The notes under the pieces were generated by a model. The model made no database searches, was not told where the DNA came from, and saw only the letters and a program-made list of their open reading frames with translations. The position numbers were made by a program, and so were the translations under genes. Below, piece by piece: positions 1-64,000 of a DNA stretch of 64,000 nt. Positions within the stretch are counted from its first letter, which is position 1, and every line of letters starts with the position of its first letter. The stretch is from Hoylesella saccharolytica JCM 17484 (GTDB taxonomy: Bacteria > Bacteroidota > Bacteroidia > Bacteroidales > Bacteroidaceae), in assembly GCF_000614205.1 (NCBI RefSeq), contig NZ_BAKN01000008.1, positions 1-64,000 on the forward strand, read 5' to 3'.

Positions 1-8
1 AAAACCAT

Positions 9-16
9 TACCTTTG
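9..16 (+). promoter_or_regulatory. Possible -7 promoter element for the first surface module
   Basis: TACCTTTG matches the Bacteroidetes -7 consensus TAnnTTTG and lies 67 bp before the ATG of the small protein at 84. The matching -33 box would fall outside the window, so this is a half-site call. The same octamer stands before the second copy of the module, at 42296. Confidence 0.4.
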
Positions 17-83
17 TCGGTACATTTTTTTAACTCCTTAACGGAGTAGTTTTAGGATAATTATTAATAAAAAACAAGTTAAC

Positions 84-260
84 ATGAAGAGAAAGCTATT
101 GAAAAGGCTTGAGTATGAAAAGCCGGAAGTAAGCATTATCCCATTGTTGGAAGAAGGATTTATCTGTTCTTCGGTTGTACCCAAATCACCCGCCGATGCC
201 AATTCGGAAGAAGATTGGATAGACGATCCAGAAAAGGATATGGGCGAGTTTGAAATCTAA
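84..260 (+). CDS. Small acidic protein preceding a fimbrillin-type lipoprotein
   Basis: A 58-aa protein starting MKRKLLKRLEYEKPEV and continuing IIPLLEEGFICSS. The C-terminal half is acidic (SEEDWIDDPEKDMGEFEI). It has a basic N-terminus, a YEKPE motif and a short hydrophobic LL..GF..SS stretch, and no signal peptide or cysteine pair. Short Bacteroidetes proteins of this general form (KPxxxV..E..LL..S) often precede fimbrillin-like lipoproteins. The lipoprotein gene begins 55 bp downstream, and a comparable frame-broken small gene (42640) precedes the second lipoprotein. I do not know its function. Co-transcription is inferred from spacing. Confidence 0.6.
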   Translation: MKRKLLKRLEYEKPEVSIIPLLEEGFICSSVVPKSPADANSEEDWIDDPEKDMGEFEI

Positions 261-315
261 GAAGAACTTGTAAGAAAGTAAAAAATCAAGTATGTAAAAC
301 TAAAAAGAAACAAAA

Positions 316-1950
316 ATGAAATTTAACAAAATTATAACATCGTTCTTCAGCATCGCCGCAGCAAGTTTGCTCGTGGCAGCATGCGGCAGTAACGAACAAA
401 CTGCCATTGACGAAACGGGAAAGGTAGATCCATCCCAAGGGCTGGTCTTTAAAATCGAGGCGGAAGAATATCAAACAGTACCCACTAAAAGTGCTACCCG
501 CGCAACAGGACAAGATACACAACCCCAAGAAATAGATTTGGGCAACGGACTGGTTGCCGAGCTTACCATCGAACCCGACACCCTGCAGCCTGCACCCCAA
601 ACCCGCGCCACCATCAGCGACGGGCACTACCGCATTTATGTCGTAAACAGCTCCAACCAGCGCCTTACAGGCCCCAACCAGTCGATAGCAGGCACGGTTT
701 CGGGTGGCGTATTCACCCCCGACGCCAATAGACTTATGCTACTGGACCACGGCACCTATACCTTTGTGTGCATCAACGATGCCGTAACCGATAATGGCAC
801 CAGCCTTGAAGTAAAGCACGATGCTGTTAACGCTATGATAGGTACCACCACTGTAGCCATAACACAGCCCCGGCAAGAAATCTCTTTTACCATGCGGCAC
901 ATGATGGCGCGCATACGCTATCAAATCACCTCGTACACCACTGCACCCACCAACGCAACATTTAGTATGGGTACAGATGCAGGCCCCTTTGGAACAGAAA
1001 CATTCAACATAAAAGGCGAGAAAATATCTCAGGCATATAAGTCTTACAGTTTTTTAAACATACCCTTAACACCCACTGCCGCCGTGCAAAATTCGGCCAT
1101 TGTAAAAAAATACAAGTCGCTTACCAATTATATGTATTTTCCCGACGGTTTCGATACCGGTATTATTCAAAGTGGTGGCGTTAAGGGCAATTTACATGGT
1201 AAAACTTTTTCCATTTCTCCTACAAGTTGGTTCCTTAACCGCACCAGTGTTCAGCGCAACCACAGTTACGTTTTCAACTTCACCATCAAAAGCAAAACCC
1301 CGCTACTGCTTTTCCAAGACGGAACGGTGGGCTACCTCGGTGATAAAGGCACCCGCACGCCCATCGGGGTAGTGGCACGCGAGAAGACTGCAACACAGCA
1401 CGGTATAGCTGTGGCACTAAAAGATGTAGATAACTTGACGTATGCATACACCACTCCTTACGATTGGGATAAAATGAATATTCAGCACAACACTACGCAT
1501 TATACCGATTTCGAAGATGTTGCTAACGACCTGGCGGGCTATGATTGGACTTACGAAGCCTCGGGGAGTGTGGATGGTCGCATCAAGGCGAACTTCTCTG
1601 CCGACTACACACCGTTTTATAAGGTTGCGCGGTATAATCCCGGCATAGGTATTACCGGAAGCAATGTAGGCAAGTGGTATCTGCCCGCCATGGGCGAATG
1701 GTATCTCGCATTTAAGTTTTTCGGTCGTTGGGATGGAGTGATTTCTTCTTCACTTAATTTAGACCTTGCTGCCATGAACAAGGCTTTTACCGATGCAGGC
1801 GGTGATGCACTAAAACATTACCAGTATTGGAACAGTTCTGAATTTGCGGGAGCGATGCGACCATTATTCTATGTCGGTCCCACAATTATGTTTAGCCAAA
1901 ACGCCACCCATAATTTAGTGTGCCATATTCGCCCGTTTGTTCACTTCTAA
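316..1950 (+). CDS. Fimbrillin-family surface lipoprotein
   Basis: A 544-aa predicted lipoprotein. The signal peptide ends in lipobox LVAAC with Cys23 as the lipidation site. Residues about 55-330 are rich in Thr/Ser and short beta-strand-like stretches, including the TRAT motif often seen after the lipobox of Bacteroidales fimbrillin-like proteins. Residues about 335-544 contain KWYLPAMGEWYLAF, then YWNSSE, then a terminal RPFVHF, resembling the C-terminal Lcl/DUF1566 or FISUMP-type domain. It probably sits on the outer membrane as a fimbrial tip, anchor or adhesin component. No major fimbrillin or usher-like partner lies in the window. The exact family is uncertain. Confidence 0.65.
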   Translation: MKFNKIITSFFSIAAASLLVAACGSNEQTAIDETGKVDPSQGLVFKIEAEEYQTVPTKSATRATGQDTQPQEIDLGNGLVAELTIEPDTLQPAPQTRATISDGHYRIYVVNSSNQRLTGPNQSIAGTVSGGVFTPDANRLMLLDHGTYTFVCINDAVTDNGTSLEVKHDAVNAMIGTTTVAITQPRQEISFTMRHMMARIRYQITSYTTAPTNATFSMGTDAGPFGTETFNIKGEKISQAYKSYSFLNIPLTPTAAVQNSAIVKKYKSLTNYMYFPDGFDTGIIQSGGVKGNLHGKTFSISPTSWFLNRTSVQRNHSYVFNFTIKSKTPLLLFQDGTVGYLGDKGTRTPIGVVAREKTATQHGIAVALKDVDNLTYAYTTPYDWDKMNIQHNTTHYTDFEDVANDLAGYDWTYEASGSVDGRIKANFSADYTPFYKVARYNPGIGITGSNVGKWYLPAMGEWYLAFKFFGRWDGVISSSLNLDLAAMNKAFTDAGGDALKHYQYWNSSEFAGAMRPLFYVGPTIMFSQNATHNLVCHIRPFVHF

Positions 1951-2032
1951 CACTAATAGACAGCATTCAGTCTTGCCCGTATGTGGGCAGACATATAAGC
2001 AATCCGTACGAAAACAAAGATTTTCAACCCCC

Positions 2033-2372
2033 ACACCCGAGTGTTTCGCGGTAAACGAATGTTTTACCACCCCGACACTCGGGTGTTTTCGTGTAAAAAC
2101 ACTTTTCAGCCTGCGGCTACACAAACGCCACAACTTAAATTTGATTTTGATAGACGGCGACTGAGTCGCCGCGAACTAAAAACGCTTTTTGTGCTCGGCG
2201 ATTCAGTCGCTATGCATATTTATGTATTTTAATGTGCAGCGATTCAGTCGAAGCGAATATTTATGCATTTTTCATCTGGCGATTCAATCACCGTGCATAT
2301 TTATGCATTTTAGTACCTGGCGATTCAATCGCCGTGTTTTTTTTGCCGATGTGCCGGCGATTCAATCGCCGC
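2033..2372. repeat. Phased hairpin array, about 41-bp period (module 1)
   Basis: This 562-bp gap (1951-2512) holds no convincing gene. Six short palindromes with core GGCGATTCAATCGCC or a variant are centred near 2163, 2204, 2245, 2285, 2326 and 2363, giving steps of 41, 41, 40, 41 and 37 bp. AT-rich linkers such as TGCATATTTATGCATTTT separate them. Upstream, two related palindromes of another sequence (ACACCCGAGTGT, ACACTCGGGTGT) are centred near 2038 and 2080. Open frames across the area are low-complexity products of the repeat. An array of similar period lies at the same place in the second module (44513-44786). Confidence 0.8.
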
Positions 2373-2411
2373 ACCATTTATTTTCTGCCAAAATCAAAAA
2401 AAACTTGTTTT

Positions 2412-2445
2412 TTTGATTTTAAAACCGGAAAAGATCTTACATTTG
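2412..2445 (+). promoter_or_regulatory. Predicted promoter for the first DUF6261-like gene
   Basis: TTTG at 2412-2415 and TACATTTG at 2438-2445 are separated by 22 bp, close to the Bacteroidetes -33/-7 arrangement. The gene starts 67 bp later. The call rests on consensus match only. Confidence 0.45.
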
Positions 2446-2512
2446 CCTCAACAAAATTCATGAACAACATTATTCTTATCGTTTTATTATTAACATCAAA
2501 AATCAAATTACA

Positions 2513-3676
2513 ATGAAAAAGAAATTAAACGAAGTGCGTTTCGTAAGCTGTAACGCTGCAAGATTTGAAGCTGGATTGCACATGCAGTTTCAACGCAAAG
2601 AGTACGAGCAAGTAAAGGCTGCCGACCCGACAAAGGTGAAAATTCCTGCCGAACTGCTCAAAGAGTGGGAGGCCGCCGTCAACGTCGAGGTAGAAATTAA
2701 CAAGCAGGCAACGGCATCGGCACACACCACGCAACTACGCGCAAAAGACGTCGAACGCGACGATCTGCTGTCGTACATCTTTAATTTGGTAAAAGTGCAA
2801 GTCAAGGCGCCCGTGGCAGACATTCGTACCGCCGCCCACGAACTCGAAGTAGTGCTGCGCCCCTACACCGGCATTCAGGCCGAAAGTGTGGAAATTGAAA
2901 GCGGACACATCGTGGGGCTTGAAAAAGACCTTGAACGCTATACCGCACAAACCGCCAAACTGGGGCTTACCGTGGCCCTGCAACAGCTGCACACCGTCAA
3001 CGAGGCGTACGAAAGTTTGCGCACCGAAAGGCGGGTAGACGAGCTGGATGCAAAACTCCCGCCAACAAAAGTGGCACGCGCACAAACCGACGACGCCTTC
3101 GACCGCGTATGTCGCTACATCGAGGCCTCGTACCTCTTTGCCAAAGCCGAAGACCAACCCGCCATCGCCCGTCTGGTGGATATGATGAACAAAATAGCCG
3201 CCGACTTCCGCGCAACACACAACGCCATCTCGCCCCAAAATGGTGCGAAAGATAAAAAGAAACCGGGCGGAGGCGACGGCAACGGGAAAACTCCGGGTAA
3301 ACCCGACGAAAAGCCGGGCGGAAGGGACGGAGGCAACGGAAAAACTCCGGGCGGCGATAAGGGTTCGGACGGAAAGGGTTCGAATGGCGGAAAAACTCCC
3401 GACGACGGCAAAGGCGGAAACAACGACGGTAAGGGAAAAGGTGGCAAGAAGGGCGGCGACGACGGAAACGTCAGTCCTGAAAAGGCGCTCATCACTCCGC
3501 TGCTTCCGGCACTGGAAACCGAACTGAATCTTGCCCACGATTGTCTGGCTTACGGCGGCGTAACCGACTGGCAAGACGGCGTAACCATCTATCTGATTGT
3601 AAATACGCGCACACAAGAGGAGATGTACGTCAAAGTTGAGGGCGGAAAACTCGTGGTGGTGGAGAAAAAAGGATGA
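2513..3676 (+). CDS. DUF6261-like protein with Gly/Lys-rich linker, copy 1
   Basis: A 387-aa protein without signal peptide or membrane segment. Residues 1-240 are mostly alpha-helical and charged and resemble the Bacteroidetes DUF6261 family (function unknown). Residues about 243-322 form a low-complexity linker of KDKKKPGG, GGNGKTPGG and GKGGKKGGDDG motifs. A compact tail of about 65 residues (SPEKALITPLLPALE... to the end) follows. It has a paralogue at 44837: the N-terminal halves are diverged, while linker and tail are almost identical even in DNA. The start ATG follows a predicted promoter. The role is unknown; intracellular location is inferred from the lack of a signal. Confidence 0.6.
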   Translation: MKKKLNEVRFVSCNAARFEAGLHMQFQRKEYEQVKAADPTKVKIPAELLKEWEAAVNVEVEINKQATASAHTTQLRAKDVERDDLLSYIFNLVKVQVKAPVADIRTAAHELEVVLRPYTGIQAESVEIESGHIVGLEKDLERYTAQTAKLGLTVALQQLHTVNEAYESLRTERRVDELDAKLPPTKVARAQTDDAFDRVCRYIEASYLFAKAEDQPAIARLVDMMNKIAADFRATHNAISPQNGAKDKKKPGGGDGNGKTPGKPDEKPGGRDGGNGKTPGGDKGSDGKGSNGGKTPDDGKGGNNDGKGKGGKKGGDDGNVSPEKALITPLLPALETELNLAHDCLAYGGVTDWQDGVTIYLIVNTRTQEEMYVKVEGGKLVVVEKKG

Positions 3677-3766
3677 AGGATGAAGGATGAAGGATGAAAG
3701 ATGAAAGATGAGGGTTTAATTGTCCATTAGCTATTAGCTTTCATCCCTCATCCTTCATCCCTAATT
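3672..3766. repeat. GGATGAA simple repeat with inverted copy
   Basis: Just after the stop codon the sequence runs through about four GGATGAA heptamers and AGATGAA variants (3672-3712). An inverted TTCATCC-type stretch follows at about 3738-3766, and the two could pair as a long stem. A simple repeat with an inverted partner also follows the second DUF6261-like gene (46225-46391), with a different sequence. No gene is visible. Confidence 0.6.
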
Positions 3767-3792
3767 CTAATTTCTAAATACAAAGAATTATA

Positions 3793-3833
3793 AAAGATGG
3801 ACGCACAACATTAGTGCGTCCATCTTTGTTTTG
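3793..3833. terminator. Rho-independent terminator after DUF6261-like copy 1
   Basis: A perfect 14-bp stem (AAAGATGGACGCAC, 3793-3806, with its complement 3814-3827) closes a 7-nt loop, and GTTTTGTT follows. The sequence from AAAGAATTATAAAAG through the hairpin to TTTGTTTTGTTAT recurs almost unchanged at 46162-46217, after the second copy of the gene. Confidence 0.85.
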
Positions 3834-3937
3834 TTATGATGTTTTATCTAAGTCAGCCTTTCATCTTCAAAAACGAATGCACCCCGAAAGTATTATGATT
3901 TACCTTCGGAGTGCCGATTATATGATGCAAACGGGGT

Positions 3938-4252
3938 TTAGAGCAGAGCTTTAAACTTTTCGTCGAGGGTGACCTTGTTGGTGGCGCCTACGAATTTGTC
4001 TACCAGCTCTCCACCCTTGAAGAAAAGGATGGTGGGGATGCTGCGCACGCCGAATTGCAGGGCAAGCTCGTCGTTCTCTTCTACGTCGCATTTTCCTACG
4101 ACTATTTTTCCGTCATAATCTTGGGCCAATTCAGAGATAATGGGGCCCACCATTTTGCAGGGTCCGCACCAGGTGGCCCAGAAGTCTACTACCAACGGTA
4201 GGTTACCGTTTTTGTAACTTTCGAAGTTTTCTGTTGTAATTTTTACTTCCAT
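3938..4252 (-). CDS. trxA: Thioredoxin
   Basis: A 104-aa cytoplasmic dithiol-disulphide oxidoreductase of normal thioredoxin length. The active site WCGPCK has Cys29 and Cys32. The cis-proline stands in RSIPT and the C-terminal FVGA helix region is present. There is no signal peptide. It lies 68 bp downstream of dnaE on the same strand and is probably co-transcribed, an order I recall from other Bacteroidales. It would keep protein thiols reduced and supply electrons to reductases. Confidence 0.95.
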   Translation of the reverse strand: MEVKITTENFESYKNGNLPLVVDFWATWCGPCKMVGPIISELAQDYDGKIVVGKCDVEENDELALQFGVRSIPTILFFKGGELVDKFVGATNKVTLDEKFKALL

Positions 4253-4320
4253 AATTTTATTTTGTTAAGTGATTAGTGCATATAATGCTATGTGTAGGGC
4301 AAACGCCGTGCCAAGTGTTT

Positions 4321-7300
4321 TCAGTTGACGCGGTATGCCATATCCGGATTACTTTCGATGTAGTTCACGAGGTCGCGCTTGATAGTAAAGGTGCCGCGTG
4401 TGGATTGTAACAGGATGGATTTGTTGGTTTCGATATCACGAATATTGAAGTAGAGGCGGGTGTTACCGGGCGCGCTGCTTACAATGGTGGTGATATCGTT
4501 AACCACGGTTTCGTCGATGTGGTTGCTGTCTACGAATATGGTAAATCGCTCGATGCGCTTGTCGTAGACGGTTTGCAGATACTCGATACTGGATATTTGC
4601 AGATCGTAATAGGTGCTGTCGGGATATTTTTGGATGCATTTGGCGGTAATGAGTACTGAACATCCCTCGGTAAGATGCCCGCGCCATCGCCCCCATTCTT
4701 CGCCGAAGAATGCCAGTTCGCCCGAGCCTTCAAAGTCTTCAATGGTTACAAATCCGCAGGGTTTTCCGGTTTTGGTGAACTTCGATTTGATACCTGTAAC
4801 GATGCCGCCGATAAGCAGTTCGTTCTTCTTGGTAAGGGCGGCTTTATCGTCGAGCTCGGTGCAACGGGTGTTGCACATGGAGTTGAGGATGATTTTAAAA
4901 TCGTCGAGCGGATGTGCCGAGAGATAGATTCCGACAAGGTCGCGCTCACGGTTCAGTCGCTCAATGGTGCTCCATTCGTCTACCTGTGGTATGGCGGGTG
5001 TGGCTATTTCAACGGCTTCGGAGGCACCGAAGAGCGAGTGTTGGGCTTGTGTTTGCTCGGCCTGATAGAGCTGCCCGTATCTGACGAGCGTATCGAGGAA
5101 AGTTGCGCCTTTGCCGTTAGTAGAGGAATAGCATTCTCGAGCTATTCCAAAGTTGTCAAATCCACCGCTTAATGCCAGGTTTTCAAGCGCCTTCTTGTTG
5201 ACGGCGCTGAGGTTAACCCGCTGCATAATGTCGAAGATGCTTTTAAAGGGACCGTTGGCTTCACGCTCGCTGATGATGGCTTGCGCGGCGGCATCGCCCA
5301 TTCCTTTGATGGCGGCAAGACCGAATCGTATTTCACCTTTCTTGTTGACGCTGAACTTTAATCGCGACTCGTTTACATCGGGACCCAGTGTTTTGATACC
5401 CATGGCGCGGCACTCGTCCATAAACTTGGTAATTTCAGAGATGTTGGCAAGGTTTCTACTCATCACTGCCGCCATGTATTCGGCCGGATAATGCGCTTTG
5501 AGGTAGGCCGTTTGAAAGGCTACCCACGAGTAGCAGGTAGCGTGACTTTTGTTGAAGGCATAGGATGCAAATTTCTTCCAGTCTTCCCAAATCTTCTGAA
5601 GAACCTGTTTGGGGTGTCCGTTTTTAGCACCTCCTTCATAAAAAAGCTTCTCCAACTTATCCATTTGGGCAATCTGTTTCTTTCCCATCGCCTTACGCAG
5701 CGTATCGCTTTGTCCGCGTGTAAAGTTGGCCAACTGTCGCGAAAGAAGCATCACTTGCTCTTGATAGACGGTTATGCCGTAGGTGTCTTTCAGATATTTT
5801 TCCATACACGGAATATCGTATTCCACCTTGCTCGGGTCGCGTTTTCTAGCAATAAAATCGGGAATGTAATCCATCGGTCCCGGTCGGTAGAGCGCATTCA
5901 TTGCAATTAAATCTTCAAATACCGACGGCTGCAATTCGCGCAAATATTTCTGCATTCCGGCCGACTCAAACTGGAAGGTACCAATTGTTCTTCCCTCGCA
6001 ATAAAGTTGATAAGTCAGTGGGTCGTCTATAGGGATATTATCGAGGTCTACCTCATCACCTGTAGAGATACGGATGTTTTCTATCGCCTCTTTTAAGATA
6101 GACAAGGTTTTCAGCCCGAGAAAATCCATTTTAATGAGCCCGGTTTCTTCGATAACGTGTCCGTCGTATTGTGTACAAAGCACTTTATGGCCAGGGTCGG
6201 CCTTGTCTTCAGCAATAGACACCGGAACCCAATCGCTGATAGCATCGCGACAGATGATGGTTCCGCAAGCATGAATACCCGTTCCCCGGACCGTTCCTTC
6301 TAACATCTTAGCATACATCATCGTGTTTCGCAGTCGTTCGTCGGTGGAAACTTCAGCCTCTCGCAACTCGGGAATACTCTTAATCGCATTCGGAATGTTC
6401 ATTTTCAGTCCGTCGGGCAGTCTGTCTGGAATCAGTTTGCACAGCGCATTTACTCTATCTAACGGAACTTTCTCAACGCGCGCCACATCTTTGATAGAGT
6501 TTTTCGTTGCCATGGTTCCGTAAGTGATAATATGTGCCACTTTGTCATGTCCGTATTTATCTTCCACCCATTCAAGCACGCGTCCGCGTCCGTCATCATC
6601 AAAGTCGGTATCAATATCGGGCAAAGAAATTCTATCGGGGTTCAAGAAACGCTCAAACAGCAAATCGTATTTAATGGGATCAATCTTAGTAATTCCCAAA
6701 CAATAGGCAACAACAGAACCCGCAGCCGATCCACGCCCCGGTCCAACCAGCACATCCAGATCTCTTTGTGCCGAGTTGATGAAGTCTTGCACAATTAAGA
6801 AGTAACCCGGGAAACCCATTGTCTTCATGATGTGCAATTCAAAGTTAATACGTTCCACCACTTCCTCAGACAGTGGTTCTTCATAGCATCGTTTTGCCCC
6901 ATCATAAGCCAGCTTGGCTAAATAGTCTGCTTCAAACTTTATGCGATATAACTTTTCATATCCGCCAATGCTTTTATCTTGGCCGCACCATCTTCTGCCG
7001 ACAATTGATTTTCACCATTCTCATCACTGGTAAACTCATCATAAAGCTGTTGTTCAGTGAACTTTTTTTCTCCATTCTTCTTCCGTTCCGAAGTCTTCAG
7101 GTATCGGGAAAAAGGGCATAATCGGCGAATGATCTATCGAATAGGTTTCTACCTTATTAAATATCTCAATTGTATTCTGCATCGCTTCCGGCAAATCACC
7201 GAACACTGCATTCATTTCTTCGCGGGTTTTAAACCACTCTTGCTTTGAATAAAGCATGCGATTGGGGTCATCAAGATCTTTTCCCGTTGACAGACAAAGC

Positions 7301-8028
7301 AAATGGTCGTGGGCTTCAGCATTTTCTTGATCAACAAAATGTGCATCGTTGGTACATACCACCTTAATTCCATATTCTTTGGCCAATTCCAACATCACCT
7401 TATTAGCGCGTTGTTGCAGTGGATAAACCTCTCTATTGGCGCGTATCATCGGATCTTTTACCTCATGCCTTTGCAGCTCAAGATAATAATCTTCGCCAAA
7501 AACGCGGCGATGCCATTCTACCGCTTCGCGTGCACCGGCAATATCGCCTTTCAAGATTTTGCGTGGAACCTCGCCTGCAATGCACGCAGAACACACTATC
7601 AAACCTTCGTGGTACATCTCCAAATCTTCACGATCGGTGCGCGGACGCATATAAAATCCATCCACCCAAGATCTCGATACGAGTTTTATCAGATTTTTAT
7701 AGCCTGTATAATTTTTAGCCAATACGATTAGATGGTAACCGCTCATGTCACCCTCATCTTTCACCTTGTCAATCTTTCGACGGCGTGCCACATACATTTC
7801 ACAACCGATGATAGGTTTGAATTCAGGCTTTCCCTCCTCACGCAATTTGCTATTAACCTTCTTGCAATAGTTGTAAAATTCCTTCGTCCCAAACATATTG
7901 CCGTGATCAGTCAACGCCATTCCGCGCATTCCGTTAGAAACAGCCTTGTCGACAAGTTTCTGAATGCTTGATTGACCATCTAAAATAGAGTAATATGTGT
8001 GTACGTGGAGATGAACAAAATCTTCCAT
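4321..8028 (-). CDS. dnaE: DNA polymerase III alpha subunit (two single-base frame breaks)
   Basis: Replicative polymerase catalytic subunit, about 1235 aa once corrected. The N-terminal PHP domain begins HLHVHTYYSILDG. The palm contains PDIDTDFDDDGR (about residues 465-480) with catalytic aspartates, followed by ITYGTMATK and YRPGPMDYIP. The C-terminus carries OB-fold and tau-binding-like regions. As given, the frame breaks twice. A run of seven T at 7063-7069 (A7 in the gene) has one base too many and gives a premature stop, and GCC near 6965 lacks one base. The indels compensate, so the total is exactly divisible by three. The bridge reads FTEQQLYDEFTSDENGEN, then KLYRIKFEADYLAKLAYDGA, both expected for Bacteroidales DnaE. 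The gene is essential, so sequence error is the best explanation. Confidence 0.95.
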
Positions 8029-8062
8029 TTATCCTAAAATGTCTTGATATCCAATTGAGTTT

Positions 8063-8094
8063 CAAAGTTACCATTTATCTTTGAGATGGACAAA
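8063..8094 (-). promoter_or_regulatory. Predicted promoter for dnaE-trxA
   Basis: On the minus strand TTTG (8094-8091) and TAACTTTG (8070-8063) are 20 bp apart, a good Bacteroidetes -33/-7 pair. It starts transcription about 30 bp before the dnaE ATG and is divergent from the psd promoter. Confidence 0.65.
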
Positions 8095-8109
8095 GATTGA
8101 GTGTAAAAA

Positions 8110-8141
8110 TTTGCTATATCTCTGAAAAAGGACTATCTTTG
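8110..8141 (+). promoter_or_regulatory. Predicted promoter for psd-pssA-DUF4834
   Basis: TTTG at 8110-8113 and TATCTTTG at 8134-8141 are separated by 20 bp and lie 29 bp before the psd start. Confidence 0.75.
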
Positions 8142-8169
8142 CAAGCATATAAAAAAGAATCTGCCGAGA

Positions 8170-8859
8170 ATGAGTAATAAAATAAAAACGTTTAAAAAGA
8201 TACGAATTCACCGGGAAGGCACACAAACACTTGTGCTTAGTTTTGTTGCCATAACCTTGATTGCATTTATTTTATATTTTTCTTTTAGTACATTAATTCC
8301 TTTTTGGTGTTTTGTTAGTGTCTCAGCAATACTCTATGCCATCCTGCTTAACTTCTTTCGCTGTCCCAAACGCTATTTTAACGGCGAGACAAAAAATATC
8401 GTAGTAGCACCTGCCGACGGTAAAATCGTTGTCATTGAAGAAGTGGAAGAGAACAGGTATTTTCACGATCGTAGAATAATGGTATCCATTTTTATGAGCC
8501 TTTTCAATGTTCATGCTAATTGGTTTCCTGTGGATGGAAAGGTTAAGTTTGTAGAACATAGAGATGGAAATTTTTACAAAGCATGGCTACCCAAAGCCAG
8601 TGAAGAAAACGAACACGCAGATATTATGCTTACAACACCCGATGGAGTGGATATTCTGTGCCGACAGATAGCTGGTGCTATGGCGCGTCGTATCGTTACT
8701 TATGCCAAAGTTGGTGAAGAGTGTTTTATCGATGAACATCTTGGGTTTATCAAGCTGGGGTCGCGGGTGGATGTATTTTTGCCGCTCGGAACTGAAATTT
8801 GCGTAAAAATGGGACAACTTACCATAGGCAACCATACGGTGATTGCCAAACTGAAGTAG
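8170..8859 (+). CDS. psd: Phosphatidylserine decarboxylase
   Basis: A 229-aa pyruvoyl enzyme converting phosphatidylserine to phosphatidylethanolamine at the inner membrane. Two hydrophobic segments occupy residues about 20-58. The motif PADGKIV is typical of the short Psd type. The self-cleavage site is within FIKLGSRVD, with Ser198 as the predicted pyruvoyl precursor; the GSR form is usual in Bacteroidetes. The pssA gene follows after 16 bp, so consecutive steps of one pathway are encoded in one operon. Confidence 0.92.
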
Positions 8860-8875
8860 ATTAAGACATCGCACA

Positions 8876-9592
8876 ATGGCTAATAGGATAACCCAAAACA
8901 TTCCCAATACAATTACTTGTTGCAATCTTATCTCAGGATGCATTGCCGTCACTTCCGCCCTCTATGGAGCGATGGAGATGGCCCTTTTATGGATTATAAT
9001 AGGTGCTGTATTTGATTTTTTTGATGGAATGAGTGCCCGGTTGCTGCATATTTCTTCGCCTGTCGGTAAAGAATTAGATTCTTTGGCCGATGTAATTACC
9101 TTCGGATTGGCACCCGCCATGATTGTTTTCCGAGAACTGACAGTACTCAATTATCCTTCGTTCTTGACCCCTATATCTCCCCTGCTACCTTTCTTTGCGT
9201 TTGTTTTAGTCGCTTTTTCGGCACTCCGACTAGCCAAATTTAACCTTGATGAACGCCAAACCACCTCTTTTATTGGTCTTCCAACTCCTGCTAATGCACT
9301 TTTTTGGGGGGCTCTTTTGTTAGGGTTTAATCGGCAGATAGAAGCTTTTGAGTGGTCAACTCCACTCTTATTGGTTGGCATCTGTATCAGCTCTTGGTTA
9401 CTTGTATCCGAAATACCAATGTTTGCGCTTAAATTCAAGCATTGGCAATGGCATGGAAACGAACTCAAATACATATTTATTCTTACTTGCATACCTCTGC
9501 TTATCTTCTTTCAAGTATCAGCCTTTGCATTCATTGTAGCTTGGTATGTTCTTTTGTCGATCTATGCAAACGCCACTCAAAAGTCAAATTAA
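8876..9592 (+). CDS. pssA: CDP-diacylglycerol-serine O-phosphatidyltransferase
   Basis: A 238-aa integral membrane enzyme making phosphatidylserine from CDP-diacylglycerol and serine. The CDP-alcohol phosphotransferase signature is complete: DFFDGMSAR, eight residues, G, then DSLAD (about residues 44-67). Several membrane helices follow. It works directly before Psd in phosphatidylethanolamine synthesis and sits between psd and a DUF4834 gene with very short spacing. Confidence 0.93.
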   Translation: MANRITQNIPNTITCCNLISGCIAVTSALYGAMEMALLWIIIGAVFDFFDGMSARLLHISSPVGKELDSLADVITFGLAPAMIVFRELTVLNYPSFLTPISPLLPFFAFVLVAFSALRLAKFNLDERQTTSFIGLPTPANALFWGALLLGFNRQIEAFEWSTPLLLVGICISSWLLVSEIPMFALKFKHWQWHGNELKYIFILTCIPLLIFFQVSAFAFIVAWYVLLSIYANATQKSN

Positions 9593-9594
9593 TA

Positions 9595-9860
9595 ATGGCG
9601 TTGATAAAATTTATACTCTTCTTCTTTATCATTCTGCACTAATCATTTTCTTGATTGGGTTGTTTATTCTTAAACGTATTCTTTCTGTACTATACCGTAG
9701 ACAAAACCCGAATGGTAATAGAAGCAATTCAACAACGCATCATCATCCTACGGGAAATGGAAACGATACCATCATTGATAATCGTACCTCAGAACAGACA
9801 CAACGAAAAATTTTCAATGAAAACGAAGGAGAGTATATTGATTACAGCGAAGAACCATAA
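9595..9860 (+). CDS. DUF4834-type small membrane protein (frame-corrected)
   Basis: Begins 2 bp after the pssA stop. MALIKFILFFFIIL is in one frame and ALIIFLIGLFILKRILSVLY in another; inserting one base near 9634-9636 joins them. The result is an 88-aa protein with an N-terminal membrane segment and a polar, Asn/Thr-rich tail ending EYIDYSEEP. That form, and its position after the phospholipid genes, fits the Bacteroidetes DUF4834 family of unknown function. The break is one of many single-base losses in this window. Confidence 0.7.
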
Positions 9861-9990
9861 CCTAATTAAAACTTTTACCATTTCCCTTTGGTACTTAGCC
9901 TTATTAAAATCGCAAGATATACGTTATCAAATAAAAGTGCACAACTGCGAATATAGTTACTTTGTTTGACAACATACATGCATTAATAAA

Positions 9991-10236
9991 TTGCTTAAGA
10001 ACAAAGCCCAATCTCACTCATTCCCCACATTTGTTGTACACAACTTCATTATAATCCTGTGCGAGGCATTGGCTGCATATTGCTTCTTCCAGAATAAGCC
10101 GGTGTTGTCCGTGCACATTGAAAAGAGTGGGGAATACCTCGGATTAGTTTCGAAGAAACAATATGCTGCCAATGCCGCACAAGAGATTCATGAGGAAGTT
10201 ATGTACGGAGCAGGTTCTATTTCATTTCTTCAATAA
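9991..10236 (+). CDS. Uncertain small hypothetical protein
   Basis: An 81-aa frame starting at TTG. It encodes a short hydrophobic stretch (FVVHNFIIILCEALAAYCFF) followed by a soluble tail. I recognise no family. It overlaps the end of the convergent helicase gene by 20 bp. The remaining sequence between 9861 and 9990 shows nothing clear beyond TTACTTTG at 9957-9964, a possible promoter half-site. It may not be a real gene. Confidence 0.25.
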   Translation: MLKNKAQSHSFPTFVVHNFIIILCEALAAYCFFQNKPVLSVHIEKSGEYLGLVSKKQYAANAAQEIHEEVMYGAGSISFLQ

Positions 10237-11545
10237 TTGTTTTGATACCTTTTATCTTTTCTCCTGTAACAGTGGCCAAGAGCGATTGGAGTTGGGAACT
10301 ACGAACAGCGGCGTAGGCATAACGGGATAAGACATCTATGCGCCCAATATCTGTAGGAGCAAGCCCTCCTCGTTTACATAAAAATCCGAGTATGTCCGCC
10401 TTACTGATTTTATCTTTCTTGCCTTTGCCAATGTAAATGAGTGACATTTGAGGGTGGGGAGGTTCCGGGGGCGATGCGGAAGGGGTAAAAGGAACAACGG
10501 GAAGGGGAATGTAGGCAGGAAGTTGTTCGGCGGCAGAGGGGAGGAAATAGGTATTGCCGGTTTCATTCCAACGTGCTGTGCGCCCTATGCGATGTATATA
10601 GGCATCTTGTGTTTCGGGCAGATGATAGTGAATGATGTTGCGCACATGGGCGATATCAAGGCCGCGTGAGGCTAAATCGGTGCAAACAAGTACATTAGCA
10701 GCGGCGTGAGAGAAACGATATAGCGCGGCTTCGCGTTGTTGTTGATCAAGAGCGCCATGCAACATAGCGGTTATAAAGCCCTTTTGAATGAGGTAGGCAT
10801 TGGTGCGTTCAACGCTTTCGCGATGGTTAAGAAAAATAATGGTGCTCTCGTGGGCAATGGTACAAAGCAACGAATACAAGGCAGGAAGTTTGTCTTTTTC
10901 AGAACTTCGTACCTCATAAACGGTAATCCGACTGCTACGTACTTCCGTTTCACTAAGAAAATCAATACGAAGCCCCGATCGGATGTCGATAAAACGCGAA
11001 ATACGGGGTGAGTCAGTAGCAGATAACAGAACTCGTCTGCGGATGTAAGGGAGTTTGTTTAGAATACTGTACATCTCGTTTTCAAACCCCATGTCGAGAC
11101 ATTTGTCAAACTCATCAATAATCAGCAAACGGATGGCATCTGTCGAAATATTACCTTTATCAAGATGATCATTGAGACGTCCGGGAGTAGCAAAAACAAC
11201 CTGTGGACGTGTACGGATGAGTGTCCGGTGCTCTTCCATTGTCATCCTGCCACCATAACAAGCACAACTTCTTACTCCACCTACTTCTGAAAGTACGCGA
11301 TAGGATTGTAAGGCCAACTCACGGCCCGGCACAATAACTACAGCTTGTAGCTCGTCGCTATTAGGATTAATGCATTGCAACAGCGGTAAAAGGTAAGCTA
11401 AAGTTTTCCCTGTTCCGGTGGGAGAAAGGATAATCACATCTTTCTCTTGCTCAACAATAGCCTTATATGCCGCCTGTTGCATGGGGTTAAGACTTCCTAT
11501 TCCCAGCTTTTCCAATATACCAATCGGTGCAATATCATTCATCAC
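10217..11545 (-). CDS. DEAD-box RNA helicase with DbpA-type C-terminal domain
   Basis: A 442-aa ATP-dependent RNA helicase. Motif I SPTGTGKT (about residues 40-47), motif Ia PGRELA, TPGR, motif II DEFD (instead of DEAD), motif III SATD, and motif VI HRIGRTAR are all present. Residues about 370-442 (MSLIYIGKGKKDKISKADIL onwards) match the small RNA-binding domain of DbpA-like proteins, which directs helicases to structured RNA such as 23S rRNA. A Pro-rich spacer (VPFTPSASPPEPPHP) precedes it. A role in ribosome assembly is inferred. It is followed upstream, on the same strand, by TPR proteins. Confidence 0.85.
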   Translation of the reverse strand: MMNDIAPIGILEKLGIGSLNPMQQAAYKAIVEQEKDVIILSPTGTGKTLAYLLPLLQCINPNSDELQAVVIVPGRELALQSYRVLSEVGGVRSCACYGGRMTMEEHRTLIRTRPQVVFATPGRLNDHLDKGNISTDAIRLLIIDEFDKCLDMGFENEMYSILNKLPYIRRRVLLSATDSPRISRFIDIRSGLRIDFLSETEVRSSRITVYEVRSSEKDKLPALYSLLCTIAHESTIIFLNHRESVERTNAYLIQKGFITAMLHGALDQQQREAALYRFSHAAANVLVCTDLASRGLDIAHVRNIIHYHLPETQDAYIHRIGRTARWNETGNTYFLPSAAEQLPAYIPLPVVPFTPSASPPEPPHPQMSLIYIGKGKKDKISKADILGFLCKRGGLAPTDIGRIDVLSRYAYAAVRSSQLQSLLATVTGEKIKGIKTIIEEMK

Positions 11546-11563
11546 GTATAAGTTCAGAGATAA

Positions 11564-12768
11564 TTATTTAGTATTCTCTTTTATCAGTCGATCGATTTCT
11601 TCAAATTCTTTACCCATATTCAGGTTCAGATAGATGGTGTAAAGTGGTAGAAGCCAGCGCGAAGACTGTGAAGGTTGCAATTTTCTGTACTGCACCATGT
11701 AGGGTAAAGCTTGCCGATAAAGATTTATCATCTGCTTTCTACCACTGCGCGTGGGCACGCTTTTATCTATTTTGACAGCCTGATTAAAATAAGCGAGACC
11801 GGCATTGAGATAGGCTTCGGGTAAACTATCACCTTGTGCAATCATACTATCGCAAATAGAAATACACTCTGCATATCGCTCTAAGTTCAGCACAGCGGTG
11901 GATTTAGTTATCTTCAACCATAGGTCATCCTTCATCTTTTCCCTTGCTTTGTCTACATAATTGTTCACCGTTTCCCAGTCCCCTTTTTGCGAATAAAAAT
12001 CAATCAGACGCGAATAGTAAAACGGTTCGGTAGGATAATTAACAAAACCAGCCTCTAATACTACCAGATAACGGGCGGTGTTATTATCCAACAGATAGAT
12101 ATCTGCAAGATACTGCAACAAAGAAGCATAATGTTTTTTATCTTTCAGGGCCAGCGAAATATGGCGTTGGGCATCTTGTGGCTTTTGCATCTTGTACCCA
12201 CAATAAACGCTCCAATAGGCCGCTTCGGGCATCAGCGCATCACTTGTGAGGTAATGATAAGGTAACAAGATGGGATGTTCGGCGCTTCGGACATAATGGT
12301 CAAAAAAGTCGTAGGCTTATCATACATCTTTTTTCTAATAAAATATAAGCCACCATTATATAGGTTCTGTCTGTATAGATTAAGCAACTCGCCATGTTTC
12401 TTGCGATATTTCAACTTATCGGCTACCCCCGAGTTATTTTCCAGCTCAACAGAGTCGAGCTTTTCTAAAACCAGAAAGATTTTTCGAGTAAGATTAAAGA
12501 TGGTTGCAGTATCATAAGATTGCTTAAGATAGAGTTTTTCATTTCCAATATCATATTGTCGTTTGATAACGTCATAGAGCAGCAACCACGCCTTTTCATT
12601 TTTTTGCATAGCCGAATCGGTCAGCAGTTGTCGCATCATCTTCTCACCTTTTTCCAGTTCTTTTCCGCTTTTCAGATAGGTACGCACCTGTGCCATCTCC
12701 TTTTTCTGGGCAAAAGCGTTGTGAAACATGGTCCCTATGAACAACAAAATCATTAAAAACCTACTCAT
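11564..12768 (-). CDS. TPR-repeat exported protein (frame-corrected)
   Basis: About 401 aa after restoring one base. The start MSRFLMILLFIG was chosen because it gives a good signal peptide ending NAFAQ; in-frame ATGs lie 6 and 30 nt upstream. Tetratricopeptide-like helical pairs run through residues about 120-380. The frame breaks at GGG 12272-12274 (CCC in the gene); adding one C gives SEAPNIPILLPYHYLTSDAL. TPR proteins mediate protein contacts; the partner is unknown. It lies 18 bp upstream of the helicase on the same strand. Confidence 0.7.
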
Positions 12769-12881
12769 ATACATACTCGTTTGTTTGCCTTTCGGCAAAT
12801 CTATTATTATCCTAACAGCTCTATATAATATAATGTAGAGAATCTTGCTCCCTATTTCTCTGATTGCCTAATTGCACAGAT

Positions 12882-12928
12882 AAGGCACAGAAGAGGAACT
12901 TATAAGTTGCTCCCCGTTCTGTGCCTTG
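12882..12928 (-). terminator. Hairpin between the two TPR genes
   Basis: AAGGCACAGAA (12882-12892) pairs with TTCTGTGCCTT (12918-12928), and an inner GGAACTTATAAGTTGCTCC can pair too. It lies in the 175-bp gap downstream of the TPR gene at 12944-14160. The T-run is weak, so it may be a terminator or an mRNA-stabilising hairpin. Confidence 0.5.
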
Positions 12929-12943
12929 TCTCTTCTTAAAAAA

Positions 12944-14160
12944 TTATTTCCCACTCAATACAGCTTCCAACTCTTTTGTACGGGGATCATTAGCACTGTA
13001 ATTTACATAATAACACTGGTAAAGCGGATAGCTCCAATTGGCCTTTTCGCGTTTTGGGTCAAGCTCTTTTGCTTTCTCCAAATAGCCCATTGACTCTTTG
13101 TATAAAGCCTTTTGTGCAGGAACGTCGTTGTTAATGGCCGATGCTTTCGAGTTGATACTAAAGCCGAGATATGTCAGAATGATAACATTATTGGGATCTA
13201 AGCTGATTACTTTTTTAAACGAAGCAATGGCATCGTCCCAATTGTTTGTGTTCATTTCATTCTGTCCTTTCAGCGACAATGCCGTAATATCGTTCGGAGA
13301 TTGTGCGAGCTTCTCATTAATTAGTTTGCTCATATCATCCCTCATATTCAAGCTACCGTACATATTGCACAGTGTACCGAATATCATTTCGTTGTTGGGA
13401 TCTTTTGCATAAGCGTCTTTCAACTTATTTACATAGTTAAGTGAGTCGCTTTTGGTTTTCAATTGTCTTTCTGCTACGTAGAATTTTAAATTCATTGCAT
13501 CCTTATATTCAGCCGTATCTTTGAGGGCAACGTCCAAATATTTATCAGCAGTTGCATAGTCTTGTGCCTGTATAGCGTAACGTGCGGTGAAATTTGCGAC
13601 CTGACCTAAATACGGATCAGCCGGCTTATTGGGCATGTCTTTAAACAAGTTCGACTCGGCAGAGTTCACGTATTCGCCCCAGTATTTCAGTACATCGTCA
13701 TTCTTGCCCAGTTGAGCTGCTTCCTGACCAGCGTTCACCAGATATACGCGCAGCGAGTACAGACGTGTTTGATTATTTGAATGGAACTTGGGTTTAACCT
13801 TTCCTTTCTCGTTAGGCATTTGGTCATACTTATCGCATTCCTCAGCATTTTTTAACGCATCACAAATGGCATTGTAAAAGCCAACGTGTCATACGCCTCT
13901 ACTTTACCTTGTTTCAACTGTTCTGCCATCTGATTGGCGGTGATGGTACCTTGTTCTTTGTTCACTTTTTCAAGAGCCAAGTCCACCAATTTATTATATG
14001 CTTTGGCCTTATCCGTATTATTCATACCCGATAAGCCCGCATTAACAAGACTCAAAGCATCGCTATAAGTCTTAGCCTTTAAGACTTCTTTGATTGCGTC
14101 TTGTGCAAAAGCCGTTGATGATACAGCGAACATCAGGGCCAACAACATCATTTTTTTCAT
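12944..14160 (-). CDS. TPR-repeat exported protein (frame-corrected)
   Basis: About 405 aa after restoring one base. The start MKKMMLLALMFAVSSTAFAQ gives a clean signal peptide and was preferred to a start 63 nt upstream. The frame breaks near 13873-13876; one added base gives LAFTNAICDALKNAEECDKYD, leading smoothly into MPNEKGKVKPKF. TPR-like repeats include SLKGQNEMNTNNWDDAIASF and the following SLDPNN turn (about residues 250-300). It is probably periplasmic or envelope-associated. It is downstream of gyrA (31 bp) and may be in its operon. Confidence 0.75.
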
Positions 14161-14191
14161 AATTGCTATTTTAAAAGGTTTGTTTTTGTTT

Positions 14192-16753
14192 TTATTCCGA
14201 TTTCTCTTCGTTTTCCATTTCACGGGGTTGTTCAGCCTGTGTCAAGGTTTTCTCTTCCTGTTCTTCGCTCTGTTCGTTCAGTGCGACTTCCATCTCAGAG
14301 GTCATTACTTTGCATACACTGGCTATCACATCGTTCTTCTTTGCTAAGTTAATTAGCCGCACCCCTTGCGTTGCGCGCCCCATAACTCTGCAATCGGATA
14401 CCGCCAATCGAATCACAATACCGCTCTTATTGATAATCATTAAGTCGTTATCATTGGTTACATTCTTAATAGCAACAAGCTTACCGGTCTTTTCTGTGAT
14501 GTTCAAGGTCTTCACACCCTTACCTCCACGTTTGGTCTTCCGATAGTCTTCTACCAACGAACGTTTTCCATATCCGTTCTCACTCACCACCATAACGGTT
14601 TCGCTTGCAGCATCGTTTACAACAATCATGCCCACAACGGCATCGTCTTTTCCATCCAAACGCATACCCCGTACACCTGTTGCCGTGCGGCCCATGGTAC
14701 GAATATCGTTCTCGTCAAAGTACACAGCTCTACCGTTTCGGTTAGCTATAATCAACTCGTTTTTACCGTTGGTGAGCCTTACATCTACCACTTCGTCGCC
14801 TTCAGCAATGCTGATGGCAATCACACCGTTGGCACGAGGCCGAGAATAAGCCTGTAAACAAGTCTTCTTCACCGTACCATTTTTGGTTGCAAAAACAATA
14901 TAATGGTTGTTGATAAATTCTTCATCGTTCAAACCTTTCACGCGCAAGAACGCATTTACAGCATCGTCTGCATCGATATTCAGCAGATTTTGAATGGCAC
15001 GACCCTTAGAGGTTTTATCGCCTTCGGGTATCTCATAGCATTTCAGCCAATAACAACGACCTTTCTTCGTAAAGAATAACATTGTCTGGTGCATCGTTGC
15101 CGGGTATATATACTCTGTAAAATCTTTATCTCTTGTATTAGCACCCTTGCTGCCGACACCACCTCTTGCTTGCTCGTGAAATTCTGAGAGAGGGGTACGT
15201 TTGATGTACCCTAAATGGCTTACGGTGATAACAACGGGATCGTTGGGATAGAAATCTTCTGCGTTAAACTCGTGTTCGTCGGGAATAATCTCTGTTCTGC
15301 GCTCATCACCATATTTGTCTTTAACTCCGACTAACTCTTCTTTCATCACCTTTTTGCATTCTTCCGGATCATCCAAAATCAGTTGCAACTGTGCAATCAG
15401 TTTCTCCAAATCTTCATATTCGGCGTGTAATTGGTCGATGCGTAGTCCTGTTAACTGCGACAAGCGCATATCAACGATGGCTTTACTTTGTAACTCGTCC
15501 AGTTCAAAACGTTTCTCCAGATTACGCTGAGCATCAGAAGGCGTCTGACTTTGACGAATGATATGTACCACCTCATCAATATTGTCGCAAGCAATAATCA
15601 ATCCTTCAAGAATATGAGCACGTTCTTGTGCTTTCTTCAAATCATATTGCGTTCTGCGAATGGTTACATCGTGACGGTGCTCAACAAAATACTTCACACA
15701 TTCTTTTAAAGTCAGAAGTCTGGGTCTGCCCTTAACAAGTGCGATGTTATTCACCGAGAAAGAGCTTTGCAGCTGCGTCATTTTAAACAGTTTGTTTAAT
15801 ATAACGTTGGCATTGGCATCACGTTTTACGTCTACAACGATACGCATACCTTGTCGGCCTGATTCATCGTTGGCGTTTGAAATACCCTCTAACCTGCCTT
15901 CTTTTACCAGTTCAGCAATATTCTCTATCAGTTGCGCCTTATTTACTCCATACGGTATCTCGGTAACAACAATCTTGTCATGGTTTTCGTCGCTTTCTAT
16001 TTCAGCCTTTGCACGTAATACTATTCTACCGCGTCCAGTTTCATAAGCGTCCTTCACACCTTGTAAACCGTAGATGTAAGCACCGGTAGGGAAGTCGGGA
16101 GCTTTGATATATTGCATCAGCCCCTCTGTATCAATATCAGGATTATCGATGTAAGCGCAGCAGCCATCAATAACTTCATTAAGGTTATGCGTAGGCATAT
16201 TGGTGGCCATTCCCACAGCAATACCATTTCCCCCGTTTACCAACAGGTTCGGGATTTTTGTGGGCATCACCGTCGGTTCTTGCAGCGAATCATCAAAGTT
16301 GTTGGCCATATCGACCGTTTCTTTGTCCAAATCGTCCATGATACGCTCGCCCATCTTCGACAATCGACATTCGGTATAACGCATGGCAGCAGCCGAGTCA
16401 CCATCTACACTACCAAAGTTTCCCTGCCCGTCAACCAGCGTATAGCGCATATTCCAATCTTGAGCAAGACGCACTAAGGCACCGTATACGGATGAATCGC
16501 CGTGTGGATGATACTTACCTAAAACCTCGCCCACTACGCGCGCGCATTTTTTATAAGGTTTATCATTTGTATTTCCAATTCCCAACATTCCGTAAAGAAT
16601 TCTTCTGTGCACGGGTTTAAAACCGTCGCGCACATCAGGAAGCGCACGTGCTACGATTACCGACATACTGTAATCAATATAAGAAGACTTCATTTCTTCC
16701 TCTATATTGATCTTTATAATTCTGTCTTGATCAATTGTTTGATTTTCGTCCAT
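14192..16753 (-). CDS. gyrA: DNA gyrase subunit A
   Basis: 853-aa breakage-reunion subunit of the type II topoisomerase that introduces negative supercoils. The N-terminal winged-helix region contains HPHGDSSVYGALVRLAQDW, the quinolone-determining region. The catalytic tyrosine is in AAMRYTECRL. The C-terminal beta-propeller has repeated blades such as GYIKRTPLSEF, GRAVYF and RATQGVRLI, with QARGGVGSKG as the GyrA box-like segment. The acidic C-terminal tail is QSEEQEEKTL. Length and motifs are normal and the frame is intact. Confidence 0.96.
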   Translation of the reverse strand: MDENQTIDQDRIIKINIEEEMKSSYIDYSMSVIVARALPDVRDGFKPVHRRILYGMLGIGNTNDKPYKKCARVVGEVLGKYHPHGDSSVYGALVRLAQDWNMRYTLVDGQGNFGSVDGDSAAAMRYTECRLSKMGERIMDDLDKETVDMANNFDDSLQEPTVMPTKIPNLLVNGGNGIAVGMATNMPTHNLNEVIDGCCAYIDNPDIDTEGLMQYIKAPDFPTGAYIYGLQGVKDAYETGRGRIVLRAKAEIESDENHDKIVVTEIPYGVNKAQLIENIAELVKEGRLEGISNANDESGRQGMRIVVDVKRDANANVILNKLFKMTQLQSSFSVNNIALVKGRPRLLTLKECVKYFVEHRHDVTIRRTQYDLKKAQERAHILEGLIIACDNIDEVVHIIRQSQTPSDAQRNLEKRFELDELQSKAIVDMRLSQLTGLRIDQLHAEYEDLEKLIAQLQLILDDPEECKKVMKEELVGVKDKYGDERRTEIIPDEHEFNAEDFYPNDPVVITVSHLGYIKRTPLSEFHEQARGGVGSKGANTRDKDFTEYIYPATMHQTMLFFTKKGRCYWLKCYEIPEGDKTSKGRAIQNLLNIDADDAVNAFLRVKGLNDEEFINNHYIVFATKNGTVKKTCLQAYSRPRANGVIAISIAEGDEVVDVRLTNGKNELIIANRNGRAVYFDENDIRTMGRTATGVRGMRLDGKDDAVVGMIVVNDAASETVMVVSENGYGKRSLVEDYRKTKRGGKGVKTLNITEKTGKLVAIKNVTNDNDLMIINKSGIVIRLAVSDCRVMGRATQGVRLINLAKKNDVIASVCKVMTSEMEVALNEQSEEQEEKTLTQAEQPREMENEEKSE

Positions 16754-17369
16754 TTAATATCTTACGTTTTTATTAAAAATTCCATTTAACGCCCGTTATT
16801 TGCGTTCTGCGCCGTTTGGGCTTATTTTACAAGGTGCTAAATTACGACATTTTTTTTATCTACAGAAACTTTTAAAGCTAAAATACGCCAAAACAGAACG
16901 ATAGGGGGCTTTGCATTCAAAATAACGGTGGCAGAAAACAGAACTTTCTCGCTCAATTCGGTTTGTTATCTTTTATGCAGAAAAACTTTCAAACTGTAAG
17001 TTTTACCATTATAAAAATAAACCTGTATATTTCGCGAGGGTGCCTATAAAATCATTCTACGTATTTCTCGATTCATAAAAGTATAAGGATCTTACGATCA
17101 TATATAAATCCAACAAACAGTTTGTTTATTGTAAAGAGCTCTTATTCTTTATTCACTCCTTTAAAAGAGTATAAGCCATCTAAACAACATAGAGTTCAAC
17201 AAACTTTTATACCTTTTAAAAATTCACTTTGCCACATTTTTTATATTTTTTGCCCTATATGTGCAAGAATCCTTTATCAGAAAACAGTTAATTTTGCAAT
17301 TAAAGAACTTAATTAACTTCATGCCAAATAAAACTATCAGGCAATATTAAAATCACACTAAAAAACATC
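16754..17369. other. Intergenic region between gyrA and susC
   Basis: 616 bp, AT-rich, no convincing gene. It must hold the gyrA promoter (minus) and the susC promoter (plus). TAATTTTG at 17289-17296 is a candidate -7 box 74 bp before susC, without a good TTTG at the right distance. I see no array or strong hairpin. Confidence 0.4.
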
Positions 17370-20300
17370 ATGAAGAGTAAAACATTTTTAGCTATGGTAC
17401 TTTTAGGGTGGCTATCAATTGCTACATCTGTGGCACAAGAGCTTATCGTGAAAGGACTTGTCACAGACTATGCCCACGAACCCCTACCCGGAATTATAGT
17501 GAAAAGCAAGATACAATCTGCTATAACTAGTGCCAATGGTCAATTTGAAATAAAAGCGCATATAAACGACGTACTAACATTCTCGGGGCTAGGTTACGTA
17601 ACAGAGAATCGAAAGATTAATTCATACGATGAAATAACCGTTGTGCTGACTGAGAAAGATCAAAATCTTGACGAGGTAATCGTTGTGGGAACGACCATGA
17701 AACGTAGCGATCTTACTGGCGCACTCTCTACCATCAATGCACAAACCTTAAGTCAAAAGCCGTCAACATCCATCAACGAGGCTTTGCAAGGACGTGTTGC
17801 AGGCGTATTTATTACACCCGGACAAAGTCCCTCAGACGGTGCAGGCATCAAAATACGCGGTATCAATACCATCAATTCGGGTGGAAATCCTATCTATGTT
17901 GTCGATGGAATGGTGATGAGTGATGCATTCAGTTTTTTTAATTCCATCAATCCCAACGATGTTGAAGATGTACAAGTGCTCAAAGATGCATCTGCCACTG
18001 CACTCTATGGTTCGCAAGGCGCCAATGGCGTGGTGGTAATTACAACCAAAAGAGCTAAAAATGGAAAGGGGCAAATTACTTACGATGGCTGGATGGGTAT
18101 AACAACTATTGGACACCAACCTGCAACTATGAACACCCAACAACTTTACGATCTGCGTCTGGATGCTTTTGCTAACGGATACCTTTACAATAATCCCGGA
18201 TCCGACCGACAAGCATATATTGATAATGTATTGTTGAAAAACAATATGGCTTTTTCCGAACAAGAACTTATGGGGTATCGTTCTGGACACACTTACGATT
18301 GGATCGGGCGCATATTACAAACAGGTATAAAACAAAGTCACACGCTTAGCTTCTCGAAAGCTACAGAAAGTACAAACTTATATCTTAGCCTAAATACAAT
18401 AAACACAAGGGGGGTGGTGCGGCAAACACACCAAACATCTTATTCGGGACGCATCAATGCTGACACCCATATCAATACATGGATAAAAATAGGAACCAAT
18501 ACATCGTTTACACATACAGCCGACAACATTCCCTCAGACAATGTTTACAATAAGGCTTTATGGGCTAATCCAATGATTGATTATGCCCCTTATGAATCCA
18601 CTGAAACTCGTCACCGAAAGGATTATAGGACACTTTATTGGCGTGCTCATACCGAACAAAATAATAACGACTTTAATCCATTTAACTCGTTGGAAATAAC
18701 ACAATACCGAGAACGTAACTATCTCACATCAATCAATTATATCAATATCAACCCATTCAAAGGCTTGAACCTGCGTTCCACGTTCTCGCTAAACCACACT
18801 ACACAGGCTTGGTTCGAGTATATACCCACAGGCATACAAGAAACAGAGCGCAACAACAACGGCGATGCATTAGCTAAACACGAGCGTTGGAACACCACCA
18901 TATGGCAGTGGGATAATTCAATAAGCTATTCCGGTCTGTGGAAAAAACATCAACTCAATGCCATGCTTGGCACAAGTACTAGCCGGGTTCTCAACGACTA
19001 TACGCTTGCGGGGGGCAGCAGATTTGCTAGTAATGACCTAACATACCACAAATTGGGAGGTGCAGCTGATATGGCAAAACGTATTATCGATTCTGATTTT
19101 ACCAATAGCAGTTTACTCTCGTTCATCTCACGCATCAATTACAACTATGCTAACCGCTATTTTGCAACATTAACGGCACGTTATGATGGGTCGTCAAAAT
19201 TTGCACAAGGCCATCGATGGGGGTTAATGCCTTCGTTCTCTCTAGCATGGAATGTGGCTAATGAAAAATTTTTGGAACGTTATAGTGCTTGGCTTGATAA
19301 GCTGAAGTTGCGGGCAGGCTATGGTATAACCGGAAATCAAGACATAGAAAACTATGCCTATGTAACACTTTACTACCCCCAAATATCTAACGGATCAGCC
19401 TCTTACCGATCCAGCGGACGTAGGGGTACACCCGGCATCACGTGGGAAAAACAGCGACAAACCAACTTTGGTATCGATATTGCCATGTGGAATCAGCGCA
19501 TCAGCATCAGTATGGATGCCTTCTTTATTACCAACGATGACCTTTTGATGAACCATTCACTCAACCGGACATCAGGCTACACCAATACATGGGAAAACAT
19601 CGGTACCATGACTAATCGAGGATTTGAACTCACCATCAATGCAATTCCTATAAAAACAACAAATTGGCAATGGAATGTAAGCGCAAATCTATCCCTTGAC
19701 CGCAATAAAGTTACACGATTGTATGGCGACGTAAAAGAGATATTGAATGACACTTACCGCGAAGGAAACATTTTTCTCAACAAGCCATTACACACCATCT
19801 ACACCTACCGCACTGGTGGAATAGCAAACGAAAACAATCGTTCATTATGGGATGGTGTCAACTATAACGGAAAAACAGTAACACTTGGTGATCTTTTTCC
19901 GGCAGATCTTAATAATGATAAGGTTGTAGATCAGAAAGATCGCGATATTATCGGCACAACCACACCTAAATATTACGGGGGCTTTTCCACAGATATAACC
20001 TGGCGAGGGCTTATCCTAAATGCTATATTCAACTATTCTGTAGGAGCCCTAAAGATTAGTCCTTATTATGAAAGCCTTATCAATAGCACCGGTATAAGCA
20101 GTGCCTCCACCGATTTACTTGATCGTTGGACACCTCAAAACACAACAGCTCGATTTCCACGCGTAATTGATAATGTTACACTCTTTAACCGGGTATCACC
20201 TTCGGATGTAGATTTCTCGCTCCAAAACGCATCTTATCTAAGGCTCTCAACTTTATCGCTGGCTTACCAATTTCCAACAAGTATTTTTTCACGTTTTAAA

Positions 20301-20437
20301 GTCAACATACTGAAAGTATACTTTACCTCATCCAATGTCTTTTGTATTACTCCTTACAAAGGATTTGACCAGAACTGGGAGATAACAAATATCCACCCAC
20401 AAAGATGTTTACTTTTGGCCTCAACTTTAGTTTTTAA
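17370..20437 (+). CDS. SusC-like TonB-dependent outer-membrane receptor (frame-corrected end)
   Basis: About 1022 aa. The signal peptide ends SIATSVAQE. A carboxypeptidase-D-like regulatory domain follows (VKGLVTDYAHEPLPGIIV, about residues 27-100), then the plug domain (DLTGALSTI, IRGINTINSGGNPIYVVDG, QVLKDASATALYGSQGANGV), then a 22-strand beta-barrel. One base is missing after GACC at 20369-20370; restoring it gives DPELGDNKYPPTKMFTFGLN and a final aromatic FSF, the classic barrel C-terminus. It imports oligosaccharides with SusD, probably galactosides judging from neighbouring glycosidases. Confidence 0.93.
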
Positions 20438-20461
20438 CGTCATTTTAAATCAATTGAAGTC

Positions 20462-22053
20462 ATGAAACTTAGTATAAAATATACCATAGCGACAATACTC
20501 ATTAGTTGTATTACGCTTTTTACTTCTTGTGCTGATTTTCTTAACGAGGAAAGTCAAACAGCTTTGTCCGAAGAGAAGATTTATTCCGACCTCCAATATG
20601 CCGAGCTTAATTTGCAAAGCATTTACACCCAATGGCGCAATAGTTGTTTTAAGGACGAGCATGTATGGATGTTTCTCATTGCAACCGACGAGATACAGAG
20701 TGGTGCTTATCAAGCTTTGAAGTCAGGAGCACAAAGGGCTGCAATGGAAACTTTCGATGCTAATCTCAACAGTCAACATGAAAGAATAACCAATGAATGG
20801 AACAACCGATGGCCTTGTGTCACATCTGCTGCAAAAATTATCCGTGCATTGAATAACGATGGTTTGCAAATTAACACTGAGCAAGCACGTATCTATGGTG
20901 AAGCCGCTTTTCTACGTGGCTGCATAGACTTTCAATTGGCAATGTATTGGGGGCGTATTCCCACTATTGATATGGCTCGTACAGCAGAATTAGGCTATGG
21001 CCGCCAATCGCTTAAAGACACCTGGCAGTTTATTATCAATGACTTTCAAGCAGCTGCGAACTATTGTGCCAACACTCAAAAGCCGGGACGTGCTACACGA
21101 TGGGCAGCCCTTACAATGCTCGGGAAAGCCTTATGGCAGCTCCGAAAGAAACAGGGTTACGCAATTTTGCAAAAGCACAAGAGTGCTTTGATGCTATTAT
21201 TAAATCAGGAAAGTTCAGCCTCAACGAAGATTTTGCTGATCTCTGGGATTATAACAAACAAAATACACCTGAATCGATCTTCGAATTTCAGTTCAAAAAT
21301 GCTCAACCCGACAACAATCAAATACAATTTCAAATCGGTAGTCGAGCTGCACAGAGCAAGTTTACAGATGCGTGTTATTATGCCGGATATGACCATGCCG
21401 TACCTACAAAATATGCTTATTCCAAACAAGAGGATGGTGGATTATGGGAAGACGGAGACTTACGAATGGACGAAAGCATACGAACCGACTTTACCTGGTT
21501 CAACGGGGTTACGCCATCTCTTCAAGGATTGGAGTGGGAAGGACTTGGAACCGATTATGACGAACTGCTTCCACATATCCGAAAATATGAAGATTTTCGT
21601 ACCGATAGTCATTCCGGACTGGGTATAAATAATATGTGGCACTCTGGAAAAAACATTCCTTGGTTACGCTATGCAGACGTTTTATTACTCAACGCCGAAT
21701 GTTTAAATGAATTGGGACGTACCAATGAGGCAATTGACTTAGTAAATTCTACTGTCAGGAAACGTGCTTGGGGTGGTTCTTTGCCAGCCGGCAAACAATG
21801 GACAACAATGAGCAAAGAACAATTTCGAGAGCAAATAATGGATGAACGTATGCGTGAACTCTTCGGAGAACAGTGGAGGCGAATTGATTTGGTGCGTACA
21901 GGCAACTTTGAGAAACTGGTTAAACAACGTAACGAATGGGCCAAACGTTTTGCAACGATACATACTTACAACACACTTCTTCCCATACCTCTTACCGAAT
22001 TACAACAAAATCCGGATATGAAAGAGAGTGATCAGAATGAGGGATACAAATAA
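20462..22053 (+). CDS. SusD-like glycan-binding lipoprotein (frame-corrected)
   Basis: About 530 aa after restoring one base near 21130-21132. The signal peptide ends in TSC with the lipidated Cys at residue 23, then ADFLNEES, typical of SusD proteins. The TPR-like helices are in the N-terminal half (GEAAFLRGCIDFQLAMYWGRIPTI). The C-terminal half has RYADVLLLNAECLNELGRTNEAI and the closing ERMRELFGEQWRRIDLVRTG, followed by LLPIPLTELQQNP. Both halves are clearly one SusD. It starts 24 bp after the corrected susC stop and forms the outer-membrane import complex with it. Confidence 0.93.
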
Positions 22054-22070
22054 CTTAAAAACCTAAAAAT

Positions 22071-23861
22071 ATGAATTACAGATTATCAATTATCTTTTCT
22101 TTTTCTATTCTCGCCTCTACAAACGTACAAGCAGCAGAAAAAGTGACAAAACCTATTTTCTCTAAGGTCACCGTTCCTACTACATCAAATATGTTTCAGG
22201 GCAATCATGCTTTTGCGGATCTCAATGCCGATGGGAAAATGGATTTACTCGTAAAAGGCAGAAATCTTGATAATGGTTGGAATCCGGAAGCTTTTGCCTT
22301 GCTTAACGCTGGTCAGGAGTTTACCTCAAAACTTACTTTTGACTTGGTAAAGGGCTGGCATAAGGTCATCACACCCATTGATTATAATAACGACGGCTAC
22401 CCCGACGTTTTACTTTCCGCCTCTTATGGGGCAGACCTCTATCGCAATGAGGGGGGTAAAAAGTTGGTAAAGGTAGACAACTTTTCTATCGAAGACCTTG
22501 AATTAGATAATGATGACAACAAAGAAACACGCTATGCCGGTTTGGTTTCGATTGCCGATTTTGATGCAGATGGTTGGCAAGACATTGTGACTTTCGACAA
22601 GTCGGGTAATCCTGTACTATATCTTAATAATAAGGGAACAGGTTCTTTTATGAAAAAAGACAATGCAGGATTGGCACAACAACGTAATGGAACGCTTGCC
22701 TCTGCCGACTTTAACAACGACGGTTATATTGACCTCGCTGTCAGTGGGTGGAGCGATGTGGCTGGAGGAACTTATCTTTCGGTATATAAGAACAATGGTG
22801 ATGGTACCTTTACAGACATAAAAGCGGATACAAGTGTTGGCGGTAGTATCGCAGGAACAGAGAAAGGGCAAATTATGTGGGTAGATGCCAATGCCGATGG
22901 GCAAATGGATTTATTCATTACAGGATCTGCTTCACTCTATTCTTGGGCAAGCAAAGCATTACTATATCTCAATAACGGTAATGGCACTTTTACCAAACAT
23001 GCCACAGATTTCATTGGGGTAAAAAAAAGTGGAACGGCATGGTGCGACGTCAATGGCGATGGTACAACAGATATTCTTTATGCCGGAGAGATACAAGGTG
23101 GTAAAGCCGTTACATTCGTTGCATTGGGAAAGAAAGACGGAAGTTTTGAAGTGCATGATAATTTGATGTCCGGTGTACGTAGTGGAGCAGCCGTTTCACT
23201 ATTCGACTACAATGCCAACGGTATGCCCGATGCCGTATGTATGGGATGGGGTGATAGAGATAAATTTGCCATTTATACGGGTATTGTACTCAAGGGTCTT
23301 AATACCCGTCCTACAGCACCAACCGGATTACAGATGCAAAACGAAGCTGACGGCGTAGTGCTCAGTTGGAATGCTGCCACAGATAAAGAGACACCGGTAG
23401 CTGCTTTACGTTACAATGTATTTGTAAAACTAAAAAATGGAAAAACATACACCCTCACTCCTGCTAACATTAATATAGGAACTTTACTCATTCCTGATGT
23501 TAACAATACAATTGCAACCCGTTCTTATAGACTTAAAATGGCTGCTTCAGACATTGACAGCTGGGGTGTACAGACTATAGATCAGGGAAAAAGTGCCAGT
23601 GTTTTTGCTACATCACAAACCACCGGAATAGAAACAATAGGGCAAGATCTCAATACTCACATCACACTTACTCAGAATGGATTTGAAGCAATAGTGCAGG
23701 AAAATGCCGAAATCTGTATCTTCGATATGCCGGGAAGTCTTCTTGAACGTCAGACTGTAAAAAGTGGAACAACTTACACTTATAATCTACCCAAAGGCAT
23801 TTACGTTGTTCGTATAAAAACAATTAACAATAGCCGAACCTTTAAAGTCATGGTGAGATGA
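22071..23861 (+). CDS. FG-GAP/VCBS repeat surface protein with Por-type C-terminal domain
   Basis: 596 aa with a signal peptide (STNVQA). About seven FG-GAP repeats carry EF-hand-like calcium loops: DLNADGKMD, DYNNDGYPD, DFDADGWQD, DFNNDGYID, DANADGQMD, DVNGDGTTD and DYNANGMPD. They probably form a beta-propeller across residues about 40-410. A fibronectin-like segment (APTGLQMQNEADGVVLSW) follows. The last 70 residues (ICIFDMPGSLLERQ, LPKGIYVVRI, RTFKVMVR) resemble the type IX secretion sorting domain. Its place after susD suggests a surface glycan-binding protein of this locus; that role is inferred. It overlaps the next gene by 4 bp. Confidence 0.8.
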   Translation: MNYRLSIIFSFSILASTNVQAAEKVTKPIFSKVTVPTTSNMFQGNHAFADLNADGKMDLLVKGRNLDNGWNPEAFALLNAGQEFTSKLTFDLVKGWHKVITPIDYNNDGYPDVLLSASYGADLYRNEGGKKLVKVDNFSIEDLELDNDDNKETRYAGLVSIADFDADGWQDIVTFDKSGNPVLYLNNKGTGSFMKKDNAGLAQQRNGTLASADFNNDGYIDLAVSGWSDVAGGTYLSVYKNNGDGTFTDIKADTSVGGSIAGTEKGQIMWVDANADGQMDLFITGSASLYSWASKALLYLNNGNGTFTKHATDFIGVKKSGTAWCDVNGDGTTDILYAGEIQGGKAVTFVALGKKDGSFEVHDNLMSGVRSGAAVSLFDYNANGMPDAVCMGWGDRDKFAIYTGIVLKGLNTRPTAPTGLQMQNEADGVVLSWNAATDKETPVAALRYNVFVKLKNGKTYTLTPANINIGTLLIPDVNNTIATRSYRLKMAASDIDSWGVQTIDQGKSASVFATSQTTGIETIGQDLNTHITLTQNGFEAIVQENAEICIFDMPGSLLERQTVKSGTTYTYNLPKGIYVVRIKTINNSRTFKVMVR

Positions 23862-26191
23862 TATATCACACAATACAAAAAATAACTCTTGTGCTGTTGG
23901 GGATTCTTGGCAGCTTGGCTAATATACAGGCTGCCGATATTCATTCGGCCCATTGGCAGATTACGCTTAACTCCAACCGCTCATTTACATTCACTTTTGA
24001 GGGGAAGACACTACTCAAAAACGCCTATGCACGGGCAATAAGCGGAGAGAATGATGAACTTCTATCAATAGATTATCCTACCGTTACACAACGAGAGGAA
24101 GCTGTGAACGATGCTTTCGGAACAGGCACAAAATATGTTTACACTTTCAGCGGCAGACCAGGAAAGCCTGATATGGAACAAACATTCTATCTATATACGG
24201 CTCACAATTACCTGCTTACCGAACTTTCATTGGTCGCATCAACAGGTATAGTGCGTTCACATCTACTTTCTCCTCTCACCACGACATCGCCTTTGGCATT
24301 CCTTCCCACACAAGGAGACAACCGAGTACTCACCGTTCCATTCGACAACGACAAATTTCGTACCTACAACGCAATGAAATGGTCGCTACTAAGCATCGGT
24401 GCAACGTCTTCAGAGGTCACTGCATTCTATAATATTGCTACTCGCGAAGCCTTTTGCTTAGGAAGTATTGAACACGACACATGGAAAACCGGTATTGAAA
24501 TACGAACTTCCGGAGTCAACACCTTGAGACGCCTTACACTCTATGGAGGCTATGCCGGCCCTGCCACCAACGATGTTTCAACACGTCACGGGAGCCTTTC
24601 TGGCAGTCGGATAAAGTCGCCTAAGATGTTTATTGGCTATTTTAAAGACTGGCGTATAGCATTAGAAACATTCGCAGATGCCAACGCATTGGTGCGCCCT
24701 AAGAAAGAAGCAGCTAACAAAGGAGTATTTGGCTGGCAGAGTTGGGGTGGAATGGAGAAGAATGTTAACTATGAGGGGGTAGCTGATGTGTCTGATTTCT
24801 TTGCACAGAATCTGCAAAACCAACATTTCGGAGATGATACCCAACGCACATATATGGTACTTGACTCGTTCTGGGATAATCTCAACGAAACACAATTACG
24901 CTCTTTTGCCAGTCTGTGTACAGCCAAGGGACAAATACCTGGCATATATTTTACCCCCTTTTCATTTTGGGGTAAAGAAACAGATTTAGATTGGACAGTA
25001 CCCGGAACAAATGGTCAGTACCGATTTAGAGATATAATCTTACGCGCCAATGGTAACCCCATAAAGGTGGGCGATGCACTTTCGCTTGACCCGACACATC
25101 CCGGAACAAAACAAATGATTGAGCACCGGTTTGCTCTTTTCAGAGCATGGGGGTATCGCTTTGTTAAACTCGATTTCCTCAACAGCGGAAGCGTAGAAGC
25201 GGATAGTTATTATAATACCGTTGTAACAACAGGAATGCAAGCCTATACAGAGGGTATGCTGCATGTGGAAAGTCAGCTATCAGACTTTTTCATCGACCTT
25301 TCGATTGCCCCATTATTTCCCAATTTTGGGCATGCACGCCGTATTTCGTGTGATGCTTGGGGTAAAATTTCGGATAGTCAGTATGTACTAAACAGCCTGA
25401 GTATGGGCTGGTGGCTTGATAGGCTTTATGCTTTCAACGACCCTGATCACATCGTTTTTGCAAAAAGCAATGATGGAGCCAATCGTATCCGCTATACCAC
25501 AGGTGTTATAACAGGTATGGTATTACTAGGCGATAACTTCAGTTTGAAGGGCACCTATAAAGGAATTGAAACGTACAGGGAGCAGGCACTGCGTACAGCA
25601 ACCAAAGAAGCAGTGAATGCGGTAGCACGGCTGGGGCGCTCTTTCCGACCTGTTGAGGGCGCATTAAGCAGCGTTTTTTCCCGCGGCGGAACAGATAACA
25701 TTTTCTGTCTGGATACACCCGAAGCTTTCTATGTAGCAGTTTTCAACTTCAATACCACTCAAGATTTATCACTTTCGTTAGATAGAAAACGACTGGGAGC
25801 TAATAATGCAACAAATGTTACCGAACTTTGGACAGGAGAACAGACGCGCCTTGGCGGAGAAACACTACCTGTATTTGTACCCAAAGGTGATGTACGGCTG
25901 TATAAACTTGACAAAACAGGCACTGCTATATATACCCCCGAAAGCGGCACCTCTGGTATTGAGGTGTCGCGTTTGGGACATTTACTGCATATCACAGCAC
26001 CCGAATGCATACGACGCGTTGAGCTTTTCGACTTATCGGGCAGCCTAATTGTTCGCCATAACATTGACGGAGAAAGTGTTCACGCCAACATCCCGATTCC
26101 TGATATACAGACATTTATCATTAAAACACTGCTTTGTTCAGGGCGAAAAATCGGTAAATCCGTAAGCTGTCCATCAGTAAACAAATCTTAA
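23858..26191 (+). CDS. Clan GH-D glycoside hydrolase (alpha-galactosidase-like)
   Basis: 777 aa with signal peptide (SLANIQAAD). An N-terminal beta-sandwich (about residues 25-290) precedes a (beta/alpha)8 barrel beginning GVFGWQSWGGM. FVKLDFLNSG gives the probable nucleophile Asp439 and ISCDAWG the probable acid/base Asp499, as in GH27/GH36-type alpha-galactosidases. The tail (VELFDLSGSLIVRHN ... FIIKTLL) resembles a type IX secretion sorting domain. Overlap with the preceding gene and the locus context support action on imported or surface-bound alpha-galactosides. The exact GH family is not certain; a GH31-like alternative is possible. Confidence 0.75.
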   Translation: MIYHTIQKITLVLLGILGSLANIQAADIHSAHWQITLNSNRSFTFTFEGKTLLKNAYARAISGENDELLSIDYPTVTQREEAVNDAFGTGTKYVYTFSGRPGKPDMEQTFYLYTAHNYLLTELSLVASTGIVRSHLLSPLTTTSPLAFLPTQGDNRVLTVPFDNDKFRTYNAMKWSLLSIGATSSEVTAFYNIATREAFCLGSIEHDTWKTGIEIRTSGVNTLRRLTLYGGYAGPATNDVSTRHGSLSGSRIKSPKMFIGYFKDWRIALETFADANALVRPKKEAANKGVFGWQSWGGMEKNVNYEGVADVSDFFAQNLQNQHFGDDTQRTYMVLDSFWDNLNETQLRSFASLCTAKGQIPGIYFTPFSFWGKETDLDWTVPGTNGQYRFRDIILRANGNPIKVGDALSLDPTHPGTKQMIEHRFALFRAWGYRFVKLDFLNSGSVEADSYYNTVVTTGMQAYTEGMLHVESQLSDFFIDLSIAPLFPNFGHARRISCDAWGKISDSQYVLNSLSMGWWLDRLYAFNDPDHIVFAKSNDGANRIRYTTGVITGMVLLGDNFSLKGTYKGIETYREQALRTATKEAVNAVARLGRSFRPVEGALSSVFSRGGTDNIFCLDTPEAFYVAVFNFNTTQDLSLSLDRKRLGANNATNVTELWTGEQTRLGGETLPVFVPKGDVRLYKLDKTGTAIYTPESGTSGIEVSRLGHLLHITAPECIRRVELFDLSGSLIVRHNIDGESVHANIPIPDIQTFIIKTLLCSGRKIGKSVSCPSVNKS

Positions 26192-26321
26192 TTTTAAAAA
26201 CCTCATTTAACATAACATTTTGTTTGAAATAGTAAAAATAAAGAGCTTTGTTTGTAAGCCGTACATAGCAAAATGCGGAAAGTTAATCTAAAAAATGTCT
26301 GAAAACAATCTTCCACCAACT

Positions 26322-26431
26322 CAAAGCATAACTTTTAGGGTTAAAAACCTATGCTTTTAGAGGGTAAAAGAATAGCTTTTAGCATGCAAAAGCTATGTTT
26401 TTACAAGCCGAAAGCATAGGTTTCAGCATGT
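26322..26431. repeat. Phased 22-bp repeat array (five units)
   Basis: The 530-bp gap 26192-26721 has no gene. Five consecutive units start at 26322, 26344, 26366, 26388 and 26410, each exactly 22 bp: A-tract, seven bases, T-tract, seven bases (A4-N7-T4-N7, with one or two edge substitutions). The N7 cores are GCATAAC, CCTATGC, GAATAGC, GCTATGT and GCATAGG; the second and fifth are reverse complements. The same design occurs at 52603 and 60883. TAAATTTG at 26697-26704 is a probable -7 box for the regulator gene. Confidence 0.9.
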
Positions 26432-26721
26432 AAAAAAGCAAGAGTGAAGACAGAAAAGACTACATAAATCCCATAAGTAAATGATAAACAACAAATTAGA
26501 TAAAAAGATTCTTAACAGCACGAGATGGCAATATTCAGAGGCGAAGAATAGGAAGGGCGCAAATAATCAATTCTCGTAGAGATATGGTATGCCAATTTTA
26601 ACAGATAAGACCTAATATGCTAAAATATATTTATCAATAAATCCTCTTTCCAATAATATGGAAAATAAAGGCTTAAAAAATAAGCAGAAGATGAATTAAA
26701 TTTGTAAAGCAAACCGCACTG

Positions 26722-29700
26722 ATGAGCAAAACGGTTAAAATACAAACGTTACTATTAGCACTTCTATTCCTGTATATAAGTTCATACATACAGGCAAGAG
26801 AGCATTTTGCTTTCTCACACATCAATGGAAACGTAGGTCTTTCATCGGGAAATGTAAAAACTATTCTGCAAGATAGTTGGGGGTTGATGTGGTTCGGTAC
26901 GAAAAATGGCCTTAACCGATACGATGGATACAGTGTAAAACATTTAGATTGTTACGACCGCCAACGCCATATTGGCAATAATAATATCGGTGCCTTGTAT
27001 GAAGATGACCAGCAACAATTGTGGGTAGGCACAGATAGAGGTATTTATATCTTTCATCCCACGACAGCCACTTTTCATCTTGTGGTAACAAAAACTGCAG
27101 GTGGCGTCAGTCCAGACAACTGGGTTCAAGAAATTTGCGGAGACAAACGTGGTAATGTTTGGGCATTATTGCCCGACATGGGAGTATTTCGTTGGCATGC
27201 AGGTACAATGAGCTACTATCGTATTACGCAAAAAAGAGGGATAAAAAAGCAAAACCCCACCAGCATCTGTGTACAGCCCGGAGGTGATGTTTTAGTGGGA
27301 ACGGCAAGTGCCGGATTATTCCGTTATGATGCACGGGCCGAGTGTTTTAACTACGTTTACGAAGGCGATGCCTTCCATTTTAAGAACAAAAACATTATCA
27401 GTATTTGTAATGAGAATGCCGACAATGTACTGTTAGGCACCGAAAGCGGAGAACTTTACCGGTATCATCTGTCTACCGGGAAAATAACCGAAGTATTTTT
27501 CTCGGGTAGCAGACACATTTTTTTGCGCGATTTACTGTGTTTAAATAATGAGTTATGGATTGGAACACAACAAGGACTGTACATAATCGACCTAAAAACC
27601 GGAATAGAGCGTTGCCTAAAAGAAGACTTAAAAAATAGATTCAGCTTGTCAGATAACGTGATTTATTACATCTATCACGCACCGACGGTAGCACTTGGGT
27701 AGGTACAATGTTTGGAGGTGTAAATTATATCACGGGTAACCCGTTTTATTTCAACAGCTTTCTCTCGTCAAACTTCGCCTCTTCAAAAGAGCATATACGA
27801 ATAAGAGGACTGGCAAGGCTTGCCAATGGTAAAATAATGATAGGCAGTGAAGCTCACGGAACATATGTACTTGATCCCCGAACGGGATGATTGAGAAGAG
27901 CTCAGGGCAATATAATACTGCAGGCATTACGTTTATGCGGCGTTCGGGAAAAGCCTTACAGATAGGACTGTTACGTAACGGATTGAGAATCGATGAAAAG
28001 GGCGAAACCCATATTTTATCGAAGATAGACCCCGAAATAACTGATAATAGTATCTATGCCGCATTGACAGACAGAGAAAACAACCTATGGGTAGGATTGG
28101 GGTCAGGACTTTATGTACGCAAACACAGCGAAAATACTTTTCAACGTGTGGAAAAGGTCGGTTACGATTGGATTTTTGACATTCTAGAAGCAAGTGATGG
28201 TACACTTTGGATGGCTACTATGGGGAACGGTATATGGCACTATATGCCCCGTACCAATACATTCAGACGCTATGTATACGACACACGAAGCCCCAACGGT
28301 TTACGTTCCAACTCGATTAGCTCGATAATGGAAGACAAACAACGCAATATCTGGTTCTCTACAGATAGAGGTGGCATCAGCAGATATAACCCTAAGACCG
28401 ACAACTTTACATCATGGGGAATTCAAGAAGGATTGCCTGACGATGTAACCTATGATATTTTGCAAGACGTTAAAGGTTTTTTGTGGTTCGGAACCAACAA
28501 AGGATTGGTAAAATTTCACCCACAACGGCATAGCATAAAGGTATTCAGTGCCAAAGACGGATTGCCCGGAAACGAATTTAATTACCGTTCAGCAGAATGT
28601 GATGAACAGGGTAATTTCTATTTTGGAGGTATCAACGGACTAGTGATGTTTAACCCCTTGACAGATGTTTCACACACACAGAAACCCCGACTATACTTTA
28701 CACGCCTGTTGATAGGTGGGAAAGAGGTGTCGGGAAATACCGATATCTTCTTTAAAGACAAAATCGTATTACCACACGACTCTGCCAATATCGTGCTGGA
28801 AATGGCCTCACCCGATTTCGTTTCAATGGGCAATAAGTATTATAAGTATAAGCTAGAACCCATAGACAAGGATTGGATGGAAGTAAATATGCAAAGTGGT
28901 GTGCCCTCTGTGGCGTATGCCAATCTTCCCATCGGCAACTATACGTTACATATCTCTGTAGAAAACAGCGGACAAACAACAGAACGCCAACTATATATAA
29001 CTATTCTGGCACCCTGGTATAGAACATTTTGGGCTTATCTATGTTATGGTTTACTGCTCATCACTGGAATACTTTTGTGGTTCAGATGGTATCGCAAGTA
29101 TAAGGATAGAGGTATTGAAGCACGGCAAAAACTCCTGACGAGTGAGAAAGAAAAAGAAGTATATGAAAGTAAAGTGCGTTTTTTACCGAGATAGCACACG
29201 AAATACGTACCCCCCTTACCTTAATAGAGGCACCGTTGGAGGCTATGGGAGAGATGGAGAGCGTAGACCAAAAGATGACTCACTACATTGCTGTGACCCG
29301 CAGCAATACGAAACGGTTGTTGCAACTTACTGAACAATTGCTAGATTTCAGAAAAGTGGAAACGGCCAATTTACAACTGCAGTATGAACAGACAGATATA
29401 AACACACTTCTTAACGACATCATTTCACGTTTTGAGCCAACTATTACACTTAGGCGAAAAACTCTTATTTACAATATTACCGACCGTCAAATTACGGCAG
29501 AAATAGACCGTGACGCTGTGATAAAGATTGTGAGTAACCTGCTGAACAATGCACTGAAATATGCACACAGTACGATTATTGTAGGTATGAACTTAACAGG
29601 CAACAGTTTTGAAATAAGTATTGCAAGTGACGGGGAGAAGATAACAGAGGCAGATGCACGACATATCTTCGAACCATTTTTCCAAACTGGCGATACAAAC

Positions 29701-30693
29701 GACAAACAAGGAGGTGTTGGTCTTGGATTATCGGTTGCCCGTTCGCTTGCAGAGATGCACGAAGGAACCCTCACCTTGTCAACGGAAAACCGAGAAGATA
29801 ACGTGTTTATACTCTCGTTACCCATTAAAAGTAAATCTACTGAAAAGCGCCGGCTAATAACCTCAGAAACCGTTACTTATATTTCTGACGACGATTCGCC
29901 CTTAGAAACTCCCACGCAACAAGGGTATACTTTATTACTGGTAGAAGATCACGATGATATGCGACAATTTATTGCCGAGCAAATGGCGCACCACTTCATT
30001 GTAGAAACCGCAAACGAGGGGCGTGAAGCGTTATCAATTTTAAGCGAAAGCCATATCGATATCATTGTAACAGACATCATGATGCCAATCATGGACGGGT
30101 TTGAGCTATGCCGTACAGTAAAAAACGATATCAACATTTCACACATCCCGATTGTTTTTCTCACAGCCAAGAACGACATACAAAGTAAGATTGAAGGTTT
30201 AAAATCGGGTGCAGAGTCGTATATTGAAAAGCCCTTTTCAATTAAATATCTGCGCCAGCAACTCCTTTCTATTCTCGACAACCGTCGCAGAGAGCGAACA
30301 GCTTTCTCTCAAAACCCCTTCTTTGGCATTGATAGCATGAAGATGAACAAAGCTGACGAAGAATTTATGAATAAGGTAATCTGTAAAATTGAGGAGCATC
30401 TTTCAGACGAAACGTTCAACGTTGAAGCAATGGCTGACCTGTTTTGTATGAGCCGTTCAAGCCTATTGAGAAAAATTAAAACCCTTTTCAACCTTTCACC
30501 GATAGAACTAATACGTACCATCCGACTTAAAAAGGCAGCACAGCTAATACGCGATGGTAACCATTCGATTGCTGATGTAGGCTTTATGGTAGGCATCACT
30601 TCTGCTGCTTATTTCAGTAAACAATTCGGAAAGCAATTCGGAATAACACCGAAAGATTTTGAAAAGCAATGTAAAGGCAATATAAAAAACTGA
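26722..30693 (+). CDS. Hybrid two-component system regulator, HTCS (three frame breaks)
   Basis: About 1324 aa once three single-base losses are restored (27678-27681, 27884-27888, and a T run at 29179-29184). Order: signal peptide; periplasmic two-component propeller repeats (such as ILQDSWGLMWFGTKNGLNRYDG); Y_Y_Y domain; membrane helix (FWAYLCYGLLLITGILLW, about residue 770); histidine kinase with H-box FFTEIAHEIRTPLT (about 826), restored only by adding a T; HATPase; receiver with phospho-acceptor in VTDIMMPIMDG (about 1115); AraC-type DNA-binding domain (about 1233-1320). It would sense a glycan breakdown product in the periplasm and activate the neighbouring susC/susD operon. Corrected length is a multiple of three. 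Confidence 0.93.
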
Positions 30694-30726
30694 TAGTATT
30701 ATCCATTATTTACCAACTTTCAACTT

Positions 30727-32856
30727 ATGAAATATTTGACAACGATCCTTCTTACAGTAAGTATACTACCGCTTTCGGCACAACAAATTGTCATCAACAC
30801 AGAACATACCGCATTGGTTTTACGTGTAGATAAAGACAAACGGTTGCATCAAACATATCTTGGCAAACGATTGATACATGAAAAAGAGTATGACATGCTA
30901 TCTAATATGGGCGAGGTATGCATAGCAAACGGCAACGGAGACTATTTTGAACCGGCATTTCACATCAGTAATAACAAAGGAAACGAAACACTGGTGCTGA
31001 AATATGTATCGCATCAAGTAAAGAAAACAGAGGATAACAATACTGAAACGGTCATTGTATTAAGTGACGAGGTGCGACAAAATAGTGTTCGACTATTTTA
31101 TAAAACCTATTCTAAAGAAGATGTTATCTCAACATATGCCGAAATCATCAATGGCGAACAACAGCCCGTATATCTGTACAAATATGCCTCTGCACTGTTG
31201 CATCTGAACGCAGAGGCCTACTACCTGACTCAGTTTAACGGTGATTGGGCTGCAGAAGTGGGAATGACTGAGAGCCGCTTGGGCTTCGGAAAGAAAATTA
31301 TAGACAGCAATCTAGGTACACGAACCAACATGTTTGCTTCGCCGTTCTTTGTACTTTCGCTCGAAAAGAATGCCGAAGAAAACACGGGAAAAGCATTGAT
31401 AGGGACACTGGGATGGACAGGAAACTTTAGGTTTACTTTTGAAGTGGATCATGAAAACAAACTTCGCGTAATTAGCGGCATTAATCCCTACAACTCCAAA
31501 TATGAACTAAAAGTGGGTGAAACCTTCAAAACACCCGAATTTATCTTTACTTATAGCGAACGAGGAACGGGTGAAGCCAGCAGAAATATTCATAGTTGGG
31601 CACGCCGACATCGTGTTAAAGATGGACAAGGAGAACGTCTTACACTGCTGAATAATTGGGAAGCCACCTACTTTGACTTTAACGAAAAAAAGATTATCGC
31701 TTTAATAGACGAAGCAAAAACGTTGGGGTTGGATATGTTTCTGCTCGATGATGGATGGTTCGGGAACAAATATCCACGCAACAACGACAATGCCGGATTG
31801 GGCGATTGGCAACCAAACAAGAAGAAATTACCAAACGGTCTCAACGCGTTAACTGCTGCCACAGCAAAGAAAGGAATAAAGTTTGGTCTGTGGATAGAAC
31901 CCGAAATGGTAAATCCGAAGAGCGAATTGATAGAACAACATCCAGATTGGGCAATTGCTTGGAATGACAGGACGCAATCATATTTCAGAAATCAACTGGT
32001 GCTAGACATGAGTAATCCCGAAGTACAAGCTTATGTTTTCAATATTATAGACGGCTTACTCACCACCTGTCCCAATATCTCTTACTTCAAATGGGACTGT
32101 AATAGTCCAATGACAAACGTGTATTCAGCTTACGAACAAAGTTGCCAATCGCATCTGTTTATTGATTATGTAAAAGGCTTTTATGCCGTTCTCGACAGAC
32201 TAAAAACCAAATATCCGCATCTACCAATGATGCTTTGTGCAGGTGGAGGAGGACGTACCGACTATGAAGCACTACGCTATTTCACCGAGTTTTGGGCGAG
32301 CGACAATACCGACCCCATTGATCGACTCTACATTCAGTGGGGGTACTCGTATCTGTTTCCTGCCAAAACAATATGCTCGCACGTAACAGCTTGGAATAAA
32401 AAGGTAGACATTAAGTTTAAAATTGATGTGGCAATGATGGGTAAAATGGGCTTCGATCTAAACTTTTCTACTCTTTCAAAGCCTGATGCTGAGTTTTGTA
32501 AATATGCTGTACAAACCTATAATGGCATCAAAGACATTATTTTCGAGGGTAACCTTTACCGTCTGGTATCGCCCTATAATAATACCCACACGGCGTCAAT
32601 GTTTATAGACAATGCAAGCAAACGTGCCGTGGTATTTGCCTTTGACATCTTTCCCAGATACAGCAAAACAGCTCCACAGCCTCTTCGTTTACAAGGGTTA
32701 CAGGCAGCCAAGATGTATCGAGTGAAAGAGATTAACCGCTACGATGGGAAAGAACAGAAAATCGGTACTTTCTCGGGCGATTACTTGATGTCTATCGGCT
32801 TACAAGCTTTTACAGGAAAACGACTCGAAAGCCATGTATTCTATCTCGAAGAATAA
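30727..32856 (+). CDS. GH36 alpha-galactosidase
   Basis: 709 aa with signal peptide ending PLSAQQ. The N-terminal beta-sandwich domain is followed by the TIM barrel with NNWEATYFDFNE, DMFLLDDGWFG and KFGLWIEPEMVNP. The nucleophile is Asp457 in FKWDCN and the acid/base is Asp526 in WASDNTDPIDR, both canonical for GH36. A C-terminal beta domain completes it. It removes terminal alpha-1,6-galactose from raffinose-type sugars or galactomannan. Downstream of the regulator by 33 bp, it supports an alpha-galactoside substrate for this locus. The frame is intact. Confidence 0.93.
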   Translation: MKYLTTILLTVSILPLSAQQIVINTEHTALVLRVDKDKRLHQTYLGKRLIHEKEYDMLSNMGEVCIANGNGDYFEPAFHISNNKGNETLVLKYVSHQVKKTEDNNTETVIVLSDEVRQNSVRLFYKTYSKEDVISTYAEIINGEQQPVYLYKYASALLHLNAEAYYLTQFNGDWAAEVGMTESRLGFGKKIIDSNLGTRTNMFASPFFVLSLEKNAEENTGKALIGTLGWTGNFRFTFEVDHENKLRVISGINPYNSKYELKVGETFKTPEFIFTYSERGTGEASRNIHSWARRHRVKDGQGERLTLLNNWEATYFDFNEKKIIALIDEAKTLGLDMFLLDDGWFGNKYPRNNDNAGLGDWQPNKKKLPNGLNALTAATAKKGIKFGLWIEPEMVNPKSELIEQHPDWAIAWNDRTQSYFRNQLVLDMSNPEVQAYVFNIIDGLLTTCPNISYFKWDCNSPMTNVYSAYEQSCQSHLFIDYVKGFYAVLDRLKTKYPHLPMMLCAGGGGRTDYEALRYFTEFWASDNTDPIDRLYIQWGYSYLFPAKTICSHVTAWNKKVDIKFKIDVAMMGKMGFDLNFSTLSKPDAEFCKYAVQTYNGIKDIIFEGNLYRLVSPYNNTHTASMFIDNASKRAVVFAFDIFPRYSKTAPQPLRLQGLQAAKMYRVKEINRYDGKEQKIGTFSGDYLMSIGLQAFTGKRLESHVFYLEE

Positions 32857-33182
32857 CACAAAACACCTAAAAAGATTATTGGATATGAAAGTCAAATCCA
32901 ATAAAAAATACACAATTAATAAAAGAAACACAAATTATAAAAGAAACGAAATAGTCTGAGAGGTGAGGCAATACCTCTCGGATCATTTCATTTTATAGAT
33001 CAAAAAAAGAGAAGAAAATGTCTATAGATATACCATTTTATCAGCTTCGTCTAGTTGAGAAGGGATCTTTTATGATTGTTTTTTTTAGTATCTCCGTCAA
33101 AAGCGGTAAATTTGCACCACAAATATAATAAGGTAGAGATACCTAAAAATAGATTTATTTAAATTATAAAATAAAAAAGAAA
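32857..33182. other. Intergenic region between GH36 gene and PFP gene
   Basis: 326 bp without a gene. A hairpin around 32955-32983 (GAGAGGT ... ACCTCTC) may end the glycan-utilisation transcript, although it lacks a long T-run. TAAATTTG at 33107-33114 is a candidate -7 box for the PFP gene, 69 bp before its start. Confidence 0.45.
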
Positions 33183-34823
33183 ATGGAAAAAAGTGCGTTG
33201 CAGAAGGCCAGAGCGTCTTATCAACCCAAGTTACCTAAAGCCCTTCAAGGTGCGGTAAAGATTGCTGAGGGTGCTCCTACGCAGAGCGTTGACAATCAAG
33301 AAGATATTAAAAAACTGTTTCCCAACACGTATGGCATGCCTCTTATCGAATTTGTTCAGGGTAACGAAATTCCTGCTAAGGCCATCAATGTAGGTATCAT
33401 TCTCAGTGGCGGACAGGCTCCCGGCGGGCATAATGTTATATCGGGCTTATTTGACGAAGTAAAAAAACTGAACCCCAATAATCGACTTTACGGGTTTTTG
33501 ATGGGTCCCGGTGGATTGGTAGACCATAAATATATTGAGATTACAGCCGACTTTTTGAACGACTATCGCAATACAGGCGGATTTGATATGATTGGAAGCG
33601 GACGTACCAAACTGGAAACAACCGAACAATTTGAGAAGGGGCTGGAAATCATTCGTAAACTTGATATCAACGCCATTGTTATCATTGGAGGTGACGACTC
33701 GAATACTAATGCCTGCGTATTGGCCGAATATTATGCAGCCAAAAACTATGGTGTGCAGGTTATCGGCTGTCCGAAGACCATCGATGGCGACTTGAAAAAC
33801 GACCAAATAGAAACATCATTCGGATTTGATACAGCAACAAAGACTTATAGTGAACTGATTGGCAACATTGAGCGCGATTGTAATTCAGCCCGTAAATATT
33901 GGCACTTCGTAAAACTAATGGGTCGTTCGGCATCGCACATCGCACTTGAATGTGCCCTGCAAACACAACCCAACATCTGTATTATCTCTGAAGAAGTAGA
34001 AGCAAAAGATCTTACACTGAACAATATTATCGAGAATATTGCTGCTGCGGTGGCTTATCGGGCAGAGCAAGGACAAAACTTCGGCGTGGTGCTTATTCCC
34101 GAAGGACTTATTGAATTTGTACCTGCTATTGGTCGACTGATACAAGAGCTAAACGACTTGTTGGCTGCTCACGGTGCCGATTACAAAGATTTAGACAAGG
34201 ATGCGCAACGCGAATATATCATGACTCACCTCAGTGCTGAAAACAAAGCCACGTTTGAGACACTGCCAGAAAGCGTTGGTCGCCAACTGTCGTTGGACCG
34301 TGACCCACACGGAAACGTACAAGTATCGCTCATCGAGACAGAAAAGCTGATTTCGGAGATGGTAGATGCCAAGCTGGCTTCATGGGCTAAGCAGGGCAAA
34401 TACAAAGGTCAGTTTGCCCCTCAACACCATTTCTTTGGATACGAAGGCCGCTGTGCTGCACCCTCGAATTTTGATGCAGACTATTGTTATGCACTCGGAA
34501 CAAGTGCAGCATTACTGATTGCAAGTGGTAAAACAGGCTATATGGCTATCGTGAAGAATACCACAGCAAACGCAGAAAACTGGAAAGCAGGTGGTGTACC
34601 CATCACAATGATGATGAATATGGAAAGACGTAACGGTGAGATGAAACCGGTTATCCGCAAGGCTTTAGTAGAGCTTGAAGGAAAACCGTTCAAGACATTT
34701 GCCGCACAACGTGATGAGTGGGCTAAAAATACGTGCTACATCTACCCCGGACCAATACAGTATTGGGGACCAAGCGAGGTGTGCGACCAACCCACAAAGA
34801 CACTGGAACTAGAACAGAAATAA
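33183..34823 (+). CDS. pfp: Diphosphate-fructose-6-phosphate 1-phosphotransferase
   Basis: 546-aa PPi-dependent phosphofructokinase of the long type. [17 protein letters not shown] binds the phosphate donor. GGDDSNTNA carries the aspartate that excludes ATP and favours pyrophosphate, and [10 protein letters not shown] carries the catalytic base. [14 protein letters not shown] and the later PEG motif bind fructose-6-phosphate. It catalyses the reversible committed step of glycolysis in the cytoplasm, a usual enzyme in Bacteroidales. It stands alone, with its own terminator downstream. Confidence 0.95.
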
Positions 34824-34839
34824 GGTTTCCGGTGGATGC

Positions 34840-34886
34840 ACTGTGAAGTTCCGAACGTTGTGTGGTCGGGACTTCACAGTTTTTTA
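34840..34886 (+). terminator. Terminator after pfp
   Basis: ACTGTGAAGT (34840-34849) pairs with ACTTCACAGT (34871-34880), with additional pairs inside, and a run of six T follows at once. Classical rho-independent form. Confidence 0.85.
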
Positions 34887-34896
34887 TTGACTACTG

Positions 34897-35783
34897 ATGA
34901 CAAAGAAAAAGTCTGGAAGAAGCAGAATAACAGTCCGTTCGACACGTAAAAAACGTCGGATGCGTCACCGTTTTCATTTTTACAACATTATCATTCCAAA
35001 ATTTTTCCGCCATTCGCGACATCGAGCATGGTGGTTGGGAGGTATTGGTGTAATTTGTTTATATATCTGGGTGTTTTATTCTTTTTTTGTAGGCCCTACC
35101 GGTTTCAGATGGCGTGCGCTTTATGGCGATGCCAATTATCCACAAGGCTACAGCATTCACGGTATCGATATATCTCATTATCAGGGCATCATTGACTGGG
35201 ATAAACTGAGCGAAGCCACTGTAGACGGTAATCCACTGAAGTTTGTTATTATCAAATCAACTGAAGGAACGTCTTCGCTCGATGAGAATTTCAACGACAA
35301 TTTCTTTCAAGCCCGCGAGTATGGTTTATACGTGGTGCTTACCACTTTTGGAGTAATCAATCGGATGCACGTGCTCAGGCCAACTATTTTCTTAAGAGAG
35401 TAAGGTTGCAAAAGGGTGATTTGCCACCCGTACTCGATATTGAGCACAAACCAAAGAATAAGTCGGCAGAAGATTTTCAGCGTGATGTGTTAACGTGGTT
35501 GCATATTGTAGAAAACAAATATCACGTTAAGCCCATTCTTTATACCTATTATAAGTTTAAGGAACAATATCTCTGTGCGCCCGTTTTTGACGACTATCCC
35601 TACTGGATTGCGCACTATTACGTGGAGAAAGTAGAGTATAAAGGTCCGTGGAAGTTTTGGCAACACACCGACGCCGGCAAGCTTGATGGAATTAAAGGCT
35701 ATGTAGACCTAAACATTTATAATGGTTCGTATTATGAATTGAGAAAATTGACCATCGGCTCAGAGAAATTGGAAGAGGATTAA
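34897..35783 (+). CDS. GH25 lysozyme-like muramidase, membrane-anchored (frame-corrected)
   Basis: About 295 aa after restoring one base near 35329-35331, which turns a nonsense tail into LYRGAYHFWSNQSDARAQAN. A very basic N-terminus (RSTRKKRRMRHR) precedes one membrane helix (WWLGGIGVICLYIWVFYSFF, about residues 45-65), so the enzyme is probably anchored in the inner membrane facing the periplasm. The GH25 domain shows HGIDISHYQG and VLDIE with the catalytic acids, then KFWQHTDAGKLDGIKGYVDLN. It would cleave the MurNAc-GlcNAc bond of peptidoglycan. Both fragments align with one domain. Confidence 0.88.
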
Positions 35784-35863
35784 AGGCAAGATAATGCGGA
35801 ACATACATCAAGATTTCATGGTGATAAACGAGGAACGAAAACAGAGCAAACAACCTAATAACA

Positions 35864-35898
35864 AAAAGGGAGCGAACATCAAATGTTCGTTCCCTTTT
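35864..35898. terminator. Terminator after GH25 gene
   Basis: AAAAGGGAGCGAACAT (35864-35879) pairs with ATGTTCGTTCCCTTTT (35883-35898) across a 3-nt loop, with one G-U pair. The A and T ends make it able to act in both directions, which suits the convergent SemiSWEET gene. Confidence 0.85.
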
Positions 35899-36008
35899 CG
35901 GCTATTAATGTCCAAAAGCCACTGTATTGGTTTTTGGTTAAACACACATCGGTATTCCTTTATTTCACGTTATATTATACAATAAGACTAAATACACGAA
36001 AAAAAGAT

Positions 36009-36269
36009 TTACAACGCGGTGAAGGCAGCGATAAATCCGAACACAATACCCGGCGCATTGGCTATCGCAACAGGCCAATCACGATGCTCTTTAAACAGTG
36101 CGTAAGATACCCACAACGTACAGTTGATACCTGCCATGAAAGGTTGAATGAACGATCCCTTATGTCCTTCGAGGTTACCTTGAATCTGTGGAAAATAAAA
36201 GACATACATTAAGATGGCTGTAACGATACCTACCCAGCCCATGGTTTCAAAAAATTTTTGCTTCTCCAT
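36009..36269 (-). CDS. SemiSWEET-type sugar transporter
   Basis: An 86-aa membrane protein with three helices (WVGIVTAILMYVFYFPQI, FMAGINCTLWVSYALF, IANAPGIVFGFIAAFTAL). The PQ motif in helix 1 (YFPQIQGN), the TLWVSYALF stretch and the conserved Asn of IANAPG match the bacterial SemiSWEET half-transporters, which dimerise to carry mono- or disaccharides down their gradient. It is a single gene convergent with the GH25 gene. The substrate cannot be read from sequence. Confidence 0.85.
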   Translation of the reverse strand: MEKQKFFETMGWVGIVTAILMYVFYFPQIQGNLEGHKGSFIQPFMAGINCTLWVSYALFKEHRDWPVAIANAPGIVFGFIAAFTAL

Positions 36270-36628
36270 TTTATAATTATCCTTTAAAAGTTATAATTTT
36301 ACATTTCGTTATTTATGCTGTCATCCTTTGTTTACACTTCTTTCTACATTTTTCCAACTCTTTTCTAACTCCGCAAAGATACAATTTACTTGGATAAGAA
36401 AAACGAAAAACAACGATTATTTTCTTATGAAACAAGTTCTTCACAATCTTCTCACCAATTGGAAAGCCTATCTCTCCAACCATACATATATAAAATAAGA
36501 GTAGCGTTTATGTAAAAGGTGAAGAACTGTGGAACAAGACATAAAAGACTTGATTTATTTTGCTCTTCCTATGATTTACGCTATCTTTGCAACCGTTATT
36601 TCGAAATAAACATTTTATTTACCGATAG
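36270..36628. other. Divergent promoter region, SemiSWEET and DUF2723 gene
   Basis: 359 bp without a gene. TATCTTTG on the minus strand (36381-36374) is a likely -7 box for the SemiSWEET gene. An inverted pair GTTCTTCAC / GTGAAGAAC (about 36435 and 36520) encloses some 80 bp; its meaning is unclear. Confidence 0.5.
36559..36589 (+). promoter_or_regulatory. Predicted promoter for the DUF2723 gene
   Basis: TTTG at 36559-36562 and TATCTTTG at 36582-36589 with 19 bp between them, ending 39 bp before the ATG. A very good Bacteroidetes match. Confidence 0.75.
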
Positions 36629-39600
36629 ATGAAACAGTATAAGTTGGTAGACAATGTGCTGGGTTGGCTTACATTCTTTATCGCCGCCTTTGTTTATTGT
36701 TCTACAATAGAACCTACAGCAAGTTTCTGGGATTGCCCCGAGTTTATTACAACAGGTTATAAACTGGAAATAGGACATCCGCCCGGCGCACCTTTTTTTA
36801 TGCTTACAGCCAATTTGTTCTCGCACTTTGCGAGCGATGTAACGCAAGTGGCACGGATGGTGAACACGATGAGTGCGCTGCTGAGTGCAACAACCATTCT
36901 TTTCTTGTTCTGGACCATCACACACCTGACACGTAAACTGGTGCTGAAAGATTGGAGCGCAATGACAACAGGCAAACTGATTGCCATCGAAGCATCGGGA
37001 CTTGTAGGCGCGCTAATTTATACTTTCAGCGACACATTTTGGTTCAGTGCTGTAGAAGGCGAGGTTTATGCCTATTCTTCAGCATTTACGGCAGTGGTGT
37101 TTTGGCTGATTTTGAAGTGGGAAGACCACGCCGACGAGCCTCACAGCGATCGCTGGTTAGTGCTGATTATGTATATGACGGGGTTAAGCATCGGTGTGCA
37201 TCTGCTCAATTTGCTTTGCATTCCGGCCATCGTCTTGGTGTTTGTGTATCGCAAGTTCCCCGATATTGAAGTGAAAGGTTCGCTCATTGCGCTGTTTATT
37301 TCGTTCGCAGTAGTGGCCGCCGTGCTTTATGGTGTGGTACCCGGCATCATCACTGTGGGTGGCTGGTTTGAGCTGTTCTTTGTCAATACGTTGGGCATGC
37401 CGTTTAACACGGGAGTGATTATATACATTATATTATTAGTGTCGGCCATGATTTGGGCCATCTATGAAAGCTATACGGGCAGTAACAAAAAACGCGAAAA
37501 CATATCGTTCCTCACGGCTTTCGGTATGCTCGGCATTCCGTTCTACGGTTACGGATGGTCGGCTGCACTAATAGGTATCTTAGTGCTTGCAACACTTTAT
37601 TTCGTATTGAATTACAAACGCAAGACAACCGATAAAAAGTTGGTTCCGCTGATTTCGTCACGCATCAAGAATACCACACTGCTTTGTCTGCTGATGCTGA
37701 TGATTGGCTATTCCAGCTACGCAGTAATCGTTATTCGTTCATCAGCCAATCCACCAATGGATCAAAACTCTCCAGAAGATATTTTCACGCTGGGTACCTA
37801 TCTCAGTCGTGACCAATATGGCGACCGTCCATTGCTTTACGGACCGGCTTTTACCTCTCAAGTACAGTTGGATCAGGAAGGAAACATGTGCAAACCGCGT
37901 ATGTCAAAAGGTGCACCGATTTATCAGCGTAAGGAAAAAGCCAGCAAAGACGAAAAAGACTCTTACTTTGTTGTGAGCCAAAAAAGCCGATATATATATG
38001 CGCAGAATATGCTTTTTCCGCGTATGCACAGCTCAATTGACAGACATCCGCAGGCTTACGAAGATTGGATGGGGGGTATAGAAGGAACGGAAGTGCCTTA
38101 CGACCGATGCGGAGAGAACATCATGGTAAAGATGCCCACGCAATTAGAAAACATACGTTTTTTCCTCTCTTATCAGTGCAACTTTATGTACTGGCGTTAC
38201 TTTATGTGGAACTTTGCCGGACGGCAGAACGATATACAGGGTAACGGAGAACTTGAACACGGCAACTGGCTCACGGGTATCGGCTTCATTGATAATCTGC
38301 GATTGGGCGACCAAAGCAAATTGCCCGACGATTTAAAAAATAACAAGGGGCATAATGTTTTCTACTGTCTGCCCTTGTTGTTAGGTGTCATCGGACTATT
38401 CTGGCAAGCTTTCCGCGGGCGGCGCGGCATACGCCAGTTCTGGGTCGTATTCTTCCTTTTCTTCATGACCGGATTGGCTATCGTGATTTATCTGAACCAA
38501 ACACCGATGCAACCGCGTGAACGAGACTATGCCTATGCAGGCTCCTTCTATGCCTTTGCCATTTGGTGTGGCATCGGTGTAGCTGCCATCATCGACTTAT
38601 TGAAGAAAAAAATCAAAGTAGAGGGAACCATCGTTTCGGCCGCAGTTGGCGTATTGGCATTGCTCGTACCAATACAGATGGCATCACAAACATGGGACGA
38701 CCACGACCGCAGCAACCGTTACACTTGTCGTGATTTTGGACAAAACTACCTGATGACCCTACAAGACAAGGGCAACCCCATTATTTTTACCAACGGCGAC
38801 AACGACACCTTCCCACTATGGTATAACCAAGAGGTGGAAGGCGTGCGCACAGATGCCCGCGTATGCAATCTCAGCTATCTGCAAACCGACTGGTACATCG
38901 ACCAAATGAAACGCCCGGCTTACAACTCGCCCGCAGTACCCATCACATGGCCGCGACTTGATTATTGTTCAGGCACAAACGAATATGTCGAAGTAGTTCC
39001 GCAGGCCAAGCAGCAGCTGTTAGATTTCTACAACAAGCACCCGCAGAAAGCAAAAGCAACCTACGGAGACGAGCCGTTCGAACTGAAGAACATCCTAAAA
39101 TATTGGGTACGTTCGAAAGATGCCGAATTGCATATCATTCCCACCGACACGCTTTACGTAACCATCGACAAAGAGGCCGTGAAAAAGAGCGGAATGATGA
39201 TGGCTGCCGACACCATTCCCAACCGTATGGTGATATCGCTTGCAGGGAAAAAGGCTCTGTACAAAGGCGACCTGATGATGCTCGAGATGATTGCACAGTG
39301 CAACTGGATACGCCCCATATACGTGGCATACACGGTGGGTTCGGAAAATTATATGAACTTGGGCGACAATTTTGTACAAGAAGGATTGGCCAACAGGATT
39401 ACGCCGTTTACCACCAACAAGGAGGGAGCACGTAACTTCGACACCGAGAAGACCTACAACAACGTGATGAACCGCTACAAATTCGGCGGACTTACCCGGA
39501 AAGGCATCTATCTTGACGAAACCATTATGCGCATGTGCTGCACCCACCGACGACTGATGGCACAACTGGCCATGCAGCTGATTGTCGAGGGAAAGAACGA

Positions 39601-39988
39601 CAAGGCACTCAAGGTTCTGCAAAAAGTCGAGAAAGAATTCCCCACCTATAACGTTCCGATAACGTATATGATTAGCGGTCTCGACTGGGGTGGTGGAGCA
39701 GAAATAGCTCGCGCCTACATCCTGCTGGGGCAGAAAGCCAAAGCCAAAGAGTATATCCAGGCCGTATGGACCACTGCCGAACAGTATCTCAACTGGTATC
39801 TCTCGCTCGACGGCGGACGGTTCGCCGGGTCGATGAACGATTGTTTGTCGCAATTCTACACCATGCGACAGCTTAGCCAACTTACCGAAATGGTTGACCG
39901 CAAATGGGCTGCCCGGCAGACGCAACAACTCAACGCCCTCTACATCCAGTATCAAGGCAAGGGCGGAACGTTCCCCCAAGAAAAATAA
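36629..39988 (+). CDS. DUF2723 multi-spanning membrane protein
   Basis: 1119 aa. Residues about 1-400 hold some eight to ten membrane helices. The first periplasmic loop has the family signature SFWDCPEFITTGYKLEIGHPPGAPFF. More helices lie around residues 575-690. The C-terminal third (about 700-1119) is soluble, begins NPIIFTNGDNDTFPLWYNQE and ends in TPR-like helices. DUF2723 is distantly related to protein O-mannosyltransferase-like GT-C enzymes, so a glycosyltransfer role at the envelope is plausible but not shown here. It is intact and long, as in other Bacteroidetes. Confidence 0.85.
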   Translation: MKQYKLVDNVLGWLTFFIAAFVYCSTIEPTASFWDCPEFITTGYKLEIGHPPGAPFFMLTANLFSHFASDVTQVARMVNTMSALLSATTILFLFWTITHLTRKLVLKDWSAMTTGKLIAIEASGLVGALIYTFSDTFWFSAVEGEVYAYSSAFTAVVFWLILKWEDHADEPHSDRWLVLIMYMTGLSIGVHLLNLLCIPAIVLVFVYRKFPDIEVKGSLIALFISFAVVAAVLYGVVPGIITVGGWFELFFVNTLGMPFNTGVIIYIILLVSAMIWAIYESYTGSNKKRENISFLTAFGMLGIPFYGYGWSAALIGILVLATLYFVLNYKRKTTDKKLVPLISSRIKNTTLLCLLMLMIGYSSYAVIVIRSSANPPMDQNSPEDIFTLGTYLSRDQYGDRPLLYGPAFTSQVQLDQEGNMCKPRMSKGAPIYQRKEKASKDEKDSYFVVSQKSRYIYAQNMLFPRMHSSIDRHPQAYEDWMGGIEGTEVPYDRCGENIMVKMPTQLENIRFFLSYQCNFMYWRYFMWNFAGRQNDIQGNGELEHGNWLTGIGFIDNLRLGDQSKLPDDLKNNKGHNVFYCLPLLLGVIGLFWQAFRGRRGIRQFWVVFFLFFMTGLAIVIYLNQTPMQPRERDYAYAGSFYAFAIWCGIGVAAIIDLLKKKIKVEGTIVSAAVGVLALLVPIQMASQTWDDHDRSNRYTCRDFGQNYLMTLQDKGNPIIFTNGDNDTFPLWYNQEVEGVRTDARVCNLSYLQTDWYIDQMKRPAYNSPAVPITWPRLDYCSGTNEYVEVVPQAKQQLLDFYNKHPQKAKATYGDEPFELKNILKYWVRSKDAELHIIPTDTLYVTIDKEAVKKSGMMMAADTIPNRMVISLAGKKALYKGDLMMLEMIAQCNWIRPIYVAYTVGSENYMNLGDNFVQEGLANRITPFTTNKEGARNFDTEKTYNNVMNRYKFGGLTRKGIYLDETIMRMCCTHRRLMAQLAMQLIVEGKNDKALKVLQKVEKEFPTYNVPITYMISGLDWGGGAEIARAYILLGQKAKAKEYIQAVWTTAEQYLNWYLSLDGGRFAGSMNDCLSQFYTMRQLSQLTEMVDRKWAARQTQQLNALYIQYQGKGGTFPQEK

Positions 39989-40012
39989 GGCGCTCGTTGC
40001 AGAGAAAACAAA

Positions 40013-40355
40013 TCCCAATGTTGGGAAATCGTGCCGGCGAAGAAACCGGTGCCTCCCAACATTGGGAAATCGCCCCAACAGCGACAGCAGTCCTTCCAAA
40101 GGTGTGGAAAACCTTCCGATAGCAACTGCAATCTTTCCCAACATTGGGAAACCTTCCCGACAACAAAGGCGATATCTCCCAACATTGGGACGCGTTGCCG
40201 GCAAAAAAGTAGTATTTCCCAAGATTGGGACACATATTACTTTCGTTGCTCAACCTTTCCCACCGGTGGGAAACACAAAAGTCAACAAAAACAAATTTCC
40301 CCGTTAAAGGGAACATCTGAATATCCACAAAACAATTTTCCACCGCTGAAGGGGA
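40013..40355. repeat. Phased palindrome array, 41-bp period (nine units)
   Basis: The gap 39989-40406 holds no supported gene. Palindromes of the form TTTCCCAACATTGGGAAA are centred near 40019.5, 40060.5, 40101.5, 40142.5, 40183.5, 40223.5, 40264.5, 40305 and 40347, so the steps are 41, 41, 41, 41, 40, 41, about 41 and 42. The third is degenerate (TCCAAAGGTGTGGA) and the last three drift (TCCCACCGGTGGGA, TCCCCGTTAAAGGGA, TCCACCGCTGAAGGGGA). The linkers are unrelated to one another except for length. Overlapping frames are artefacts of the repeat. Confidence 0.9.
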
Positions 40356-40406
40356 ACCTCGAAATGGCTAAACGCCCCCTCTCCCTTCGCAGGAACCACT
40401 AAAAGC

Positions 40407-41015
40407 ATGATAATCGAGCAACCCGCGATATTTCTACGCTGGCTTTACCCCAAAGCCCTATGGCGAATGAATCAACATGAGCGCAGCATTTATCTCACCT
40501 TCGACGACGGTCCCATCCCCCAGTCTACCCCCTTTATTCTTGAAACACTTGCCCATTACAACGTTCGTGCCACCTTCTTTATGGTAGGCCAAAACGTAGA
40601 AAAGCATCCCGAACTGTATCAACAAATCGTTGAAGCAGGCCATTGCGTGGGCAACCACACCTACAACCACATCAGCGGTTTCAAGCACTCGATACACCGA
40701 TACACCGACAATACCAATCGCGCCGACAAGCTGATACACTCGAACCTGTTCCGCCCACCACACGGGTGGATGCGCTGGTCGCAATATGCCTGGCTCAGCA
40801 GAAAATATAAAGTGGTGATGTGGGACGTAGTTACGCGCGATTACTCGAAATGGATGACTGCCGAAGACGTACTCGACAACGTCAAACGATACGTGCGCAA
40901 TGGCTCGATTATCACTTTTCACGACTCGCTCAAAAGCATCGACAAACTGCATTTCGCACTTCCCAAAGCCTTAGAATGGCTAAAAGAACAGGGCTACACA
41001 TTTAAAACATTCTGA
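40407..41015 (+). CDS. Polysaccharide deacetylase (NodB domain)
   Basis: 202-aa carbohydrate esterase family 4 domain covering almost the whole protein. Motif 1 is LTFDDGP (Asp33-Asp34), motif 2 is GNHTYNH with the two metal-binding histidines, motif 3 is FRPPHGW, and a late FHDSLKS carries the final histidine. It removes N- or O-acetyl groups from a polysaccharide or peptidoglycan with a bound divalent metal. No signal peptide is evident, so it could act at the cytoplasmic membrane or be exported otherwise. queG follows after 50 bp. Confidence 0.88.
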   Translation: MIIEQPAIFLRWLYPKALWRMNQHERSIYLTFDDGPIPQSTPFILETLAHYNVRATFFMVGQNVEKHPELYQQIVEAGHCVGNHTYNHISGFKHSIHRYTDNTNRADKLIHSNLFRPPHGWMRWSQYAWLSRKYKVVMWDVVTRDYSKWMTAEDVLDNVKRYVRNGSIITFHDSLKSIDKLHFALPKALEWLKEQGYTFKTF

Positions 41016-41065
41016 CGGCGAGGGTAAGGTTCTGCAGAGCGTTCTGTACAAGAAATTCCGACCCA

Positions 41066-42172
41066 ATGACTTCCAAACATTCTGAAGAAACCAATTCCAT
41101 CCTTTCTGAAGAAACAAAGGCTAAGCTTTCTGAAGAAATAAAAGTCGAGGCACAACGTCTCGGCTTTTTTGCCTGCGGAATAGCTCAAGCAAGTGCCGTA
41201 GACCGCGATACGGCAGCTGAAGTAAAACGATGGCTCGATAAAGGCGGCTACGCGGAAATGAACTACATGAACAACCACACCGACAAGCGACTCGACCCAC
41301 GTTTGCTGATGCAGGGCCTCAAATCCATCGTTTGCGTAGCGCTCAATTACGCCCCCGAACAGCGCATTCCGCAAACCGAATTTCAGCTGGCCGGCTATGC
41401 CTACGGACAAGATTATCACGATGTGGTGAAAAACAAACTGCGACAACTGGCTGCAACATTCGGTTTTCAGCCCTATACAGAACCCGCCGGCTCCCACACC
41501 CCTGCCGTTCCTACCCCACAAACAATCCCTAATCCCTCCTCTCTAATCCCTCCTCCCCTCCCACCCCAATTCCGCGTTTTTTGCGACAGCGCGCCCATTC
41601 TCGAACGCTATTGGGCGGTAAAGGCCGGTTTGGGATGGACGGGGCGCAACCACCAACTCATCCTTCCCAACGCTGGCAGCATGTTTGTTTTGGGCGAGCT
41701 TTTTCTCGATATCCCCCTTACCTACGACCAGCCCCTACCCAACCGATGCGGTTCGTGTCATCGCTGCATCGACGCCTGTCCCACCGGCGCATTGGGCACT
41801 TGGAATAGCCCAACCGCCGACCATCTGCACCCCTTTGACGCCGCCCGATGCCTGTCTTATCAAACCATTGAAAATCGCGGAACACTCTCCACCGACATTG
41901 CCGCAGCAATGGGAAACACCATCTACGGCTGCGACAAGTGTCAAACAGCCTGCCCTTGGAACCGTTTCGCCTCTCCTACGAACATTGCCGAGCTGCGTCC
42001 GCGCCCCGAACTCCTTGCCATGACTCGCGAAAAATGGCTACATCTTTCGGAAGAAGACTATCAAAAGCTCTTCAAAGGCAGTGCCGTAAAGCGCGCCAAG
42101 TATTCAGGTTTGATGCGTAACATCACCGCCGTGAACAACCAAGAGAAAGATAAAGAACACCCGTCGGAATAA
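41066..42172 (+). CDS. queG: Epoxyqueuosine reductase with proline-rich insertion
   Basis: 368 aa. It catalyses the last step of queuosine synthesis in tRNA, reduction of the epoxide, using cobalamin and two 4Fe-4S clusters. The clusters are bound by CGSCHRCIDACPTGAL and CDKCQTACPWN. Cobalamin-domain motifs include KGGYAEMNYM and KAGLGWTGRNHQLI. Residues about 148-173 (TPAVPTPQTIPNPSSLIPPP) are an insertion encoded by a CT-rich direct repeat of ATCCCT units at 41508-41570, absent from ordinary QueG. It is in frame and lies in a surface loop position between conserved blocks. The first residues (SKHSEETNSILSEETKAKLS) also look repetitive. Confidence 0.9.
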   Translation: MTSKHSEETNSILSEETKAKLSEEIKVEAQRLGFFACGIAQASAVDRDTAAEVKRWLDKGGYAEMNYMNNHTDKRLDPRLLMQGLKSIVCVALNYAPEQRIPQTEFQLAGYAYGQDYHDVVKNKLRQLAATFGFQPYTEPAGSHTPAVPTPQTIPNPSSLIPPPLPPQFRVFCDSAPILERYWAVKAGLGWTGRNHQLILPNAGSMFVLGELFLDIPLTYDQPLPNRCGSCHRCIDACPTGALGTWNSPTADHLHPFDAARCLSYQTIENRGTLSTDIAAAMGNTIYGCDKCQTACPWNRFASPTNIAELRPRPELLAMTREKWLHLSEEDYQKLFKGSAVKRAKYSGLMRNITAVNNQEKDKEHPSE

Positions 42173-42639
42173 GTTTTATCCCCGCCTTGTTACAAAGCAA
42201 AAGGTCTTAGAAGCACCCACCCCATTGTTTGTGCCAGATTGTTAATAAAGCCTATATTATCAACCCGATATATACATTATTTATATAAATTGTCATACCT
42301 TTGCCACAGCTTTAACAAAAGAACAAACTCTTTTCAGATAGAAATACAGAAAAAGTTTTTCAAATTAAGACATATTTTACAAGAGATAAGAAAATCAAAA
42401 TACAATGTGTTGTGTAAATACATATTCGGAAACGTTAAAAGTTGCAGTTTTGTATGTGTGGAATAACTCGCTAACACACAAGCAACTTAACTTACGTGCG
42501 CGTATCATATAACAAATATAACAAAAACAATAGCTTGTAAAGGATTTCTACGGAATTCCCTTGTGTTTTTTATGTATTTTTCCCCAAGTTAAATAGAAAA
42601 TAGCTTCAAAATTTATTCACAAAAAAATGAGATAAAAAG
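42173..42639. promoter_or_regulatory. Leader and promoter region of the second surface module
   Basis: 467 bp without a gene. TACCTTTG at 42296-42303 is a likely -7 box and is identical to the octamer at 9-16 before the first module. The resulting transcript would have an untranslated leader of about 330 nt, AT-rich and without an obvious hairpin. Confidence 0.45.
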
Positions 42640-42851
42640 ATGAAAAGGAAACAAGAAAATTACATTCCACCTTGTATCAAGGTGATTGAAACCAAAGTGG
42701 AATATCACCTCTTAGAAGGATCGAATATTGGTCAAGGCGGGCACAATTCGGAACTGTCAATCCGCCGATCAGTGGTTCCAAACAAGGCTTTTTTGAAGAG
42801 GAAGAAGAGGAAGAAAACGAGGAGGAAACAAACGGATCGTGGAATATTTGA
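42640..42851 (+). CDS. Small acidic protein preceding second lipoprotein (frame-corrected)
   Basis: About 70 aa. The first part reads MKRKQENYIPPCIKV, then ETKVEYHLLEGSNIGQGGHN. As given, the frame then turns basic. Adding one G at GG 42750-42751 gives NSGTVNPPISGSKQGFFEEE and an acidic tail ending ETNGSWNI at a stop 33 bp before the lipoprotein start. The acidic tail and spacing match the small protein of the first module, which supports the correction. The function is unknown. Confidence 0.6.
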
Positions 42852-42883
42852 CAATGAAAACAAACATTTAAGATTTGACAACA

Positions 42884-44467
42884 ATGAAGAAAAATATTTT
42901 ATGGATATTCGCCATGGCTGCCCTTTTGGTCGGTTGTGCCGCTAACACCGTGGACGATGAGAAACAAACCAAAGAGACAAAGAAAGGTAATCCTGCCCAG
43001 CAAGGTACCACCTTTATTGGCGGAATAGACATCAAACCGAGTGCTACATCTGCCACTCGTACATCGCTCAGTATGACTTACCCGGGTGGCACGCAAGTAG
43101 ACTATTTCTGGGAAAAAGGTGACACTATATGGACTGCCGATGGTGCTAAAGGAGGAGCACAAATAACAACAAAATCTGCAACGGCAAAATTCTATCTGTC
43201 CAGAGGTTATGATACTCCTACTGTTACACTATACTATCCCGGTAAGTACGCTACAAAATACAACAAAGTAATGATCAATACTTCCCAAAGACAAAAGGAT
43301 CCCAATGTAACCGATAGTCTTGGTATATATGGCGATTGCGGAACGGCTACAGCCCATCAGCAGTCTGACAAGACATATTCGTTCAATCTCGACCATAAAG
43401 CAGCATTTATTTGTTTTCTGCCTTATAGCGAAAACCATTTTCTGCCGTCAGTTCACGTTCGTTCAATCAAAGTAACAGCCGACCATAACATTGCCGGCAC
43501 CTATACGCTTACACCAACCGGACTTACTGGTAGCGGCACCGCCAACAGCATAACACTGTACTTGGGGGGGAACTTTAAACTCACCAACACAACTCCCAGT
43601 CAAGCTACCAATGCCAGTTATATGGTGATTGCGCCGGGCACACATCAACTCACGGTAGAATATGAATTAGCTGAAAACTCTTCTGCTTATGCTTCCGGAA
43701 AAATCATTAAAACCATCAATAGCCATACCTATGCAGCTAATACGGTAACCCCCATCACGGTAGACCTGACGATAAAAGACTTTTCCGACCGTAAAAACAA
43801 TTTCTATCTGTGGGATGCCCAAAATAACTATTGGTATAACGAGGCAACAAACAGCCAGTTTCCCAACATCCCTACAGCTTACGGTGAAAAGAATGAGAAT
43901 TATCCCAAACTAAACACCGATAGCCGGTGGTATAATCCTTCGGAGACACCTGCAACAAATTCGTGTAAAAACTGCCCTTCATTTGCCGCCATGACATGGT
44001 ATGCCTATGCCGGCGACCCCCATACAGAACAGATTTTATTTGCATATAACGGACATTTGTTGATTGGCGGGGTATGGTTTAAAAAGTGGAATAACATTAC
44101 TGCCACCGACGCGAACGGCAACACAAAGTCTACTACTGTTCCTTATAACAATCTACCTCCTGATAAAAGCGAGAGTGACTATCCGCAATGCCCTGCACCC
44201 GCAACCCGACCAGCCGGTGCATTATGGGATTACAAAAACGGAGAATTGCCTGGCAGTCAGTATTTCTTTTTACCTAGTTTAGGTTATATAAATCAAGGGG
44301 AATATAGTCCAGGTTCGGGATGTTATTGGACAAGTACACCCTATAAAAAGGATAGCTACGAAAGTAGCGAAGCTAACCACCTTTACATCGTATGGGGTAG
44401 GCTAGAATTCAACCGTTCAGCAGTACCTAGGAAATCCATTGCGGAGCAAATATGGACGATGCAATAA
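42884..44467 (+). CDS. Fimbrillin-family surface lipoprotein, second module
   Basis: About 527 aa from MKKNILWIFA; an ATG 9 nt upstream gives a poorer signal. Lipobox LLVGC, lipidated Cys18. Residues about 35-300 resemble the fimbrillin-like domain (TRTSLSMTYPGGTQVDYFWE, then AKGGAQITT). Residues about 305-527 form a C-terminal domain with PGSQYFFLPSLGY and GCYWTSTPY, the same general type (FISUMP/Lcl-like) as in the first lipoprotein, ending IWTMQ. It is preceded by a small acidic protein and followed by a repeat array and a DUF6261-like gene, as in the first module. It is probably a surface adhesin or fimbrial accessory protein. Confidence 0.65.
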   Translation: MKKNILWIFAMAALLVGCAANTVDDEKQTKETKKGNPAQQGTTFIGGIDIKPSATSATRTSLSMTYPGGTQVDYFWEKGDTIWTADGAKGGAQITTKSATAKFYLSRGYDTPTVTLYYPGKYATKYNKVMINTSQRQKDPNVTDSLGIYGDCGTATAHQQSDKTYSFNLDHKAAFICFLPYSENHFLPSVHVRSIKVTADHNIAGTYTLTPTGLTGSGTANSITLYLGGNFKLTNTTPSQATNASYMVIAPGTHQLTVEYELAENSSAYASGKIIKTINSHTYAANTVTPITVDLTIKDFSDRKNNFYLWDAQNNYWYNEATNSQFPNIPTAYGEKNENYPKLNTDSRWYNPSETPATNSCKNCPSFAAMTWYAYAGDPHTEQILFAYNGHLLIGGVWFKKWNNITATDANGNTKSTTVPYNNLPPDKSESDYPQCPAPATRPAGALWDYKNGELPGSQYFFLPSLGYINQGEYSPGSGCYWTSTPYKKDSYESSEANHLYIVWGRLEFNRSAVPRKSIAEQIWTMQ

Positions 44468-44512
44468 GAAACATGCTGCTAAAATATTATGTTCGGAATG
44501 CCGGATGCTCCA

Positions 44513-44786
44513 TCAGAATCTCTGAAACCATTTCCGGAATCTCGGATGCCCCGTCAGAATCTCTGAAATCATTTCCGGAGTCTCGGATGTCCCGTCAGAA
44601 TCTCTGAAACCATTTCCGGAATTCCCGGATGCCCTGTCAGAATCTCTGAAACCATTTCCGGAGTCTCGGATGCCCCGTCAGAATCTCTGAAATCATTTCC
44701 GGAGTTCCCCGGATGTCCCGTCAGAATCTCTGAAATCATTTCCGGAGTACTCGGATGTCCCGTCAGAATCTCTGACGAGGCATCCG
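44513..44786. repeat. Tandem repeat array, 41-43-bp period (seven units)
   Basis: Seven copies of a unit of about 41 bp, containing TCAGAATCTCTGA and TTTCCGGAG, fill the gap between the lipoprotein and the DUF6261-like gene. The TCAGAATCTCTGA centres lie near 44519, 44560, 44601, 44643, 44684, 44727 and 44769 (steps 41, 41, 42, 41, 43, 42). Only the last copy has an extended stem: CGGATGTCCCGTCAG (44752-44766) pairs with CTGACGAGGCATCCG (44772-44786) around AATCT. No gene is seen. Confidence 0.9.
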
Positions 44787-44836
44787 ATACTTCCTTACAA
44801 GGAAAACACCTATATAAACTTTAATAACTTTTAAAA

Positions 44837-45967
44837 ATGAAAAGAATTTTAAGATTCGAAGGGACGTTCAGTTCCCTTTACAGCAACATCTTGCACGCAC
44901 AGTATCAGCGCAAGCAGTACGAACTGGTAAAAGCCGCCGACGCGACGAAGACGAACGTTTCGGCCGAGTGGCTCGCCGAGTGGGAGAAGGCCATCAAGGT
45001 GGAAACCGAAATTAACATGCAGGCGTCGGCATCGGTGTTTACAGCCAAAATGCGCGAGAAAGATGCAGAACGCGACATGCTGCTAACCAACATCTTTTCG
45101 GTGGTAAGGGCGCAACGCACATCGCCCGTGAGCGCCATTCGCGAGGCCGCGCAACGGTTGTATGTGGTTTTTAAACCCTATTTCGGCATTCAAGACGAGA
45201 TTTTTGAGGCTGAAAGCGGTCATATCATCGGTATGGAACAGGATGCCGCGCGGTATCAAACCGAAATCACAGCGCTGGGTCTGAAACCCGTGTTCGACGA
45301 GCTGCATACCGCCAACGAGGCGTACGAAAAAATGCGCACCGACCGTCGCACTGAGGGGCTCGAGGCAAAACTACCCGATGCTCGCACGGCGCGTCGCAAC
45401 ACCGACGAGCTGTTCGAGGGTGTTTGTCAGTGTATTCTCGCCTCGTACATCCTGGCCAAGACCGATGCCGACAAGCAAACGGTTGCCAACTTAGTCGACG
45501 CCATGAACAAAACCTCCGCTGATTTTAAGGCCACGCACAACGCCAGCATGGCGCAAAAGAAATCGAAAGATAAAAAGAAACCGGGCAAACCGGATGAAAA
45601 GTCGGGCGGAAGCGACGGCGGAAACGGAAAAACTCCGGGCGGCGATAAGGGTTCGGACGGAAAGGGCCCGAATGGCGGAAAAACTCCCGATGATGGCAAA
45701 GGTGGAAAGGGAAACAACGACGGTAAGGGAAAAGGTGGCAAGAAGGGCGGCGACGACGGAAACGTCAGTCCCGAAAAGGCGCTCATTACTCCGCTGCTTC
45801 CGGCACTGGAAACCGAACTGAATCTTGCCCACGATTGTCTGGCTTACGGCGGCGTAACCGACGTGCAAGACGGCGTAACCATCTATCTGATTGTAAACAA
45901 ACGCACACAAGAGGAAATGTACGTCAAAGTTGAAGGCGGAAAACTCGTGGTGGTGGAGAAGAAATGA
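44837..45967 (+). CDS. DUF6261-like protein with Gly/Lys-rich linker, copy 2
   Basis: 376 aa, soluble, no signal. Residues 1-240 are helical and only moderately similar to copy 1 at 2513, sharing blocks such as QYQRKQYELVKAAD, AESGHIIGME and LVDAMNKTSADFKATHNA. The linker (KKPGKPDEKSGGSDGGNG onwards) and the tail (SPEKALITPLLPALE to the end) are almost identical to copy 1, including the DNA. This contrast points to local gene conversion or recombination in the 3' half. The function is unknown. It ends the second surface module. Confidence 0.6.
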   Translation: MKRILRFEGTFSSLYSNILHAQYQRKQYELVKAADATKTNVSAEWLAEWEKAIKVETEINMQASASVFTAKMREKDAERDMLLTNIFSVVRAQRTSPVSAIREAAQRLYVVFKPYFGIQDEIFEAESGHIIGMEQDAARYQTEITALGLKPVFDELHTANEAYEKMRTDRRTEGLEAKLPDARTARRNTDELFEGVCQCILASYILAKTDADKQTVANLVDAMNKTSADFKATHNASMAQKKSKDKKKPGKPDEKSGGSDGGNGKTPGGDKGSDGKGPNGGKTPDDGKGGKGNNDGKGKGGKKGGDDGNVSPEKALITPLLPALETELNLAHDCLAYGGVTDVQDGVTIYLIVNKRTQEEMYVKVEGGKLVVVEKK

Positions 45968-46172
45968 TGGATTAGAGTCATGCTATCTGCTGACAGGTAC
46001 ATCCCCTCCTAACCTCCCCTTTTTAAGGGGAGGGATGTGTTGAGGTTCTCCTTTACAATTATTGAGTTCTCCCTTGGTATAAGCTTTCGAGTGGATATGC
46101 AGCACACCTCTCCCCTTGAAAAGGGGAGAAAGAGAGGGGATTACTTATAACGAACTGACGTAAAGAATTATA

Positions 46173-46213
46173 AAAGATGGACGCACTACTTTGTGCGTCC
46201 ATCTTTGTTTTGT
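46173..46213. terminator. Terminator after DUF6261-like copy 2
   Basis: Stem AAAGATGGACGCAC (46173-46186) with its complement (46193-46206), 6-nt loop, then GTTTTGTT. Stem and flanks are the same as at 3793-3833; only the loop differs. Confidence 0.85.
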
Positions 46214-46224
46214 TATACAATCCG

Positions 46225-46391
46225 CAAAGAAAAAGTGAAAAGTGAAAGAGTGAAAAGGTGGAAAGGGATAGGTGTACTACATTACTTGCGCTTTGCTCTT
46301 TATATGGTGCCTGCATCCTTTCACTTTTTCACTTTTTTACTTTTTCACTTTTTCACTTTTTCACCCTTTCACCTTTTCACCCTTTCACTTT
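46225..46391. repeat. GTGAAAA / TTTTCAC simple repeat with inverted arms
   Basis: A purine stretch of GTGAAA(A) units at about 46225-46264 is matched by a long pyrimidine stretch of TTTTCAC units at about 46316-46391. A separate inverted CT/AG-rich pair is at 46004-46030 and 46108-46138 (CTCCCC ... GGGGAG). Together with the terminator they fill the gap 45968-46400; no gene is visible. Confidence 0.65.
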
Positions 46392-46400
46392 TAAACCGTC

Positions 46401-47608
46401 TTACAAACCTATTTTATCAAGTATATCTTTGGGAACGGCATTTTTGTTAACCATAAAGTCCATGGTTTTAAGGGCGATGAAAGCCTTGGTCATATACCAA
46501 ATGCCTTTATAGTCGCCGTAGGCACCCCAAGAGTTTTTTACCATATAATATTCTCTGCCGTTTTGGTCTTTGGCAATTCCAAAGATGTGCATGCCGTGGT
46601 CGTCGGTTGTTTCCCAATTGTCGTAAGCCTCTTGCCGCATCTCTTGTGTGGGAACGAGTTCGGGAACATTCACTCCGAGCGAATCATACTTTACTTTCTT
46701 CTCATCTTTCGACAACTTAAACCAGCGGTCGGCATCTGTTCCTGCCATCGAACGTACTTTTTTAGCATCGATAGCTATGCCGAGCCCCTTGCGGGTAAAA
46801 CCATCTTCGGTAACGTCGCCGCCCCAACCGATGGTGTAACCATTCATAATGGCGTTATCGATGATGCGGGTAAGGTCGGCAATGGGCACGTTGTAGCTCT
46901 GGGCCCAGCGCCAATTGTCTTGCACTTCGACAGCAAACTTTTTGTACCAAGGGTGATGTGTATAGCTGGTGAAAGTGATATAATCGTCCCAGTTAAGCCT
47001 AAACTTTGGGCAAAACTTTGCGGAGTGTAGCTTTTTCCTTCGTAAGTGAAGTTTTCAGGACATTTACCGAGATACGCGTCTAATATTCCCTGCAAACCTT
47101 TCTTCCAGGCCGGAGACAGTTTTTTGCTCTTACTTTTTGCCACAGCAGACACGTAAGGCAGCATCACTTCAAAAAACTCGTTGAAGTTGGCCAGTGAATC
47201 GCCTATCGGTGTTCCGGGTAATGCCATTGCCTCTTCGGGCACAATGCCGTGCTGTTTGATAACAAAGATGGGGTCGTCGAAGCTTCCGCCTTGTGCAAAC
47301 GATACATCGCCATGCATTCTTACTGACTTAACGGCGCGGTCCATATAGTTTTTGCTGGCTATGAACATTTCGCTAAGGTTATAGGTTTTACCCGAGTTGC
47401 GCAGTATTTCGCTTTCGAGAAAGCTCAGTGTAGCATAGTCCCAGCAGGTTCCGCTACGGTTTTGGTCTTTAATACTTGTAATCTTATTTTCTTTGATAAC
47501 GGTAAATACCGGTTTGTTTTTGTTGGCATTTGCTTTTGCCTTTGGTGTCTTTGCGCTCGCGGTTATTGCTGTGAGAGCAATAAGCGCGGTGAAAAATACT
47601 TTTCTCAT
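46401..47608 (-). CDS. C1-family (PepC/bleomycin hydrolase-like) cysteine peptidase (frame-corrected)
   Basis: About 402 aa after restoring one base at 46991-46996, which gives SLGLNWDDYITFTSYTHHPW. The signal peptide is MRKVFFTALIALTAITASA. The catalytic set is complete: Gln in KDQNRSG, Cys in SGTCWDYATLSF, His in DDHGMHIFG, Asn in VKNSWG. Cytoplasmic PepC normally lacks a signal, so this is an exported member, as is common in Bacteroidales. It probably trims peptides in the periplasm or outside. It lies 53 bp downstream of an aminopeptidase P gene on the same strand. Confidence 0.88.
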
Positions 47609-47661
47609 TACGTGTTGTTTTAAAATGTTTTTTGAGTTTATAGTGTTCGTTTTTATAAAAG

Positions 47662-49054
47662 TTACGATGCCATATAGTCTTCGACGTCTTTAGGATGATA
47701 AGGGATTTGTTCTTTTCCGATAATTCGGCATCCGTTGTCAGTAATCAAAATATCATCTTCTATGCGTATGCCGCCGAAGTCCTTATAGGTTTCGAGAAGT
47801 TCGAAGTTAAGAAATTCCTTGCAATGTCCTGTTGCTTTCCAACTGTCTATGAGGGCGGGAATAAAGTAAATTCCCGGCTCGTCGGTCACAACAAAGCCTT
47901 TCTCGAGGCGTCGCCCCATACGAAGCGCCGATGTTCCAAACTGAGTTGAAGGCTGAATTTCGTCGTCAAAGCCTACATAACGCTGGTCGAGCGATTCCAT
48001 ATCGTGCACATCCATTCCCATCATGTGTCCCAATCCATGGGGCAGAAACATAGCGTGCGCACCGGCTCTTACCGCTTCCTCAGTGTCGCCCTTCATCAAT
48101 CCAAGCTCTTTCAGACGGTCAGTCATCAGGCGGCAAATATCCATATGCACGTCATAATACTTCACACCGGGTTTAGAAAGTTCCAAGGCAAGGTCGTGAC
48201 AAGCCTCGACAATACTGTAAATTTCCAACTGACGCTGTGTAAACTTACCGCTCACGGGCATGGTGCGGGTATTGTCTGAACAATAGTTGTTCATCGTTTC
48301 GGCACCGGCATCACACAAAGCCAGTCGCCCTGCTTCAAGAACGGCCATCGAAGGATTGCCGTGCATAATTTCGCCGTGTTGCGAAAAGATGGTCGGAAAA
48401 CTAACCATCGCGCCGTAAGAACCGGCTATTCCGCTCACCTGTCCGCCCACAAACTTCTCTGTTACACCGGGTTTAATCAGCTTCATGGCCGTTGTGTGCA
48501 TTTTATAACCTATCTCGCAGCTCGCTCCAGCTCTTCCACTTCCTGGTCTTCTTTTACCGAACGCATCTTCACTACAGCTTTAATCAGTTCTATCGAAGCC
48601 GATTCTTTCTGCTGATGGGGATGAATGCCCAACAAATCGAATATCTGCAACTTGGTGTCGTGCCGGTAAGGCGGCAAAAAATGTATTTTTCTTTTCAGGC
48701 GTAAGGCGTCATAACAAATAGTTTTCAGTTGTTTCATGGGGGTCGAATGGGCTACACCTGCCTGCGCTGCCATATCTTTCACGCTGTCTACAGCCCCATA
48801 CCATACGATGTCATCAATATCGATATCGTTTCCTATCAGTGTTTCGGTATCGTTGTCAATGTCGATTACACCAACCAGTCCGTCGCGTTGAGCACCAAAA
48901 TAATAAAGAAACGAAGAATCTTGTCTGAAAGGATAATACCGTTGTTGGGAAAATTACAGGGCGATTCGTTATTACCAAAGAAAATAATAACGCCATTTTG
49001 TACCAGTTTTTTCAATTCGGCACGCCGCCGAATATATGTATCTTTTTCGAACAT
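47662..49054 (-). CDS. Xaa-Pro aminopeptidase, M24B (two frame breaks)
   Basis: About 464 aa after restoring single bases near 48936-48938 and 48512-48516. The start MFEKDTYIRRRAEL opens the N-terminal creatinase-like domain (FFGNNESPCNF, then YYPFRQDSSFLYYFGAQRDG). The M24 pita-bread domain has the metal ligands in LCDAGAETMNNYCSDNTRT, LPHGLGHMMGMDVHD, VTDEPGIYF and FGGIRIEDD. It cleaves N-terminal residues before proline with two metal ions. All three pieces are contiguous parts of one normal enzyme, so the breaks are probably sequence errors. It shares an operon with the C1 peptidase. Confidence 0.9.
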
Positions 49055-49081
49055 AAAGTTTGTTTTTATAACATTTGTACG

Positions 49082-49119
49082 CAAAGATATAGAAAAAATA
49101 CCATATTTTATTAACTTTG
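49082..49119. promoter_or_regulatory. Back-to-back -7 elements, pepP and patatin gene
   Basis: TATCTTTG on the minus strand (49089-49082) faces the aminopeptidase gene and TAACTTTG on the plus strand (49112-49119) faces the patatin gene. Only 22 bp separate the two boxes, so the promoters may interfere or share a regulator. Matching TTTG boxes are not clear. Confidence 0.55.
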
Positions 49120-49140
49120 CTGACAAATTTAAACTGTCTT

Positions 49141-49986
49141 ATGCAAATTGGAAGAAATACGGGATTAGTTCTTGAAGGGGGCGGAATGCGTGGTGTGTTC
49201 ACCAGCGGAGTGCTGGATGCCTTCATGAAACACGACCGATACTTCAATTATATCGTAGCAGTTTCGGCAGGAGCGTGTAACGGAATGTCATACGTAAGCC
49301 GTCAGCCACGCCGTGCCCGCATATCCAACATCGATTATCTGGCACGTTATAAATATATAGGTATTCGCCATTTGGTAACACAAGGTTGTATCTTTGATCA
49401 GGAATTGTTATACGATAAGTTTCCCAATCAATATCTTCCCTACGATTTTGACACCTATTTCAGCAATCCCACAACGTTCGAAATGGTTACCACCAATTGT
49501 CTTACGGGCACAGCGATGTATCTTACCGATAAACAAAATAAACAACGTACACTCGACATTGTTCGGGCCTCAAGCAGTCTGCCTTTTGTAAGTAAGATTG
49601 TAGAGGTAGATGGGATACCAATGCTCGACGGTGGAATTGTAGACAGTATCCCCGTTATGCGGGCGATAGAAACAGGCCACGAAACCAACGTTGTTGTTAT
49701 GACGCGCAATTTTGGTTTTCGTGCCACAGGCAAAGACCATAAAATACCTTACTTTATTTACAAGAAATATCCACGCCTGCGGGTGGCTTTAAGTCGCCGA
49801 TTGCAGGTTTATAACAACCAGTTGCAGCTTACTGAAGATTTGGAAAGAGAAGGAAAAATTATCTGTATACGCCCCGAAAAGCCACTGGAAGTGGGCCGAA
49901 TAGAGAAAGATACCCTTAAATTAGAACAGCTTTATGAAGAAGGTTTCAAACAGGGAGAACGTTTTTGCCTGCAGTATACTCCCTGA
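49141..49986 (+). CDS. Patatin-like phospholipase
   Basis: About 281 aa from MQIGRNTGLVLEGGGMRG; a start 24 nt upstream would overlap the promoter. The oxyanion loop is GGGMRG. The nucleophile serine is in IVAVSAGACNG, where the usual first Gly of GxSxG is Ala. The catalytic aspartate is in LDGGIVDSIPV. Both dyad residues are present, so hydrolase activity on lipids is likely in spite of the Ala. No signal peptide: a cytoplasmic YjjU-type member. It is divergent from the peptidase genes. Confidence 0.85.
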   Translation: MQIGRNTGLVLEGGGMRGVFTSGVLDAFMKHDRYFNYIVAVSAGACNGMSYVSRQPRRARISNIDYLARYKYIGIRHLVTQGCIFDQELLYDKFPNQYLPYDFDTYFSNPTTFEMVTTNCLTGTAMYLTDKQNKQRTLDIVRASSSLPFVSKIVEVDGIPMLDGGIVDSIPVMRAIETGHETNVVVMTRNFGFRATGKDHKIPYFIYKKYPRLRVALSRRLQVYNNQLQLTEDLEREGKIICIRPEKPLEVGRIEKDTLKLEQLYEEGFKQGERFCLQYTP

Positions 49987-50285
49987 CCGGACTACCGAGA
50001 AGTTCTTTCAGCTCATGCCTCCGCACACAGAAACGTCCTTAATTCTGTTTGTTTAACCCTACAAATTCGGCACCTATACCCGGCCAAAATGCACATTTCT
50101 TCAGCAAAGCCTAAAAAAGAACAGTCGTCCAAGGGCTCAAAGACAGAGAAAAGCAGACAAAAACAATCTGCCAATAGCCTATAAAATTTTGCCCCGCGAC
50201 CGCTCCACAGCATCAAAATTACATATCCCTGCATACACAAATATCTGTATATATTCATTTATGTTTTAACTAAACCTTTATTATT
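49987..50285. other. Gap between patatin and LRR genes
   Basis: 299 bp. I see no supported gene, array or clear hairpin. A minus-strand frame of about 80 codons is present but has no recognisable features. Confidence 0.35.
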
Positions 50286-52192
50286 ATGAAGAAAATTGTA
50301 CTCTCTTTTGCTGTCTTGGCATTCATTACGGCTAATGCACAGACTAATTTTAAAGTGGGAGACATCACCTACAAGGTAAAAAACGCCACTCAGGTAGAAA
50401 TCAACAAGTACGAAGGAAAAGCCGCAACGGTTGCCATTCCTGCCACGGTTGAACACGAGGGTGTTTCTTACGATGTCAAATCGATTGGTGCGGAGGCTTT
50501 TGAATGGACAAGCGTAGAAAATGTAACCATTCCGGCTTCGGTCGATTCGATAAAAGAATTGGCTTTCTACTACACAAAGCTAAAGAGTGTAACCTTTGCC
50601 GAAGGACTGAAATACATCGGTAATCGTGCTTTCGGGGCTTGCAAAATGACCAAGCTCGACATTCCCGGAAGCGTCGAAGTGATAGACGATAACGCCTTCT
50701 TTACTGCCGGCGAACTGCTTGAAATTACCTTTCACGAGGGCTTGAAAAAGATCGGGAATGCAGCATTTTACCATAGTCCGAAATTAACGAAGCTGGTTTT
50801 CCCCAACTCGCTCGAACATATCGGCAGAACTGCTTTCCATCAATGCGCCGCTGTAGAAACCATTCAGTTCCCCGCTAACCTATTGTACATCGGCGACGGA
50901 GCCTTTGGAAGATGTAAAAAACTTACCGCAGTATCGCTTCCTTCCACAGTTACCTACATCGGCGACGAGGCATTTATGAAGTGCGGATTACTCACTTCAT
51001 TCACCATTCCCAAGAATACCGAAACGCTGGGCTTCTCTTTTATCGCCATGACAAGTGTACAAACACTCTCTGTCGAAGCAGGTAGCAAGCATTTTCATAT
51101 TGTTGACGGTGCCGTATACGACACGAAAAACAAAATGCTTTATGTAATACCGATGAAAGGAACAACTACCTTCAAAGTAAAAGAAGGATGTATCGGTATC
51201 AACGGTGGGGCAGCTTGGGGTAGCGAACTGCAAAGCATAACGCTTCCGAAAAGTCTTATCGCCATCGGCAAATATGCATTTGAAAGCACCGCCCTTACCC
51301 ACATCGACCTTCCCGAAAACCTTACTTTTATCGACGAACAAGCTTTTGCCGATACCAAACTCAAGAATGTTGTCGTGCCCGAAAACGTAATTTACATGGC
51401 CGACGGTGTTTTTGCACAATGTAAGGATTTGGTTTCTGCCACGCTTCCTTCATCCATTGTTGCTGTATACAACCATGCCTTCGCCTACAGTTCTGAACTG
51501 GCCACAGTTACTTGTTTGGGATCTAAAGCACCTACCATAAAAAGTTACGGCGACGAATACGACAGCCCTTTCTATAAAATCAAAGCCAAAGCCGTACTTA
51601 ACGTACCCAAAGGCTGCAGCCATGATTATAAAGTACATGGTTGGGGTGCATACTTTACCATCAAAGAGATGACCAACGGCGTTCTAACACCGAAGAATAC
51701 CGACCCCGCTGATGGTTCAACAGTGAGCGGAAGACGACCACTCAAATTTACAATCAACTTCGACGAACCGGTCACTGTGGTAAAAGCTAACCCCAACGTT
51801 ACGCTTCGACGCGACAATGTACTTTTTGCCAACAGCTTTACACCCGATCAATCGTGGGTCACCGTGCTCAGTTCAGATAAGAAATCGTTAACACTCTGGG
51901 CGTCAGACTATGACAGTTTCACGCAAGATTATAAGTTTGAAGACGACCACGCCTACTTTATTGTTATCCCATCGGCGTTGTCAAGAATGCGGCAGGCGAC
52001 CTTAACGAGCGTATTGTTATCAAACTTCTCGGTGCAACACTGGCCGATGTTAAGGCTCCAACAACCGAAACAGGAAACAAAACCGTTGTAGCGCGTTACA
52101 ATATCCAAGGTCAGAAAATCAATGCACCACAACCCGGCATTAACATTGTGAAATATTCTGACGGAACAACCCAAAAGATTCTTATCAAATAA
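50286..52192 (+). CDS. BspA-like leucine-rich-repeat surface protein (frame-corrected)
   Basis: About 635 aa. Signal peptide MKKIVLSFAVLAFITANAQ. Residues about 60-440 carry TpLRR (LRR_5) repeats of about 23 residues, such as IGAEAFEWTSVENVTIPASV, IGNRAFGACKMTKLDIPGSV and IGDGAFGRCKKLTAVSLPS. A Big-like domain follows (TPKNTDPADGSTVSGRRPL). One missing base at GG 51974-51975 cuts the last 44 residues; restored they read VVARYNIQGQKI, INIVKYSDGTT and KILIK, a C-terminal sorting-type ending. BspA proteins bind host matrix or other bacteria. The stop is at 52192. Confidence 0.88.
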
Positions 52193-52274
52193 CACCGTTT
52201 AATCTGCCTGCCAAGGCTGCTATTCTGTAATAACAGCATAGGTCTTGCTGAGCAGGTACACAGATATTACTTAT

Positions 52275-52311
52275 AAAAACGATGCTTTTGATCTGCAAAA
52301 GCATCGTTTTT
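52275..52311. terminator. Terminator after BspA-like gene, built from two 22-bp units
   Basis: AAAACGATGCTTTTG (52276-52290) pairs with CAAAAGCATCGTTTT (52296-52310) around ATCTG. In register, the hairpin is AAAA-N7-TTTT-N7-AAAA-N7-TTTT, the same 22-bp format as the array 290 bp downstream. Confidence 0.85.
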
Positions 52312-52602
52312 TATACTGTAGCAACATAAAATTATTTGGCACACTTACTACCAAAGTCATTCATTAGCCATTCTCTATGGGTGAGTTTCTTTTATCGCAT
52401 TATAACAGGTGAGTTTTTTTACAGAACCTTCATCCATCTTTTCACAGATAAAGGGCCTTATAAAACATCAAGTAAGAAATAACAAATCATCGGTTTACAT
52501 ACATTTTTACTTATAATCCGTTTTTCATAATTCTATCTTGTTTTAACATTTAAAATGTAAAGAAAGAGCACTGAAAAAGCATAAAATCAGTGTTCAAAAT
52601 TA

Positions 52603-52712
52603 AAAAGCATAGGTTTGAGATTGCAAAAGCATAGGTTTTGGAGGATAAAAGCATTGTTTTGAGAATGCAAAAGCTATGTTTTTGAGAACAAAAAAACACG
52701 TTTTTAGGGCAT
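52603..52712. repeat. Phased 22-bp repeat array (five units)
   Basis: Units begin at 52603, 52625, 52647, 52669 and 52691, exactly 22 bp apart, in the form AAAA-N7-TTTT(or TTTG)-N7. The cores are GCATAGG, GCATAGG, GCATTGT, GCTATGT and AACACGT. The first is shared with the arrays at 26322 and 60883. Confidence 0.9.
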
Positions 52713-53100
52713 TGCGAATGACTGTAAAAATAGAACTATTTATTAAATAATAGACAAATCACTGATTATCAGCGGTATACAAAATTATGAATTTTCCGTA
52801 TTTTTACGAGTAAAAAAGTACCGAGACCTTCCATCGGCACGCTGACGAAGCAGAAAACACATTTTTAACAATAGTAAAATTTATAATTTAGAAGTTTTCC
52901 TCACTAAAAGATAACAAACCGATAAATGTTATAAACCTAAAAAAACAAGCCTTGTCTTACCTCGTCAACTATCCATTATCAGTTACCAATTCTGCCGATT
53001 TAGACTAAATAAATCCGAGAGATTTATACTTCGGTAAGAAAAGAAAGGGTAGAACAGAAAGAAAAGACGTAAATTTGCCCTTGAAAAAACAAATGATGAA

Positions 53101-53877
53101 ATGGCCATTATCTATCCTTCGCCCATCTTCGGGCCCGTTCGCAGTCGCCGCTTAGGCATTTCGCTGGGTATCAATCTGCTGCCCGCCGACGGAAAGCAAT
53201 GCACCTTCGACTGTGTTTACTGTGAGTGCGGATGGAATAAAGACCACATTCCCACCCTACCCCTGCCCACAAGAGAGCAGGTGGCTCAAAAGCTGGAAGC
53301 GAAGCTGAAAGAACTGACAGCCGACGGTATCTATCCTAACGTGCTCACATTTGCGGGCAACGGAGAACCTACAAGTCACCCACAGTTTGCCGAAATTATA
53401 GCCGACACACAACAGCTGCGCAACCAATACTGTCCGGCGGCAAAGGTTTCTGTGCTGAGCAATGCCACTTTTATTTTGCGTAAGGCCGTACACGATGCCC
53501 TAATGACGGTAGATAACAACATTTTAAAACTAGACACGGTAGACCCCGACTATATTTATAAGGTAGACAAACCAACGGGTATTGCCTATCAGCTGCCGCG
53601 ACTTATCGAGGGTATGAAAGCTTTTAACGGGCACCTTATCATCCAAACGATGTTTATGAAAGGAACGGTTGATGGTGAAGATGTGAATAATACAACCGAC
53701 AAATATGTTACTGCATGGCTCAAAACCGTAAAAGAGATTGGTCCGCAACAAGTAATGGTTTACACCATTGACCGAGATACGCCGGTGAATACTCTTCTAA
53801 AAGCGTCGCCCGACGAGCTCAACAGCATTCGCGATCGTGTAATTGCAGCAGGCATTCCCTGCACCGCCTCATACTAA
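53101..53877 (+). CDS. Radical SAM protein
   Basis: 258 aa. The 4Fe-4S cluster motif CTFDCVYC has Cys34, Cys38 and Cys41, preceded by the strong GPVRSRRLGISLGINLLP, and followed by TFAGNGEPTSHPQF, the GGE-like motif that binds S-adenosylmethionine. This form is common among small Bacteroidetes radical SAM proteins of unknown reaction. It lies 35 bp upstream of a glycosyltransferase gene and may be co-transcribed. The substrate cannot be inferred. Confidence 0.88.
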   Translation: MAIIYPSPIFGPVRSRRLGISLGINLLPADGKQCTFDCVYCECGWNKDHIPTLPLPTREQVAQKLEAKLKELTADGIYPNVLTFAGNGEPTSHPQFAEIIADTQQLRNQYCPAAKVSVLSNATFILRKAVHDALMTVDNNILKLDTVDPDYIYKVDKPTGIAYQLPRLIEGMKAFNGHLIIQTMFMKGTVDGEDVNNTTDKYVTAWLKTVKEIGPQQVMVYTIDRDTPVNTLLKASPDELNSIRDRVIAAGIPCTASY

Positions 53878-53930
53878 ATACAGGTAATATACCCCTTTTT
53901 GACAACAAAAACATGCCACGACCAGCATCT

Positions 53931-55034
53931 ATGAATAAAATCGTTTTTCTGTTACCACGCAGTAGTCGTGAACCCATTGGAGGCTTCAAAGTGGTGTTTG
54001 AATATGCCAATCGCCTTGCTGCAGATGGCTTTAAGGTAGAAATCGTCTATCCAAGAATAAACGACCAAAGGCAATTTGACACCATCCACACCCTACTTTA
54101 TGGGCAAAATTTTATCTACAAAAAGTTGACGGGAAAATACAAAACACGATGGTTTGCACTGGATAAACGCATCAAACAGCGTTGGGTTTGGCGGTTGGAC
54201 AACTGTAAATTTGGCCCCAACGAAACGATTGTTGCTACCTCTGTAGAGACCGCCTTTTCGCTTCAACGCAACAAAAGCAAAACCCACAATCAGCGAACAT
54301 TTTACTTTATTCAGGATTTTGAAAACTGGTCGTACAGCGATGAGCAGGTATTTGAAAGCTATCGACTGCCAATGCAGAAGCTCGTTGTATCGCGCTGGCT
54401 GCAACAGGTTATAACAACGTGCGGCGAAAAAGCCGTATGGATACCCAACGGATTTGACTTCAGCTACTTTCAGTTGACAACGCCCCCAGCCCAAAGAAAC
54501 AAATATACACTGGTCTGCATGTATCATCAGGATGCCCGAAAAGACCTGCCTACGGCATTTAAGGCAATGGAAAAGGTAAAAGAAAAATATCCTCAGCTAC
54601 ATATTACGATGTTCGGCGCCTACCCTCCACCCACTTTACCTGCAGGATATACCTATCATCAACGCCCCAATAAGGCTCTTTTCAACGCTATATATAACGA
54701 GGCTGCCATCTATGTGGCAGCCAGTAAGATAGAAGGATGGGGACTAACCATCGGCGAAGCCATGCAATGCGGATGCGCTGTAGCTTGCACCGACAACAAG
54801 GGATATTTGGAAATGGCGCATCACGAAACAACAGCACTGGTGTCGGCGGTGGGAGATGCCGAAGCATTGGCACAAAACATCATTCGCTTGATAGAGAACG
54901 ATGCTCTGCGCGAACGCATTGCGCGAACGGGCAACACCTTTATTCACGGTATGGATATTAATCAGTCTTACCACCAAATGAAAGAAGAACTGACCAGAGA
55001 AACGCCTGTCGAAGCGCAAGAGACAGTTCATTAA
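53931..55034 (+). CDS. GT4-type glycosyltransferase
   Basis: About 367 aa from MNKIVFLLPRSSREPIGGF; an in-frame ATG 18 nt upstream is possible. The N-terminal Rossmann domain is followed by ISVW-like linker helices and the C-terminal nucleotide-sugar domain with AIYVAASKIEGWGLTIGEAMQCGCAVACTD, in which EGWGLTIGEA is the GT4 EX7E-like motif. It resembles rhamnosyl- or related transferases acting on surface polysaccharides. It has no membrane helix. An UpxY-like gene follows after about 100 bp, which fits an envelope polysaccharide role, although no cluster is present. Confidence 0.82.
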   Translation: MNKIVFLLPRSSREPIGGFKVVFEYANRLAADGFKVEIVYPRINDQRQFDTIHTLLYGQNFIYKKLTGKYKTRWFALDKRIKQRWVWRLDNCKFGPNETIVATSVETAFSLQRNKSKTHNQRTFYFIQDFENWSYSDEQVFESYRLPMQKLVVSRWLQQVITTCGEKAVWIPNGFDFSYFQLTTPPAQRNKYTLVCMYHQDARKDLPTAFKAMEKVKEKYPQLHITMFGAYPPPTLPAGYTYHQRPNKALFNAIYNEAAIYVAASKIEGWGLTIGEAMQCGCAVACTDNKGYLEMAHHETTALVSAVGDAEALAQNIIRLIENDALRERIARTGNTFIHGMDINQSYHQMKEELTRETPVEAQETVH

Positions 55035-55083
55035 AAGACCTTCGAATGGTTGTCGGAGGGGCAGAGAATAACTACAAGCAGGG

Positions 55084-55115
55084 TTTGGAATAGCCGTTTG
55101 TTTTTGTTATATTTG
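55084..55115 (+). promoter_or_regulatory. Predicted promoter for UpxY-like gene
   Basis: TTTG at 55084-55087 and TATATTTG at 55108-55115 are 20 bp apart, ending 22 bp before the start codon. Confidence 0.7.
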
Positions 55116-55137
55116 CAATATCATAAAGAAAAAAGGA

Positions 55138-55737
55138 ATGGAGATAGATGACATACAGCCCAATATAGAGAAAGAGGACGACGAACAGCCGCCCATACCG
55201 CAGGAAGCTACAGCCGACGGCCTGCCATGGTATGCCATAAGACTGTTTTCGCTGAGGCTGAAGGCTGTGCTCAGCTATTTTAAAGAAGCGGGTTTAGAAT
55301 GTTTTGTACCGATGGAATACGCGTTCAAACAAACCCCGAAGGGCAGTCCGCGTCGTACTTTACGGCCCGTTGTACACAATCTCGTTTTTATAAAAAAGAA
55401 AGGGAAAGAGAGCGAATTAAAAAAAATCATCACACAGGCAGAATATAAAATGTCGGTTATTCGCAAAACAACAGATAGCAAAGCCTACTATGAGATACCC
55501 GCCAAACAGATGCTTGACTTTATGATTATGTGCAACCCCGACATCGAACTACGTAAATATATCGGTGAAGAAGAGGCACACCTGAAAGTAGGAACGCCTG
55601 TTCAGGTGAAGTTTGGTGCCTTAAAGGGACTTAACGGAAAGCTGGTAAGAAGCAGCGGAAAATACTTTTTACTGAAAGAAGTACCGGGAATGGCGGTGAT
55701 GATCAAAGTAAGCCGTTGGTGTTGCGTACCCGGTTAA
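55138..55737 (+). CDS. UpxY-like NusG-family transcription antiterminator
   Basis: 199 aa. The NGN domain begins WYAIRLFSLRLKAVLSYF and has FVPMEYAF; a KOW-like domain is near the end (VGTPVQVKFGALKGLNGKLVRS). It is longer than NusG at the N-terminus, which is acidic. UpxY proteins usually head capsule operons and allow RNA polymerase to read through them. Here the gene is alone, with its own promoter and a strong hairpin 43 bp after its stop, so it would act in trans or be a remnant. No capsule operon is within the window. Confidence 0.82.
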   Translation: MEIDDIQPNIEKEDDEQPPIPQEATADGLPWYAIRLFSLRLKAVLSYFKEAGLECFVPMEYAFKQTPKGSPRRTLRPVVHNLVFIKKKGKESELKKIITQAEYKMSVIRKTTDSKAYYEIPAKQMLDFMIMCNPDIELRKYIGEEEAHLKVGTPVQVKFGALKGLNGKLVRSSGKYFLLKEVPGMAVMIKVSRWCCVPG

Positions 55738-55780
55738 AGGTAACATACAGACATCAGCACACGCCATACAGGGATAAAGA

Positions 55781-55816
55781 CAACGGGAGTACTACTTAAA
55801 AGCAGTACTCCCGTTG
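55781..55816. terminator. Bidirectional terminator, UpxY-like gene and prfC
   Basis: CAACGGGAGTACT (55781-55793) pairs perfectly with AGTACTCCCGTTG (55804-55816) around a 10-nt loop, between convergent genes. Confidence 0.8.
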
Positions 55817-55840
55817 ATGTTTCAGAGGATAAATAACCGT

Positions 55841-57406
55841 TTAAAATTCGCTGGTAAAGTGGAAACGAATGTGCTCAAAGTCTTGTTGCGCCATGCTGAG
55901 CACATATCCTGAGTCGGCTAAAAACACGTCACGGCCCTCTCTATCTTTTGCCATATACTGGTACTTACGCTTCTTAAAGTTTTCCAACTCTTGCGCATTG
56001 TCCGACTCAATCCAGCATGCCTTGTACAGATGAACGGGTTCCCAGCGACATTTGGCACTATATTCGTTTTGCAGTCGGTATTCAATAACTTCAAATTGCA
56101 GCTGTCCGACAGTACCGATAATTTTGCGCCCGTTGAACTGATTAATAAAAAGCTGTGCCACACCTTCATCCATCAGTTGCTCAATACCTTTATTTAACTG
56201 CTTGGCTTTCATCGGATCATCGTTCTCAATATACTTAAACATCTCGGGCGAAAAGGATGGAAGTCCTCTGAAATGTAATTGTTCGCCATCAGTAAGGGTA
56301 TCGCCAATCTTGAAAACGCCGTTATCAGGCAGTCCGATAATATCACCGGGATAGGCTTCTTCGATAGTGCTTTTGCGCTGAGCCATAAACTGCGTGGGAC
56401 TGCTGAAACGTAACGTTTTGTCTAACCGCACATGAAGGTAGGGTTGATTGCGCACAAACTTGCCGCTACACACTTTGCAAAAGGCAATACACGAACGATG
56501 ATTGGGGTCGATGTTAGCAGTTATCTTAAAGATAAATCCTGTAAATTTGGGTTCCGAAGGCTCTACTATTCGCTCTTCTGCCTTCGTAGGCTTGGGGCTG
56601 GGTGCTATTTCTACAAAGCAATTGAGCAATTCTTGCACACCAAAATTGTTAAGTGCACTACCGAAGAAAACCGGTGCAACTTGCGCCGAGCGATAGGTTT
56701 CGACCTCAAATTCAGGGTATACCCCGCTAACCAATTCTAAATCTTCGCGCAGCTTATCGGCATCATCTGCCCCGATATGTTGCATCAGTTCGGGCCCCGA
56801 AACATCCACTTCTACCTTCTCAGTAACCCGTTGTTTATCCGGAGTAAACAATTGAAGCTGATTTTCGTAGATATTGTAAACACCCTTAAAACGTGCTCCC
56901 TGATTGATAGGCCACGACAAAGGGCGCACCTTTATTTGCAACTCTTCTTCCAATTCGTCGAGCAATTCGAAAGGATCACGACCTTCGCGGTCCATCTTAT
57001 TGATAAAGATGATAACGGGTGTGTTGCGCATTCGGCACACCTCCATTAGTTTTCGAGTCTGCATTTCCACACCTTTGGCACTGTCGACAACGATAATAGC
57101 CGAGTCGACCGCAGTAAGCGTGCGATAAGTATCTTCAGCAAAGTCTTGGTGTCCGGGTGTATCGAGAATATTCACTTTATAGCCTTCGTAATCAAACTCC
57201 ATCACAGAGGTAGATACAGAAATACCACGTTGTTTCTCAATATCCATCCAGTCGGATGTGGCAGTTTTACGTATTTTATTACTCTTTACGGCTCCCGCCA
57301 CCTGAATTTGTCCTCCAAAGAGCAGAAACTTCTCTGTCAACGTGGTTTTACCGGCATCAGGATGCGAGATAATGGCGAACGTTCGCCGTCTTTCTATTTC
57401 ATTCAT
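55841..57406 (-). CDS. prfC: Peptide chain release factor 3
   Basis: 521-aa translational GTPase that removes RF1 or RF2 from the ribosome after termination. G1 is [12 protein letters not shown], switch I carries [11 protein letters not shown]3 is [12 protein letters not shown], and G4 is [10 protein letters not shown]. The C-terminal domains follow, with [14 protein letters not shown]. Length is usual. It lies 59 bp downstream of rfbD in a minus-strand operon. Confidence 0.95.
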
Positions 57407-57465
57407 GTTATACGTTTTATGCGTAAAAAGGATGCGAGATAATAGGGTTGATGGATAAAAAACGA

Positions 57466-58326
57466 TTAGTCGGCCATCAATTCATGCGCAATGCACTCAG
57501 CCAACGACTCTTCCCAGTAAGGCACTTCAATGCTAAAAGTTTGCTTGAGCTTCGTTTTATCAAGCACACTATAAGCCGGACGCTTTGCAGGCGTAGGATA
57601 TTCGGCTGTATGAAGTGGCTTAACGTGACAGGTTTTGATACCGGCAAGACGATGAATGGCTTTGGTAAAATCGTACCAACTGATAACACCCTCATTTGAA
57701 AAATGGTAAACACCGGGCACAATACCTTGTTGAATAACCTCTATAATAACACGCGCCAAATCGCGAGCGTAGGTAGGTGTGCCTATCTGATCAAAAATAA
57801 CGCCCAGTTCTTTGCGCTCTTTTCCCAACCGAATCATCGTTTTAACAAAGTTGTTACCAAAGTTGCTATAAAGCCATGCCGTTCTTATAATCATCGTTTG
57901 CCGGCATGCTTGCTGCACAAAAAGTTCTCCTGCCAGTTTTGTTTCGCCGTAAACACTATTAGGACAGGGTGTATCAACCTCTGTATAAGGCGTATGATTC
58001 GTTCCATCGAATACATAATCAGTAGAGATTTGTATCATCCAACCTCCTCGTTTTTCAACTGCCGCAGCCAGATAAGCAGGCGCATCGGCGTTAAGTGCAG
58101 TGCAAAGCTTGCGGTTAGCCTCAGCTTTGTCTACCGCAGTATAGGCAGCACAATTGACAACACCATCTATTTGATGGTCTGTTACAAAGCGTTCGACGGC
58201 ATCTTTATCGGTTATATCCAACTCGTTGACATCGGTATTCAACCACTGATGTTGTGTTTGTTTCTTTTCTAAAAGTTGCAATTCGTTGCCCAACTGTCCG
58301 TTGCAACCGGTAATCAATATGTTCAT
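57466..58326 (-). CDS. rfbD: dTDP-4-dehydrorhamnose reductase
   Basis: 286-aa short-chain dehydrogenase-type enzyme. The NAD(P)H-binding motif is [12 protein letters not shown]. The catalytic YGETK has Tyr and Lys, and [14 protein letters not shown] is typical of RfbD. It makes dTDP-L-rhamnose, the last step of that pathway, for surface polysaccharide. The other rml genes are not in the window. It is 12 bp after the DUF4924 gene, an order with prfC that I recall as common in Bacteroidales. Confidence 0.95.
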
Positions 58327-58338
58327 GCTTATCTGATT

Positions 58339-58887
58339 TTAATCATCTTCAAACTTCAGTCCTTCATTTTTGTCCTTCAAATAATAATCGGAGAGCATGC
58401 CGATAAAGGTCGTAATCTCCTTGATGGCGTGCGAAGTATCAGGGCTAAATTCCTTTTTTTTGAGCCGCAAGAGCATTACACCATAAAGCGCATCAAAACA
58501 AGTTTCAATCTCGTTAATATCTTTGTCGCCCTTGTTTCTCAGTTCTACGATGAAAGGTAGCACCTTATAATACTCTGCATGATAAAAAGGGAACTTGGAA
58601 CTTTGCAGCAATTGCTTATGAAGTTCGAGTAAATCGTGAATTAAAATTTTGTTGATTTGTAGGTGTCCGCGCTCCCTACAACCTTCCTCATTAATCATTC
58701 TGACCAGATTTCCGTACCAATCGAGCATCTCTTCTTTCTGTTCATCGGTATAATGAAAGGTGTCGATATATTCACGACGAATGCGTTGCAGCGAACATCC
58801 GTAGGCTCGAATAAGATCTTCTACCTGCCACATATATAGTATATACTCGGCAATGCTCTTCTTCCTTAATTCTTTGGCTATATACAT
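58339..58887 (-). CDS. DUF4924 family protein
   Basis: 182-aa soluble, mainly helical, acidic protein. MYIAKELRKKSIAEYILYMW, DLIRAYGC and the later FYHAEYYKVLPFIVELRNKG blocks match the Bacteroidetes DUF4924 family, of unknown function. It heads the rfbD-prfC operon, 77 bp downstream of a LysE-type exporter gene. Confidence 0.85.
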   Translation of the reverse strand: MYIAKELRKKSIAEYILYMWQVEDLIRAYGCSLQRIRREYIDTFHYTDEQKEEMLDWYGNLVRMINEEGCRERGHLQINKILIHDLLELHKQLLQSSKFPFYHAEYYKVLPFIVELRNKGDKDINEIETCFDALYGVMLLRLKKKEFSPDTSHAIKEITTFIGMLSDYYLKDKNEGLKFEDD

Positions 58888-58964
58888 ATAATATCTTTTA
58901 ATACAGAAAAAGCACGCAACCGCAGTTTCGGTCGCCTGTTTATTGAACAGTAATAACGTTACTG

Positions 58965-59633
58965 TCAGTAATCGAAAGTGAAAAGATTGAAGATTGTTCC
59001 GATAAGAACAATGAGCGAGAAAATAATAACAAGGCTTCCTATTACCTTATTAATAAGTACAATTCCGTCTTTATCAAACTTCCCCCTAATCTTATCCACA
59101 AGCCATGTAAGACCGAACCACCACAGCAAAGCACCTACAACGATGCTAAAGTAACCTGCACTCATCATCAACGGTTGATTGGGAACAACAAAGGCAAACT
59201 GTGCAAAGGCCGCCATAAAAAGAAAGATGATGAGCGGATTAGAGGATGTTACCAAGAAAGCTGTTATGCCGTTGTGTAACAAAGTACCTTTTCCTTTTCC
59301 GCTAAAATGTACCTTCTTCGTAGGATTTGACTTAAAACAGTAAATCCCGAAAAGTAATAACATAATGCTACCGGTAATTTTTAAAACAAAGAGAGTTTGC
59401 GGATCGGTTATCAAATCCATAATAAAGCTCATGCCATAACCCGTTATCAAGGCATAAATAATATCACTTACAGCGGCTCCAATACCTGTAATAAAGCCAT
59501 ACCAACGGCCCTTATTCAACGTTCTTTGCACACAAAGTACCCCCACCGGACCCATAGGCGCAGAAGCAATAATACCAATAAGGATTCCCTTGAATATTAA
59601 ATCCAATATGTCTATATGAAAAGGAAACGGCAT
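58965..59633 (-). CDS. LysE-family translocator
   Basis: About 222 aa from MPFPFHIDIL; a start 39 nt upstream would begin in the promoter region. Six hydrophobic segments. The family signature near the N-terminus is ASAPMGPVGVLCVQRTLNKG, with the conserved GPVG; a second half follows VTSSNPLIIFLFMAAFAQF. LysE/RhtB proteins export amino acids or related small molecules. Substrate unknown. It is divergent from the ROK kinase gene. Confidence 0.85.
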   Translation of the reverse strand: MPFPFHIDILDLIFKGILIGIIASAPMGPVGVLCVQRTLNKGRWYGFITGIGAAVSDIIYALITGYGMSFIMDLITDPQTLFVLKITGSIMLLLFGIYCFKSNPTKKVHFSGKGKGTLLHNGITAFLVTSSNPLIIFLFMAAFAQFAFVVPNQPLMMSAGYFSIVVGALLWWFGLTWLVDKIRGKFDKDGIVLINKVIGSLVIIFSLIVLIGTIFNLFTFDY

Positions 59634-59688
59634 AGCGGCTGCAAAATTGCAAAAAATATACGGATTGCGCAAATTTTCAACTTATAAG

Positions 59689-59719
59689 TTTGCCGTATAT
59701 TAGATTTTTCATACCTTTG
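59689..59719 (+). promoter_or_regulatory. Predicted promoter for the ROK glucokinase
   Basis: TTTG at 59689-59692 and TACCTTTG at 59712-59719 with 19 bp between. The leader is about 120 nt. Confidence 0.7.
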
Positions 59720-59840
59720 CCGTTGCCGCTTTCAGGCAATGAGCCGGACAGGCAAACAGATACAACAGACTTGTTTCGCATCTACCGGTAAACATATTCT
59801 TTGTAAAAAATATCACTAACTAAAACCCAAAATTAATAGT

Positions 59841-60818
59841 ATGAATGGACAGACCGAATTAAAACCATACGTTATCGGTTTAGACTTGGGCGGAACAAAC
59901 TCTGTTTTTGGAGTAGTTGACAGTCGTGGCGAAATCAAAGCTACAACCGCCATTAAAACACAAGCTTACGACAATGTAGAAGACTATGTAAAGGCTTCGC
60001 TTGAAGCATTACACATTATTATCGACCAAGTAGGTGGCATCGACACCATCAAAGCCATGGGAATAGGTGCACCTAACGGTAATTATTACAAAGGAACTAT
60101 CGAATTTGCACCCAACCTGATATGGGGACATACCGGGATAGTTCCGTTGGCCGACATGTTTTCACAAGGACTCGGCGTACCTGTAGCCCTAACCAACGAC
60201 GCCAACGCAGCCGCCATCGGCGAAATGATTTATGGCGTGGCACGCGGAATGAAAAACTTTATCGTTATCACACTTGGTACAGGTGTAGGTTCGGGTATTG
60301 TTGTTAACGGACAAGTAGTTTACGGAAGCGACGGATTTGCTGGCGAACTGGGTCACGTTATCGTATGTCGTGAAGATGGACGCAGCTGCGGATGCGGAAG
60401 AAACGGATGCCTCGAAGCCTACTGTTCAGCAACAGGTGTAGCCTGTTCGGCCCGTGAATTCTTGGAGAAATCTACCGAGCCCTCGCTGCTTCGTGAGCTA
60501 AATCCTGAAGAAATTACCTCGCTCGATGTTTCTATAGCAGCTTCCAAAGGCGACCAACTGGCACTCAACATCTACGAATTTACCGGTAGACTACTCGGAG
60601 AAGCCTGTGCAAACTTCGCAGCATTTTCCTCACCCGAAGCCTTTATCTTCTTCGGTGGGCTCACCAAAGCAGGCGATTTGCTGATGAATCCCATCAAAGA
60701 AAGCTACAACGAGCACGTTTTGAAGATATATAAAGACAAGGCTAAATTCTTAATCAGTGGTCTCGAAGGCTCTTCAGCCGCTGTTCTTGGTGCTAGTGCC
60801 GTAGGTTGGGAACTGTAA
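59841..60818 (+). CDS. ROK family glucokinase
   Basis: 325-aa sugar kinase. DLGGTNSVFG is the ATP phosphate-binding motif. LTNDANAAAIGE has the catalytic aspartate, and GELGHVIV with CGCGRNGCLEAYCS supplies the zinc-binding ROK signature. It would phosphorylate glucose or a related hexose in the cytoplasm. It may serve sugars released by the glycosidases upstream, but a link is only inferred. It stands as a single gene. Confidence 0.9.
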   Translation: MNGQTELKPYVIGLDLGGTNSVFGVVDSRGEIKATTAIKTQAYDNVEDYVKASLEALHIIIDQVGGIDTIKAMGIGAPNGNYYKGTIEFAPNLIWGHTGIVPLADMFSQGLGVPVALTNDANAAAIGEMIYGVARGMKNFIVITLGTGVGSGIVVNGQVVYGSDGFAGELGHVIVCREDGRSCGCGRNGCLEAYCSATGVACSAREFLEKSTEPSLLRELNPEEITSLDVSIAASKGDQLALNIYEFTGRLLGEACANFAAFSSPEAFIFFGGLTKAGDLLMNPIKESYNEHVLKIYKDKAKFLISGLEGSSAAVLGASAVGWEL

Positions 60819-60882
60819 AAACACTTCTCAAATATCGTATTTATAATTTTTGTGACAATCAACAGAGTGTATTTAGCTTTGT

Positions 60883-61014
60883 AAAAGATTATCTTTTACC
60901 TCGTGAAAGACCGTGTTTTGGGTAACAAAACACGGTCTTTTGCAAGGTAAAAGCATAGGTTTTAGAGACTAAAAGCATAGCTTTTGCAACCCAAAACCTA
61001 TGCTTTTAGGAACC
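60883..61014. repeat. Phased 22-bp repeat array (six perfect units)
   Basis: The gap 60819-61410 has no supported gene. Units start at 60883, 60905, 60927, 60949, 60971 and 60993, each exactly 22 bp: A4 (or GAAA), N7, T4, N7. The cores are GATTATC, GACCGTG, CACGGTC, GCATAGG, GCATAGC and CCTATGC. Units 2 and 3, and 4 and 6, are reverse complements. A further unit lies at 61125-61146 with AAAA beginning the next period at 61147; degenerate copies lie between. Confidence 0.93.
60906..60941. terminator. Terminator after glucokinase, units 2 and 3 of the array
   Basis: AAAGACCGTGTTTTG (60906-60920) pairs perfectly with CAAAACACGGTCTTT (60926-60940) around GGTAA. It doubles as array units 2-3, so the terminator and the repeat are one structure. 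Confidence 0.8.
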
Positions 61015-61379
61015 TATTTTTAAGCTATTGAAAATCAGTAACTTAAAAAGGGGATTGCAAGCATACATCTTTTACCTTCTACCTATGCCCCCTTTTACCT
61101 CATAATTGTACCACAGTTGTGAGTAAAAACATAGTTTTGAGGAGGTAAAACGGTAAAATTGAATGATAATATAATAAGGTGGTGAAATAAAAAAAATACA
61201 GATATGGTTAAAGTGAAACCGGCATATATTGTTGTAGCTTTATCTTTGCCGGTAGTAATGTTTACTTATCGATTATACCTTATACCGGTATGGTGTGTGC
61301 TTCTCTTTTCAGCTTACAGCCATTTTTATTTAAAATGTCCTTTTCTATATTGTCTTTATCGCATTCCAGATAATTTTTG

Positions 61380-61387
61380 TACTTTTG
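61380..61387 (+). promoter_or_regulatory. Predicted -7 element for lysS-gpsA
   Basis: TACTTTTG, 23 bp before the lysS start. No good TTTG stands at the expected distance. Confidence 0.5.
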
Positions 61388-61410
61388 CACACATATAATA
61401 TATACACGAT

Positions 61411-63141
61411 ATGAACGTATTAGAACTGAGTGAACAGGAAATTGTGAGGCGGCAAAGTTTGCAAGAACTGCGGGATATGGGTATCGACCCCTATCCGGCG
61501 GCAGAGTTTTCCACCAATGCTTTTTCTACAGAGATAAGAGATAATTTCAAGGACGACGAACAACGAGAGGTGTGTATTGCGGGGCGAATGATGAGCCGAC
61601 GCGTGATGGGCAAGGCCAGTTTTGCCGAATTACAAGACTCGAAAGGGCGTATTCAGGTGTACATCACACGCGATGATATTTGCCCCGGCGAGAATAAGGA
61701 ACTTTATAACACGGTGTTTAAACGGTTGCTCGATATTGGCGACTTTATCGGCGTGCGCGGATTTGTATTTCGCACGCAGACGGGCGAGATATCGGTTCAT
61801 GCCCGCGAACTTACGGTGTTGAGCAAAAGTCTTAAGCCGTTGCCCATCGTGAAGTATAAAGACGGCGTGGCTTACGATAAGTTTGACGACCCCGAACTGC
61901 GCTATCGCCAGCGGTATGTAGACCTCGTGGTGAACGAAGGCGTGAAAGACACGTTTCTTAAGCGCGCCACCGTGCTGCGCACACTGCGTAACGTGCTCGA
62001 CGAGGCAGGCTATACCGAAGTAGAAACGCCCACCCTGCAAAATATTGCCGGTGGTGCAACGGCTCGCCCATTTATCACCCATTTCAACGCACTTAATCAA
62101 GAAATGTATCTGCGCATCGCCACCGAACTGTATCTGAAACGGCTCATCGTAGGCGGATTTGAAGGTGTGTATGAAATCGGAAAAAACTTCCGCAACGAGG
62201 GTATGGACCGCACGCACAATCCCGAATTTACGTGCATGGAACTCTACGTGCAATACAAAGACTATAATTGGATGATGGCGTTTACTGAGCAATTGCTCGA
62301 AACCATCTGCACAAAGGTAAACGGAAAGCCCGAAAGCGTGGTCGATGGCCAGGTTATTAGCTTTAAAGCGCCTTATCGCAGGCTGCCCATCCTTGACGCC
62401 ATCAAAGAAAAAACAGGGTTCGACCTCAATGGCATGACTGAAGACGAGATACGTAATGTGTGTCGTCAACTTAAAATGGAGGTAAACGAAACGATGGGTA
62501 AGGGCAAACTTATCGATGAGATTTTTGGCGAGTTCTGCGAGGGGCAATTTATTCAGCCCACATTTATCATCGACTATCCCGTTGAGATGAGTCCGCTTAC
62601 GAAGATGCATCGCTCGAAGCCCGGACTAACAGAGCGTTTCGAACTGATGGTAAACGGTAAAGAACTGGCCAATGCCTACTCGGAGTTGAACGACCCCATT
62701 GACCAAGAAGAACGTTTTGTTGACCAGATGAAACTGGCAGACAAGGGCGACGATGAGGCGATGGTAATTGATCAAGACTTTTTGCGTGCATTGCAATACG
62801 GTATGCCGCCCACATCGGGTATCGGCATTGGAATTGACCGATTGGTGATGTTGATGACAGGCCAGACCGCCATTCAAGAGGTACTTTTCTTTCCGCAGAT
62901 GCGCCCCGAGAAGAAAATTCCCAAAAGCACAGTGGCAGAATGGGCTGCGCTGGGTATTGCTGAAGAATGGGTTCCGGTACTGAACAAAGCTGGTTACAAC
63001 CTCGTTTCGGATATAAAAGAAGTGAAAGCGCAGAAACTTCAGATGGATGTCTGCGGTGTGAACAAAAAATATAAATTAGGCTACGACAATCCAAAAGTGG
63101 AAGCTTTCCAAGCTTGGATTGACAAGGCAAACGAAGAGTGA
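61411..63141 (+). CDS. lysS: Lysyl-tRNA synthetase, class II
   Basis: 576 aa. The N-terminal OB-fold binds the anticodon (VCIAGRMMSRRVMGKASFAE). Class II motif 2 is FRNEGMDRTHNPEF, and motif 3 is SGIGIGIDRLVML. Length is slightly above the E. coli enzyme, with a C-terminal extension after about residue 500 (ALGIAEEWVPVLNKAGYN ... AWIDKANEE), usual in Bacteroidetes. It overlaps gpsA by 4 bp. Confidence 0.96.
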   Translation: MNVLELSEQEIVRRQSLQELRDMGIDPYPAAEFSTNAFSTEIRDNFKDDEQREVCIAGRMMSRRVMGKASFAELQDSKGRIQVYITRDDICPGENKELYNTVFKRLLDIGDFIGVRGFVFRTQTGEISVHARELTVLSKSLKPLPIVKYKDGVAYDKFDDPELRYRQRYVDLVVNEGVKDTFLKRATVLRTLRNVLDEAGYTEVETPTLQNIAGGATARPFITHFNALNQEMYLRIATELYLKRLIVGGFEGVYEIGKNFRNEGMDRTHNPEFTCMELYVQYKDYNWMMAFTEQLLETICTKVNGKPESVVDGQVISFKAPYRRLPILDAIKEKTGFDLNGMTEDEIRNVCRQLKMEVNETMGKGKLIDEIFGEFCEGQFIQPTFIIDYPVEMSPLTKMHRSKPGLTERFELMVNGKELANAYSELNDPIDQEERFVDQMKLADKGDDEAMVIDQDFLRALQYGMPPTSGIGIGIDRLVMLMTGQTAIQEVLFFPQMRPEKKIPKSTVAEWAALGIAEEWVPVLNKAGYNLVSDIKEVKAQKLQMDVCGVNKKYKLGYDNPKVEAFQAWIDKANEE

Positions 63142-64000
63142 AAAGCTGCGGTAAAATAGCTATTGTGGGTGGAGGTAGTTGGGCTACTGCCATCGCCAAA
63201 ATTGTGGTACAGCACACGCATCACATCGGGTGGTATATGCGCCGCGACGACAGGATAGAAGATTTCAAACGATTGGGACATAACCCCGCCTATCTGATGA
63301 GCGTGCATTTCAATATCAACGAGATATTTTTTTCAAGCGACATCAATAAAATTGCCGACAGCTACGACACGCTAGTATTTGTAACACCCTCGCCCTATCT
63401 TACCAATCACCTGCGTAAACTCAAAACAAGGCTGCACGATAAATTTATCGTCACTGCAATTAAAGGGCTTGTCTCAGACGAAAACCTGATTTGTTCAGAG
63501 TTCTTCCATCAGATGTATGATGTTCCTTATGACAACATCGCGTGTATTGGTGGTCCGTCGCACGCTGAAGAGGTGGCCCTCGAACGCCTGTCTTATCTTA
63601 CAGTCGGTTGTTCTGATCAGGATAAAGCACAGGCTTTCGCTGATATTTTGGGTAGCGAATTTATTAAAACCAAAACCAGTCAGGATGTGGTTGGCATTGA
63701 ATACGCCTCTGTGCTGAAGAATGTCTACGCCATCGCCGCCGGCATTTGCAGTGGTCTGAAATATGGCGATAACTTCCAAGCGGTACTAATAGCCAACGCT
63801 GTTCAAGAAATGTCGCGCTTCCTCTCTGTAACTCATCCGTTGGAACGCAACGTTTACGATAGTGTTTATTTGGGCGACTTGCTTGTAACGGGCTATTCTA
63901 ATTTCTCGCGTAACCGCACATTTGGTACAATGATTGGAAAGGGGTATAGTGTGAAGAGTGCGCAAATAGAAATGGAAATGATTGCCGAAGGATATTATGG
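63138..64000 (+). CDS. gpsA: Glycerol-3-phosphate dehydrogenase, NAD(P)+ (3' end beyond window)
   Basis: Partial: 287 codons are inside the window. The GTG at 63138 is chosen because it overlaps the lysS stop (GTGA) and gives KSCGKIAIVGGGSWATAIAK, with the nucleotide-binding GGGSWATA. KGLVSDEN, CIGGPSHAEEVA and YASVLKNVYAIAAGICSGL are catalytic and substrate-binding blocks of GpsA. It makes sn-glycerol-3-phosphate for phospholipid synthesis and is translationally coupled to lysS. Confidence 0.93.
   Translation, partial: MKSCGKIAIVGGGSWATAIAKIVVQHTHHIGWYMRRDDRIEDFKRLGHNPAYLMSVHFNINEIFFSSDINKIADSYDTLVFVTPSPYLTNHLRKLKTRLHDKFIVTAIKGLVSDENLICSEFFHQMYDVPYDNIACIGGPSHAEEVALERLSYLTVGCSDQDKAQAFADILGSEFIKTKTSQDVVGIEYASVLKNVYAIAAGICSGLKYGDNFQAVLIANAVQEMSRFLSVTHPLERNVYDSVYLGDLLVTGYSNFSRNRTFGTMIGKGYSVKSAQIEMEMIAEGYY

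Follow-up and report, generated by a model that had tools for sequence, protein, structure and literature searches.

An intergenic array with an exact 22-bp frame of A and T tracts in Hoylesella saccharolytica belongs to a dispersed repeat family

The Array Downstream of the Glucokinase Gene

The window (the whole stretch of 64,000 nucleotides analysed here) carries an array of short A and T tracts between a glucokinase gene and a tRNA synthetase gene that we take to be lysS. The features considered are the following:

59841..60818, + strand: ROK-family glucokinase gene (glk), ending 64 bp before the array
60883..61014, no strand assigned: six-unit array, A4-N7-T4-N7 in 22-bp units, last T tract ending at 61007
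60893..60953, + strand: long predicted stem-loop, the hairpin of boxes 2 and 3 extended through adjacent spacers and tracts (fold of 60870-61025)
60905..60941, + strand: hairpin of boxes 2 and 3 (cores GACCGTG/CACGGTC) 3' of the glucokinase gene, perhaps a weak terminator (followed by four T)
60955..61017, + strand: second predicted stem-loop, boxes 4-6 (fold of 60870-61025)
61411..63141, + strand: class II (D, K, N type) tRNA synthetase gene, beginning about 400 bp past the array
26322..26424, no strand assigned: second array of the same family, five boxes, imperfect
52603..52704, no strand assigned: third array of the same family, five boxes

Direct reading of the letters confirmed the six exact 22-bp units with fixed A and T tracts described in the original prediction. 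Units 1 and 2 are AAAA-GATTATC-TTTT-ACCTCGT and GAAA-GACCGTG-TTTT-GGGTAAC, units 3 and 4 AAAA-CACGGTC-TTTT-GCAAGGT and AAAA-GCATAGG-TTTT-AGAGACT, and units 5 and 6 AAAA-GCATAGC-TTTT-GCAACCC and AAAA-CCTATGC-TTTT-AGGAACC. All 12 tracts follow the proposed recurrence every 11 bp, successive starts being exactly 11 bp apart, and the sole departure is GAAA at 60905. The reverse-complementary cores reported earlier are present as two exact pairs (GACCGTG/CACGGTC and GCATAGG/CCTATGC), and the array is intergenic, as claimed. No Rfam match was found within the 64-kb window.

A tie of the array to the glucokinase gene was not borne out: none of 20 related genomes has an array at the corresponding position within the 420 bp 3' of the gene, on which ground glk-specific regulation was rejected. 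One of these relatives, G017, has an array of its own kind farther downstream within the 420 bp. The array family is thus not peculiar to the glucokinase gene. The array at 60883-61014 is one solitary copy of a genome-wide intergenic array module composed of 22-bp units Y-AAAA-N7-TTTT-R-N5.

Abundance and Spacing Rule in the Genome

The genome is a 2.98-Mb assembly in 82 contigs, from which sampled stretches and the window together provided 855,396 bp. Genes were called by a home-made script instead of a standard program, and the intergenic share of the sample is 24%. The 15-bp box AAAAGCATAGGTTTT (up to one mismatch) occurs 146 + 140 times in the 2.98-Mb genome, against 0 + 1 occurrences of its reversed letters. 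The pattern A4-Nk-T4 has its maximum in the sample at k = 7 (342), with at most 223 at each other k from 0 to 24. Box-to-box distances of up to 140 bp (up to three mismatches, same sample) are concentrated at 22 bp (108), 44 bp (78), 66 bp (59), and 88 bp (13), others being few. The five-tract pattern A4-Nk-T4-Nk-A4-Nk-T4-Nk-A4 was found 126 times at k = 7 and never at k = 3-6 or 8-14, while unequal gaps summing to 14 gave three matches, all of them 6/8. The same exclusive 7/7 gaps characterize genome G084 (50 matches) and P. falsenii (78), both without matches at any other uniform gap between 3 and 14. The original prediction would have been contradicted had the pattern been as abundant in shuffled DNA or within genes, which was not the case. 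The sample has 50 arrays of at least three boxes where one first-order Markov shuffle has none, and 182 of its 190 boxes (up to two mismatches) are intergenic; this comparison therefore does not refute the array.

Position of the Arrays along the Chromosome

The context of the arrays relative to genes differs between genomes. On contigs C82 and C81 of H. saccharolytica, 22 of 43 arrays lie in divergent gaps, a class that makes up 50 of the 245 gaps that are 150 bp or longer (p = 0.00008). Convergent gaps are enriched in G084, where they are 44 of 216 gaps and hold 23 of 56 arrays (p = 0.003), and in G010, where they are 17 of 109 gaps and hold 6 of 12 arrays (p = 0.011).

Arrays are evenly spaced on C82, where the coefficient of variation (CV) is 0.45 against 0.86-0.90 in the null (p ≤ 0.0004) and none of 25 spacings is shorter than 5 kb (5.6-6.3 expected), and likewise in G010 (CV 0.45, p ~0.007). 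Evenness is weaker on C81 (CV 0.68, p ~0.11), with none of 16 spacings below 5 kb for ~3.5 expected (p ~0.01); C80 has only three arrays. Spacing in G084 is not even (CV 0.80, p 0.14-0.30), with the caveat that 24,000 letters absent from this stretch may distort its spacings. Even spacing as a general rule was rejected on account of G084. Where it is found, it is compatible with a domain architecture, with transposition immunity, or with loss of close repeats, all of which would give it.

RNA Folding of the Arrays

The original prediction saw the terminator of the glucokinase gene in one of the core pairs. The GACCGTG/CACGGTC hairpin does appear in the predicted fold, but only four T follow it, a run of four U in the transcript, and the terminator scan called none at 60883-61014. 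The predicted folding energies of the array are -63 and -65 kcal/mol for its two strands, with z values of -8.5 and -10.0 relative to dinucleotide shuffles. Together with its position 64 bp after glk and the enrichment of convergent gaps in G084 and G010, these energies are what would be expected if the arrays acted as terminators or as stabilising stem-loops in transcripts. The z advantage, however, comes from shuffles that destroy the frame and are thus the wrong control. When the tracts are kept and the words are drawn from the pool of the same genome, the mean z of 124 arrays in six genome sets ranges from -0.07 to +1.79, and the arrays show no better folding than such draws give. Only the array at 60883-61014 falls below -2 (-2.2, and -0.3 against permutation of its own words), values in keeping with a real hairpin after glk. 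Adjacent cores show no significant excess of exact reverse complements over shuffled ones in any of seven sets. This core count includes the JAGBJI set (14 arrays), whose arrays seemed A-rich and different in type; for this reason it was left out of the folding and spacer sets. Among the 29 P. falsenii copies described below, the column pairs with the highest mutual information are unlike stem pairs. The preference of H. saccharolytica arrays for divergent gaps and the negative terminator scan also speak against a role in transcripts, which we regard as very improbable. Although the array at 60883-61014 folds very well, an RNA hairpin or terminator as the selected trait was rejected on the basis of the word-pool folding and of the adjacent-core test.

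Conservation of the Frame

Column consensus was compared between the tracts and other positions in two aligned sets of repeat copies, the 186-bp repeat of P. falsenii and the 427-bp element of H. saccharolytica (four boxes), both described below. The tract columns reach 0.975 in P. falsenii and 0.966 in the 427-bp element, where random A/T columns have 0.876 ± 0.026 and 0.870 ± 0.026, respectively. Runs of A4 or T4 outside the array score 0.928 in P. falsenii (10 columns, p = 0.002 versus tracts) and 0.896 in the 427-bp element (74 columns, p = 0.0075 versus tracts). Consensus is 0.884 and 0.850 in the cores, 0.839 and 0.788 in the spacers, and 0.825 and 0.840 in the DNA outside (P. falsenii and the 427-bp element, respectively). 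The spacer borders follow a rule in six genome sets (194, 56, 97, 17, 26, and 32 units): 89-100% of the units open the spacer with a purine, and 94-100% close it with a pyrimidine. Note that the unit length within arrays is fixed by the design of the search, while end-to-end lengths were measured from the ends; the latter do not vary in 24 of 25 copies of the 427-bp element and in 29 copies of the 186-bp repeat. Conservation of the tracts, the purine/pyrimidine borders of the spacers, and the constant end-to-end length together point to a DNA-level geometry as the constraint, in which the frame is kept and not the letters in between.

Predicted Curvature

Curvature was predicted with a wedge model, the score being the end-to-end distance over the contour length. 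For background, 600 intergenic and 400 coding stretches were taken from the top of the respective lists. The modelled score is 0.762 ± 0.056 for 50 arrays, 0.912 ± 0.053 for 600 other intergenic stretches, and 0.887 for block-shuffled arrays. The central 105 bp of the array at 60883-61014 scores 0.729, and only 0.8% of 600 other intergenic 105-mers are predicted to be more curved, in agreement with the intrinsic curvature expected in the original prediction. Curved DNA was reported to pin the tip of a supercoiled loop in vitro (PMC6301789). The arrays could accordingly be elements that bend unaided and hold such a tip, needing no special protein, which their modelled scores and a period near 11 bp would fit. 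Within the same model, random filler between the same tracts bends as much or more (0.778, 0.771, and 0.756, versus 0.806, 0.766, and 0.816 for the real sequences), and curvature thus does not appear to be a maximised trait. A 6/6 spacing would be almost as bent (0.78), yet it is absent, and the R...Y rule is predicted to lower bending (~0.82, versus 0.64 for C...G). These comparisons, all within the model, do not support maximal curvature as the sole selected trait and therefore lead us to put protein recognition of the frame ahead of bending alone; we judge curvature of the bare DNA an unlikely explanation.

A Carrier Element of 427 bp

An end of the CTTWCAAWTTGTWA type (up to two substitutions) was found within 330 bp of 36 of the 50 arrays. 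The array at 60883-61014 is among the 14 solitary ones. When the flanks of 53 arrays were compared by BLAST, some arrays lay inside longer repeats and others matched within the array only; for the array at 60883-61014, homology to other arrays of the genome stops at the array limits. End pairs 300-900 bp long that bracket arrays number 75, of which 24 are 427 bp long and one is 426 bp long, with no other length in the range 420-434 bp. The remaining 50 are scattered over 300-900 bp, the next commonest length being 349 bp (3). The 24 copies of 427 bp (one of them at C82 20537-20963) keep this length to the base despite a mean pairwise identity of 77% (lowest 52%).

The 427-bp consensus has at least 62 matches in the whole genome, at least 40 of them nearly full-length at 79-92% identity. 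These counts are lower bounds because 40 of 161 candidates were scored. In the genus, 29 of 200 genomes have a match, its own included. The other 28, with three candidates scored in each, have no full-length match; nearly all of their matches fall within the array part, and those that do not are short and come from G104 and G056. The array is thus more widely spread than its 427-bp carrier.

The 427-bp copies have terminal inverted repeats, as MITEs do, which are absent within 330 bp of the array at 60883-61014. Ends of the 427-bp type (up to three mismatches) occur 81 + 87 times in the genome and 23 + 10 times in the reversed control. Matches of 2-9 bp that could represent target-site duplications are at expectation in the 24 copies of 427 bp and in 29 P. 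falsenii copies; the true ends of the copies may lie farther out. No long end pair that could mark an autonomous parent with the same ends was found among the 100 ends listed of 168. Many 427-bp copies are bordered on both sides by inverted short tandem repeats of the TTTTCACC type, and the full element may therefore be longer than 427 bp.

Occurrence in Other Species

The five-tract pattern without fixed words was found in 93 of 299 genomes of the genus, a count that includes low-complexity matches, with up to 338 + 345 occurrences in one genome. It is missing from the other 206 and is therefore dispensable. The genus is presumably Prevotella sensu lato. Across the order, 6 of 393 genomes have the six-tract pattern, which is clear in the genome studied here, in G650, and in G481, and low-complexity or doubtful in G375, G479, and G377. 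Genomes throughout the genus have the same 22-bp frame with other core words, as do at least two distant genera of Bacteroidales. The words are CCTACGC and CAGCCGC in G084 and P. falsenii, GATAACC and GATGACC in G010, GCAGCCC in G292 and G012, TAGGCTA in G245, GTCTAAC in G481, and GAGCCTC and CCTATCG in G650 as well as in Odoribacter lunatus. Carriers by name, among the 80 matches listed of at least 101 matching stretches, are P. falsenii, P. disiens, P. pallens, P. brunnea, P. ruminicola, and Hoylesella nanceiensis. The few matches in records labelled Fibrobacter, Bacilli, or Nanoarchaeota have no clean array or an A-rich one. Sixteen viral contigs have the six-tract pattern; by eye, four of them (L292, L293, L302, and L305) carry Prevotella-type words, and the others have A-rich or other tandem repeats. 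An 81-nt array had no match in 72,556 plasmid records.

Relation to PINSR and to Other Short Repeats

Short interspersed intergenic repeats are the class to which the array family belongs, and one of its forms is almost certainly PINSR, a published repeat. According to its description (PMC4755523), PINSR is an intergenic sequence of 188 bp; two strains of P. intermedia carry 177 and 184 copies, and PCR detected it in P. nigrescens, P. falsenii, and P. disiens as well. It was judged non-coding and devoid of terminal inverted repeats, and its function was left unexplained. In P. falsenii we found 29 copies of exactly 186 bp, running from TGTAAA to TTTACA, in 25 stretches (the next lengths, counting both orientations, are 156 bp (8), 167 bp (7), and 173 bp (5)). 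Their mean identity is 79% (lowest 62%), and four framed boxes occupy the middle 81 bp of each copy. By comparison with the published description, the 186-bp repeat is almost certainly PINSR. PINSR and the arrays have in common an intergenic, non-coding nature and hundreds of copies. Unlike PINSR as described there, the P. falsenii copies have imperfect inverted ends (11 of 14 positions on the consensus). No pair of ends 186 bp apart was found in four stretches of P. disiens. Arrays with other words are carried by P. pallens and H. nanceiensis, two species in the legend of the PCR figure that are not named as positive in the text (PMC4755523).

The array at 60883-61014 shares its frame with the P. 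falsenii copies, but not its words or flanks, and its homology to other arrays of the genome ends with the array and does not extend to a 188-bp repeat. Most copies in H. saccharolytica are instead accompanied by the ends of the 427-bp element. The array module is found mostly in or beside a 427-bp MITE-like element in this species and, almost certainly, in the middle of PINSR in the P. intermedia group. The original prediction knew of no named repeat class of this design. PINSR is almost certainly such a class; as to the design itself, the passages of PMC4755523 give PINSR without any inner arrangement. We found no account of PINSR beyond that paper, and no description of the frame in the literature searched on Prevotella intergenic and MITE repeats, on 22-bp repeats of P. 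gingivalis and Bacteroidetes, or on A-tract periodicity. In P. falsenii (L064-L143), seven-base words such as CCTACGC, CAGCCGC, and CCGTAGG are swapped between boxes as whole cassettes, sometimes breaking the pairing of neighbours. This exchange of entire words suggests gene conversion between copies.

BrickBuilt, a MITE of Porphyromonas gingivalis, resembles the element-borne arrays in having tandem units of about two helical turns within an intergenic element with leader, tail, and inverted ends (PMC4596501). It differs by 23-nt direct repeats with indels, in up to 22.8 copies, and by IS5-like ends (PMC4596501), whereas the units here are exactly 22 bp, the boxes occur in either orientation, the ends are different, and arrays are also solitary. 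The phased A-tract clusters of bacterial genomes have A/T runs about 11 bp apart, predicted curvature, and an intergenic location (PMC3940949). The arrays have the A/T runs at 10-11 bp and, by model, the curvature of such clusters, and are distinguished from what is described there by an exact period, fixed A4/T4 alternation, the R...Y spacer rule, and amplification as a repeat.

No Y1 (TnpA-REP) transposase (PF01797) was found in the 94%-complete genome, control genomes being positive, and a REP/RAYT system was rejected for this reason. Four of 14 other carrier genomes have a Y1 transposase. REP/BIME elements with RAYT transposases are short, species-specific intergenic repeats present in many copies and containing reverse-complementary parts. 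The arrays share all these traits and differ in the missing transposase and in a pairing that is not selected.

Possible Function of the Arrays

The arrays might have no host function. They would then be the inner minisatellite of a selfish or inert MITE-like repeat that is mobilized by a transposase in trans and grows by duplication of 22-bp units, its frame going back to a few founders in each species. The inverted ends of the 427-bp copies, the dispersal of at least 40 nearly full-length ones, the whole-cassette exchange of words in P. falsenii, the placement mainly between transcription units, and the BrickBuilt precedent (PMC4596501) would all agree with such an origin. A frame that recurs in many species with different words, and carriers that keep their length in 24 of 25 and in 29 copies at 77-79% mean identity, are unexpected of inert DNA. 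Neither a target-site duplication (24 + 29 copies) nor a parental transposase (among the ends listed) was found, and an end of this kind is missing near 14 of the 50 arrays. On balance, we consider an inert repeat somewhat unlikely.

The best reading, to which we give a probability of about 0.42, is a DNA-level lattice for protein binding that is borne by MITE-like elements, its mechanism being a proposal. Face-aligned protein binding, already suggested in the original prediction, is plausible and leads among the explanations. The A/T tracts and a flexible pyrimidine-purine step on their spacer side would return to the same face of the helix at 11-bp intervals. A candidate protein may bind side by side along this face, each dimer-sized site spanning two turns of pre-bent DNA, and the covered array would form an architectural platform between transcription units. 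Element-borne arrays may also aid in bringing the two ends of their carrier together. We favour this protein-binding lattice because of the exclusive 7/7 gaps, the R...Y borders, the conservation of the tracts, and the same frame with other words across species, as well as because of the constant carrier lengths, the modelled curvature, and the even spacing on C82 and G010. Several observations weigh against it. Copies within a species share descent, and their words and frame are therefore inherited in part; arrays are not evenly spaced in G084 and only weakly so on C81; divergent gaps are preferred in H. saccharolytica and convergent ones in G084 and G010; A-rich runs outside the arrays are also well conserved; and most genomes of the genus dispense with the pattern.

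A more far-reaching form of the protein-binding proposal, which we hold to be quite unlikely, is a DNA ruler of fixed geometry: an architectural protein of Bacteroidales, or a family whose members read the seven-base words differently from species to species, would sit on 22-bp-framed arrays every 10-30 kb between transcription units and set chromosome domains. The sites would be spread locally by carriers such as PINSR and the 427-bp element, with a common frame and letters rewritten in each species.

The work provides a general rule that can be tested: intergenic arrays keep an exact 22-bp frame and its YAAAA/TTTTR borders while other sequence is replaced, in many genomes of the genus and at least two distant genera of the order. 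It gives the published PINSR an inner design that reaches beyond its stated lineage, and the frame points to a DNA-binding partner. The copies also matter in practice as recombination sites, rearrangements between PINSR copies having been reported (PMC4755523).

Other Repeats of the Window

At 46229-46392, short tandem repeats of the AAAAGTG and TTTCACTT types form two inverted blocks separated by roughly 60 bp; the blocks resemble the flanks of the 427-bp element and have no array between them. At 16986-17004 an inverted end of the 427-bp type (two mismatches) is followed by sequence like the left body of the element, perhaps a decayed copy without array. Another type of repeat is found at 2197-2336, where about 3.5 copies of a 41-bp tandem repeat contain GGCGATTCAATCGCC palindromes. 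The segment 44494-44775 is a 41/83-bp tandem repeat of about seven copies with 88-91% matches.
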